From Oxalobacteraceae bacterium (GTDB lineage: Bacteria > Pseudomonadota > Gammaproteobacteria > Burkholderiales > Burkholderiaceae_D), in contig JAJTGC010000013.1 in assembly GCA_021298975.1 (NCBI GenBank), forward strand, positions 1 through 40,731: 40,731 nt of DNA, read 5' to 3'. Position 1 is the first letter of the stretch, and each line of letters begins with the position of its first letter. The notes beneath the pieces were generated by a model. That model was given only the letters and a program-made list of their open reading frames with translations. It was not told where the DNA came from and ran no database searches. The position numbers were made by a program, and so were the translations under genes. Positions 1 to 40,731 of this stretch are shown here, in pieces.

Positions 1-70
1 CCCAGCTTGCGCTGGGGTGACGATTTTTAGGCTGATGGTCCTAAATTCCGTCACCCCAGCGCAAGCTGGG
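1..70. repeat. REP-like intergenic inverted repeat (long hairpin, cut by window edge)
   Basis: Bases 1-22 and 49-70 are a perfect 22-bp inverted repeat (arms contain CCCAGCTTGCGCTGGGGTGA). A second inner stem pairs 26-31 (TTTAGG) with 40-45 (CCTAAA), leaving an 8-base loop. The element may continue beyond base 1. A degenerate half-copy (GCCTGCGCCGGGATGACCA) follows near 207-226. Such CGTCACCCCAGCG-type palindromes are dispersed between genes in many proteobacteria. When translated they give the familiar spurious peptide VTPAQAGVH, which is seen here too, so no gene is called. Confidence 0.8.
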
Positions 71-465
71 GTCCATGATCAATCCGTCGAAAATCCAGCC
101 AAGCAAGACGACTTTAATGCTCGCAAAAATCCTGCGAAATCAGTCAGAAAAACTGCTCATCAGTGTTCAGTGGTGCATGACTTCACATGTTCCGGACAGT
201 AGTGGGCCTGCGCCGGGATGACCATTGAAGGGCTGCGTCGAAAAGTTAATAAAAAGATACCGCTGTCGCTGAGTTAACCAGACGGATTGGGCAATCAGGT
301 CACGAGCGCCAACATGTTGGCTGACGAAGCCACGGTAACGGGCAGAGCGATTGAAATATTGGCGCGGGTAACTGAAGTAACTCGGAGCAAAAGTGCCGAA
401 ATTTCAGTCACCGCCGGTAGATTGAGACGCCTTGGTACTGAGCGATTTTGACGAATGCCTACCCA

Positions 466-582
466 GCGACACCAGCGACACCAGCGACACCAGCGACACC
501 AGAGACACCAGAGACACCAGAGACACCAGAGACATCAGAGACATCAGGGGTAACAGAGACACCCGACACAACAGAGACACCC
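466..582. repeat. 9-bp minisatellite (VNTR) abutting the SDR stop codon
   Basis: About thirteen 9-bp units. Four copies of GCGACACCA (466-501) are followed by three GAGACACCA (502-528), two GAGACATCA (529-546) and four degenerate units to 582. The graded change from one variant to another indicates stepwise slippage or duplication. The array ends 5 bases before the SDR stop (588-590), so it would lie in the 3' untranslated end of the caspase-SDR transcript. The period is a multiple of three, so several frames stay open by chance. I do not call a protein. Confidence 0.9.
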
Positions 583-587
583 ACCCA

Positions 588-1349
588 TCAATACGTCGCG
601 CGCCCACCACTCAGGTCAAACACGGCGCCCGTGGAGAACGAGCATTCTTCCGTACAAAGCCAGGCGACCATCGCGGCGATTTCTTCAGGTGTACCAAAAC
701 GTCCCATGGGTATTTTGCTGAGCATGTAGGCAATGTGCGCCTCAGAGCTCTGGTCCAGAATCGCCGTCTTCACGGCGGCGGGGGTGACGCAGTTCACGCA
801 GATACCGGTATCGGCCAGCTCCTTGCCCAAGGATTTGGTCAGGCCAATCACGGCGGCCTTGCTCGCACTATAGGCACTGGCATTCGGATTGCCTTCTTTA
901 CCCGCCACCGAGGCGATATTCACGATGCGGCCATAATTTTGTTCGCGCATGCTCGGTACCAGCTCTCGGCAACAGAAAAAGGTGCCATTGAGATTGATGT
1001 TGATGATCTCTTCCCATGCATCGGTCGGGTACTCCCAGAGCTTGGTATTGGGTCCGCTGATACCAGCGGAATTGACCAGAATATCAACCGGTGCGATCGC
1101 CAGTGTCTGGCGCGCTGCTTCAGCCACGGAGGCATGCGAAGCGACATTGACCGTGAAGGTATTGATCACACGGTCGGCAGCGCCGGGCTGCAGCCTGTGC
1201 ACGGCTTGTTCCAATCCTTGAGGGTCGCGGTCCCAGAGCGTGAGTCTGGCGCCCGAAGCAAGCAGGCGGTGGGCGATTGCGTAGCCCAAACCGGATGCGG
1301 CGCCGGTAACGACGGCGTGACGCTGCTGAAAATTCAATTGATTCGTCAT
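588..1349 (-). CDS. SDR-family NAD(P)-dependent dehydrogenase
   Basis: A 253-residue classical short-chain dehydrogenase/reductase, probably cytoplasmic, oxidising a hydroxyl or reducing a keto group on an unknown substrate. Visible motifs: nucleotide-binding TGAASGLG at residues 15-22, NSAG (a variant of NNAG), catalytic Ser147, and Tyr160/Lys164 in YSASK. The C-terminal SGGRATY ending recalls SDRs annotated as 2-keto-3-deoxy-sugar-acid dehydrogenases, but this is from memory and weak. The start at 1349 is chosen because its ATG overlaps the TGA of the upstream caspase-like gene (ATGA), implying translational coupling. The frame stays open upstream to 1379, but that would lie inside the caspase gene. 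It is the downstream gene of a two-gene operon, and a tandem repeat follows its stop at once. Confidence 0.9.
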   Translation of the reverse strand: MTNQLNFQQRHAVVTGAASGLGYAIAHRLLASGARLTLWDRDPQGLEQAVHRLQPGAADRVINTFTVNVASHASVAEAARQTLAIAPVDILVNSAGISGPNTKLWEYPTDAWEEIININLNGTFFCCRELVPSMREQNYGRIVNIASVAGKEGNPNASAYSASKAAVIGLTKSLGKELADTGICVNCVTPAAVKTAILDQSSEAHIAYMLSKIPMGRFGTPEEIAAMVAWLCTEECSFSTGAVFDLSGGRATY

Positions 1350-3808
1350 GGTTTCACCGTTTCTATTTTGCCCAGCCACAAAGGCTTCTGGCGATAATCC
1401 GGCCCCAGCGCAATGGCATCGCGCTGCACTGCATCGCTCACCATACTGAAACGGTCCGGTGTCAGGCTGCCGGTTTTTGCCATTTCATGCAGCAAATGAT
1501 ACGAGAACAGACGATGTCCACGACCTCGCAGCGCATTGGCGAAATCCGAGGGGCCGCCGGCAGCGAGTACCGTCAGTCGTGTGTCCGCCGGGGGTGTCAG
1601 GCCATCGCGCGATACCGGGATCACGGGTGCGACATCTTTGTAAATTAGCTTGTTGCCTTCTGAGCGGCCCGAAAAACAAGTGTCCAGCACCACGACGATT
1701 TGTTGTGCATTACTGCGCAGCAGCGTCTGATAAAACTCATTGAGCCGGAAGGCAGGGTCATCCAGACTGCCGTCCGAGGCATCCTGCGGTATCAGCACCG
1801 TGTGCTTGCCATCGCGAGTGGGTGCTGCATGACCCGAGTAGTAAACAATCAACCGGTCCTTGTTGGTCATGCGCCCGACCATGGCGCGCAGTCGCGTCAT
1901 CATGCGCACACCCGTCGCCTCGTCGTTCATCAAGCTCACCAGGTGTTCGGGTGGAATGCCGAATTGTTTGCGCAACAGATCAGCAAAACTTTTTGCGGAG
2001 CGATCCGCAAACGTGACACGCGGCAGCTCGTCATAGTCGGCGATGCCTATCACGACAGCGTAGGTATTCCCTGTCACTTGCGCGGGTGATATTTTTGCAA
2101 TGACATCAGTCAGATCGTCCTTGAAGTCGCCCTGATCCATGGTTTTCAGGCGCGTTTCAAGCTGACGAATTTCTTCGTTCAGCCGCTCTTTTTCAGCGCT
2201 GGCCTGCTGGCGTTGTCGCACATCATCGCGCAGTTCATCCAAGCGCTCACGCAACTTGCGACTTTCGATGTCATCGGATGGCACCAGTAATTGCGTGGAC
2301 ACCCGGCCGCTCTCAATTTTCGGCAGGGGTCGCAGGTTGGCCATCTGTCCCGCCTCCAGCTTGACAGTGTCGAGTGCCGCGATTTCCACGTTGTCGATGA
2401 ATTGCATGGCCAGTACCTGATCACCCACCATCAGGTGGCCTGATAGCGGTCGTATGAATTTATCGCTCACGGACATGCGCAGGAAAGGGCGGGCTCGGTT
2501 CATCAACTGCTTGAGTCGTCGGCCCTGATCCGCATCGATATCGTCCTGCGTCACCATCGTGAACGTCACGGGTGCGCGATCCGGTTGCATTGAGCCAGCA
2601 ACCTTGATGATGAAGCGTTTGAGATCGGCGTCATAGACGACGTTTTTCACTTCAGGTTCACCCACCAGTTCATAGAGGCTTTCACTGATCGATTGCAATA
2701 CCAGAGGGCGGGGCAGCGTTTTCGGCAAGCTGTCCTGGAATTCGCGCAGCTTGCGATTCAGACTTTCTATCCGACGGTCGTACGCCGCCAGTTTGGCCTC
2801 TTCGCTGGCGCGCGTGATGCGCACGCGTTCATTGAATTCGGCGGTGGACTCGAATTCGTCGCGTGTGAGCGTTACTTCGAGTGGCGGCCTTGAGGCTTCG
2901 ATGTCGCGTCTTTCGCGCCGCAAGGCTTCCGGCATCTCGGCGATGCGCTGCATCTGGGTTTCGCCACGCTTTTGTGCGGCAGCAGTGATATCTTTCCAGG
3001 CGACTGTGCGTGACCGGTTGCTCGCGGCCTTCCGACTCCGATTGCCGATCAGATCGGTATCGGCAACCCAGACCAGGTCAGGACTTCGGCGATATTCTGT
3101 CAGCAGTCGCCAACTCTCGGGCACGGTGAATTCCAGTGGTGTTCGCGCCAGTGGGCCAGAGATGCTTGCGTTAACCACACAATTCTTGCAAACAATCGAC
3201 AGACGTTGCAGATTACCTGTGTCGGCGAATCGATCGAAGAGTTCCTTGCCGAGATCAATCGAACCCGAGCCTTGGGCATCGAGCTGTATTTCCCGAGTGA
3301 GGGTGGTCCCAAGTCCGCTGATCTCGATTTGGGCACTTTTGAGGGGCAGGATCACCCATTCACTCCGACCAGTAGCGACGGCGCGATCGCGATCGGGTTC
3401 TTCACTCAGAATTTGTGTGCTTGTCTCGTGACCGAAGGTGTCTTTCAAAAAATTCGTCGGTGCCAGCAAGGGATACAAACCAATCGTGAATGTGGCAGCC
3501 AGTGTGGAGCCGATGGGGTTGGCACGCTTGCCAGTCACTTCTCGGCGCTGAACGATCGGCGCCTCGAATTCCGGCGCGCTGATTTTTTCTTTCAAGGCCA
3601 CTGTCAGTACGCCGCGCTGATCGATGTGAACTGATTCAAAACCCTGAGTTTTTGTGCTGGCCGCGTTCGGATTCAGATAGCGAGTCTTGCCAGTGATTTT
3701 GCTTACCTGACTGGTGTAATCACCGCCACACGCGGCGAGCCAAAATGTCGTGACCAGCAACGCACAAAATAAAGGTGCAAATCGCGGCAATACGTTGACG
3801 GCGTTCAT
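1346..3808 (-). CDS. Caspase-family (peptidase C14-like) lipoprotein
   Basis: An 820-residue protein with a lipoprotein signal: hydrophobic residues 11-24, then LAAC with lipidation Cys27. It is therefore probably anchored in the envelope. A long N-terminal region without a recognised fold is followed by coiled-coil stretches at about 329-364 and 515-556. A caspase-like domain occupies about 578-740, beginning YAVVIGIADYDELP. The catalytic pair is visible: His660 in YYSGHA and Cys711 in DTCFSG. Family members cleave after basic or acidic residues, but the target cannot be predicted here. The start at 3808 is chosen because it directly precedes the signal peptide; the frame is open to 3886. 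It is the first gene of an operon with the SDR (ATGA overlap). An exported caspase-like domain fused to a coiled-coil scaffold is unusual. Confidence 0.88.
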   Translation of the reverse strand: MNAVNVLPRFAPLFCALLVTTFWLAACGGDYTSQVSKITGKTRYLNPNAASTKTQGFESVHIDQRGVLTVALKEKISAPEFEAPIVQRREVTGKRANPIGSTLAATFTIGLYPLLAPTNFLKDTFGHETSTQILSEEPDRDRAVATGRSEWVILPLKSAQIEISGLGTTLTREIQLDAQGSGSIDLGKELFDRFADTGNLQRLSIVCKNCVVNASISGPLARTPLEFTVPESWRLLTEYRRSPDLVWVADTDLIGNRSRKAASNRSRTVAWKDITAAAQKRGETQMQRIAEMPEALRRERRDIEASRPPLEVTLTRDEFESTAEFNERVRITRASEEAKLAAYDRRIESLNRKLREFQDSLPKTLPRPLVLQSISESLYELVGEPEVKNVVYDADLKRFIIKVAGSMQPDRAPVTFTMVTQDDIDADQGRRLKQLMNRARPFLRMSVSDKFIRPLSGHLMVGDQVLAMQFIDNVEIAALDTVKLEAGQMANLRPLPKIESGRVSTQLLVPSDDIESRKLRERLDELRDDVRQRQQASAEKERLNEEIRQLETRLKTMDQGDFKDDLTDVIAKISPAQVTGNTYAVVIGIADYDELPRVTFADRSAKSFADLLRKQFGIPPEHLVSLMNDEATGVRMMTRLRAMVGRMTNKDRLIVYYSGHAAPTRDGKHTVLIPQDASDGSLDDPAFRLNEFYQTLLRSNAQQIVVVLDTCFSGRSEGNKLIYKDVAPVIPVSRDGLTPPADTRLTVLAAGGPSDFANALRGRGHRLFSYHLLHEMAKTGSLTPDRFSMVSDAVQRDAIALGPDYRQKPLWLGKIETVKP

Positions 3809-4119
3809 ATCGAGGATTCTATGGGTTGGCCAGCGTTGCGACATCATGCGGTGTGCTGAAGCGGAACAAGCCTTGTACAACCCCATCGTTGCAGGAATAC
3901 ATAAGGATACGCTCTATCGACACGGCCGGTGGTCCAGGAGTTTTATTGAGAAGGCTGTTTTCAAATTAAAAAGAATTGATGGTGTCCATACTCAATTATC
4001 GACAAATTTTCTTAATGTTTAATTTGATAAGTATGCGGTTGCAGGACTGCTGCTATATTGATTCTTTTAACTTCGGTCAGCGCCTGCGAAGCCGCACTGA
4101 TAATTTTTTTGGCCACCGA
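3809..4119. other. Intergenic region between divergent genes
   Basis: About 310 bases that become AT-rich towards 4060. I see no convincing gene. An extended -10-like TGCTATATT lies at 4051-4059 in front of the small tail-anchored protein gene, without a clear -35. The region must carry the promoter of the caspase-like gene on the minus strand, but no good match stands out. Confidence 0.4.
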
Positions 4120-4323
4120 ATGGATGATGCCCGGATAAACCACGCCCTTGATGACCTGAAGTCAGCCAAAGAGCGGCTCGCGAATCTTGAGAGAGATCAG
4201 CTTGCTCTGGCCGATCGATTGGCAGCTGCGCGTCGCGCTCAGCGGCGCCTTAGTTTTTACCTCGTAGGTTTGGTCATTTTATTTGCGTTGGTCATGGCCG
4301 GGGCGTTCACGCTGCTGCTCTGA
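4120..4323 (+). CDS. Small tail-anchored coiled-coil membrane protein
   Basis: A 67-residue protein of unknown function. Residues 1-47 are a charged, alanine- and leucine-rich helix with heptad spacing (DDLKSAKERLANLERDQLAL), probably a coiled coil. Residues 48-66 form one hydrophobic transmembrane segment ending at the C-terminus. The expected topology is a cytoplasmic coiled coil with a C-terminal inner-membrane anchor. The start at 4120 is picked because the helix begins there; the frame is open from 3976, but the upstream part looks non-coding. No good ribosome binding site is seen. It stands alone between divergent and convergent neighbours. Confidence 0.5.
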   Translation: MDDARINHALDDLKSAKERLANLERDQLALADRLAAARRAQRRLSFYLVGLVILFALVMAGAFTLLL

Positions 4324-4358
4324 CAGCCCAGGCTGTGCCGCAGATTTTATACGTCGGC

Positions 4359-5255
4359 TCAGCGCCACAGTGTTGAGCTCTTGAGTAAATGATCGCGGAA
4401 GATGGTCGCAATCGGTGACAGCTGCTTGCCCTTGTGATGCACTACATGCCATTGCGACTGCAGGGGGAAACCCTTGATGTCCAATATCGCGACCCCCAGT
4501 CCTGAAGGCTGCCCTTGCAGCGCGTGCTGAGAGATGATCGCAACACCCAGACCCCCTGCCACGGCTTCGCGAATCGCCTCGTTGCTCCCCAATTCCAATT
4601 TCATCTCAGGATTGAACTGCAGCTTGCGAAAATGTGCATCGGTTGCCATGCGTGTGCCGGAGCCGGGCTCGCGCAGAATAAAGCGGCTACTGGCCAATTC
4701 GCGTAAATCCCTCATGCCTTGATTGGCCGGCCGTTTTTTGCGGGGTCCGATCACGACCAGTGGGTTGGGCATGAACACCTGATCTTCAAGATCAAACGCG
4801 CTCGGCGGCATGGACATGACGTAGAGATCATCGAGATTGTCCGCCAGTCGGCTCACGACACCATCGCGGTTGAGGACTTCCAGCGAGATATCGATGGCAG
4901 GGTAGCGGGCGCAGAAGCTGCCCAGCAGGCGGGGTACGAAATACTTGGCCGTACTGACCACCGCCACTTTCAGGCGGCCTCGCGTCAGGCCCTTGAGACC
5001 ATCGATTTTTTGTTCGAATGCTTCCCACTCAGACGACATCGCTCGAGCGGTGCGAGCGAGTTCCTTGCCGGCCTCGGTAAGATGAACGCGCTTGCCGATG
5101 ACTTCATACAAAGGTATGCCAACCGCATTGGCAGCCTCGCGCAACTGCATCGAGGCAGTGGGCTGAGTCACATGGGTCGCGCGCGCTGCTGCGCTGATAC
5201 TGCCGGTGTCGGCCAGCGCCAGTACCAGCCGCAGCTGGCGGAATGTCATATTCAT
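4359..5255 (-). CDS. LysR-family transcriptional regulator, probably of the adjacent sbtA-like gene
   Basis: A 298-residue LysR-type regulator of normal length. The N-terminal winged helix-turn-helix is clear: FRQLRLVLALADTGSISAAA followed by HVTQPTASMQLREAA and the LTEAG wing. The rest is the usual effector-binding domain. It is divergent from a bicarbonate permease gene across 85 bases that contain two perfect dyads. CbbR/CmpR-type LysR proteins control carbon-fixation and bicarbonate-uptake genes, so a role in responding to inorganic-carbon status is a reasonable inference. The start may be the ATG at 5255 or the one two codons later (5249); neither has a strong ribosome binding site. It probably also represses itself, as is usual for divergent LysR genes. 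Confidence 0.92.
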   Translation of the reverse strand: MNMTFRQLRLVLALADTGSISAAARATHVTQPTASMQLREAANAVGIPLYEVIGKRVHLTEAGKELARTARAMSSEWEAFEQKIDGLKGLTRGRLKVAVVSTAKYFVPRLLGSFCARYPAIDISLEVLNRDGVVSRLADNLDDLYVMSMPPSAFDLEDQVFMPNPLVVIGPRKKRPANQGMRDLRELASSRFILREPGSGTRMATDAHFRKLQFNPEMKLELGSNEAIREAVAGGLGVAIISQHALQGQPSGLGVAILDIKGFPLQSQWHVVHHKGKQLSPIATIFRDHLLKSSTLWR

Positions 5256-5260
5256 CGAGT

Positions 5261-5275
5261 TTTATCTATGATAAA
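5261..5275. promoter_or_regulatory. Dyad operator candidate, LysR-type (TTTATC-TAT-GATAAA)
   Basis: A perfect 6+6 inverted repeat with 3-base spacer, 6 bases upstream of the LysR start codon. It fits the partially palindromic T-N11-A sites bound by LysR proteins. Its position suggests autorepression and joint control of the divergent permease gene. Binding is inferred, not shown. Confidence 0.55.
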
Positions 5276-5284
5276 TAGCGTAAA

Positions 5285-5302
5285 AATCGATTTTACTCGA
5301 TT
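5285..5302. promoter_or_regulatory. Second dyad (AATCGA-N6-TCGATT) overlapping the sbtA -35 region
   Basis: A perfect 6+6 inverted repeat with spacer TTTTAC. It overlaps the putative -35 hexamer (5292-5297) of the permease gene, which is where LysR activation sites usually contact polymerase. With the dyad at 5261-5275 it forms a two-site array typical of divergent LysR promoters. Confidence 0.5.
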
Positions 5303-5320
5303 AACTATTCTGCCTATCAT
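5292..5320 (+). promoter_or_regulatory. Sigma70-like promoter for the bicarbonate permease gene
   Basis: TTTACT at 5292-5297 and TATCAT at 5315-5320 are separated by exactly 17 bases and match 4/6 and 5/6 of the consensus. Transcription would start near 5327, giving a very short leader that contains only the AAGGAGG ribosome binding site at 5330-5336 before the ATG at 5341. Confidence 0.5.
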
Positions 5321-5340
5321 TCGCCGCACAAGGAGGATGT

Positions 5341-6357
5341 ATGCAAAATCTGCTCGATCCAGCGATTCTTTTTTTTGTTTTTGGCGTGATAGCGGGCTGG
5401 TTGCGCTCTGATCTGGAAATACCTGCCGCCACCGCTAAATTTCTGTCCCTGTATCTGCTGATGGCCTTGGGTTTGAAGGGTGGCTTCGCGCTTGCGGCCT
5501 CGGGCCTGAATCCCGCCGTCATGATCAGTCTTTTTGCGGCGATCCTGATGGCTTTCATCGTACCCGCGCTCGGTTATCTGTTTCTCAGGAACCGGGTGGC
5601 GCGATTTGATGCCGCAGCCGTCGCGGCCTCTTACGGCTCGGTCAGTGCAGTCACCTTCGTGACAGCAATGCAGTACCTTGAATCGCAGCAGATGTCTCCG
5701 GGTGGTCACATGGCCGTCGCCATGGTGCTGATGGAGTCGCCCGCGATTCTGATGGCGGTACTGCTCGCCAACATGATTCGTCACGAGCAGGCGAGTGCGC
5801 AGATTGTCCTGGGTCAGGGCGCTACTGCGGCGGTGGTGGGGCAGGGCAGCGCCAGTTTTTCCGGGCCTTCCATGCGCAAAGTGATCCATGAGTCTTTTAC
5901 CAGTGGTGCGCATTTGCTGTTGCTGGCTTCGTTATTGATCGGCTATCTGAGCGGTGAAGCGGGCAAAGTCATGATGCAGACATTTTCGACGGATCTGTTC
6001 AAAGGCATGCTGGCTTTCTTCCTGCTGGACATGGGTCTGATGGTCGCACGCAGCATGCGCGAGTTGCAGGGCAAGTCACCGATACTCCTGGCGTATGCAG
6101 CACTGGCACCCGTGGTTCATGCGGGTATTGCGCTGTTGGTGGCGGTCTTGCTGTCATTGCCGGTGGCTGACGCGGCATTGATCATGGTGCTTTCGGCCAG
6201 TGCCTCGTACATCGTGGTGCCGGCCGTCTTGCGGTATGCGATTCCGGAGGCAAACCCTTCGCTTTATCTGGGTTTGTCCCTTGGCGTCACTTTTCCACTG
6301 AATATTCTGTTCGGAATTCCTCTCTACACGGAGGCCGCCAGACAGGTTCTCGGCTGA
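5341..6357 (+). CDS. sbtA: Sodium-dependent bicarbonate transporter, SbtA family
   Basis: A 338-residue inner-membrane permease of the SbtA family (sodium/bicarbonate symport), with about ten hydrophobic segments in two halves. Family-typical stretches are visible: YGSVSAVTFVTAMQYLE near residues 99-115, the ALGLKGGFAL motif near 43-52, and the C-terminal SASYIVVPAVLRYAIPEANP and LGVTFPLNILFGIPLY segments. A hydrophilic loop around residues 155-180 separates the halves. A strong ribosome binding site (AAGGAGG) precedes the ATG. The gene is paired with a divergent LysR regulator. I see no adjacent SbtB, carbonic anhydrase or true RuBisCO, so it may supply bicarbonate for anaplerotic carboxylation rather than CO2 fixation. 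Confidence 0.92.
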   Translation: MQNLLDPAILFFVFGVIAGWLRSDLEIPAATAKFLSLYLLMALGLKGGFALAASGLNPAVMISLFAAILMAFIVPALGYLFLRNRVARFDAAAVAASYGSVSAVTFVTAMQYLESQQMSPGGHMAVAMVLMESPAILMAVLLANMIRHEQASAQIVLGQGATAAVVGQGSASFSGPSMRKVIHESFTSGAHLLLLASLLIGYLSGEAGKVMMQTFSTDLFKGMLAFFLLDMGLMVARSMRELQGKSPILLAYAALAPVVHAGIALLVAVLLSLPVADAALIMVLSASASYIVVPAVLRYAIPEANPSLYLGLSLGVTFPLNILFGIPLYTEAARQVLG

Positions 6358-6486
6358 GTCTGACTTCTTTTTTTGACAAGCGATGCGCCGGGCTGCTCTG
6401 CAGGAATTCCTCAAAGCAGTTATCTTTGCATTACTGGCAGCAACGTGCCGGGGCCACAGCCATGTCATCAACAACGGGAGTCAGCC

Positions 6487-6855
6487 ATGCCGGAGTTTTT
6501 CCGCGCACGCAGAGAGCAGTACGCCGCACTGGCGTGGACGATCACCCTCGTCGGGTTTCTCTTCGCCGGTGCTGCGCAAGCAACGATCACCGAGGGCGAC
6601 AATCCCTTTGAGATATTCGACAGCAATCGGAATTTCACCGTGACGTCAAAGGTGACCTGGATACCCGTCGATAATATTCAGGCGACCTGTGATCGTGAAG
6701 CGCGGTTACGCGGTTACGGCGATTTCGGATACGACCTCAAGGCCTGCTCGTTTTATGAAAACGATGTCTGTGTCGTGTTCACCGAAAAAAAGCTGAACAT
6801 GCATACGCTGGGGCATGAGGTGCGACACTGTTTTCAGGCGAACTGGCACGAGTAA
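6487..6855 (+). CDS. Small exported protein with HExxH motif
   Basis: A 122-residue protein that I cannot assign to a named family. Residues about 12-32 form a signal peptide with likely cleavage after AQA. The mature part has four cysteines (68, 87, 95, 115), which could form two disulphides. A zinc-metalloprotease-like HEVRH lies at 110-114, only eight residues from the end. HExxH proteases normally need a third ligand further downstream, so catalysis is uncertain; Glu122 or an upstream residue would have to serve. The start at 6487 is chosen for its GGGAG ribosome binding site about ten bases upstream and the signal peptide. The gene lies 129 bases after sbtA in the same direction and could be cotranscribed. 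Confidence 0.75.
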   Translation: MPEFFRARREQYAALAWTITLVGFLFAGAAQATITEGDNPFEIFDSNRNFTVTSKVTWIPVDNIQATCDREARLRGYGDFGYDLKACSFYENDVCVVFTEKKLNMHTLGHEVRHCFQANWHE

Positions 6856-7084
6856 GCGATTAGAGACTCTCGTCTCGTCATAGCGATTGTGGTCTTTGGA
6901 TTCTTTGCAGGGCACCAGCAAGTCGCATAAATTTTATTCTGAACCCTCGACGTCGGCTGTCGTACGCAAGACGGCGTTAATGTCGCATCATCCCCACACT
7001 GGAACAATGCAGTGCGAACGCAATTTGCGTCGCGCGCGGCTGAGATTTTGTTATTAACTTATAGCTCTATCCAGCGGAGGTAAG

Positions 7085-7729
7085 ATGAATCCAAGCATAC
7101 ATCGCCCGCAGCATTTCTTTGTCTACATGCCTTGTGCGGATACGGAAAATGTACTGCCGACTAATGACAGCGTTATCGGTTGCCAGAGGGTGAAGGCAGA
7201 TATTGACGGTAAAGCCAGATCGGTCGTGGTGTTCACCAGAATACCAATTTCCGAGTTCAACCAAGCTGCCTGGGCTAAAAAATCAGCGGCTGAGGCGATC
7301 GAGCAAATGGGTGTGCTGTTTAAAATCACCGGCGTTTCCAAAAAAAATCTTGATAATGCCTTGCAAGCGCTCAAGCACCGTCCTGATGGATTGAATTCGA
7401 TGGATGCTCTCAGCACAAGGGATTTTGAGGACAGTGCAGTTGCAAGGCTTGGGATGCCCATGATTGGTTCACTCCACGACCTGAGTGAAAACATCCCGTC
7501 GGCAGAAAATACCTACAAGGAAGGACTCAAAAAAGCTTTCGAGGCCGATGCGATTGCGGATAATCCCCGGCTAGCCAATGAAGACGCTGATGTTGGCGAA
7601 CTTTCCAGAACAGAAAAACCCAAGGAATCCGATGTCGCGCTCAGAATCATCAAAAAAAATATAAAAGTCCCATCAAGCTTGCTGAATAATCGCGGCGTAA
7701 TGGATGAAGGAAAACCGAAAAAAATCTGA
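7085..7729 (+). CDS. Orphan 214-residue soluble protein
   Basis: Not recognised. The protein has no signal peptide or membrane segment. The first half looks compact (FFVYMPCADTENV, then a VVVFTRIPISEF strand and a helix-rich AWAKKSAAEAIEQMGVLF). The second half is charged and Lys/Glu/Asp-rich, and probably disordered near the end (about 160-214). The ATG has a good GGAGG ribosome binding site (GCGGAGGTAAG). Codon use and composition are more AT- and lysine-rich than the neighbours, which hints at acquisition from elsewhere. It is a single transcription unit ending in the hairpin at 7762-7794. Confidence 0.72.
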   Translation: MNPSIHRPQHFFVYMPCADTENVLPTNDSVIGCQRVKADIDGKARSVVVFTRIPISEFNQAAWAKKSAAEAIEQMGVLFKITGVSKKNLDNALQALKHRPDGLNSMDALSTRDFEDSAVARLGMPMIGSLHDLSENIPSAENTYKEGLKKAFEADAIADNPRLANEDADVGELSRTEKPKESDVALRIIKKNIKVPSSLLNNRGVMDEGKPKKI

Positions 7730-7761
7730 CAGCAAGGCCTACTGCGCGTGGACGAGCATCA

Positions 7762-7794
7762 GGGCTTATGGGCAGCATGGCTGCCCATAAGCCC
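7762..7794. terminator. Perfect 15-bp hairpin between convergent genes
   Basis: GGGCTTATGGGCAGC (7762-7776) pairs perfectly with 7780-7794 around a 3-base loop (ATG). It lies between the 214-residue protein gene (+) and the exported protein gene (-), so a bidirectional terminator or transcript-end stabiliser fits. There is no T-run on either side, so termination would not be classical intrinsic. Confidence 0.65.
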
Positions 7795-7844
7795 TATTGG
7801 CTGCCAAACTCGGACTCGCTCAGCACCCCCTGAAAATCCTGTGA

Positions 7845-8261
7845 TCAGTTTTCTTGATTCAGCCGCTTTACCCAGTCCTCAATCGCATCAGTAACATTTT
7901 TTGATTCACAGAACTCGGGTATCTTATCCACGGCAGGCTTGAGCAGACCGCGAATGAATTGCATGTCCTTGTCCGAGTAGCAGCTGCCGATTTGCTCATC
8001 AGTGGCGATCAGCATCGCGTCATGCTTGCGCTTGCCGTCTTTGGCTTTTGTCAGAAATTCAGCCGAGCAGGTCTTCTCGTACTTTCCAGCGACCAGCGAG
8101 CCCATGTAGGTGGTAATCAGCAAAGCACTGCTATCGTAGTCTTGAAATTTGCACTGCGCATAATTCGGATTGGACGAATCAGGCGTGATTTCAAAAATAT
8201 TTTGTGCGCTGGCCGCGTGCATGGTGATCAACAGCGCCACGCCGGAAATCAATCGCTTCAT
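7845..8261 (-). CDS. Small exported cysteine-containing protein
   Basis: A 138-residue protein of unknown function. Residues 1-19 are a signal peptide (MKRLISGVALLITMHAASA), with cleavage likely before QNIF. The mature chain has four cysteines (QCKF, KTCSA, GSCYS, EFCES) that probably form two disulphides in the periplasm. It ends in a charged helix. A GAGG ribosome binding site precedes the ATG at a somewhat long spacing. It is transcribed alone, towards the hairpin at 7762-7794. No catalytic motif is seen. Confidence 0.78.
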   Translation of the reverse strand: MKRLISGVALLITMHAASAQNIFEITPDSSNPNYAQCKFQDYDSSALLITTYMGSLVAGKYEKTCSAEFLTKAKDGKRKHDAMLIATDEQIGSCYSDKDMQFIRGLLKPAVDKIPEFCESKNVTDAIEDWVKRLNQEN

Positions 8262-8384
8262 GGGATCTGCCTCGAATAAGTTATTGTGTTTATGATTTGT
8301 TGATACTGCGGCTTTGTTGAAATTTTTCCGCAGACGTTGACTTTACCCCGATTGCACTACTTGTGGGTAGGGCGTGACCCTGGT

Positions 8385-9761
8385 TTATTTTATTGACTCA
8401 CCGAAGCCCTCCAGCATCAGGCCGTAAAGGTTTGCCTGACCGACCTGTCCGCCTTTGAGCAGCACCTCCTTGCCGTGAATGAGCGGATCATCGGACACCA
8501 AGCTGCAGACATGCGCATTCTGTGCGAAGTGGCTGGCCTTGATCTCCAGCGCTCGGGCGTGGATGTTGCGCATGGTGAAGCTCGACGAGTCACCTCCCGC
8601 GACCACCAGCCTTTGCAGTCCCGCCTGCGCAAAAGCCGCGCGCGCCAAATGCGCAAACAAGTGGCCTATGCGTTGCGCCATGGTCGATGCGTTCACGGGC
8701 TGACTGGATGAACCCGCTGTTGACACTTGCGCATCGTCGGGACCTTCTGCAGTAAACACAAGCACGCTGGTACCTGACGTCAATGCGTCCACCATACGCG
8801 CCGCCATTGTCTTCAGTGCATCCGTATCTTCCCCCGTCAGCACGCCCGCCTCTGCGCGCATCGTGAGAAAGCCAGCCTGTCGCGCCCACACAATCTGCTC
8901 TGCCGACAAAGCAGAACAACTACCGGAGAGCACCAGCAGTCGATCCACTGCGGCCAGCTGGTGTTTCGGCTGGCTTGAAGTCAATATGCCTGATTCGCGC
9001 ATCCAGGCACCGAGTCCGTGGGCAAAGCCCTGCGCGGCCATCGCGCATACCTGACGTTGTCGTGACACGTGCCACACACTGGCCGCAGCTGTCATCACCT
9101 GCTGCAGCGTGTAGCCATCGAACACCACGCTGTCGCAGGTACCGAGCTCGGTGGCGAGCGCTTCGGGTCTATCCTGATAATGATCCAGCTGTCGTAAATC
9201 CACCGCATGGGCCGGAGTAAAGCCTTGCTGTGCGAGTACCCGTGACAACGCCGATTCATGCATTGGCGTAACCGGATGACGTGACATCACCGGATGACGA
9301 TCGAGGCGGTACACCGCCGCACCTGCGCGTGCATAGTGATGGCCAAACATCGTATAACGACCGAACTCGGGCGTCGCCGCCAAAACAGGCAACAGACTGG
9401 CCGGCCAGCACGCCTGCATCAGATGCATTGCATGGCCAAGGCTGCCCGTGTCAGGCGATGAGTCAAAGGTGGAGCAGCATTTGTACTGCACCAGCGGCAC
9501 CTTCAGTTGTCGGAATTGTTCAAGTACCGGCATCAGCTCGGCGCGCATGCCATCAGGGTCCAGTGAGCGCGCTGTACCTGCAATACCTACGACATCGTAA
9601 CTCTGCGCCGCTAGTGTCAGATCATCCGCACCGGGATCGGAAAAAAACAAAATCGTCTTCAATCCGTGTCGTGCATATTGCGCCGCATTATCCGAGGCGC
9701 CCGTAAAATCATCGCCATAAAAAAGTACCTTGGCGCGTCGAGCTTCATTGGCATCGTTCAT
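8385..9761 (-). CDS. DUF1537 four-carbon acid sugar kinase (OtnK/OiaK-like)
   Basis: A 458-residue cytoplasmic kinase of the DUF1537 family, which phosphorylates four-carbon or branched sugar acids such as 3-oxo-tetronate, threonate or 3-oxo-isoapionate. The N-terminal substrate motif is clear: YGDDFTGASDN with DDFTG at 17-21. The C-terminal ATP-binding region has a VVAGGDSSSFTM motif around residues 385-396, where the family has GGxTS. An internal six-residue duplication (RHPVMSRHPVTP) comes from an imperfect 18-base repeat near 9265-9300. It lies 38 bases after the RuBisCO-like gene and is the last gene of the SDR-RLP-kinase operon. This pairing supports phosphorylation of a keto sugar acid before the RLP step. 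The exact substrate is not deducible. Confidence 0.9.
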   Translation of the reverse strand: MNDANEARRAKVLFYGDDFTGASDNAAQYARHGLKTILFFSDPGADDLTLAAQSYDVVGIAGTARSLDPDGMRAELMPVLEQFRQLKVPLVQYKCCSTFDSSPDTGSLGHAMHLMQACWPASLLPVLAATPEFGRYTMFGHHYARAGAAVYRLDRHPVMSRHPVTPMHESALSRVLAQQGFTPAHAVDLRQLDHYQDRPEALATELGTCDSVVFDGYTLQQVMTAAASVWHVSRQRQVCAMAAQGFAHGLGAWMRESGILTSSQPKHQLAAVDRLLVLSGSCSALSAEQIVWARQAGFLTMRAEAGVLTGEDTDALKTMAARMVDALTSGTSVLVFTAEGPDDAQVSTAGSSSQPVNASTMAQRIGHLFAHLARAAFAQAGLQRLVVAGGDSSSFTMRNIHARALEIKASHFAQNAHVCSLVSDDPLIHGKEVLLKGGQVGQANLYGLMLEGFGESIK

Positions 9762-9799
9762 GATGTCATCGCCTCATGATCGAAAAAGCGCGCGGGTGC

Positions 9800-11014
9800 T
9801 CATTTGAATATTTCCAGTGCTTCGCGTAATTCACGATACGTTTTCGCGGCGACATCCAGTGACACACCGGCGATAGCGGCGGCCCAGGACTGCCGCAGGG
9901 CATTCACACCTGCGGTAATACCACCCGGATGTGCAAACAATCCGCCCCCCGCAAGAAAAATCAGATCCGTCGACTGCAGCCGCTCCCAGGTTGGTGCCGC
10001 CTGCCTGACCGTCTGACCCGAAGAAAACACTGGCATGATCGTACAGGGTTTGTCAGCAAACATCGGTGTCAGGCAAGCGCGTGCGGAGGACATCACACTG
10101 TCGTCATCTTCCTGAAATTTGTTGGCAATGCCATTGACGTGCATATGATCTACACCGGCCAGGCGCCACAACTTTTGCCACGCCGTGTAAGACCAGCCCG
10201 ATTGCAAATAGCCCCAGCCATTGCGATGTGCATGAATCGGTAATTGCGCATGACGACGAAAGGCATTGAAGCCTGTCATGCCAACCGAATTCAGACTCAG
10301 CATCACGGCAGTACCACCAAGCCGCTGCACCAGATCGTGACGGTATTTCATCTCATCCAGCTCGCCAGTGAGATTGAAGGCATACATTACTTTTTTACCC
10401 GATCGCTCCGCATGACGATTGATCACCGCCATCGACAGCGTGACGCGCTCATCAAAGGGGCACGCCGGTCCATCTGCCTGCAGCTCATCATCCTTGATGA
10501 AGTCCACACCGGCCTCGCACAGTTGCGCAACGATGTCCGCCGTGTCTTGCGCACTCAGTCCGACCGAGGGTTTGATGATGGTGCCAATCAGCGGCCCGTC
10601 TGGTACGCCACTGAGCGCGCGCGTGCCGGCAATACCAAAGGCCGGACCCGGATACGCCTGCGCAAATGCGGGCGGCAGCGTGATGTCGATCAGCCGCAGC
10701 GACTGCACTGGTTTGAGTTCATACAGATTGCCGGCCACCGTCGCCATCAGGTTGGGCAGCGAGGGTCCCAGGTTATCCAGCGGCCATGACAGCTTCAGTT
10801 CATAGCATTTGGCGTCGCTGCTGCCCGCTTGATCCAGCGCCGTGATTTCATATCGGGCAGCAGCACGCGCCTTGAGTGCTTCGTCTTCGCCAGGAATCGC
10901 AATGAAAGTACCCGAAGATTGTTCGCCTGCGATCAATGCCGCCGTTTTTTCCGGATCAGCGGCGGTTTCAAGATGGTAGACGGCGTCGATGCGCATGGTC
11001 GTGCAGAGATTCAT
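9800..11014 (-). CDS. RuBisCO-like protein (form IV RLP)
   Basis: A 404-residue protein of the RuBisCO large-chain superfamily, shorter than true RuBisCO (about 450-480). Active-site landmarks by eye: GTIIKPSVG with Lys148, the carbamate/Mg motif DFIKDDE (Lys174, Asp176, Glu177), HAHRNGWG at 261-268, loop-6-like NGIANKF with Lys299, SSGQ at 331-334, and the phosphate-binding GGG at 356-358. Retention of the metal site argues for enolisation chemistry. The HAHRNGWG and SSGQ segments differ from carboxylating RuBisCO. Known RLPs beside DUF1537 kinases act on 3-oxo-isoapionate 4-phosphate (decarboxylase or transcarboxylase/hydrolase), which is the closest analogy. The gene starts 3 bases after the SDR stop. 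ATGs at 11014 and 10996 are both possible. Confidence 0.93.
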   Translation of the reverse strand: MNLCTTMRIDAVYHLETAADPEKTAALIAGEQSSGTFIAIPGEDEALKARAAARYEITALDQAGSSDAKCYELKLSWPLDNLGPSLPNLMATVAGNLYELKPVQSLRLIDITLPPAFAQAYPGPAFGIAGTRALSGVPDGPLIGTIIKPSVGLSAQDTADIVAQLCEAGVDFIKDDELQADGPACPFDERVTLSMAVINRHAERSGKKVMYAFNLTGELDEMKYRHDLVQRLGGTAVMLSLNSVGMTGFNAFRRHAQLPIHAHRNGWGYLQSGWSYTAWQKLWRLAGVDHMHVNGIANKFQEDDDSVMSSARACLTPMFADKPCTIMPVFSSGQTVRQAAPTWERLQSTDLIFLAGGGLFAHPGGITAGVNALRQSWAAAIAGVSLDVAAKTYRELREALEIFK

Positions 11015-11017
11015 TGT

Positions 11018-11794
11018 TCAAAGGCCACGCGCGCCACTGGATAAAAATCCGCCATCCACGGGCATGGCGATTCCCGTGATGTAGGCCGCATCGTCGGAGG
11101 CCAGAAACTGCACCGCAGCACCGACCTCGGACACCGTACCGTAGCGGTTCATCGGAATGGCTTTCGAATACTCGGCGCGAAATTGCGCGGTGTGCAGCAA
11201 TTGGGTCATGGGCGTGTCGACGGGGCCGGGCGCGACCGCATTGGCGGTAATGCCATGTTCGGCGAGTTCAACGGCCATTTGTCGTGTCAGCGCAATCACG
11301 GCGCCTTTGGATGTACCGTAGGCAGTGCGACCCGTACCCACCGCCCGCATGCCAGCGACCGAGGCGATGTTGATGATGCGGCCCCATTGATGACGCATCA
11401 TCAGGCGCGCCGCATGCTGACTGCAGAGCAGGGTGCCGGTGACATTGATGTTCATCGTGCGCTCGAACTCCGCCAGCGGGAAATCGATGAAGGACGCCAC
11501 TTTGGCAACGCCCGCGCAATTGACCAGAATATCGCAGCGGCCGTGCGCCTTGGCGATCGCATCAAAAGCGGTCGCGATGGTTCCGGCATGGCCCACGTCC
11601 ATGGTGATTGCTGTGACAGACAGCTGCTGCGATTGCAGCTGTGTCACCATGGCCGCGCTGGCCGCTTCATCGCGATCGGCGATGACCACATGATGGCCGA
11701 TTCGCGCCAGCCGCTCGACCACGTCGGCGCCAATCCCCATGGCACCACCGGTCACGACGGCGACGCGCGCTGGTGATTTGACTTCCTGATTCAC
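11018..11794 (-). CDS. SDR-family dehydrogenase of the RLP operon
   Basis: A 258-residue classical short-chain dehydrogenase: TGGAMGIG at 15-22, NCAG at 92-95, catalytic Ser145, Tyr159 and Lys163 (YGTSK). It is the first gene of the operon and lies three bases upstream of the RLP, so it most likely oxidises a sugar acid to the keto acid that the DUF1537 kinase phosphorylates and the RLP then processes. This order (oxidise, phosphorylate, cleave) parallels four-carbon acid and apionate pathways. The start is GTG at 11794, with a GGGGGA ribosome binding site a few bases upstream. No transporter or regulator is attached to the operon. Confidence 0.92.
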   Translation of the reverse strand: MNQEVKSPARVAVVTGGAMGIGADVVERLARIGHHVVIADRDEAASAAMVTQLQSQQLSVTAITMDVGHAGTIATAFDAIAKAHGRCDILVNCAGVAKVASFIDFPLAEFERTMNINVTGTLLCSQHAARLMMRHQWGRIINIASVAGMRAVGTGRTAYGTSKGAVIALTRQMAVELAEHGITANAVAPGPVDTPMTQLLHTAQFRAEYSKAIPMNRYGTVSEVGAAVQFLASDDAAYITGIAMPVDGGFLSSGARGL

Positions 11795-12073
11795 GCTTTC
11801 CCCCGCTGCTGCATTGTTTTTTTTGTACCGTAACTGACGGCTGTCCTCTGATGGAATTGATCAGCTTGATGGTGTTGGTTGACCCACTGGGCCCGCAATA
11901 ACGGACGCAAAGATATCACACCGAACCCGCCGGTTGAGTGTCGGATCAACCGTCCGATCGAACGTCCTGACCCGGTCAGATCGGCAATGCAGTCCTGCAG
12001 CGATTGACACGCGCTGCGGTGCGACATGCGGATTTGCGTATCATGCAGGCTGACCATAACAAGGAGAGCGACT

Positions 12074-12847
12074 ATGCGCGCCATATGTGTGTTGATGAGC
12101 CTGTTTGCCGCTGCCGCTGCTTTTGCGGATCCCGCCAAGACCTTTCGGGACTGCCCAAGCTGTCCCGACATGGTCGTCATCCCGGCAGGCAGTTTCGTGA
12201 TGGGTACCCCGGACACGGCACGCTCGGCGCCGAACGACAGCAGCAATGACAAGGAAAAGCCGGCACGCACCGTGCAGATACAATCTTTCAGCCTTGGTAA
12301 ATATGAAGTGACGCAAGCTGAGTGGATCGCCATCATGGGCGACAATCCGAGCGAGAATGAAGGCAAAAATTTTCCGGTGGACCATGTGAGTTGGGAGATG
12401 GCGCTGAGTTTTGTGGACAAGCTGAGCCAACTGACCGGCAAGAAGTATCGTTTGCCCAGCGAGGCGGAGTGGGAATATGCCGCTCGCGCAAACACGTCAA
12501 AGGAATACTACGATAGCGACGAGGTCGCTTCACTGGATGCATACGCTTGGTTCAATTCGAACTCGGACAAGGAAGTGCACGCAGTAGGCCAGAAAAAGCC
12601 GAATCAGTTCGGCTTGTACGACATGCACGGCAATGTATGGGAATGGACGCAGGACTGCTGGAACCCGAATTATCAGGGCGCACCCAAAACGCAGGCCGCA
12701 TGGGAAGAGGGTAATTGCGAGTCTCGCGTGAACCGCGGTGGCTCCTGGTTCAATGTGGCACGCATGCTGAGATCGGCCTTTCGGTCACGCTTCTCAACCA
12801 CGCTCAAAAGTCCGTATTTCGGGTTGCGGGTGGCGCGGTCGGATTGA
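12074..12847 (+). CDS. Exported SUMF1/formylglycine-generating-enzyme-fold protein
   Basis: A 257-residue protein of the SUMF1 (FGE-sulfatase) domain family. The signal peptide is 1-18 (cleavage after AFA). Family landmarks: MVVIPAGSFVMGT near 33-45, KYEVTQAEW near 76-84, YRLPSEAEWEYAARA at 125-139, GLYDMHGNVWEW, and the closing RVNRGGSW...RSAFR...FGLRVAR. True FGE has two copper-binding cysteines just after the GGSW-equivalent segment; here it reads GGSWFNVARMLRSAFR with none. Sulfatase activation is therefore unlikely, and no sulfatase gene is nearby. It is probably a periplasmic binding or structural member of the fold. The start is fixed by AAGGAG at 12061-12066. It is monocistronic, with a strong terminator after it. 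Confidence 0.88.
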   Translation: MRAICVLMSLFAAAAAFADPAKTFRDCPSCPDMVVIPAGSFVMGTPDTARSAPNDSSNDKEKPARTVQIQSFSLGKYEVTQAEWIAIMGDNPSENEGKNFPVDHVSWEMALSFVDKLSQLTGKKYRLPSEAEWEYAARANTSKEYYDSDEVASLDAYAWFNSNSDKEVHAVGQKKPNQFGLYDMHGNVWEWTQDCWNPNYQGAPKTQAAWEEGNCESRVNRGGSWFNVARMLRSAFRSRFSTTLKSPYFGLRVARSD

Positions 12848-12876
12848 TCATTCGTGCCGAACGGTAAACGATGGAT

Positions 12877-12913
12877 GGAAAGTTAGCTCGTGAATAACTT
12901 TCCAGTTTTTTTT
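12877..12913 (+). terminator. Intrinsic (Rho-independent) terminator
   Basis: A perfect 9-bp stem GGAAAGTTA / TAACTTTCC (12877-12885 and 12895-12903) with a 9-base loop, followed after two bases by eight T residues (12906-12913). It closes the SUMF1-fold gene 29 bases after its stop codon. Confidence 0.9.
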
Positions 12914-13033
12914 CAGACGCATCGTCTGCCTGTTGATATGATCCAGGCAAACACGAATCAAGTGGCTCGTACAGCAGCTGACTCTGAATCTGACTTGGGC
13001 AATCAATAATACGAAGCTACTTACGTCTCGCCC

Positions 13034-14449
13034 ATGCTCTTTCCCACCGTTGAATTCGCCTTATTCTTTTTGCTGGCATTTGCGCTGGCTTGGGGAACAG
13101 TACGGCACCATGTGACGCACAAGCGCGTACTGCTGGTGCTGAGCTATTTTTTCTATGGCTTTTGGGACTGGCATTTTCTGCCGTTGTTGTTCACGATATC
13201 CCTGTACGGCTGGGTTGCGGCCAAGGGCATGGATCGAGGCAGGCACAAGCGTCGCTGGCTCGTTGGTGGCATCGTCGCTTGTCTGCTGACGCTGGGCTGG
13301 TACAAGTATCTGGCCTTCTTTCTGCAGAATTTTCTCAATCTTGCCAACGGTCTCGGTATTGAACTGCAGGTATCCATTACCTCCCCCATTTTGCCGTTGG
13401 GTATCTCGTTCATGAGTTTCCACGCGATCTCGCTGATGATTGATGTGTGGCGCGGCAAACTCGAGCGCGCGCCATCGCTTGAAGATGTTCTGCTTTACGT
13501 GGCATTTTTTCCGCAGCTGATTGCCGGTCCGATTCTGCGTGCCTCGACCTTCATGCCGCAGCTGCAAAGGGCGCCCGATCCGTCGCGCATCGAAACATCA
13601 CGCGCGCTGTTGTTGATTGCGATCGGCCTGTTCAAGAAAGTCGTCATCGCCAATAGTCTGGCCACGTTGATGGTCGATGATGTCTTTACCAACCCGCAAA
13701 GCTTCAGCGCGAGTCAGGTACTGCTGGGTGTTTACGGCTATGCAGCGCAGATCTACTGTGATTTTTCCGGTTACACCGATATTGCGATCGGCTGCGCGCT
13801 GTTGCTGGGGTATCGGTTTCCGGATAACTTCGATAATCCCTATCGCAGCGCATCGCCGCAGGAATTCTGGCGGCGCTGGCACATATCCTTATCGACCTGG
13901 TTGCGTGAATATCTGTTCATTCCGCTGGGTGGTTCGCGTCAGGGCGAGTGGCTGAATGTACGCAATTTGTTCATCACCATGCTGCTCGGTGGGCTCTGGC
14001 ACGGCGCTGCGTGGAATTTCGTCGTGTGGGGGTTCTGGCATGGGATGCTGCTGGCCGTACACCGCGTCTGGGACAATTACTGGTATGAGAAGGGGAATGA
14101 TGGGTGGCGCGAATCTGTTCAATGGCGTTATGCGTCGCGCTTGTTGCTGTTCCACGCCGTATGCCTTGGCTGGATTTTTTTCCGTGCCGCCGATCTCGAA
14201 CAGGCGTTTGCGGTGATGCAGCAACTCCTGGCCGGAACCTGGCACTGGGATCTGGCGCCCGGGATGCTGATTTGTGTGCTGTTGGGCATAGGCATGCATT
14301 ACCTGCCTTCGCGCGTCTTGTTGCGGGCGCAGCTCCTAGGTATGCGCATGCCTGCAGTGGTGTTAGGTGCCTTGTTTGCCATTTCGCTGACGGTGATTGA
14401 AATACTCGGTCCCAGTGCGCCAGCGCCCTTTATTTATTTTCAGTTTTGA
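13034..14449 (+). CDS. MBOAT-family O-acyltransferase (AlgI-like)
   Basis: A 471-residue multi-pass inner-membrane protein of the MBOAT family, similar in plan to alginate O-acetyltransferase AlgI. Family landmarks include YFFYGFWDWHFLPL near residues 39-52, the YCDFSGYTDIAIG segment, NPYRSASPQEFWRRWHISLS, and the GGLWHGAAWNFVVWG motif with the expected catalytic His323. MBOATs of this type pass acetyl groups across the membrane to an SGNH partner, which then modifies a surface polysaccharide. The next gene is exactly such an SGNH protein. No polysaccharide synthesis genes are seen in the window, so the acceptor is unknown. The ATG has no obvious ribosome binding site. Confidence 0.93.
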   Translation: MLFPTVEFALFFLLAFALAWGTVRHHVTHKRVLLVLSYFFYGFWDWHFLPLLFTISLYGWVAAKGMDRGRHKRRWLVGGIVACLLTLGWYKYLAFFLQNFLNLANGLGIELQVSITSPILPLGISFMSFHAISLMIDVWRGKLERAPSLEDVLLYVAFFPQLIAGPILRASTFMPQLQRAPDPSRIETSRALLLIAIGLFKKVVIANSLATLMVDDVFTNPQSFSASQVLLGVYGYAAQIYCDFSGYTDIAIGCALLLGYRFPDNFDNPYRSASPQEFWRRWHISLSTWLREYLFIPLGGSRQGEWLNVRNLFITMLLGGLWHGAAWNFVVWGFWHGMLLAVHRVWDNYWYEKGNDGWRESVQWRYASRLLLFHAVCLGWIFFRAADLEQAFAVMQQLLAGTWHWDLAPGMLICVLLGIGMHYLPSRVLLRAQLLGMRMPAVVLGALFAISLTVIEILGPSAPAPFIYFQF

Positions 14450-14451
14450 TC

Positions 14452-15510
14452 ATGTTGCGCTCTACTTCCATTACCCAAGTCATTCGCGCGCTTGCATCCG
14501 CCTTGCTGGTGGTCTTGCTGCTCGAAGCCTCGGGTCTGGTCGTGTGGGCAGAGCGTCTGGAGGTGGGTGCGTTGCGCGATGCTGCTCAGCCGGTGACGCA
14601 AGCATGGCAGCGCATCGTGGCAGAGTTGCACCTTGATGCGCCACGACGTCAGGCGCTTGCGCTGCGTGAGCACTGGTCAGTTGCCTTGATGCCTGTGGCG
14701 GAGGATGCGCCGACTGTCGGGAACGCGCCGCCCACTACGGCGCGATTACCCCCGCCCACGGCGGTAGCGGTGACAAAACCCCCAGAACCCAAGCGCGAAT
14801 CTCCCGCCGCTCCGAATCAGAAAACTTCGGCATCAACGGCGGTGGCCGAGCCGCGGGCAGTGGCACCCGTGGTTGGGTCATTAAGGCAGGTAGCCCTGGT
14901 GGGTGACTCCATGATGGCGGTAGGTCTGGCACCGGTTTTACGCCGCAGCATCACCCGCGAAAACGGTGCGCGTTTGGTTCGTGCTTATCGCTCCGGGACC
15001 GGCCTGGGTCGGCCCGATGTCTTCAACTGGCCGGCTCAGTATCCGCAACTGATTGGTGCCGCGCGACCCCAGTTGGTGATTTGCTCGATTGGTGCCAATG
15101 ACGCGCAAAATTTTCAGATAGATCGACATGTGTTTTTGTTTGGTACGCCTGGGTGGAAACAGATGTATGCGGCGAGGGTACGTGACTTCGCGAAGCTGCT
15201 CACGCGTGACGGCGCGCGCGTGTTATGGATAGGCATGCCGGTCATGCGCGAGAGCGGCTTTTCGCGTCGAATGGCATGGATCAATCTCCTGGTGAAAGAA
15301 GTACTGGCAGAATTCCCCCAAATTACCTGGGTAGACCCCAATCCCTATATCGCCGGAAGCGGTGGCAGTTTCGAGCAGTATCGTCAGGATCAGCGTGGCA
15401 AGCTGGTGCGTTTGCGTGCCGATGATGGTATTCATCTGAGCGAGGAGGGTGCAGCGTTTTTACTGCCTGCCATTGACAACTGGATGCAGCGAACCTCGCC
15501 CGGTACCTGA
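14452..15510 (+). CDS. SGNH/GDSL-hydrolase-fold protein (DUF459-like), partner of the MBOAT
   Basis: A 352-residue protein with an N-terminal membrane anchor or signal (about residues 9-31), then a proline/alanine-rich linker (about 80-140), then an SGNH domain. The catalytic residues are visible: GDS with Ser153 (VALVGDSMMAVG), the SIGANDAQ block, and the Asp325/His328 pair in DDGIHLSEEG. DUF459/SGNH proteins next to MBOATs transfer or remove acetyl groups on exported glycans in the periplasm. The ATG at 14452 is two bases after the MBOAT stop. A TTG at 14446 overlapping that stop is the alternative. Spacing implies one transcript. Confidence 0.88.
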   Translation: MLRSTSITQVIRALASALLVVLLLEASGLVVWAERLEVGALRDAAQPVTQAWQRIVAELHLDAPRRQALALREHWSVALMPVAEDAPTVGNAPPTTARLPPPTAVAVTKPPEPKRESPAAPNQKTSASTAVAEPRAVAPVVGSLRQVALVGDSMMAVGLAPVLRRSITRENGARLVRAYRSGTGLGRPDVFNWPAQYPQLIGAARPQLVICSIGANDAQNFQIDRHVFLFGTPGWKQMYAARVRDFAKLLTRDGARVLWIGMPVMRESGFSRRMAWINLLVKEVLAEFPQITWVDPNPYIAGSGGSFEQYRQDQRGKLVRLRADDGIHLSEEGAAFLLPAIDNWMQRTSPGT

Positions 15511-15633
15511 AGTCGAGTGCCTTTCATGAAATATCCGAAAAAATATATTCCCCGCGTGTTTACTTTCCCGGTCAGCGTTGGATCAGTCCACGGCGTTGAC
15601 ATCTGACACATACTCCAGTTTGTCGCGCAACGC

Positions 15634-16728
15634 TCAGTTGCACACTTCCTCTTCGATGGCCGCTGCATAGGGTTTGCCGGAAGGCCAGACACCGAGGAAG
15701 CGATTTTCCGGCGATCGCGGTGTAAATAACGCAGTCGGATACGCACCACCGGCAACATAGTCAAACATTGCCATCGTAATGCGCCAGTAACCGTAAAAAT
15801 CCAGTACGTTGAGCGAGCCTGAGTGCTCAAAGCCATCCCGACCTGCAATGCGCTTGGGCACATTCGCTGTCGCATCCGGAAAATCAAATCGGCTGTCAGG
15901 CGCGCCCGGCGAGCCATGGGCCGAACTGATTTGCTGTCCCCCATCCGAGTGCGAGGGAAGCAATAATAAAGTCCGGTGCGAGCGGGGCAGGTGGCACAGG
16001 CGGGCTGCCCAGGCTCGCGCTGTCGGAACGCCGATGCTGGTGTCGGCCGCACCGCTGACCAGAAAAATCGGCAATGTCGGTGGCAGCGATTCCAGCCGCG
16101 CCACGATGGGCGCTGATTCGCTGCCGTGCACCACGTGATAGGCGTCGCCGGGTGCGACCAGCACCATTGCGCGCGGTGCGGGTAGGCCAAGCTCAGCGTG
16201 TCGGGTCGCAAAATTCGTCGAGATTGACGCACCCATGGAAAAACCCCAGTACAGCGTTTTCCCCTCGTCAGCCAGTTCGGGATGGGATTGACGCAGCATC
16301 TCGATCGCGGCACGAACGCCCTGCGCCGCATTCGCAGTGATTTTTTGCGGCGAAGTTTTCTCGCCTTCGCCCTGATAGACCGGGTAAATGACGACGGCAC
16401 CACTGCGCACCAGCAGATCAATCAGGCCGCCAAAATTTTTGGGATTTGTCCCACGCCAGCCATGCATGAACAGGACCAGCGGCAGGCCATTCAGTGAGCC
16501 GGCGTCTGGCCGAAAGACATAGGCGCGTGTCTCACCGCTGCCCACCGTGTCGACGGCGATGTCGCGGTAACGGCGCCTTGCCTCCCACGTGGCGGGACTG
16601 GATTGTTTCAGCAGACTTTGTTCTGGCGGCGAGGGGGTCGCTGCGGGGGCCGCGCTTGGGCTTGCCAAGGCACCGATGACCAGAGCGAACTGGCAGACGG
16701 CACGCAAACGCGAGGTGAAAAAAATCAC
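15634..16728 (-). CDS. Exported alpha/beta hydrolase
   Basis: A 364-residue protein with a signal peptide (residues 1 to about 29, cleavage near APAA) and an alpha/beta-hydrolase fold. The oxyanion strand is LVLFMHGWRG and the nucleophile elbow GFSMGAS carries Ser164. The likely acid lies in VSGAADTSIG. The catalytic His is not certain: LPSHSDGGQ is the best candidate. The length and periplasmic location suggest an esterase or lipase-like enzyme, substrate unknown. The start is GTG at 16728, directly after the stop of the upstream small exported protein gene, so the two form an operon; an AAAGG just upstream could be its ribosome binding site. Confidence 0.82.
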   Translation of the reverse strand: MIFFTSRLRAVCQFALVIGALASPSAAPAATPSPPEQSLLKQSSPATWEARRRYRDIAVDTVGSGETRAYVFRPDAGSLNGLPLVLFMHGWRGTNPKNFGGLIDLLVRSGAVVIYPVYQGEGEKTSPQKITANAAQGVRAAIEMLRQSHPELADEGKTLYWGFSMGASISTNFATRHAELGLPAPRAMVLVAPGDAYHVVHGSESAPIVARLESLPPTLPIFLVSGAADTSIGVPTARAWAARLCHLPRSHRTLLLLPSHSDGGQQISSAHGSPGAPDSRFDFPDATANVPKRIAGRDGFEHSGSLNVLDFYGYWRITMAMFDYVAGGAYPTALFTPRSPENRFLGVWPSGKPYAAAIEEEVCN

Positions 16729-16731
16729 CCT

Positions 16732-17046
16732 TTATTTGCCTTCTCTGGCAAGGCACTCGTCAAGGCGTCGCTGCCGGCTGTCGACCGGCCCGTAGCGTTT
16801 TTGGGCGCCACTGAAGACCCATTCGATCTCCGCATACCAGGCCTCCAGCACACTGGGATCCAGTTCACGCTGCTGCGCCATCAGGCGGGCATTCTCCTGC
16901 ACCTGTTTTTTGGTGCGACCTTTTTTTCTCTCTTCGGCAAATGACTCGGTATTGGTCGATACGGAGTCACAATACCGGCGGTAATCCGCCTGTGCGGAGC
17001 CAGACAACAAAATCATCAGCGCGAGGAAGCGAAAGATTGTTTTCAT
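16732..17046 (-). CDS. Small exported protein, unknown
   Basis: A 104-residue protein. Residues 1-20 are a signal peptide (cleavage likely after AQA, before DYRRYC). The mature part is strongly charged and helical, with KKGRTKKQVQENARLMAQQR in the middle and two cysteines (near residues 26 and 98) that could pair. No domain is recognised. It lies three bases upstream of the exported hydrolase gene and is presumably cotranscribed. Confidence 0.72.
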   Translation of the reverse strand: MKTIFRFLALMILLSGSAQADYRRYCDSVSTNTESFAEERKKGRTKKQVQENARLMAQQRELDPSVLEAWYAEIEWVFSGAQKRYGPVDSRQRRLDECLAREGK

Positions 17047-17393
17047 TTTAAAAATAATTTTAAAAAACCAGAACGATTCAACCTAGCCAATCGTCAGATG
17101 GTCTGGTTTGTTGAGGCCAGACTCAGGCGCCTTCAAAGCGAACTCCAGCGCGCTGAACATGATTGACGCGCTCATTGGCGCAAACCCTGTCTGGATGATG
17201 ATCACAGAATACCCGCTGCATCGCAACAATGGCGCGCGTGTTTTGCCAGACAATCACACGGAGTTTATAAAAACAAAACGCCATCAGCGCACCTGATCGC
17301 ATTGCTATCCATCGCCAAAAAACCGTGGAATAATCAAACACACAAAATGCTGCCGGCCTGACCGGGCAGTGACAAAAAATGGGGGAGATCGTC
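17047..17393. other. Intergenic region between divergent transcripts
   Basis: About 347 bases without a convincing gene. The first 25 bases are extremely AT-rich (runs of A and T around 17044-17070) and probably form the promoter of the minus-strand hydrolase operon. An imperfect hairpin (CTGCCGG-CCTGA-CCGGGCAG) lies at about 17349-17368, just before the ribosome binding site of the NIPSNAP gene, and could affect its translation. Confidence 0.45.
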
Positions 17394-17711
17394 ATGCTGC
17401 TCGATGTCAGGACCTATGTATGCAAGCCAGGGACCCTGAAAGTCCATCTGAATCTCTACGAAAAGCTGGGCATGGCGCCTCAAGTGCGCCATCTCGGCAA
17501 GCCTTTGCTGTATGCCGCCTGCGAGACAGGCAATCCCAATGAGTACATTCATATCTGGTGCTACCAAAATGCTGCCGATCGCGAGGCGCGTCGTGCCGGT
17601 TTGTGGGTCGATGCCGAATGGTTGAGCTATGTGAAACAAAGTGCCGAGCTGGGTGCGCTCGAAAGCCAGCAAAACAAATTAATGACACCGGTGGACTTTT
17701 TCCCCTTGTAA
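17394..17711 (+). CDS. NIPSNAP-family protein
   Basis: A 105-residue cytoplasmic protein with the NIPSNAP ferredoxin-like (dimeric alpha+beta barrel) pattern: LLDVRTYVCKPGTLKVHLNL at the start and NEYIHIWCYQNAADREARRA in the middle. Bacterial members often sit in catabolic operons, but their biochemical role is unclear. The ATG at 17394 is chosen because GGGGAG lies six bases upstream; another ATG at 17379 would place that site inside the gene. It is 44 bases before the substrate-binding protein gene and probably the first gene of the transport operon. Confidence 0.82.
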   Translation: MLLDVRTYVCKPGTLKVHLNLYEKLGMAPQVRHLGKPLLYAACETGNPNEYIHIWCYQNAADREARRAGLWVDAEWLSYVKQSAELGALESQQNKLMTPVDFFPL

Positions 17712-17755
17712 CTGTAATTGATTGATCGGATCGAATGAGAATCACAGGAGACCTC

Positions 17756-18964
17756 ATGCAACGTATCGTGAAAATGCTGGTAATGGGAATGTGCCTGTCA
17801 CACGCGCTTCTGCAGGCACAGGAGAGCAAGCCTTTCCGTATTGGTGTACCCACCTCGGTTCAGTTGCAGGTGGGTCGCGATACCATCACAGCGGTCAAAA
17901 TGGCGGTGGATGAGATCAACAAGAAAGGCGGCATTCTCGGACGCAAGGTCGAGTACGTCACCGCCGATGAAACCGAAAATCCTGAAACCGGTATCAGCGC
18001 GATCAAGAAGCTGGTCTCCGACGAAAAAGTCGAGCTGTTGGTGGGTGGCTACACCAGCGGTGTGACGCTTGCACAGTTGCCGCATATTGCGGCATCAAAA
18101 ACGATTTATCTGGGTGTCGGCGCGGCCTCGCCGAGTATTACCGCCAAAGTCAAAAATGACTATGAGACGTACAAATACATTTTCCGCGTCGGGCCGATCA
18201 ACGCGGCGCATCAGGCGCGGGCGCTGGTTGATTACATTTCAGGCTTCGTGATTGGTGAACTCGGTTACAAAAAAATCGCAATCGTTGGTGAAAACGCGAA
18301 ATGGGTTCAGGATCTGGTGCCGGTACTCAAGCGGGGTGCCGTCGAGGTAGGTGCCGATATCCGCATGACAGAATTGTTTGACACACAGACGTCGGATTTT
18401 TCGCCGCTACTGGCAAAGGTCAAATCCAGCGGAGCGCAATACATGATCGTGATTCTGTCGCATGGTTCCAGTGATGTCTTTGCCAAGCAATGGCATGACG
18501 CTCAGGTACCGGTGCCGTATGGCGGTATTGACGTCAAGAGCATGGATGGTGATTTTTTCAATCGCATTGGCGGAAAATCCATCTCCGAGGTGGCCGCCAA
18601 CTTCGCGGTGCGCGCGCCGCTGACGAAAAAAACAGTGCCTTTTTTTGACAGCTTCAAAAAGAATTCTCCCAACTACCCTGTTTACACAGCGTTCTTCGCG
18701 TATGACGCGATCTTTCTGTATGCCGAGGCCGTCAAGCGTGCTGGCAGCTTCGACACCGACAAGGTGATCAAGGAATTGGAAAAGACGCGCTTCGAAGGCG
18801 TGGCTGGTGAAATCACCTTTGATGACAGCCACGACGTCATGGCAGGCAAAGGCAAGACCAATCTGGTCTTCGTGCAGTGGCAGGATAAGGGCGAGCGCGT
18901 GGTTCTCTATCCCAAAGAGCTGCGTACCGGGAATTTCATCCTGCCACCCTGGATGAAAAAATAA
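17756..18964 (+). CDS. ABC transporter substrate-binding protein, LivK type
   Basis: A 402-residue periplasmic binding protein of the branched-chain amino acid (Leu/Ile/Val-binding, PBP type I) family. The signal peptide covers residues 1 to about 22 (LSHALLQAQ). The mature start FRIGVPTSVQLQVGRDTITA, the NKKGGILGRKVEYV segment and the LVGGYTSGVTLA loop are family-typical. Members bind amino acids, amides, urea or aromatic acids. The downstream amidase and aldolase suggest an amide ligand. The ATG at 17756 is chosen for AGGAG at 17746-17750; the frame opens slightly earlier at 17735. It is followed one base later by the permease gene. Confidence 0.93.
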   Translation: MQRIVKMLVMGMCLSHALLQAQESKPFRIGVPTSVQLQVGRDTITAVKMAVDEINKKGGILGRKVEYVTADETENPETGISAIKKLVSDEKVELLVGGYTSGVTLAQLPHIAASKTIYLGVGAASPSITAKVKNDYETYKYIFRVGPINAAHQARALVDYISGFVIGELGYKKIAIVGENAKWVQDLVPVLKRGAVEVGADIRMTELFDTQTSDFSPLLAKVKSSGAQYMIVILSHGSSDVFAKQWHDAQVPVPYGGIDVKSMDGDFFNRIGGKSISEVAANFAVRAPLTKKTVPFFDSFKKNSPNYPVYTAFFAYDAIFLYAEAVKRAGSFDTDKVIKELEKTRFEGVAGEITFDDSHDVMAGKGKTNLVFVQWQDKGERVVLYPKELRTGNFILPPWMKK

Positions 18965-18965
18965 A

Positions 18966-19817
18966 TTGGAAATCCTGATCTATGGCGCTGTCACCAGCGC
19001 CATTTACGCGATGCTCGCGGTGGGCTTCACGCTGATCTTTGGTGTGGCTCGCGTGTTGAATCTGGCGCATGGATCGTTCTATGCGCTGGGTGCGTACGGC
19101 GCTTATGTACTGACCTCCGTGGTTGGCCTGCCCTTGTGGCTGGCAGCGATCCTGTCGGTGGTCGGCGTTGCCGTATTTGGCGTGCTGGTAGAAAAAATAC
19201 TGATCCGGCCGCTGCGTTACTCGCAGCTTGGTGTGCTGATGATCACGCTCGCCATTGCACTGGTGGTTGAGCAGACCTTGTTTCTGACCTTCGGTTCCGA
19301 ATACCGCAATGTGCCGGCCTTTGTGGATACCAAGATCAACCTCGGTGGCGTCGATGTGGCTGGCCAGCGTTTGCTCACACTGGTGGTGGCGGGTGTGTCG
19401 ATTGCGATCCTCTACCTGTTCATACAGCGTACCCGTCTGGGCAGCGCGATTCTCGCGATTTCACAGGATGCGGATGCGGCCAAATACATGGGCATACCGA
19501 GTGACCGCATCTTCTCGCTGGTGATGGCGATGTCTGCAGCTCTGGCGGCGATGGCCGGCATACTCGCCGGACCCTTTCTCTCGGTGCAGCCGTCCATGCA
19601 TTTGCTGCCTATCGTCAAAGCGTTTGCGATCGTGGTCGTGGGCGGACTCGGTTCCATCCCCGGCAGCATTCTGGCGGCCTTCATGCTCGGCTATGCAGAA
19701 ACGATCGTGGCCTACCAGATCTCGACCAGCTGGACGGAGATCGTCTCGGTACTCGCGACACTGCTGATGCTGGTGATTCGGCCGGCGGGTATCTTTGGTA
19801 AACGGACGGCGTTTTAA
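18966..19817 (+). CDS. Branched-chain-type ABC transporter permease, LivH family
   Basis: A 283-residue inner-membrane permease with about eight hydrophobic segments. The LivH signature is clear: AVGFTLIFGVARVLNLAHGS near residues 17-36, YAMLAVG at the N-terminus, and VVGGLGSIPGSILAAF in the second half. It forms the channel with the following LivM-type permease. The start is TTG at 18966, one base after the binding-protein stop. No better in-frame start exists without losing the first membrane segment. Confidence 0.93.
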   Translation: MEILIYGAVTSAIYAMLAVGFTLIFGVARVLNLAHGSFYALGAYGAYVLTSVVGLPLWLAAILSVVGVAVFGVLVEKILIRPLRYSQLGVLMITLAIALVVEQTLFLTFGSEYRNVPAFVDTKINLGGVDVAGQRLLTLVVAGVSIAILYLFIQRTRLGSAILAISQDADAAKYMGIPSDRIFSLVMAMSAALAAMAGILAGPFLSVQPSMHLLPIVKAFAIVVVGGLGSIPGSILAAFMLGYAETIVAYQISTSWTEIVSVLATLLMLVIRPAGIFGKRTAF

Positions 19818-20813
19818 ATGGCGGCGCTCGGGTCTCTTGATAAATTGAGTTCGACTGCCGGTCTGGTCTCGCTCGGTCTGCTGGCGCTCCTGCCGGTGCT
19901 TGCCGGTGGCAATTATCTGGTGGGTGTGCTGACGGTCGCAGCGATTTACGGCATCTGGGCGGTGAGCTGGGATTTCATGTCGGGACTGACGGGTCGCGAG
20001 AACTTCGGACATTCGCTGTTCATTGGTGTCGGTGCTTATGCGGCAGGTTTTCTGAATGTGCAGATGGGTTTCGGCCCGTGGTGGAGCCTGCCGTCCAGCA
20101 TGGTGCTGGCGATGTTGTTCGGTCTCTTGCTGGGTTTTCCGACATTGCGGCTCAAAGGTCCGTACTTTGCGCTGGCCATGCTGTCAGCCGCCGTAATCAT
20201 GCAGCGTCTGATGCTGATTTTCTGGGAGTACACCGGTGGTGAAGAGGGCATACAGGACATCACGCCTCTGATCAAAAATCAATTGCACTATTACTGGTTT
20301 GTGCTGGGTGTGCTGGGTTTGACGACCTGGCTGCTGGCCTGGCTGGCGCGTTCGCGCTGGGGATTGATACTGCGTGCCATCAAAGGTGACGAAGCGACCT
20401 GTATGGCCGCGGGCTTGCCCATCACCACTTATAAAATTATCTCGCTCATCATCAGTGCAGCTTTCGCAGGACTCGGCGGTGCGCTTTACGCACACTATCA
20501 GTTGCAGGTGAGCCCGCAGCTGTTTGCCGTCGTCACCTCGATCACCATTATCACGATGGTGTATGTCGGCGGTATCGGCACTATTTTCGGACCGGTCGGT
20601 GGTGCGCTGTTACTGACGCTGATGACCGAAGGTCTGCGTAATTTTGGCGAATGGCGTTTGATGATCTACAGCGTCTTGCTGATTTTTATTTTGTTCTTTC
20701 TGCCTGATGGCGTGGTCGCGCCAGTCTGGAAAAAAATGCGCGCACTGCGGGTAGCGCCCGCGCACGGCACGGTGACCAAGCGGCCAACAGACAAAACCGC
20801 AGGGGAGACGTGA
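19818..20813 (+). CDS. Branched-chain-type ABC transporter permease, LivM family
   Basis: A 331-residue inner-membrane permease. LivM features: AIYGIWAVSWDFMSGLTGRE with the following GHSLFIGVGAYAAG (residues about 39-72), the RSRWGLILRAIKGDE cytoplasmic EAA-like loop, and GGIGTIFGPVGGALLLT. The ATG directly follows the LivH stop codon (no gap), and the LivG start comes two bases after its own stop, so the genes are translationally linked. Confidence 0.93.
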   Translation: MAALGSLDKLSSTAGLVSLGLLALLPVLAGGNYLVGVLTVAAIYGIWAVSWDFMSGLTGRENFGHSLFIGVGAYAAGFLNVQMGFGPWWSLPSSMVLAMLFGLLLGFPTLRLKGPYFALAMLSAAVIMQRLMLIFWEYTGGEEGIQDITPLIKNQLHYYWFVLGVLGLTTWLLAWLARSRWGLILRAIKGDEATCMAAGLPITTYKIISLIISAAFAGLGGALYAHYQLQVSPQLFAVVTSITIITMVYVGGIGTIFGPVGGALLLTLMTEGLRNFGEWRLMIYSVLLIFILFFLPDGVVAPVWKKMRALRVAPAHGTVTKRPTDKTAGET

Positions 20814-20814
20814 G

Positions 20815-21555
20815 ATGTCAGACTACCTCCTCGATGTCAAACAACTGAACAAACATTTCGGTGGTCTTCATGCGGTGCGTGATGTCAGTTTGCAGGTGCG
20901 GCGGGGCGAGATCGTTGGCATTCTCGGCCCCAATGGTGCCGGCAAGACCACGCTGTTCAATCTGCTCACCGGATTCATTCCCTCAGATGAAGGCACGGTG
21001 AGTTTTCAGGGGCGATCCATAGGTGGCATGAAACCGCATCGCATCGTCAATCTGGGTGTGGCACGCACCTTTCAGTTGTGTCGGCCTTTCGTCGGCATGA
21101 GCGTGATCGAAAATGTACTGGTGGGCAGTCTGGGCCCACGTGTCAGCGATGTCGATCTTGTTGCGCGCGCCATGCATTTGCTGTCCGAAGTCGGGCTGGT
21201 CGAGAAAGCGGATACCCCCTCCGAGTTATTGTCCTATGGCGATCTGCGGCGTCTGGAAATCGCGCGCGCACTCGCCACCGATCCTGAGCTGCTCTTGCTG
21301 GATGAACCATTTGCTGGTTTGGGTAGTGCCGAGATCGAATCCATCTCCGCGCTCATACGCAAGCTGCATGCAGAAAAAAACCTGACGATTCTGCTTATCG
21401 AGCACAAGCTGCGCGAATTCATGCAGCTGGTGTCGCGCGTGGTGGCGCTGGATTTTGGTGAAGTGATTGCCGAGGGCATTCCGGCAGAGATTGTCAATCA
21501 TCCACGCGTGATTGAAGCTTATATTGGCAAGCAAACGCCGGAGGCGTTCGCATGA
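20815..21555 (+). CDS. Branched-chain-type ABC transporter ATPase, LivG family
   Basis: A 246-residue ABC ATPase. Walker A is GPNGAGKT at 38-45. The signature motif is [15 protein letters not shown] (SYGD in place of SGGQ, as is common in LivG). Walker B is [11 protein letters not shown], and the switch His lies in LLIEHKL. It energises uptake together with the LivF protein, with which it overlaps by four bases. Confidence 0.94.
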
Positions 21556-22259
21556 TGCTCGAGATCAGCGGTCTCAGTGCTGGCTATGGCAAGGCCATTG
21601 CGCTGGAAAATCTGACGCTGCATATCAAGACAGGTGAATTGGTCACGGTGCTGGGCCCCAATGGTGCCGGCAAGTCGACCTTGCTGAAAGTGATTTCGCG
21701 CGCGATACCGTCTCAGGGGCAGCTGCGCTTCGAGGGACATGATTTGCATGATTACTCGACAGAGCAGGTCGTTGGTTTGGGTATTTGTCATTGTCCCGAA
21801 GGTCGTCGCCTGTTTCCCGAGCTGACGGTTGCCAAAAATTTGCAGCTGGGGGCTTATTTGAGACGCGACAAGGCAGCTGTTGCGGCTGACATGGCCCGGG
21901 TGCTCTCACTGTTTCCGATACTGGGCGAGCGCGAGCATCAGATCGTCAGCACGCTCTCCGGTGGCCAGCAGCAAATGGTCGCGATTGGTCGTGCATTGAT
22001 GGGCGGGCCCAAATTATTGCTGCTTGATGAGCCCTCGGTGGGTATTGCGCATCGCCTCAAGATGGAAATTTTTTCTGCGATACGGCAGATTTGCGACAGT
22101 GGCGTCGCCATCCTGATGGCCGAGCAGGATGCGCAATCGGCGCTGCACATTGCCGATCGTGCGTACGTGCTCGAGCATGGTCAGGTCGCTCAGGAGGGCG
22201 AAGCGAAGGCACTGGCCAGCGATGATCGCATTCGTAAAATTTATCTCGGTATCGGTTGA
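21552..22259 (+). CDS. Branched-chain-type ABC transporter ATPase, LivF family
   Basis: A 235-residue ABC ATPase. Walker A is GPNGAGKS at 35-42, signature LSGGQQQMVAIGRALM, Walker B LLLLDEPSVGI. After Walker B the family usually reads GLAP; here it is GIAH, a small deviation. The start ATG overlaps the LivG stop (ATGA). It completes a five-component transporter, and the downstream amidase frame opens at a TTG overlapping its stop codon. Confidence 0.94.
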   Translation: MMLEISGLSAGYGKAIALENLTLHIKTGELVTVLGPNGAGKSTLLKVISRAIPSQGQLRFEGHDLHDYSTEQVVGLGICHCPEGRRLFPELTVAKNLQLGAYLRRDKAAVAADMARVLSLFPILGEREHQIVSTLSGGQQQMVAIGRALMGGPKLLLLDEPSVGIAHRLKMEIFSAIRQICDSGVAILMAEQDAQSALHIADRAYVLEHGQVAQEGEAKALASDDRIRKIYLGIG

Positions 22260-22312
22260 TCACAGCGACTGATTTTCGATCTCCACCATCACAACAGAAA
22301 TGGACAAGTCGA

Positions 22313-23749
22313 ATGATGCATGAACTTTGCGGCTTCACCGCCAGCCAGCTACTTGCGATGTACCGCAGCAGTCAGGTATCGCCGGTTGATGTCACGCGGG
22401 CAGTCTTGCAGCGCATTGAGCAGGTCAACGGCAAGCTCAATGCCTTTTGTCTGGTCGATGCCGCGCACGCACTCGAGAGCGCCAAGGCCAGCGAACAGCG
22501 ATGGCAGTCGCATCGGCAGCAGGGCACGGCGATTGGCGCACTGGAAGGCGTACCCGTCTCGATCAAGGATCTGATACTCACGCGCGGCTGGCCGACATTG
22601 CGCGGCAGTCGCACAGTGGACCCCTCGCAACCATGGGACATTGATGCGCCGGTGACGGCGCGTCTGCGCGAATCCGGTGCGGTGCTGTTGGGTAAAACCA
22701 CCACGCCTGAATTGGGTTGCAAGGGCGAGACCAATTCGCCGCTGCATGGCATTACCCGGAATCCCTGGAATCTCTCCCGCACACCCGGTGGTTCGTCAGG
22801 TGGTGCGGCCGCCGCCGTGGCTTCCGGCATGGGGCCGCTGGCCGTGGGTACCGACGGTGCGGGCAGTGTGCGTATACCGGCAGCGTTTTGCGGCAACGTC
22901 GGTATCAAGCCGAGCTTTGGTCGCGTGCCGGCGTATCCGCTGTCACCTTTCGGTACCGTCGCACATCTCGGACCGCACACCATGAGCGTCACCGATGCGG
23001 CACTGATGATGAACGTGATGAGTCTGCCGGATGCACGTGACTGGTCTTCGCTGCCTTACCATCCGATCGATTACACCGTTGGTCTGAACGACGGTATCCG
23101 CGGTCTGCGTATCGCTTATTCGCCCACGCTGGGTTATGCCAAGGTTGATCCGGATGTTGCGCATCGCGTTGACGAAGCGGTACGTGATCTGGAGGCGCTG
23201 GGTGCGAGGGTGGTGCGCTGCGACCCGGGCTTTGCGGATCCGCTCGATATCATGACGGGTATCTGGTTTGCGGTCGCCCATCAGGTATGGTCAGCGATGA
23301 CACCGGCACAGCAAGCGGTCACGGATCCGGATTTTCAGGCAGAAGCCGAGATCGGCGCACGCTTTAGTTTTGGTGATGTGCATCAGCTGAATTTGCGTCG
23401 CGCCGAACTGGGTTCGCACATGCGTCAATTCATGCAGCAGTATGATCTGCTGGTCACGCCCACATTGGCGATACCGGCCTTTGAAGCACGCGCTGCGGGT
23501 CACAGTCCGGTCACCTCGGAGCAGTTGCTGGGCTGGACACCGTTCAGCTATCCGTTCAATCTCACCCAGCAGCCCGCGATCACCATTCCCTGCGGGTTGA
23601 CGCCTGCGGGGCTGCCGGTTGGCCTGCAATTTGTCGGCCCCATGTTTGGCGATGCCTTGGTGCTGCGTGCAGCGCGCGCCTACGAATCGCTGCATCCTGT
23701 TCCCAGACCACCCGAGTCTTTGTTGTCGGAGGCGATGACGCATGCGTAG
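22313..23749 (+). CDS. Amidase signature (AS) family hydrolase
   Basis: A 478-residue amidase-signature enzyme, hydrolysing C-N amide bonds in the cytoplasm. The Ser-cisSer-Lys triad is visible: Lys85 in VSIKD, cis-Ser161 in GGSSGG and nucleophile Ser185 in GTDGAGSVRIPA (24 residues apart, as in malonamidase E2 and FAAH). The DGAGS motif has Ala where Gly is usual. Related names include GatA, but no GatB/GatC is present, so it is a catabolic amidase. The ATG at 22313 is preferred; a TTG at 22256 overlapping the LivF stop would add 19 residues and is possible by coupling. It lies within the transport operon and presumably acts on the imported compound. Confidence 0.92.
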   Translation: MMHELCGFTASQLLAMYRSSQVSPVDVTRAVLQRIEQVNGKLNAFCLVDAAHALESAKASEQRWQSHRQQGTAIGALEGVPVSIKDLILTRGWPTLRGSRTVDPSQPWDIDAPVTARLRESGAVLLGKTTTPELGCKGETNSPLHGITRNPWNLSRTPGGSSGGAAAAVASGMGPLAVGTDGAGSVRIPAAFCGNVGIKPSFGRVPAYPLSPFGTVAHLGPHTMSVTDAALMMNVMSLPDARDWSSLPYHPIDYTVGLNDGIRGLRIAYSPTLGYAKVDPDVAHRVDEAVRDLEALGARVVRCDPGFADPLDIMTGIWFAVAHQVWSAMTPAQQAVTDPDFQAEAEIGARFSFGDVHQLNLRRAELGSHMRQFMQQYDLLVTPTLAIPAFEARAAGHSPVTSEQLLGWTPFSYPFNLTQQPAITIPCGLTPAGLPVGLQFVGPMFGDALVLRAARAYESLHPVPRPPESLLSEAMTHA

Positions 23750-24521
23750 GCAGAACGATATGCAGAACGATATGCAGAACCACAGGCAGAACCACAGGCA
23801 GAACCATGCGCAGGACTTTGGATCAGACAGCGTTAAACGGCTGCGTGAGGATTTGGCGCTGGCCTTGCGTGCGGCAGCCCATCATGGTCTCGCCGAAGGC
23901 GTGTGCAATCATTTCAGTGTTGAATTACCCGATGGCTCGCGGCGCTTTCTTCTGAATCCGCGTGGCTTGTTGTGGCAGGAGATCGGTGCCGACGATATCG
24001 TGATGATTGATGAGCAGGGTAACCGGCTCGCCGGGCGTCACGAAGTCGAGCCGACTGCCATGTACATACACGCGGCGATTCATCGCATCGCCGGCAAGGC
24101 TTGTGTCATGCATACGCACATGCCCCATGCGACAGCGCTCACACTCACCAGCGCTCGCGCACTCGATACGACGCTATCGCAAAACGCCATGCGTTTTCAT
24201 GGCCGCATCGCGATTGATGCGCATTACAACGGCCTTGCGCTCGATCATACCGAGGGTGAGCGCATTGCCCGTGCAATGAATAACGCCGATATCGCATTTC
24301 TGGGCAATCACGGTGTTGTGGTTTGTGGCGATAGTGTCGCCTATGCCTATGACGACCTGTACTACGTCGAACGCGCCTGCATGGTCGAAGTCCTCGCGCT
24401 GCGCACCGGCTTGCCATTACAACCCGTGCCGGAGGCGATGGCGGCGCAAGTCGAATTGCAGACCCGGGGGGAGCGTTTGCAGGCAGATCTGTTTTTTGAG
24501 GCATTGCGGCGTACACTGTAG
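23742..24521 (+). CDS. Class II aldolase/adducin-family protein with a repeat-coded N-terminus
   Basis: A 259-residue protein of the class II aldolase (L-fuculose-phosphate aldolase) fold. The zinc ligands are His124 and His126 (MHTHMPHA) and His190 (GNHGVVV). Glu103 in EPTAMYIH sits where catalytic Glu73 lies in fuculose aldolase. Family members are aldolases, epimerases or decarboxylases. Residues 4-23 are an odd polar leader (QND-MQND-MQNH repeats) coded by five 12-base tandem units, ahead of the normal fold start at about residue 30. The ATG at 23742 overlaps the amidase stop by eight bases. Internal ATGs at 23760 and 23772 lie within the repeat and could also be used. It is the last gene of the transport operon. 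Confidence 0.9.
   Translation: MRRQNDMQNDMQNHRQNHRQNHAQDFGSDSVKRLREDLALALRAAAHHGLAEGVCNHFSVELPDGSRRFLLNPRGLLWQEIGADDIVMIDEQGNRLAGRHEVEPTAMYIHAAIHRIAGKACVMHTHMPHATALTLTSARALDTTLSQNAMRFHGRIAIDAHYNGLALDHTEGERIARAMNNADIAFLGNHGVVVCGDSVAYAYDDLYYVERACMVEVLALRTGLPLQPVPEAMAAQVELQTRGERLQADLFFEALRRTL
23751..23810 (+). repeat. 12-bp coding minisatellite at the aldolase N-terminus
   Basis: Five tandem 12-base units: two of CAGAACGATATG, two of CAGAACCACAGG and one CAGAACCATGCG. They encode QNDM, QNDM, QNHR, QNHR and QNHA. Copy number can change by slippage without shifting frame, and the first two units each supply an in-frame ATG, so alternative starts are possible. Confidence 0.9.
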
Positions 24522-24544
24522 CGCTCTTGGCCTTTTCTTCTCAA

Positions 24545-25408
24545 ATGAAATTGCGACTATGGCAGCGTTGCGCTGTCGTGCTGCTGGTTCTCACCCTGTC
24601 CGCCTGCGGTCTGGTACGTACTGGTTATGACAATCTCGATACCATCGCGTATTGGTGGATGGACCGTTATCTGGATTTTAATGAATCGCAGAAGCGCGAA
24701 GTCAAAGCAGATCTGAAGGCTTGGCATGCCTGGCATCGAAGCACCCAATTGCCAGCGCATGCAGATTTGCTGGGCGAGTTGCGACAGATGGCAAAAAGCG
24801 ATGTCAGTGAGGTAGCTGCCTGTGACGCCATCACGAAAGCCAGGCATCAGTTCGAGACTTTGTTGCTGCAGAGTGCGCCCCAGGCTGCAGCGCTTGCGCT
24901 ATCGCTCGAGCCGGCCAATCTCAAGCGCCTGCGCAAAAAATTTGCTGAGGAAGACAAGCAATGGCGGGAGAAATGGCTGGATATATCCGCCAAGCAGCTC
25001 GCAGAAGATCGTCTCGACGAGTGGACTGACCGCAGCGAATTTTTCTATGGTCGGCTAAGTGCGGTTCAAAAGCAGGCAATTCGAGATGCGATTGCGCGCT
25101 CGGCGCTCGATCCCAAGATCAGCTGGATGCTGCGTCAGCGACGGCAGGAGGATATTCTTGCCACGCTGGAGAAAATAAGAAAAAACAAACCAACACCGGA
25201 ATTGGCAGAAGCAGAGATACGCGCATTGATGGAGCGTACTTTACATCCCGATGATCCCGCCGGTAGCGAGATGCGGCGTAATTTGTTCAATGAAGCCTGC
25301 GTGAATTCAGCCGCCATGCACAAACTGGTCACGCCGGCGCAACGTAAGCGGGCAGAGGAAAAACTGGCCGGACTCGAGCAGGATTTCCGCAAACTTGCTG
25401 CACGCTGA
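24545..25408 (+). CDS. DUF6279-like lipoprotein
   Basis: A 287-residue lipoprotein: signal residues 1-20 with lipobox LSAC and Cys21 (VVLLVLTLSACGLVRTGYD). The body is nearly all helical, rich in charged residues (KREVKADLKAWHAWHRST, KKFAEEDKQWREKW), and ends in a further charged helix. The opening YDNLDTIAYWWMDRYLDFN matches what I recall of the DUF6279 family. The function is unknown. The ATG at 24545 is chosen because it gives a standard lipoprotein signal; a TTG at 24527 is the alternative. It lies 23 bases after the aldolase and may be cotranscribed. It ends 12 bases from the convergent GGT-like gene. Confidence 0.82.
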   Translation: MKLRLWQRCAVVLLVLTLSACGLVRTGYDNLDTIAYWWMDRYLDFNESQKREVKADLKAWHAWHRSTQLPAHADLLGELRQMAKSDVSEVAACDAITKARHQFETLLLQSAPQAAALALSLEPANLKRLRKKFAEEDKQWREKWLDISAKQLAEDRLDEWTDRSEFFYGRLSAVQKQAIRDAIARSALDPKISWMLRQRRQEDILATLEKIRKNKPTPELAEAEIRALMERTLHPDDPAGSEMRRNLFNEACVNSAAMHKLVTPAQRKRAEEKLAGLEQDFRKLAAR

Positions 25409-25420
25409 CAACCACCGCAT

Positions 25421-27034
25421 TCAGTAACCGATCGCAGCACCGTCGCTGCGCGGATCCGATCCACCCCAACGCACACCCGTGACCGGATCAATCACAATGC
25501 CGTGCGCATGACCTGCGAGTTCGTTCCACGCACCCCAGCGATTGAGTTGATGTCCTCGTGCTGCCAGCGTGCCCAGTGTTTCTGGCGAAAAGCGACCCTC
25601 GATATGCAGTGTGTCGCGCGATTCGCCGATACCGAAGCGACCGGATAGCCAGCGGGGGGCTTCCAGTGCCTGCTGTATGTCGCAATCAAAATCCATCATC
25701 GCCACATAGGCCTGCAATTGTATTTGCGGCTGACCATCGGCGCCCATGCAGCCGAGCACACTCCAGAGCTTGTCGTTGCGTTTACCCATAGACGCTATCA
25801 GCGTATGCACCGGTATCTTGCCGGGTGCCAGACAATTCGGATGCGCAGGATCGAGCGAAAAATACGCGCTGCGGTTTTGCAGCAGCACACCCGTATCACC
25901 CGCGACCACCGTGGAGCCAAACGCGCCATACAGGCTGTGAATCAGCGAGACCGCATTGCCTTCTTCATCGACCGTGGCGATGTACACCGTGTCACCCGTG
26001 AGGCTGCCATAGGACGGCACCTTGTCCCAGGGCAGCGCACGCTCAGGATCCATCAGTGCGCGGCGTTCGTTGGCATAGGCCTTGGAGATCAGACGATCCA
26101 GCGGTACGTTGGCAAAATCCGGATCGGCCAGATAGCGATCACGGTCGTGATAGGCGATTTGTTTTGCCTGTACCAGCAGGTGCACATGATCGGGCCCAAG
26201 GAAGCCTGTCTTGTGCATATCCAGCGGTTCGATCAGGTTCAGCATTTCTAGCACCGTGAAGCCCTGCGTCGGTGCGGGTGTCTGATACAAGGTCAGGTCG
26301 CGGTATTGTCCGACCAGCGGTTCACCCCAGCGAGCTTCTTGTGCGTGCAAGTCGCCTTCGGTAAAGAACCCACCATGCTGCCGCACATAGCCTGCCAGCG
26401 CTTTGGCCACGGTACCCTCATAAAAACCGGCGCGGCCTTCGCGGGCAATGGCCTCCAGCGTTCGTGCAAGACCTGCGTTACGTATCAGGGTGCCTGCTGC
26501 AGGTACACCGTTTGAAAGAAAGATGGCAGCGGCGTCAGGTTGCGCGCGCAATTCAGCTTCGGTGCGGGCAATCCAGCCCGCCAGACGGCCTGTGACCGGA
26601 AAACCATCGCGCGCATAGGCGATCGCTTGCTGCAGATTGCGAGAGAGGGGCAGACGACCCCAGTTCGCATGGGCCTTGCACCAGCTGTCAACCGATCCGG
26701 GCGTAGTGAGGCTTGCGGGCAGGATGCCGCGAAACGGGATTTCATTGAGGCCGCGCGCGGTAAAAAAATCAAGGCTGGCTGATTGTGCGGCACGGCCACC
26801 ACCATTGAGATAGTGAACCTTGCCCGTCCTGGCATCATGGATCAGCCAGAAGGCATCGCCTCCGATACCGGTCATATGCGGATAAATCACGGCCAGTGCA
26901 GCACTGGTGGCAATCGCCGCATCGATCGCCGAACCACCGGCTCTCAGTACATCAACTCCTGCCGCCGATGCCAGTGCATGCGGGGAGGTGACCATGCCCC
27001 TCGGGGCCAGCGTCGCAGGACGCCCTGTCGTCAT
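25421..27034 (-). CDS. Gamma-glutamyltransferase-family Ntn hydrolase
   Basis: A 537-residue member of the gamma-glutamyltransferase family. The proenzyme would cleave itself before the nucleophile Thr349 (GDTVYIATVDEEGNAVS), giving large and small subunits. The N-terminal PRGMVTSPHALASAAGVDVL and IDAAIATSAALAVIYPHMTG segments are typical. No signal peptide is seen, so it is probably cytoplasmic, unlike periplasmic GGT. It may act as a gamma-glutamyl or cephalosporin-acylase-like amidohydrolase. It is convergent with the amidase/Liv operon, so substrate overlap is possible but unproven. The ATG at 27034 is chosen; a TTG lies two codons upstream. Confidence 0.92.
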   Translation of the reverse strand: MTTGRPATLAPRGMVTSPHALASAAGVDVLRAGGSAIDAAIATSAALAVIYPHMTGIGGDAFWLIHDARTGKVHYLNGGGRAAQSASLDFFTARGLNEIPFRGILPASLTTPGSVDSWCKAHANWGRLPLSRNLQQAIAYARDGFPVTGRLAGWIARTEAELRAQPDAAAIFLSNGVPAAGTLIRNAGLARTLEAIAREGRAGFYEGTVAKALAGYVRQHGGFFTEGDLHAQEARWGEPLVGQYRDLTLYQTPAPTQGFTVLEMLNLIEPLDMHKTGFLGPDHVHLLVQAKQIAYHDRDRYLADPDFANVPLDRLISKAYANERRALMDPERALPWDKVPSYGSLTGDTVYIATVDEEGNAVSLIHSLYGAFGSTVVAGDTGVLLQNRSAYFSLDPAHPNCLAPGKIPVHTLIASMGKRNDKLWSVLGCMGADGQPQIQLQAYVAMMDFDCDIQQALEAPRWLSGRFGIGESRDTLHIEGRFSPETLGTLAARGHQLNRWGAWNELAGHAHGIVIDPVTGVRWGGSDPRSDGAAIGY

Positions 27035-27088
27035 TTCCAATCAGTGCTCTTTTATTGTGTGATTTTATTGTTTGTTTTTATTGCGACG

Positions 27089-27658
27089 TTATTTGCGCGC
27101 AGCTTCCATCATTATAAACTCGCCTTCTTCCCACAGGCCGTCAAGAGGCACGCGACCATTGGCAAAGCTTTTCTTGCCCTTGCCATGAAAGCGCCAGTCT
27201 TTGAATTCACCCACATACTGATCGCCGTTCTTGTACGTGTACGTCACTCTCGCGGGCAGTTGGTCTTCGCGGAATTCACCGGTAAATTTGCTGCCGGTGG
27301 CATAGGTATAGACACCTTGTCCGTGGCGTTGGCCATCGACGAATTCGCCGGTGTATTCATCGCCGTTGGCATAGCGCAGTGTCCCTTGTCCTTCGATACG
27401 GTTTTTGCTGAAGCTGCCGGTGTAACGATTGCCGTTCGCAAATCGCAGCGTGCCCTGACCATTGAATTCATCATTTCGGAATTCGCCGACAAAACGATCA
27501 CCATTGCGGAAGAAGTAGCTGCCCTGACCGGTACGCTTGCCATCCCGGAATTCACCAACGTACTTGTCACCGTTCAGATAGTAGGTGCTGTGGCAGCCAG
27601 CCAGCGCAATCAGCAGGCCTGCGGCCAGAAAGAGGGTTCGGAGCATGGACGTATTCAT
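27089..27658 (-). CDS. MORN-repeat lipoprotein
   Basis: A 189-residue protein made almost entirely of six MORN repeats with an exact 23-residue period, starting at Tyr33 (YVGEFRDGKRTGQG, FVGEFRNDEFNGQG, YTGSFSKNRIEGQG, YTGEFVDGQRHGQG, FTGEFREDQLPARV, YVGEFKDWRFHGKG). The N-terminus is a lipoprotein signal ending LAGC with Cys22. The product is expected at the envelope. MORN repeats bind lipids or act as protein scaffolds; a specific role cannot be read. The fifth repeat has lost its Gly-Gly core. The ATG at 27658 gives the signal; a Met at 27646 is an alternative. Its promoter side faces the dienelactone hydrolase gene. Confidence 0.88.
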   Translation of the reverse strand: MNTSMLRTLFLAAGLLIALAGCHSTYYLNGDKYVGEFRDGKRTGQGSYFFRNGDRFVGEFRNDEFNGQGTLRFANGNRYTGSFSKNRIEGQGTLRYANGDEYTGEFVDGQRHGQGVYTYATGSKFTGEFREDQLPARVTYTYKNGDQYVGEFKDWRFHGKGKKSFANGRVPLDGLWEEGEFIMMEAARK

Positions 27659-27759
27659 GGCAACTCGGGACAAATTAAGATTTAAGAAGCATCGACATCT
27701 GCGATCAAAACTTGAGCGACGCATTCAGCCTGCTGCGGCAGTCAGTGCCAGCGCTGCTT

Positions 27760-28488
27760 TCAGGCCGACAGCGCGCGCTGCAATGCACTCAGGCTGCGCT
27801 CCAGTGCCAGATCGGCCGAGGGCTGGTGGTAATGTTCGCCACCGGGACGGGCAAAGGCATGGTCGGCGTCCGGATAGAGCCAGACCTGCACGTTGTCGCG
27901 ATGGCCCAGACCCTGCTGTATTTTTTCCTGTGCTGCCTCGTCGCAGTATTTGTCAAGCTGCGCGATGTGCAGTACCAGTGGGCAGTGCAAATGACCAGCT
28001 TCCTCCAGCACCGCTTCGATGCCCACGCCGTAATACCCAATGGCGACATCGGCATCGGTACGACAGGCTGCGAGATAAGCCAGCTTGCCGCCCAGGCAGA
28101 AACCCATCACACCGACCTGTCCATTGACGAACGCCTGCTCGCGCAGGGTGGTAATGGACGCCTGAATATCGTCCACGCCTGTGTCCACATTGAATCGTTG
28201 AAAATAGCCAAATGCCTTTTGCCAGTCTTCCGGCGTGTAGCCCAGCACCACGTTAGGCGCCATGCGCCAGAAGAGATCAGGCACCAACACCACATAGCCG
28301 CGTGCAGCGAAGGCATCGGCAATGTCGCGCATCGGCTTGTTCACGCCAAAAATTTCCTGAGCGATCACCAGACCCGGTCCGCGACCACCTGGCGGCAAGG
28401 CGAGATAGCCGCTGAAGCTGCCGCTGCCATCGGCCGCGTCAATTACCAGCGAATTGGGTCTGGGTGGGCGTGCCTGTTTTCGTTTCAT
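27760..28488 (-). CDS. Dienelactone hydrolase family protein
   Basis: A 242-residue cytoplasmic alpha/beta hydrolase of the dienelactone hydrolase family. Visible features: VIAQEIFGVNKPMRDIAD near residues 41-58, nucleophile Cys131 in GFCLGGKLAY, and the late DADHAFARPG segment carrying the likely catalytic His. The Cys nucleophile is characteristic of this family. It may open lactones in aromatic degradation, but no other aromatic genes are adjacent, so the substrate is unknown. Confidence 0.9.
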   Translation of the reverse strand: MKRKQARPPRPNSLVIDAADGSGSFSGYLALPPGGRGPGLVIAQEIFGVNKPMRDIADAFAARGYVVLVPDLFWRMAPNVVLGYTPEDWQKAFGYFQRFNVDTGVDDIQASITTLREQAFVNGQVGVMGFCLGGKLAYLAACRTDADVAIGYYGVGIEAVLEEAGHLHCPLVLHIAQLDKYCDEAAQEKIQQGLGHRDNVQVWLYPDADHAFARPGGEHYHQPSADLALERSLSALQRALSA

Positions 28489-28545
28489 CGTGGATTCCCC
28501 ATGGCGGCAGTATCGTCGCGTAGCTTACGTGAATTGAGCGATCAG

Positions 28546-28944
28546 TTACTGCGACTTTTGTTGAGTGCACGCATACTGCAGCACCTTTTCGAGTGCCGTG
28601 TCGGCGCCAGGTCGAACCCAAGGGGTTTGACGATTCCAGGGCTCCACACCGCCTTTGCCCATCAACCCTGAATAGAAAGCCCCACCCACCGCGCGTATCA
28701 GTTGCTGACTGCAATCGACTTCGCAGACCATGCTGTCGGAAGCATGACCGCGCGCCGTCGCTTCGCGGTAATTGCGAAGGGTGTGAATCGTCGGCCATTT
28801 ACCTCGGGTACTGATGTCTGGATCGACAAAAAACGTTTCACCCGCAGCGGTCGAGACCGGATCAGGCACCGGCAGCATGACCCAGTCACCTGCAAAGGCC
28901 GGGGCACTGGAGATCAGTATTGACAGCATCAGTTTGCGCATCAT
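28546..28944 (-). CDS. Exported surface-adhesin-E-like protein 1
   Basis: A 132-residue exported protein. A signal peptide ends near PAFA, and the mature protein starts GDWVMLPVPDP. The pattern W...FFVDPDISTRGKWPTI (strand, Asp, aromatic), two close cysteines (VCEVDC) and a late Cys (YACTQ) resembles the surface-adhesin E family of small exported beta proteins. The ATG-ATG start at 28944 overlaps the TGA of the upstream homologue (28941-28943), so the two are translationally coupled. The frame is open to 28959. Function is unconfirmed. Confidence 0.72.
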   Translation of the reverse strand: MMRKLMLSILISSAPAFAGDWVMLPVPDPVSTAAGETFFVDPDISTRGKWPTIHTLRNYREATARGHASDSMVCEVDCSQQLIRAVGGAFYSGLMGKGGVEPWNRQTPWVRPGADTALEKVLQYACTQQKSQ

Positions 28945-29312
28945 GGTTTTTTTCCGCACAAAAAATAGAGCGCTGCCGCTTCAATGGTGTCGGCAGCGGG
29001 GATTTCCCACGGCGTGGGTTGGTATTCCGAAGTCGTCTCGCCCCGAGCCATGGGTTCTTTGTAGTACACGGCGCTGCGTTTACGCAGCGTGCCGTCGTAA
29101 CAATTCGATTCGAGCAGCAAGCGCGCGGATAAATCCTGATACTCATCCGGCTTGCCGTAATCATGGAGTCCCCAGACACGGGGTCGGGTGCCTCGAACGA
29201 CGGTCAGCGGATCAACATACAGGCTGCTCTCGTTTTTCTGGTGCAGCAGATTCCATTCAGCCCGTGCGGGCAGGACGCAGAGCAGCAGCAGGGGAAATAG
29301 TATTTTTTTCAC
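28941..29312 (-). CDS. Exported surface-adhesin-E-like protein 2
   Basis: A 123-residue exported protein: GTG start with MKKILFPLLLLCVLPARA signal, mature start EWNLL. Conserved pattern: SSLYVDPLTVVRG, PRVWGLHDYG, SARLLLESNCYDGTLR, and a late Cys in YFLCGKK. This is a good match to the surface-adhesin E (protein E-like) fold. It overlaps the next gene by four bases. The GTG at 29312 is chosen because it opens the signal peptide; the frame runs open to 29480 without sense as an exported N-terminus. Confidence 0.78.
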   Translation of the reverse strand: MKKILFPLLLLCVLPARAEWNLLHQKNESSLYVDPLTVVRGTRPRVWGLHDYGKPDEYQDLSARLLLESNCYDGTLRKRSAVYYKEPMARGETTSEYQPTPWEIPAADTIEAAALYFLCGKKP

Positions 29313-29509
29313 GGGCAGTGGCGACGGTGAACGGTAACCACATCGAGTGTACCCCATGCTTTGCTGGCACTGCGACTGATGCCATTTGAGTAAGAGCTGA
29401 TGTCGGCAGGCCGTTTGTGTCGTCGGCGGCGCTCGCAGAACTGGCGGGTATGTCAGCGCTGTTTCGCGGATGATCAGCAAGCGGCGCGAACCGGTGTTGG
29501 GTGGGGGGG

Positions 29510-30046
29510 TTACTTTCGGTCGGTTTTCACGCCAATACCGACATAGACGGACTTGCTCAGGGAATTGAAGCCAAGATTGATGCCGAAACTATCGAAGCCC
29601 AAAATGAAACCACCATTCAGGTTCACGCCACTCTTGGTGTAAGAGTCGAGGTCGTACCAGCTTTCGCCGTATTTGGCGACACCTTCCAGCGTACCGTAGC
29701 CGATACCGACATACGAGTGAATGGTCTTGTAGAACGGAACCAGACTGCCGGGACCGACGGCGGCGAAGGTTGCGCCCACGTTGGCAATGTAGGGCACGCG
29801 CGCGCGCTCTGTGTAGGTGCCATACGAGTAGCCGTAGGCACTGTAGCCATCAGGCGGCAGGCCAATCGTTCCGTTGATGTAGTAGCCAGTACCCTGATCT
29901 TTTAGCTGATAGACACCCACACCCAAACCCTGCGTTGTGTCGGATTGCTTGACCTGATAGTTGAGGTCCGCAAACGTGGACTCTGCGCGCACGATGCCGC
30001 TGGAGAGCAATAGTGTCAATGTGGCAGCGAGGGTGATTTTTTTCAT
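29510..30046 (-). CDS. Exported small beta-rich protein (possible outer-membrane barrel)
   Basis: A 178-residue protein with a signal peptide (residues 1-21, cleavage near VRA). The mature chain is Gly-, Tyr- and Ser-rich with alternating hydrophobic strands (GVGVYQLKDQGTGYYINGTI, SYVGIGYGTLEGVAKYG, FGINLGFNSLSKSVYVGIGV). It has no cysteine. This fits a small outer-membrane beta-barrel or surface beta protein. The last residues are VKTDRK rather than a C-terminal aromatic, which is against a classical Bam substrate. No named family is recognised. Confidence 0.75.
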   Translation of the reverse strand: MKKITLAATLTLLLSSGIVRAESTFADLNYQVKQSDTTQGLGVGVYQLKDQGTGYYINGTIGLPPDGYSAYGYSYGTYTERARVPYIANVGATFAAVGPGSLVPFYKTIHSYVGIGYGTLEGVAKYGESWYDLDSYTKSGVNLNGGFILGFDSFGINLGFNSLSKSVYVGIGVKTDRK

Positions 30047-30082
30047 GGGGACGTTGTGGTTTTGATTCTGGAGACAGAAGTG

Positions 30083-30475
30083 TCAGGAGGCAGCCACGCC
30101 GACCTGACCGCGCTCAAGGCTTTGGCGATTGGCTTCGTCCGGATCAAACAGACGCACCAGCGAGTTCAGTAGCCGGGAAGCTTTTTCGCTATTGTCGGTC
30201 GAGTAGTTACACACATAGACATCCAGCGTTACCGCCTGTAATTCGGGCCAGGTATGCAAGGCCAGATGAGATTCTGCGAGCAGTACGGTACCCGTAATGC
30301 CGCCAGTCGCTTCCCGCTCGGTGCCGGGAAATGCATGAAAGACTTCGTTGACTGCGGTCAGTCCACTCGCCTCGACCAGTGTCAGGCAGGTCGCACGCAA
30401 ACTCTCGACATCGGTCATCAGGCCCAGATTTTTTTTGCAGCCTGACAGGTCAGCAGTCAGATGAAGTCCTTGCAT
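30083..30475 (-). CDS. speD: S-adenosylmethionine decarboxylase, prokaryotic SpeD type
   Basis: A 130-residue proenzyme of AdoMet decarboxylase, which makes the aminopropyl donor for spermidine. The hallmark LLAESHLALHTWPE is present: self-cleavage is expected between Glu68 and Ser69, giving the pyruvoyl group. His74 and Cys89 (DVYVCNYS) are the conserved catalytic partners. No speE lies in the window, so spermidine synthase would be elsewhere. The protein probably acts in the cytoplasm as a small heterodimer. Confidence 0.92.
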   Translation of the reverse strand: MQGLHLTADLSGCKKNLGLMTDVESLRATCLTLVEASGLTAVNEVFHAFPGTEREATGGITGTVLLAESHLALHTWPELQAVTLDVYVCNYSTDNSEKASRLLNSLVRLFDPDEANRQSLERGQVGVAAS

Positions 30476-30545
30476 TCATTACTCCTTTTTATTGCATCAA
30501 TCAGAAACCCCTGCCCTGCGATGCAGCAGTATTTTTTGTTTTTAC

Positions 30546-30866
30546 CTACCTCTGTTTTTTCGGTAGCCCGGTTTTCATTGGGTCCAGCTTTGCTTGTGCA
30601 AATTTCAGCTGCTCCATGCCCGTGTTACTGATCAGCCAGCTACCCATGCGCAGCAGCTCGCATTTTTTGATCTGAAAACCTGCCTTCAGGCAGGCGCCTT
30701 TGAGCTTTTCGATCTTTGCGTATGCTTTCGCCGGCACGGTGAAACTGTCGCGCACCACCTTGTCATTGACAGATCTGCCGGCTTTCGCTGCCAGCTTGGT
30801 CTGCACGCACGATATTCGTCCATTCGACTTACTGCCTGCAACGGTGGTGGCGGATTTCGCGCCCAC
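30546..30866 (-). CDS. Small basic protein, possible ribbon-helix-helix fold
   Basis: A 106-residue Lys-rich protein of unknown function. After a low-complexity N-terminus (to about residue 35), a strand (VRDSFTVP) is followed by a helix (AKAYAKIEKLKGACLKAG) and a second helix (IKKCELLRMGSWLIS). That order resembles a ribbon-helix-helix DNA-binding domain, and the RDSFTVP...KKCELLR pattern recalls a small family seen in Burkholderiales. This is inference. The start is GTG at 30866 without a strong ribosome binding site; an internal start is possible. Confidence 0.6.
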   Translation of the reverse strand: MGAKSATTVAGSKSNGRISCVQTKLAAKAGRSVNDKVVRDSFTVPAKAYAKIEKLKGACLKAGFQIKKCELLRMGSWLISNTGMEQLKFAQAKLDPMKTGLPKKQR

Positions 30867-31295
30867 GGCAATTCAGTGAAATTTACGAAGGCGGAACAAT
30901 ATAAATGATTTATCTGTTTTTCAAGCCTTATTTGCTGAAATAGGCGCGGATCCTTAGTGATGGTGGTCATACGGCGCAAAAAATTCTCAAAAAGCTAAGT
31001 TATTCTTGTCGGTGATCGATCTTATCGAGATTTTTCATTTCAGAATTGGCTTTATGTGTCGATTTAGACCATCATGCAAGCAAAGCTCAAAAAGTACTTG
31101 TAATTTAGTTTTTATTTTGATAACAACCTAAAACCTGAATCGAACGGGACATGAGCTTCATCATGGGTATGATTTACGAACAGAAAATTATTGACCTGCG
31201 TCAAACGAACAGCCGGTTCGAGGCATGAACAAGTTCAGGTCGATGCCATCTGGAGACACTCATGAAAAACCGCCTGGGCTTTCTATTTCAGACGC
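30867..31295. other. AT-rich intergenic region with a leader ORF
   Basis: About 430 bases, clearly more AT-rich than the flanks, between divergent genes. It holds no long gene. A 13-codon leader ORF with its own GGAG site lies at 31262-31303. An ORF of 25 codons (31151-31228) has no visible support. The abrupt composition change and lack of coding suggest promoter DNA or an old insertion. Confidence 0.5.
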
Positions 31296-31303
31296 ATGCG
31301 TAA
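31262..31303 (+). CDS. Candidate 13-residue leader peptide overlapping the repeat-Cys gene start
   Basis: ATG at 31262 with GGAG at 31252-31255 (six-base spacing) opens a 13-codon frame (MKNRLGFLFQTHA) whose TAA (31301-31303) lies just past the ATG (31296) of the exported Cys-repeat gene in another frame. The downstream ATG has no site of its own, so terminating ribosomes could re-initiate there. Alternatively it marks a frameshifted older start. Confidence 0.4.
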   Translation: MKNRLGFLFQTHA

Positions 31304-31556
31304 GCTGACATTTTTTCTGTCGCTGCTTGCTGCCACATGCGCTTACGCGCAGGATACCGCTTGCAGCCAGGCTCAGACAGTCGAAGCAAAATCGGCCTGT
31401 CTCGACAGCTTGATGCGACAGCAGTCCTATTGCGTCTCGATTCTGGATACTGATTCAAAAAATCTCTGCATGGCGCAGGTCAGACAGCAAAAAAGCTATT
31501 GCTTCAGCATTCGATCTTCCGACATCAAGACCATCTGCTTTGACGTGTTCAAATAG
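31296..31556 (+). CDS. Exported protein of three 23-residue Cys repeats
   Basis: An 86-residue protein with a signal peptide 1-18 (cleavage after AYA). The mature chain has six cysteines at 23, 35, 46, 58, 69 and 81, spaced 12, 11, 12, 11, 12. This gives three 23-residue units, each with a C-x11-C pair (AC...AC, SYC...LC, SYC...IC). Units two and three share QQ(K)SYC(V/F)SI. Helical hairpins stapled by disulphides, as in twin-CxnC proteins, would fit such spacing. I recognise no family. The start has no ribosome binding site of its own; see the leader ORF at 31262. Confidence 0.7.
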   Translation: MRKLTFFLSLLAATCAYAQDTACSQAQTVEAKSACLDSLMRQQSYCVSILDTDSKNLCMAQVRQQKSYCFSIRSSDIKTICFDVFK

Positions 31557-31581
31557 CCCGACGCGTTATCCCTGAAGCCTG

Positions 31582-31602
31582 CCGGAAAAGACGCTTTTTC
31601 GG
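31582..31602 (+). terminator. Terminator-like hairpin after the Cys-repeat gene
   Basis: CCGGAAAAG (31582-31590) pairs with CTTTTTCGG (31594-31602) with one G-T wobble around a 3-base loop. It lies 25 bases after the stop codon. No T-run follows, so termination is only suggested. Confidence 0.45.
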
Positions 31603-31765
31603 GCCCGCCTGCACTCTCCCTGATTCATTGACGCGCATCATGCCACGCAAGCCGGCTAAAATACGGCACGAGTCTTCCGTCGGCACCATCAGACCGCTTG
31701 CCACAGGCGACCGATCCCGGCAGCGTTTCTGAAAATAACAACATCAAAATTCACAGGGGAATCTC

Positions 31766-32968
31766 ATGACCATCGTCAGCCAGCGTGCGCAAAGCCTTGG
31801 CACTGAAAACGCATTCATCGTGTTGGCCGAGGTCAACCGACTGATACGCGAAGGGCGCGATATTCTCTCGTTCTGCATCGGCCAACCTGATTTCCACACG
31901 CCGCAGCATATTCAAGATGCCGCCGTCAATGCGATTCGAGAGGGCAAGCACGGGTACACGCCGTCAGCGGGTATTGCCGAGTTGCGCGATGCCGTAGCCA
32001 AGGAGCTCAGCCGCACCCGGGGTGTTGAGGTTCTGCCTGATGACGTGGTGATTGGAGCCGGCGCCAAGCCTTTCATTGGTTACACCATTGCGTCGGTCAC
32101 GGATTATGGCGCGGGTGATGAAGTCATTTATCCGGTGCCGGGTTTTCCGATTTACGAATCGCAGATCAAAGCCAATGGCGCGGTAGGCGTACCGATTTTT
32201 CTGCGCGAGTCACGTCAATTCAGTTTTGATCCGCAAGAGTTGGCCGACAAAATCACACCACGCACCAAACTGCTGATTCTGAATTCACCGCAAAATCCTA
32301 CGGGCGGCGTTATCCCGCGCAAGGACATGGAAGCCATCGCTGACATTCTGCGCCAGCATCCACAGGTCTGGGTTTTTGCCGATGAAATTTACGCTCGCCT
32401 GATTTATGACGGCGAATTTGTTTCGATCGCATCCTTGCCCGGCATGCAGGAGCGCACCATTATTTCCGATGGATGCTCGAAGACCTATGCCATGACAGGC
32501 TGGCGTTTGGGTTACATCGCCAACCGCAAGCTTGCGCCGTTTTTCACGACATGGATTACCAATACGGAGTCTTGTGCATCACAGATCACGCAGTGGGCAG
32601 CAGTGCAGGCACTGGTTGGGCCTCAGGATGAGGCAAACCGCATGCGCGACATCTTTCATCAGCGGCGTGAACTCATTGTCGGGCTGCTCAATGAGGTGCC
32701 GGGCGTGCATTGTCAAAGCCCGGGTGGCGCGTTCTATGCGTGGCCGAATGTCACCGAGGCGTGTCGGCTCTCCGGTTGTCGCGACTCCGAAGACTTCCGC
32801 AAGCGACTGCTGAATGAAGCCGGCGTCGCGGTGCTGGCGGACATCCACTTCGGGCAGCGTGTCGAGGGCGAGGGGCAGCATATTCGGCTCAGCTATGCAG
32901 CGTCAGATGAAGCCATACGCGAAGGCGTGCGGCGCATGGCCGAGTTTGTGAAAAAACAAATGAAATAA
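31766..32968 (+). CDS. Class I/II pyridoxal-phosphate aminotransferase
   Basis: A 400-residue cytoplasmic fold-type I aminotransferase. Landmarks: SFCIGQPDFHTP near residues 35-46, GYTPSAGIAELR, NSPQNPTGG, FADEIYARL, and the Schiff-base Lys239 in SDGCSKTYAMTGWRLGY. The C-terminal IRLSYAAS carries the carboxylate-binding Arg. The sequence fits the aspartate/alanine/aromatic aminotransferase group, but the exact amino acid cannot be set. An AGGGGA ribosome binding site precedes the ATG. It is a single gene ending in the UACG hairpin at 32982. Confidence 0.92.
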   Translation: MTIVSQRAQSLGTENAFIVLAEVNRLIREGRDILSFCIGQPDFHTPQHIQDAAVNAIREGKHGYTPSAGIAELRDAVAKELSRTRGVEVLPDDVVIGAGAKPFIGYTIASVTDYGAGDEVIYPVPGFPIYESQIKANGAVGVPIFLRESRQFSFDPQELADKITPRTKLLILNSPQNPTGGVIPRKDMEAIADILRQHPQVWVFADEIYARLIYDGEFVSIASLPGMQERTIISDGCSKTYAMTGWRLGYIANRKLAPFFTTWITNTESCASQITQWAAVQALVGPQDEANRMRDIFHQRRELIVGLLNEVPGVHCQSPGGAFYAWPNVTEACRLSGCRDSEDFRKRLLNEAGVAVLADIHFGQRVEGEGQHIRLSYAASDEAIREGVRRMAEFVKKQMK

Positions 32969-32981
32969 AGTCTGCGTGAGA

Positions 32982-32999
32982 GGCCATCTACGGATGGCC
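32982..32999. terminator. Hairpin with UACG tetraloop between convergent genes
   Basis: GGCCATC (32982-32988) and GATGGCC (32993-32999) form a perfect 7-bp stem closed by TACG, a member of the stable UNCG tetraloop class. GAGA/TCTC flanks (about 32978 and 33002) can extend it across a two-base bulge. It lies 13 bases after the aminotransferase stop and 10 bases from the end of the opposing small lipoprotein gene. No T-run is present. Confidence 0.55.
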
Positions 33000-33009
33000 G
33001 GTCTCCTGG

Positions 33010-33234
33010 TCACTCGCAGGCAAACCGACTTACACACCGCAACCAGACAACACAATCCGTGCTCTGGTGAATGACTTTCTTGCCGCTGCGCTGGCACTGC
33101 TGCTGGGCACGCTGCCAGACTTTGCCAGAAAAATCCAGACTACTGTAGCTGTACATCAGCCCGGATTCATCGCTCGCGAGTTCGCGGATCACGCAACTAC
33201 TCAGCAGCCCGACAGCAAGCAGCCCGGCGAGCAT
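33010..33234 (-). CDS. Small lipoprotein
   Basis: A 74-residue protein, unknown function. The start at 33234 gives MLAGLLAVGLLSSCVIREL, a short signal with lipobox LSSC (Cys14). The mature part has cysteines in QQCQRSG, TDCVVWLRC and FACE, so disulphides are likely. The frame is open upstream to 33318 with an Arg-rich stretch that does not look exported. It is the third of three small envelope-protein genes in a row. Confidence 0.62.
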   Translation of the reverse strand: MLAGLLAVGLLSSCVIRELASDESGLMYSYSSLDFSGKVWQRAQQQCQRSGKKVIHQSTDCVVWLRCVSRFACE

Positions 33235-33265
33235 GGCGCGCGCTGTTCGGGTGGCAGTGCGTGAT

Positions 33266-33529
33266 CTAGCGCTGCGAATTCTGGGGCTGCGGATGGGTCG
33301 GTGTGACGGGCACGACAATCAGTGTCTCCGGTGGTGGCGGCGGCGGCTTGACCACTTTCCTCGGCGCGCCATGGGGATTGGATCGGATGGTGGTGGATTC
33401 AGGTTTATCCCGCTGATCATGGGATGAGATCGTCTCGGCGCCGCAGGGCAGGGCGCCAAGCACAGACCATAGCAAGGGTGCGCAGACCAGTCGACCGACG
33501 AAGCGTGTCATGGCGGTTGTCGCTTGCAT
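33266..33529 (-). CDS. Small exported proline-rich protein
   Basis: An 87-residue protein. Residues about 8-31 form a signal peptide (VGRLVCAPLLWSVLGALPCGA). The mature part is short and disordered, with a six-proline run and a Pro-Thr-rich tail (VVKPPPPPPETLIVVPVTPT). It could span the cell wall or bind a partner through the proline stretch. The ATG at 33529 shares one base with the upstream stop codon (TGATG); a Met at 33511 is a plausible alternative start. No family is recognised. Confidence 0.6.
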   Translation of the reverse strand: MQATTAMTRFVGRLVCAPLLWSVLGALPCGAETISSHDQRDKPESTTIRSNPHGAPRKVVKPPPPPPETLIVVPVTPTHPQPQNSQR

Positions 33530-33819
33530 CAATCCAGCCGTACCGATTTCATCCAGGACAGTTTGCGCTCGGTCAGCGTGAAATTCCAGCCTTTGTCACG
33601 CATACAGTCCAGGAAAACCGAGCTCATGTGAATCGTCTGGTCTTTCTTGTCTTTCGATGATTGCGGCACGAAGAAGTTGGCCTGATTGCATGCACGCTCG
33701 TCGTTGTCGAAATCTGCCTTGGTGACCGCGCCATTACCGGCACGGGTGATCTGGTAGTTACCACCACAGCCGACCAGCAAGGCGGACAAAAGCAGGACAG
33801 CAGCTGCAGATTTTTTCAT
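33529..33819 (-). CDS. Small lipoprotein, unknown
   Basis: A 96-residue lipoprotein with signal MKKSAAAVLLLSALLVGCGG and lipidation Cys18. The mature part contains an Asp/Asn-rich DFDNDERACNQANFF segment, a second Cys in FLDCMRDKGWNFT, and a basic end. Two free cysteines could pair. The CMRDKGW ending is common in small proteobacterial envelope lipoproteins. It is the first of the three small genes and is coupled to the next by a one-base overlap. Confidence 0.75.
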   Translation of the reverse strand: MKKSAAAVLLLSALLVGCGGNYQITRAGNGAVTKADFDNDERACNQANFFVPQSSKDKKDQTIHMSSVFLDCMRDKGWNFTLTERKLSWMKSVRLD

Positions 33820-33917
33820 GGTCTCTCCCGGATGTCAGGTTGTTTTGTCTGAATTTTTTCACGAGCCGCTTATCGCATCGAGCCCGGCAGCCCCTATTTT
33901 GCCATGACCGGTTCGGC

Positions 33918-34685
33918 CTAGCCTTGCACTGAGTAACCGCCATCAACAGGGATGGCGGTGCCGGTGATGAAATCCGAGGCGGTACTCGCCAGAAAGACCG
34001 CAATCCCGGCAAAATCCTGGGCGGCTCCCCAGCGACCCGCCGGGGTGCGCGCCAGCACGCGCTCATGCAGGCCGGCGATATCTTTGCGTGCCGTTTGGGT
34101 GAGCTCGGTATCAACCCAGCCCGGCAGCACTGCATTGACCTGAATATTGTCTGCAGCCCAGGCACAGGCGAGCGAGCGCGTCATTTGCACGATGCCGCCC
34201 TTGGATGCGGCATACGGTGTGGTGAATGCGGTACCAAAAATCGACATCATCGAGCCGATGTTGATGATTTTGCCTCGTGAAGCGCGTTTCATCGCAGGGT
34301 AGGCCGCCTGAGCACAGAGAAAGGCGCTGGTCAGGTTGGTCTGCAATATCTGCTGCCACTCGGTCAGTGTGTAGTCTTCCGGTCGCTTGCGGATATTGAT
34401 GCCGGCGTTGTTGATCAGGATGTCGAGGCGTCCGTAGGCGTTGAGCGTTGAGGCCACCATGGCCTGACAGTCGGCTTCATCGGTGACATCAACGGCAATG
34501 GCAGATGCCCTGCCGCCTGTGGCCAGGATGGATTCGACGGCCGCTTCACTTTTATCCGCGTTGCGTGCTGCAATGACCACCGTGGCGCCGGCGGCGGACA
34601 GGCCCTCGGCCATGCCCAGACCGATGCCGCCATTACCCCCCGTGACGATGGCGACCGTGCCTTGCAAATCCCAGAGCGGCATCAT
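33918..34685 (-). CDS. SDR-family dehydrogenase (gluconate 5-dehydrogenase-like)
   Basis: A 255-residue classical SDR: TGGNGGIG at 15-22, NNAG at 92-95, catalytic Ser145, Tyr158 and Lys162 (YAASK). The N-terminal LQGTVAIVTGGNGGIGLGMA and the GWVDTELT segment are like enzymes annotated as gluconate 5- or 2-deoxygluconate 3-dehydrogenase, a broad and error-prone label. It is the third gene of the acyl-CoA synthetase operon (22 bases after the small exported protein), so its substrate could instead be a hydroxyacyl-CoA. The start is a double ATG at 34685/34682. Confidence 0.9.
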   Translation of the reverse strand: MMPLWDLQGTVAIVTGGNGGIGLGMAEGLSAAGATVVIAARNADKSEAAVESILATGGRASAIAVDVTDEADCQAMVASTLNAYGRLDILINNAGINIRKRPEDYTLTEWQQILQTNLTSAFLCAQAAYPAMKRASRGKIINIGSMMSIFGTAFTTPYAASKGGIVQMTRSLACAWAADNIQVNAVLPGWVDTELTQTARKDIAGLHERVLARTPAGRWGAAQDFAGIAVFLASTASDFITGTAIPVDGGYSVQG

Positions 34686-34707
34686 GGAAAATTATGCCTG
34701 CGAATAG

Positions 34708-35070
34708 TTATGGTTTCGCGGCAGACTGGCGCAGGGATTCTTCGACCGCAGGTTGAGACTGATAGAGTTTGGCAGTCGACGCGGTTGCAGAACGATCCTC
34801 GCTGCTCATGCAGGATTCGAAGGCTTGATCAAAGATCGGCTCGGCATTGTCCTTGTAACCCGCAGTGCCTTCGGTTGCGAGCTTGTTGCTGACCAAAACA
34901 GCGGCACAGCGGCACAGCATGCGCGCGCGTCCCTGACCCCGAGCGAGGCACTGGGTATTGACTGATTGCTGAATCATCAGCAGCTCATTCACGGTCGGTG
35001 TTTCTGCCCATGCGGTCGTTTGCGTGAGGCTGGTGCACAGCAGGGCGATGATGGGAAGCGTTTTTTTCAT
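34708..35070 (-). CDS. Small exported protein coupled to an acyl-CoA synthetase
   Basis: A 120-residue exported protein (signal 1-22, cleavage after AWA). The mature part has a helical N-terminus (TVNELLMIQQSVNTQCLARG), a CRC cluster (MLCRCAAVLVSNKL), a fourth Cys (ESCMSS) and a disordered Ser/Ala-rich tail. No family is recognised. Its ATG overlaps the stop of the cytoplasmic acyl-CoA synthetase by four bases, an odd pairing of an exported protein with a CoA ligase. Confidence 0.72.
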   Translation of the reverse strand: MKKTLPIIALLCTSLTQTTAWAETPTVNELLMIQQSVNTQCLARGQGRARMLCRCAAVLVSNKLATEGTAGYKDNAEPIFDQAFESCMSSEDRSATASTAKLYQSQPAVEESLRQSAAKP

Positions 35071-36623
35071 GATCTTTCAGGGGTCTCGGTATCCTGATGG
35101 GGATTGTAGCGTGCCAGCTGTTCTCGCAGCGCGGTTTTCAATACCTTGCCATAGTGGTTCTTTGGCAGCGCATCGATAAAGTGGTAGTGCTTGGGCCGCT
35201 TGAAGCGGGCAATGTGGTCCAGACACAGCGTATCAAGCTCGGCCGCGGTCACTTGTTCAGCCACCACAAAGGCGACCACCACTTCGCCCCATTCGGTGTC
35301 GGGCTTTCCGATCACCGAGACTTCATGCACGCGGGGATCACGCAACAGGACTTCCTCGACTTCGCGCGGATAGATGTTTGCGCCGCCTGAAATGATCAGG
35401 TCTTTGGAGCGGTCATGCAGCGTCAGAAAACCATCGGCATCCATCCGGCCCACATCACCGGTACGTAGCCAGCCATCCTGCAAAGCAGCGGCACTGGCGT
35501 CCGGATTGTTCCAGTAGCCTGCCATCACCACATCGCCGCGCACACGGATTTCACCGATCTCGCCCGGGGCAAGTGCAAGGCCGTGATCATCGGTGGTGAT
35601 GACCTCGACCATGGACTGCGCCGTGCCGACCGAAGCGATTCGCTCCAGCCAGCGCGGATGCGCGCTGTCGGCAAGGTGTTCGCGCGAGAGGGCGGTGATC
35701 GTCATCGGACATTCGCCTTGTCCGTAAATTTGCACGAAGCGATTGCCCATCACCGACAGCGCCTTGCGTATGTCCTCGGTATACATCGGCCCGCCACCAT
35801 AGATAATGGTTTTGAATCCGGTCGGGTCGACCGCATGGGTTTCGATATGCGCCACCAGTCGCCTGACCATCGTAGGTGCGGCGAACAGCGTCAGTTGTCC
35901 GATATGTTTCGAGAGCTGGCACAGCTCGTCGGGTTCGAAGCCTTGCGATTCGGGTATGACATGCAAGGCACCGCGCAGCAGGTAAGGAAAGTGATAGATA
36001 CCCGCACCATGCGAAAAAGGTGCCGCATAGACCATGGCGTCACCTGGTGCAACATCATCCACATCAGTGAAATAGCAGGACGTCATCGTCAGCAGATTGC
36101 GATGCGTTTGCATCACGCCCTTGGGAAAGCCCGTCGTGCCGGAGGTATAAAACAACCAGACGAGATCGTCTGGTGCGCGTGGCACGAGCGCGGCGGGAGC
36201 GGCGCTCAACAACCGGGCATAGTCGGCAGAATCCACGGCCACGACGCGACGCAGTGAGGGCAGGGTATCGGCGATCGATCCGACTGGCGTTGCCAACGCG
36301 TCGCTGCAGAACAAGCAGGCAGCGCCGGCGTTATCGAGGATGTAGGCCACTTCCTTCGGATGCAGTTTGGCATTGATGGGTACGGCGACCAATCCGGCCC
36401 ACCAGATGCCATAGAGGATCTCCAGATACGCCACATGATTGGTCATGAACAGCGCGACCCGGTCCCCCGGCACGAGTCCCACATCCGACTTGAGATACGT
36501 GGCAATCGATGCAGCGCGGTGCGCGAGTTGGCGGTAATTGAATACCTTCCGTTCGCCCTGCATGATGGCGGTGCGCTCAGGGAATACCGAGGCGGTTCGC
36601 AAGAGGAGCTGGGCGACGTTCAT
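35067..36623 (-). CDS. AMP-forming acyl-CoA synthetase
   Basis: A 518-residue ANL-superfamily ligase that activates a carboxylic acid to acyl-AMP and then acyl-CoA. The core motifs are intact: P-loop FYTSGTTGFPKG (about residues 156-167), YGQGECPM (A5), GWLRTGDVGRMDADG (A7), DRSKDLIISGGANIYPREVE (A8 hinge), and PKNHYGKVLK with the catalytic Lys. Chain length of the acid is unknown. It opens an operon with a small exported protein and an SDR, a combination that may handle a short-chain or hydroxy acid. The ATG is 36623, with no strong ribosome binding site. Confidence 0.93.
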   Translation of the reverse strand: MNVAQLLLRTASVFPERTAIMQGERKVFNYRQLAHRAASIATYLKSDVGLVPGDRVALFMTNHVAYLEILYGIWWAGLVAVPINAKLHPKEVAYILDNAGAACLFCSDALATPVGSIADTLPSLRRVVAVDSADYARLLSAAPAALVPRAPDDLVWLFYTSGTTGFPKGVMQTHRNLLTMTSCYFTDVDDVAPGDAMVYAAPFSHGAGIYHFPYLLRGALHVIPESQGFEPDELCQLSKHIGQLTLFAAPTMVRRLVAHIETHAVDPTGFKTIIYGGGPMYTEDIRKALSVMGNRFVQIYGQGECPMTITALSREHLADSAHPRWLERIASVGTAQSMVEVITTDDHGLALAPGEIGEIRVRGDVVMAGYWNNPDASAAALQDGWLRTGDVGRMDADGFLTLHDRSKDLIISGGANIYPREVEEVLLRDPRVHEVSVIGKPDTEWGEVVVAFVVAEQVTAAELDTLCLDHIARFKRPKHYHFIDALPKNHYGKVLKTALREQLARYNPHQDTETPERS

Positions 36624-36793
36624 GCGGGTTCTTTCATCAGTATGCCGGCGGCGTGATGATGTTTATCAAATTCACAAGACATCGCGATTCGTTATTTGCT
36701 GGTATAAATCAATCACGGTGGACTTTCATGTGTTCCAGTCGCCTGTCATCTCCGTAGTGGCGATGCGACTACCTTGGCAAGATAATCGACAAA

Positions 36794-37183
36794 ATGACTT
36801 TGCGCGCCACGATATCACTCTCGCTCCTGTTGCTCAGCCCCTTGGCCAGTGCTGAGTGGCGGCAGCTCGCCGAGCGCGATGATGGCGATGTGCACATGGT
36901 CTCCTATTACGAACCTGGCAGCCTTATCCGAGCAAAAAAACCGAAGATCTCCATCATGGTGATTTTCTCGAAACCCGCACCGCGCTTTAGCTGGCGCGCA
37001 TCGAAATTTCTTTGGGAGGCCAACTGTTTTTCAAAACAGATTCGCCTGCTGGCCTCGGTAGATTTCACCCAGATGGGCAGAGAGGCCATTCCTGCCATGG
37101 AGGGCCCCTATACCGAGTGGATGCCGCCCGACGACGACACCGGCAAGATTCATGTCTACAACCTGCTCTGCAAGGGTTCCTGA
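36794..37183 (+). CDS. Exported surface-adhesin-E-like protein 3
   Basis: A 129-residue exported protein with signal 1-20 (LASA) and mature start EWRQL, like the two homologues near 28546-29312. Shared features are the YEPGSLIRAKKPKISIMVIF strand region, a mid-chain Cys in WEANCFSKQIRLL, and a late Cys in YNLLCKG. The DVHMVSYYEPGS segment replaces the YVDP motif, so it is a divergent member. It is divergent from the acyl-CoA synthetase operon across 170 bases and ends 45 bases from the convergent molybdopterin enzyme. Confidence 0.68.
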   Translation: MTLRATISLSLLLLSPLASAEWRQLAERDDGDVHMVSYYEPGSLIRAKKPKISIMVIFSKPAPRFSWRASKFLWEANCFSKQIRLLASVDFTQMGREAIPAMEGPYTEWMPPDDDTGKIHVYNLLCKGS

Positions 37184-37228
37184 ACGCGGCCATCCTGCAC
37201 GGATCATCCGCGCATCCACCACACGGTT

Positions 37229-39304
37229 TTATTGAGACACTGTCCCGGTGCTCGCGCGTATCCAGACGGCCGTGTCATGAAACACCGCACCGCCGTTTGG
37301 CCATCCCGGTTCCGCACTGGTCAGCGCATTGATGCCCAGGCCATCATCAAACGCGCGGTTGGGCCACAAGCCTTCGATGATCACCACACCGCGCTGCTGA
37401 CCTGATTTGGGTTGGACATGCACGCTCACGGCACCACGCTCATTGCCCACCATTACGCGATCGCCCTCATTGACGCTCAGCGCTGCACAATCCTCCGGAT
37501 GCAGCAATGCCGTCGGCCGCCGTTCGCGTTTCAGTGATCCCGGCGTTTCAGTGAAGGTCGAATTGAGGAAGGTACGCGCGGGTGCGGTGACGAGTCGATA
37601 CGGTTTCTCATCCGTCGCATTGTCGATCACATCAAAGTGGTCTGGCAGAACCGGCATCTCCGAGGCTCTGCCACCAAAGCGCGCCCAGTCCGGCTTGAAA
37701 TGAAACTTCCGATCCGGTGTATCGAAGCCATCGAGGAAATGCATGCGCTCGAAAGGTGCCGCCAGATCCTGCCCACCACGCTCATGGTTGGTTTGCGCAT
37801 CCCACAGGCCTGATTGTTTCAGGCTTTGATCCATGATCTCCCAGACACTCATATCAAAGCCAGGGTGCGAAGCGCCAAGGCGGCGGGCCAGTTCGCAGAT
37901 CACGAAATGATTCTCGCGTGCTTCACCCGGTGGCTCGACCAGTTTTTTCGCGACTTGAAACACGGTATGACCACTGGCTGAATAAAAATCGTCATGTTCG
38001 AGAAAGGTCGTGGCCGGCAGCACGATATCGGCCAGCGCTGCGGTCTCGGTCATGAATTGTTCATGCACGCAGGTGAACAGGTCTTCGCGTTGCAGACCGG
38101 TACGCACCTGGTGCAAGTCCGGACAGACCACGGCGGGGTTGGTATTCTGAATCAGCAGGGCCGTCACCGGCGGGCCACCCTGAAGCGCCTCCGCATCGCC
38201 CATCAAAATGGCACCCAGGCGCGACTGATCGAGCGCGCGGATACGGGAATCCATCTGGTCCAGTCCTTCGATCAGACCACGATCGAGTGACAGCAAGCCG
38301 GCGTGGCCGTACACGGCGCCGCCACCGCGGTGCTGCCATGCGCCCGTGACCGCAGGCAGGCAGGTCACCGCATGCATGTTCGCAGCGCCATTGCGCGAAC
38401 GGGAGAAACCGTGATGGCAGCGAATGAAGCTGGCGCGCGCACGGCCGTATTCGCGCGCAAAGCTGATGATGGTGTCCTCAGACAGCCCGGTAATGGCTGC
38501 CGCCCAGGCGGGTGTGCGTGTGCTGACGTGCACGGCGAGTTCATCGGGACAATCGGTGTAGCGACGCAGATAGTCCCAGTCCGCAAAACCCTCGGCAAAC
38601 AAGACCTGCATGATGGCGCAGGCCAGTGCCCCATCAGTACCCGGCCGCACGGCCAGATGCAGATCGGCTTTTTCAGCGGTACCGGTGCGGTAGGGATCCA
38701 CCACCACCAGACGTGCGCCGCGTTTTTTTGCCGCCATCGCATGCTGGATCACATTGACCTGCGTATTGACCGGATTGCCGCCCCAGATCACGATCAGATC
38801 CGCATGCTCGGCAGCTTCCAGCAAATCCACACCGCGCTTGCTGCCGATACCGGCCATCCACCCTGTGTCGGACAGCGCAACGCAAATGGTCGCATGCCAG
38901 CGCGAGTACTTCATCGAATGCCGGAGCCGCTGTATGCCATCGCGCTGAACCAGACCCATGGTGCCCGCGTAAAAATAAGGCCAGACCGTTTCGCTGCCGT
39001 GTTGGGCAGCTTTTTGCAGGAAAGCCTCGGCCGTGCGGTCCAGCGCTTCTTCCCAGGAGATTCGTTTCCACTGCTGGCTGCCCTTGGGCCCGGTGCGCAT
39101 CATCGGATAGTGCAGACGATCGGGATGATGCTGACGCTCGGCATAGCGGGCCACTTTTTCGCAGATCACGCCAGCGGTATAGGCATTGCGCTGAGAGCCG
39201 CGTACTTTGCCGATGCGACCGTTATCCAGCACCTCGACCTCCAGGGCGCAGGTGCTGGTGCAGTCGTGGGGACAGACCGAGGGCAGGAGAGTCGGTGTGG
39301 GCAT
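37229..39304 (-). CDS. Molybdopterin (Mo-bisMGD) oxidoreductase catalytic subunit
   Basis: A 691-residue member of the DMSO reductase superfamily. The N-terminal 4Fe-4S motif is CPHDCTSTC (Cys11, Cys15, Cys19) with Cys48 in AGVICEKV. The typical RISWEEALDRTAEAF and VIWGGNPVNTQVN segments follow, and the C-terminal dinucleotide-binding domain includes TAPARTFLNSTF. No twin-arginine signal is seen, so it is probably cytoplasmic. No FeS or membrane partner subunit adjoins it. Such single-gene enzymes are often annotated as formate dehydrogenase-like or assimilatory oxidoreductases, and the substrate is open. Confidence 0.93.
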   Translation of the reverse strand: MPTPTLLPSVCPHDCTSTCALEVEVLDNGRIGKVRGSQRNAYTAGVICEKVARYAERQHHPDRLHYPMMRTGPKGSQQWKRISWEEALDRTAEAFLQKAAQHGSETVWPYFYAGTMGLVQRDGIQRLRHSMKYSRWHATICVALSDTGWMAGIGSKRGVDLLEAAEHADLIVIWGGNPVNTQVNVIQHAMAAKKRGARLVVVDPYRTGTAEKADLHLAVRPGTDGALACAIMQVLFAEGFADWDYLRRYTDCPDELAVHVSTRTPAWAAAITGLSEDTIISFAREYGRARASFIRCHHGFSRSRNGAANMHAVTCLPAVTGAWQHRGGGAVYGHAGLLSLDRGLIEGLDQMDSRIRALDQSRLGAILMGDAEALQGGPPVTALLIQNTNPAVVCPDLHQVRTGLQREDLFTCVHEQFMTETAALADIVLPATTFLEHDDFYSASGHTVFQVAKKLVEPPGEARENHFVICELARRLGASHPGFDMSVWEIMDQSLKQSGLWDAQTNHERGGQDLAAPFERMHFLDGFDTPDRKFHFKPDWARFGGRASEMPVLPDHFDVIDNATDEKPYRLVTAPARTFLNSTFTETPGSLKRERRPTALLHPEDCAALSVNEGDRVMVGNERGAVSVHVQPKSGQQRGVVIIEGLWPNRAFDDGLGINALTSAEPGWPNGGAVFHDTAVWIRASTGTVSQ

Positions 39305-39363
39305 GGCGAGAACCTTTGAGAACGTAAATCTGCAACCGGATCATGCAGCAGCAAATGACTGCC

Positions 39364-39819
39364 TCATGACTCAGGTAGTTTATCCGTTCCCTGATTCGGA
39401 TCCTCAAGATTATTCGTTGCTTGAGACTGCCCCTCAAGATCGCTCAGTTGATCCCTGGCTTTTTGCTGGGCCGCTTGCATCGCGGCCAGTCGCTCTTCCA
39501 TCCCGATACGGAACGTATCGAGGCGTATCGTGGTCGGCGTGTCAGCGTTCCCGGATGGGATGTCCGAGACGGTCAGGGGATCATTGGTTACGGGAGATGA
39601 CTCAGCGCCGGCCAGCGTCAGCGTGTGAGCCTGGATGGTTTGGCGATCCAGGGGGGCACGTTTGTCGAGCCATTGATTTTTTGTCAGCGGTCCGTGCCGC
39701 TCTCGTGCCTGGGACAATTTTGCAACGCTGTAATTTTGTGAGGACACGTTGTGATCGCCGTCGGGGCGGAACACATCAAAAATTGCTTCCTTGCCTGTGG
39801 GTTTGGATTTGTCATTCAT
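39364..39819 (-). CDS. Orphan soluble protein with C-terminal coiled coil
   Basis: A 151-residue protein not recognised. Residues 1-60 are charged and polar (DVFRPDGDHNVSSQNY). Residues about 62-98 are Thr/Ser/Ala-rich. Residues about 100-130 form a helix with heptad pattern (RIGMEERLAAMQAAQQKARD). The tail is Asn/Asp/Gln-rich and disordered. No signal peptide. It lies 70 bases downstream of the truncated haemoglobin gene on the same strand. Confidence 0.6.
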   Translation of the reverse strand: MNDKSKPTGKEAIFDVFRPDGDHNVSSQNYSVAKLSQARERHGPLTKNQWLDKRAPLDRQTIQAHTLTLAGAESSPVTNDPLTVSDIPSGNADTPTTIRLDTFRIGMEERLAAMQAAQQKARDQLSDLEGQSQATNNLEDPNQGTDKLPES

Positions 39820-39889
39820 GGTGAATCATCAATCCCGGCGAATTCAAAGGCGCTCGCGTCATCCGAATGACCGTGGTGAGCAGATAGTG

Positions 39890-40264
39890 TTACTTCTCAA
39901 TCCCTTTGGTAACAATGTCGCCGGTAACACCCCCCAATCGCGCTACAACGATTTGAATGTCTTCATCCGTAAACCCGTTGTCCTGCAGCGAGTCAACAAA
40001 CAGATCCACCATCAGGTTGTAGGAGGCCTTGGTCACCCCGGTGGTCAAATGCTGCTCATGCAGCTGCTTCGAACTGACATTGGTTCGGGGTTTGCCCAGA
40101 GCGAATGTTACATACTCGATATGATGCGAGATCAGTTTATCGGTCGGCATATCGGCAAAATAACGACGGATGTGGGGCCGGCGCATCAGTCGTTCATGGA
40201 AATCCCGTACCAGCTCAGTTACTGTGGGCACGCCACCGTACTTGTCAAACAAGGTTTCAGACAT
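39890..40264 (-). CDS. Group I-type truncated haemoglobin with unusual B10 residue
   Basis: A 124-residue truncated globin. The opening LFDKYGGVPTVTELVRDFHE and the YVTFALG E/F segment are typical. The proximal haem ligand is His72 (EQHLTTGVTKASYN), placed as in M. tuberculosis trHbN. His47 matches the Synechocystis E10 ligand position. At B10, where nearly all group I members have Tyr (DFY), this protein has His23 (DFH); E7 appears to be Leu44. These changes would alter oxygen and NO chemistry. Alignment is by eye. Functions in the family are NO detoxification or O2 binding. Confidence 0.85.
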   Translation of the reverse strand: MSETLFDKYGGVPTVTELVRDFHERLMRRPHIRRYFADMPTDKLISHHIEYVTFALGKPRTNVSSKQLHEQHLTTGVTKASYNLMVDLFVDSLQDNGFTDEDIQIVVARLGGVTGDIVTKGIEK

Positions 40265-40731
40265 CAGTAAATCCAGACTATGGCAATGAAGCGATGGTTT
40301 TTTCAGGCAGTAGACCGGCCCGGGGCGCGAGGCCGCTGGCGTCAGGCCTCAACGGCTCAGCCACCGAATCAGCGGCACTGAAAAACCAGATATGAATCAA
40401 CAACTTGGTGGCACATTTTACCGGGTTTCATTGGGCCCGGTTTTGGTGAGGACAAGGATACAGTTGCCCCTCCGACCTTTCGCCTGTCTCGCTGGGCGGA
40501 CAGGCCGCTGGGCTGCCTTGCACCTCTGAGCTGCTCAGGTCGCATTGCGTGCATCGGATCGCCTTGCCAACGGCCTAACAATGATAGGCCCAGATGAGGC
40601 CACGCGAAGTAAATACGCGTAGATATGTTCAAAATAACAAGAAGCGACACGCAGAAAAACTTGTCGGCCACGCTATTCGGACTGGAAAGTGGCAGCGAAT
40701 CGTTTTAGTATGCGCGTGCAGCGAAATTCCC
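40265..40731. other. Gene-free end of window with clustered hairpins
   Basis: No convincing gene in these 467 bases. A 100-codon minus-strand frame (40369-40671, GTG start) has one hydrophobic stretch but no ribosome site and is probably chance. Four dyads cluster in 40420-40590: ACCGGG/CCCGGT (40420-40441), GCCTGTC/GACAGGC (40482-40505), CTGAG/CTCAG (40526-40538) and GGCCTA/TAGGCC (40572-40590). A structured RNA or long leader of the globin gene is possible but not shown. Confidence 0.4.

Follow-up and report, generated by a model that had tools for sequence, protein, structure and literature searches.

An SDR–RuBisCO-like protein–DUF1537 kinase operon that looks like a variant of the known apiose route

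The D-apiose/D-apionate pathway is described as using the kinase OiaK together with OiaX or OiaT (Carter et al. 2018; PMC6302742, PMC11747546). In the published outline of the D-hamamelose pathway, the RuBisCO-like protein (RLP) is an oxygenase and the end products are 3-phosphoglycerate and glycolate (Kim, Lim, Lee 2018). Here we describe an operon in a 40,731 bp stretch of DNA of an Oxalobacteraceae bacterium (the window, meaning the whole stretch analysed). Among the matches listed for openly licensed PMC papers, no title or abstract start describes its combination of SDR, RLP and DUF1537 kinase. The three genes are:

11018-11794, minus strand: SDR-family NAD(P)-dependent dehydrogenase gene, the first gene (258 aa, GTG start)
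9800-11014, minus strand: RLP gene, form IV (404 aa)
8385-9761, minus strand: DUF1537 (SBD_N + NBD_C) acid-sugar kinase gene (458 aa)

ORF analysis of the minus strand bore out the tight packing of the original prediction, with gaps of 3 bases (SDR-RLP) and 38 bases (RLP-kinase). Compared with two relatives (80-90% identity), the dN/dS of SDR, RLP and kinase was 0.056-0.097, so all three genes are under purifying selection. The trio also recurs at all 9 distinct loci that belong to the clade of the window RLP; with the selection, this marks the operon as more than a chance arrangement. A sigma-70 scan found no site on the minus strand, and its 2 sites in all compare with 2.3 in shuffled sequences; around the operon the promoter and terminator scan showed no excess over the shuffle level. 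A link of the operon to an SbtA-like permease and a CbbR-like LysR gene 2-4 kb downstream was rejected; these adjoin it only in the window, L033 and L058 among the nine loci, two of which (L061 and L064) are short contigs.

The kinase matched SBD_N (PF07005) with 159.5 bits (gathering score 25) and NBD_C (PF17042) with 80.9 bits (gathering score 28.3) and is, with both domains above the gathering score, a DUF1537 acid-sugar kinase. Its best curated match was OiaK, 3-oxo-isoapionate kinase (NF042436; 323.8 bits, below the cut-off of 700). The best curated match of the RLP was OiaX (NF042437; 403.8 bits, also below a cut-off of 700), a model matched above its cut-off in 6 of 398 genomes of the phylum. 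Both matches fit the predicted sugar-acid route of the RLP-DUF1537 kind, kin to apionate catabolism. A route for linear C4 acids, in which the SDR would oxidise threonate or erythronate to 3-oxo-tetronate, the kinase would form the 4-phosphate and the RLP would replace the class II decarboxylase OtnC, is very improbable: C4 acids are described as substrates of DUF1537 kinases and OxoTetrKin was matched weakly, but its 130.8 bits are far under the cut-off of 350, and at one SDR/RLP/kinase locus OtnK and OtnC are separate neighbours, the SDR there being of a second clade (see below). The window-clade kinase is nevertheless an outlier. It is 31-37% identical to kinases outside the clade, while at several of the same loci the RLPs are 59-65% identical, so a different substrate may be involved.

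The RLP matched RuBisCO_large (204.7 bits) and RuBisCO_large_N (48.3 bits), and its AlphaFold2 model gave TM-scores of 0.91 to 3nwr and 0.87-0.90 to chains titled type III RuBisCO. The predicted large-chain fold, with both Pfam domains, places it in the RuBisCO superfamily as form IV. True RuBisCO was rejected on the score (230.9 bits against a form III cut-off of 497.45) and on catalytic changes. So was MtnW (2,3-diketo-5-methylthiopentyl-1-phosphate enolase) of methionine salvage, an affiliation that would contradict the original prediction, with 127.2 bits against a curated cut-off of 513.6. The motifs of the RLP are:

10484-10495, minus strand: KDDE, residues 174-177, aligned with RuBisCO K201, D203 and E204
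10211-10234, minus strand: HAHRNGWG, residues 261-268; H263/R264 are RuBisCO H294/R295 and W267 replaces H298
10016-10024, minus strand: SSG, residues 331-333; S331 is RuBisCO S379, S332 replaces G380 and G333 is G381
9941-9949, minus strand: GGG of the phosphate site, residues 356-358; G357/G358 are RuBisCO G403/G404

Thus Lys174, Asp176, Glu177 and the phosphate site (Gly356-358) are present as had been claimed. The HAHRNGWG and SSGQ segments are present too, but they had been called unlike true RuBisCO, and in the alignment both carry RuBisCO catalytic positions. The window RLP keeps 15 of the 20 RuBisCO active-site positions examined and differs by W66F, K177S, H298W, L335F and G380S.

Four of these positions separate OiaX from the other RLPs. 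RuBisCO E60, N123, H327 and S379 were retained in 161, 161, 161 and 160 of 161 non-OiaX rows (seven RuBisCO-like outgroup rows left out), and are D, G, Q and G/C in all 7 OiaX rows, which come from two families; the window RLP has E31, N96, H292 and S331. The proposed phylogeny of the RLP against other clades was run for OiaX, whose rows grouped as a clade of their own (support 100/100 with 3 rows in one analysis, 7 rows in another) with the window RLP outside it. Three ApnO-linked RLPs of Ancylobacter (Xanthobacteraceae) also fell outside. The NCBIfam matches included no model for OiaT. By its sequence, then, the window RLP is outside the OiaX class. Since it also keeps RuBisCO residues lost in OiaX, we infer that C-C cleavage is favoured over plain decarboxylation; the retained residues suggest this and are not proof of it, and the enzyme may yet be an oxygenase or a simple decarboxylase. 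An OiaX-like decarboxylase, removing CO2 alone and leaving a ketose phosphate, is quite unlikely. Such an enzyme would agree with OiaX as best curated model and with the 46% identity to an NCBI-named OiaX, but the score falls short of the cut-off, and the four catalytic positions and the separate clade set OiaX apart from the window class.

The SDR matched adh_short_C2 (214 bits). D40, at the end of beta2 and presumably giving NAD preference by the known rule, N117/S145/Y159/K163, which we take to be the catalytic set, and R150 and R156 are each invariant in 21/21 aligned SDRs of the window type. These 21 form one clade (support 95/96; 95% of bootstrap trees), in a tree with long-branch warnings, above all for outgroup rows. 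An SDR was counted as window type at a score of at least 300 against an HMM built from window-type SDRs (at least 380 in the SDR tree), so the criterion itself partly builds in the gap between them and weaker SDRs; this does not apply to the thiolase-linked sisters, whose HMM scores overlap with theirs. These sisters, 54-60% identical to the window type, sit in thiolase/acyl-CoA-ligase/TRAP clusters, for which reason the substrate class of the SDR may be wider than sugar acids. Ten of 15 unlinked SDR hits were taken in, 3 of the 10 being without a usable SDR ORF for the tree, and in the genome searches at most 13 candidates per genome were scored. A second, separate SDR clade (8 rows, support 99/94) also lies near RLPs; an SDR with an RLP therefore need not imply one substrate.

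The window-type clade adjoins RLP-kinase pairs in Burkholderiales, Azospirillum, rhizobia and Chimaeribacter. The SDR-RLP-kinase trio is thus a recurring module and not a one-off: the compact gene set first noted is real, but not an isolated one. Loci L172-L176, L178 and L179 came into the set by way of the SDR search and are not independent evidence of SDR-RLP linkage. In none of 200 bootstrap trees did the 21 RLPs accompanied by a window-type SDR form a single clade, and they need 6 changes (the bootstrap of this tree was not quite settled, correlation 0.989). As the SDRs themselves are monophyletic, the best reading of the trees is that one dehydrogenase lineage has been joined to several RLP lineages.

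Where the window type has its SDR, most other typed RLP-kinase loci carry D-apionate oxidoisomerase (ApnO). Partners were counted by HMM searches of all ORFs, with families from our own clusters, as simple ORF calling misplaced genes of GC-rich loci; five duplicates and one short RLP were dropped beforehand, and many of the 50 rows with neither SDR nor ApnO are short loci. None of the 21 distinct loci with a window-type SDR had an ApnO match of at least 60 bits or apiose genes, including genes of the apiose dehydrogenase and lactonase type (these two clusters are called ApsD and ApnL by their position and their NCBI labels, Gfo/Idh/MocA oxidoreductase and 'hypothetical protein'). Apiose genes were present in 31 of 79 ApnO-linked loci over 9 kb; in the first batch they were found in 0/17 SDR loci and 23/63 ApnO loci. 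Among eight SDR-operon genomes searched, six gave no ApnO homologue, including that of the window (88.6% complete), with G077 as positive control; in the other two (G156 and G823) ApnO lies near a different RLP. A PF16896 search of the window genome gave no match, but its controls were silent too, so that the absence of ApnO rests on the homologue search. A glcD search gave matches below the cut-off only. The SDR predicted as first enzyme of a variant route is accordingly supported as an alternative first enzyme, and the operon looks like a variant of the known apiose route. The kin of these RLP lineages have ApnO as partner, and the union of one SDR with several such lineages suggests an intermediate of the same type.

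There is in our view an even chance that the operon is a catabolic route for a free 2-C-branched (2-hydroxy-2-hydroxyalkyl) sugar acid, a reading that specifies a mechanism class and not one substrate. The SDR with NAD+ would oxidise the C3 hydroxyl of a 2-branched aldonate, giving a 3-oxo acid of the same type as 3-oxo-isoapionate, and would stand in for ApnO, the enzyme by which the related route turns D-apionate into 3-oxo-isoapionate. The kinase, judging by its family, would phosphorylate the terminal hydroxyl. The RLP, a putative carbamylated-lysine/Mg enzyme like RuBisCO, would then split the beta-keto acid, a compound similar to the carboxylated intermediate of RuBisCO itself, between C2 and C3. 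The products would most likely be 3-phosphoglycerate and a hydroxy acid of two or three carbons, not those of decarboxylation alone. Pyruvate kinase lay within 12 kb at 4/17 SDR loci and 2/63 ApnO loci (Fisher p 0.017), the SDR loci representing two lineages (L050/L051/L179 and L169). Moving L177 by hand to the SDR side gives 5/18 against 1/62 (p 0.0018); the unmoved count was used because the SDR of L177 is of the second clade. These neighbours are a weak hint of 3-phosphoglycerate as product.

Isoapionate and 2-carboxyarabinitol (hamamelonate) are the leading candidates for the substrate. With isoapionate (C5), the SDR would yield 3-oxo-isoapionate and the known apionate pathway would follow, with an OiaT-like transcarboxylase/hydrolase; such a step gives 3-phosphoglycerate and glycolate. 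An identical intermediate is the simplest account of one SDR clade with several ApnO-kin RLP lineages, and kinase and RLP are nearest to OiaK and OiaX. This route is nonetheless unlikely: isoapionate has no abundant natural source that we are aware of, two genomes keep both the SDR and the ApnO system, and the class of OiaT is presumptive.

A D-hamamelose-type pathway, with hamamelonate (2-carboxy-D-arabinitol, C6) as substrate, is possible but doubtful. The SDR would form 3-oxo-hamamelonate and the kinase its 5-phosphate, which is the six-carbon intermediate of RuBisCO minus one phosphate; cleavage by the RLP would give 3-phosphoglycerate and glycerate by hydrolysis, or 3-phosphoglycerate and glycolate with O2. 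The 15 retained active-site positions agree with this, and an oxygenase RLP has been described from the D-hamamelose pathway of Ochrobactrum anthropi (Kim et al. 2018). 2-Carboxyarabinitol 1-phosphate has been equated with D-hamamelonic acid 2'-phosphate (Beck et al. 1989). Both 2-carboxyarabinitol and its 1-phosphate are reported to accumulate in Phaseolus vulgaris, and Phaseolus is the source of 4 of the 6 rhizobial/agrobacterial plasmids with a window-type SDR, but bean rhizobia are heavily sampled. Hamamelose dehydrogenase or lactonase labels were absent from the annotated SDR-type plasmid loci, in tables that are incomplete, with generic labels and none for L179. The inhibitor of RuBisCO that plants form at night has hamamelonate as its dephosphorylated core, and degradation of this acid by the operon is improbable. 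SDR and kinase would in that case give 3-oxo-2-carboxyarabinitol 5-phosphate, a mono-phosphate twin of RuBisCO's six-carbon intermediate, on which the RLP would perform RuBisCO's second half-reaction.

Loci with the window-type SDR often carry acid-type transporters (TRAP, KdgT or MFS). The original prediction found no transporter, which is correct for the window but not for its relatives, as in L034 and L035, of the same genus, a TRAP transporter (DctP and fused DctQM) lies between RLP and kinase. A TRAP transporter on contig C127 of the window genome may be the importer for the operon. Its setting is a separate SDR-TRAP-transketolase cluster, and against the relatives listed its DctP reaches 46-53% identity; it was kept as candidate because its DctQM is 61-72% identical.

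RLPs are natural experiments on what the RuBisCO active site can do. A large set of them keeps E60, N123, H327, K334 and S379, four of which the decarboxylase OiaX has lost, and this pattern offers a sequence rule, open to testing, by which RuBisCO-like cleavage might be told apart from simple decarboxylation. One SDR clade in the place of ApnO points to a sugar-acid pathway that several families of bacteria share and that may be a sink for 2-carboxyarabinitol. If the hamamelonate reading were true, bacteria of algae, leaves and legumes would eat a RuBisCO inhibitor by means of a RuBisCO relative, the same SDR lineage having been joined to several RLP lineages for that purpose.

Among known systems, the D-apiose/D-apionate pathway likewise has a kinase and an RLP of these superfamilies as neighbours, and five ApnO-linked RLPs share 60-61% identity with that of the window. 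The window operon differs in having an SDR for ApnO, in an RLP lacking the OiaX residue pattern and in the lack of apiose genes at SDR loci. With the D-hamamelose pathway as described, it would share an RLP ending a branched-sugar route. The closest solved structure to the window RLP is 3nwr, an RLP of Burkholderia fungorum (375 bits, TM-score 0.91, 45% identity over the structural alignment); RLPs judged by eye to be 3nwr-like (L053-L057) come from loci with neither window-type SDR nor ApnO. DctP or DctQM was seen at 4 of these 5 loci, and a VOC-type protein at L054. The window genome also carries a true RuBisCO, on contig C5. With true RuBisCO, the window RLP shares the predicted fold and the 15 of 20 catalytic positions.

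The three packed minus-strand genes of the original prediction were confirmed, with intergenic gaps of 3 and 38 bases:

11018-11794, minus strand, SDR dehydrogenase, clear Pfam match
9800-11014, minus strand, RuBisCO-like protein (RLP), clear Pfam match
8385-9761, minus strand, DUF1537 kinase, clear Pfam match

Against two relatives (loci L059 and L058), dN/dS was 0.076 and 0.056 for the SDR, 0.082 and 0.065 for the RLP, and 0.097 and 0.083 for the kinase. The operon is patchily distributed in the genus: 4 of the 10 genomes sampled contained the RLP, and the same four the SDR. A true RuBisCO is also encoded in the genome of the window (contig C5). Divergent from the SDR lies an FGE-sulfatase/PvdO-like gene (12026-12847); some close relatives have a similar gene next to the operon. 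An SbtA-type Na+/bicarbonate permease (PF05982, 353 bits) lies at 4359-6357 together with a divergent LysR regulator, whose best match was CbbR (207.7 bits, below cut-off).

Judged by its genes, the operon appears to be a new variant form of the RLP-DUF1537 kind of pathway. No SDR-RLP-DUF1537 module was described in the titles and abstract starts listed by searches of open PMC papers. The apionate-like pathway proposed earlier was partly supported: the top curated matches were OiaX for the RLP (403.8 bits) and OiaK for the kinase (323.8 bits), but both missed the curated (equivalog) cut-off of 700, which counts against it. An MtnW identity for the RLP, a possibility raised with that proposal, was rejected at 127.2 of the 513.6 bits needed. 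The AlphaFold2 model of the RLP (mean pLDDT 92.1) had TM-scores of 0.91 to the RLP 3nwr and of 0.87-0.90 to chains whose titles name type III RuBisCO. Also counting against the variant reading, the clade of the window kinase (8385-9761) was unusually divergent, with 31-37% identity to RLP-locus kinases outside it, whereas its RLP showed 59-65% at several of the same loci.

Partner genes were mapped by HMM across all large loci fetched. ApnO here denotes a PGDH_C protein (NCBI label 'phosphogluconate dehydrogenase C-terminal domain-containing') found with apiose-type genes, presumably ApsD or ApnL; it is taken to be D-apionate oxidoisomerase, as reported by Carter et al. The 136 distinct loci of >9 kb comprised 79 linked to ApnO, 19 to the window-type SDR (close relatives of the window SDR by HMM score), 7 to a weaker SDR and 31 to neither; none of the 136 combined ApnO with a window-type SDR. 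Apiose-type genes occurred in 31 of the 79 ApnO loci versus 0 of 21 SDR loci (2 of these short), and no ApnO match of at least 60 bits was found anywhere in those 21. PMC11747546 agrees with the function assigned to the PGDH_C protein. A genome-wide search, in which the query source G077 matched as positive control, detected no ApnO in 6 of 8 SDR-operon genomes (G122, G047, G097, G078, G851 and the window genome G000, which is 88.6% complete, a point that counts against the reading). In G156, ApnO adjoins a second RLP-kinase pair (L052), and in G823 it lies ~8 kb from a second RLP (46% identical); the presence of both systems within these genomes argues for different substrates.

Other arrangements were also seen. 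Two loci (L054 9103-9642 and L246 8928-9467) carry a VOC/glyoxalase-like protein and TRAP with the RLP-kinase pair, without a recognised dehydrogenase; at L253 (9128-10090) the pair adjoins TRAP and a gene resembling NAD-epimerases, without ApnO or a window-type SDR.

A tree of 49 SDR rows placed all 21 SDRs of the window type in one clade (95/96), which was recovered in 95% of bootstrap trees. This clade is not forced by score alone, because HMM scores of thiolase-linked sister SDRs (386) overlap those of the window type (383-385). For the RLPs (tree of 122 rows, careful method), linkage to this SDR required 6 changes, and 0 of 200 bootstrap trees grouped the SDR-linked RLPs together; a single SDR clade is thus combined with several RLP lineages. 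OiaX, with three rows in this tree, formed a clade of its own (100/100). Eight weaker SDRs near RLPs formed a second, separate clade (99/94); SDR front ends for RLPs thus arose at least twice. This second clade, and sister SDRs in other pathways, count against the variant reading.

On plasmids, an RLP lay within ~11 kb in 10 of 10 records with SDR identity of at least 58% (H61-H70), among the matches listed (60 of 1345). In family f51, presumably Rhizobiaceae, the SDR reached E <= 1e-65 in just two of the 199 genomes searched, each time next to an RLP. One f51 genome has a single in-frame TAA inside an RLP reading frame (L214/L271, G775:C92:40465-41706). The 195 genomes of the window's own family gave 21 SDR matches: six (63-100%) lay inside RLP operons, and the other 15 were at 54-60%. 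Ten of these 15 loci were fetched and, to the extent that they show it, lie outside RLP operons; nine had a thiolase and acyl-CoA ligase cluster nearby (named from one representative) and the tenth was a 4.1-kb contig. The sister SDRs therefore serve another pathway, which perhaps also makes beta-keto acids. Their conserved cluster (L286-L294) comprises the sister SDR, a second SDR, TRAP, thiolase (PRK07516), acyl-CoA synthetase (PRK07470) and PCC-domain proteins.

Transporters in the SDR loci were TRAP (L034, L035, L050, L051, L169, L172, L179), a KdgT-type permease (L174-L176, L178; three also with an ABC sugar transporter) and MFS (L173), as for import of a free acid. The window genome's own SDR-TRAP cluster (DctP, DctQM; G000:C127, L250 3396-9937) is another acid pathway, with, by eye, two apparent transketolase halves and a hydroxyisobutyrate-dehydrogenase-like gene. 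A pyruvate kinase gene was no more than 12 kb away at 4 of 17 SDR loci (L050, L051, L169, L179; only two lineages) versus 2 of 63 ApnO loci (L085, L177; p 0.017). At L177 (Cupriavidus pinatubonensis plasmid p2) a second-clade SDR is next to the RLP; the island also encodes two enolases and two pyruvate kinases, along with PEP carboxylase, GAPN, OtnK/OtnC, a hydrolase, kinase and TRAP. These neighbours weakly hint at 3-phosphoglycerate as pathway product.

In the proposed mechanism the SDR would yield a 3-oxo acid, the kinase would add a terminal phosphate and the RLP would cleave between C2 and C3. SDR residues D40, N117, S145, Y159, K163, R150 and R156 were invariant in 21 of 21 rows; D40 is presumably of the NAD type, and R150 and R156 are possible carboxylate contacts. 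Candidate substrates are isoapionate and hamamelonate (2-carboxyarabinitol). PMC6302742 describes decarboxylation and transcarboxylation/hydrolysis by RLPs on 3-oxo-isoapionate 4-phosphate, PMC8914248 an oxygenase RLP giving 3-phosphoglycerate and glycolate in the D-hamamelose pathway, and PMC9833046 accumulation of 2-carboxyarabinitol and its phosphate in Phaseolus vulgaris. That plant was the source of 4 of 6 rhizobial/agrobacterial SDR plasmids among the matches listed, a count that may reflect heavy sampling of bean rhizobia.

The active sites of 168 distinct RLPs (21 SDR-linked, 82 ApnO-linked, 8 weaker-SDR, 50 neither or too short to tell, and 7 OiaX, six above the NCBIfam cut-off and one NCBI-named) were aligned with the window genome's own RuBisCO, with spinach RuBisCO numbering. 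The window RLP retains 15 of the 20 RuBisCO positions examined (E60, T65, N123, K175, K201, D203, E204, H294, R295, H327, K334, S379, G381, G403, G404), with substitutions W66->F, K177->S, H298->W, L335->F and G380->S. E60, N123 and H327 were retained in 161 of 161 non-OiaX rows and S379 in 160, whereas all seven OiaX rows have D at site 60, G at 123, Q at 327 and either G or C at 379. In RuBisCO, E60, N123 and K334 have roles in gas addition and later steps. Set against these roles, the losses and retentions suggest a split, with OiaX represented by only a few rows: OiaX looks specialised for decarboxylation, whereas the window RLP class looks able to perform the later, cleaving half of the RuBisCO reaction.
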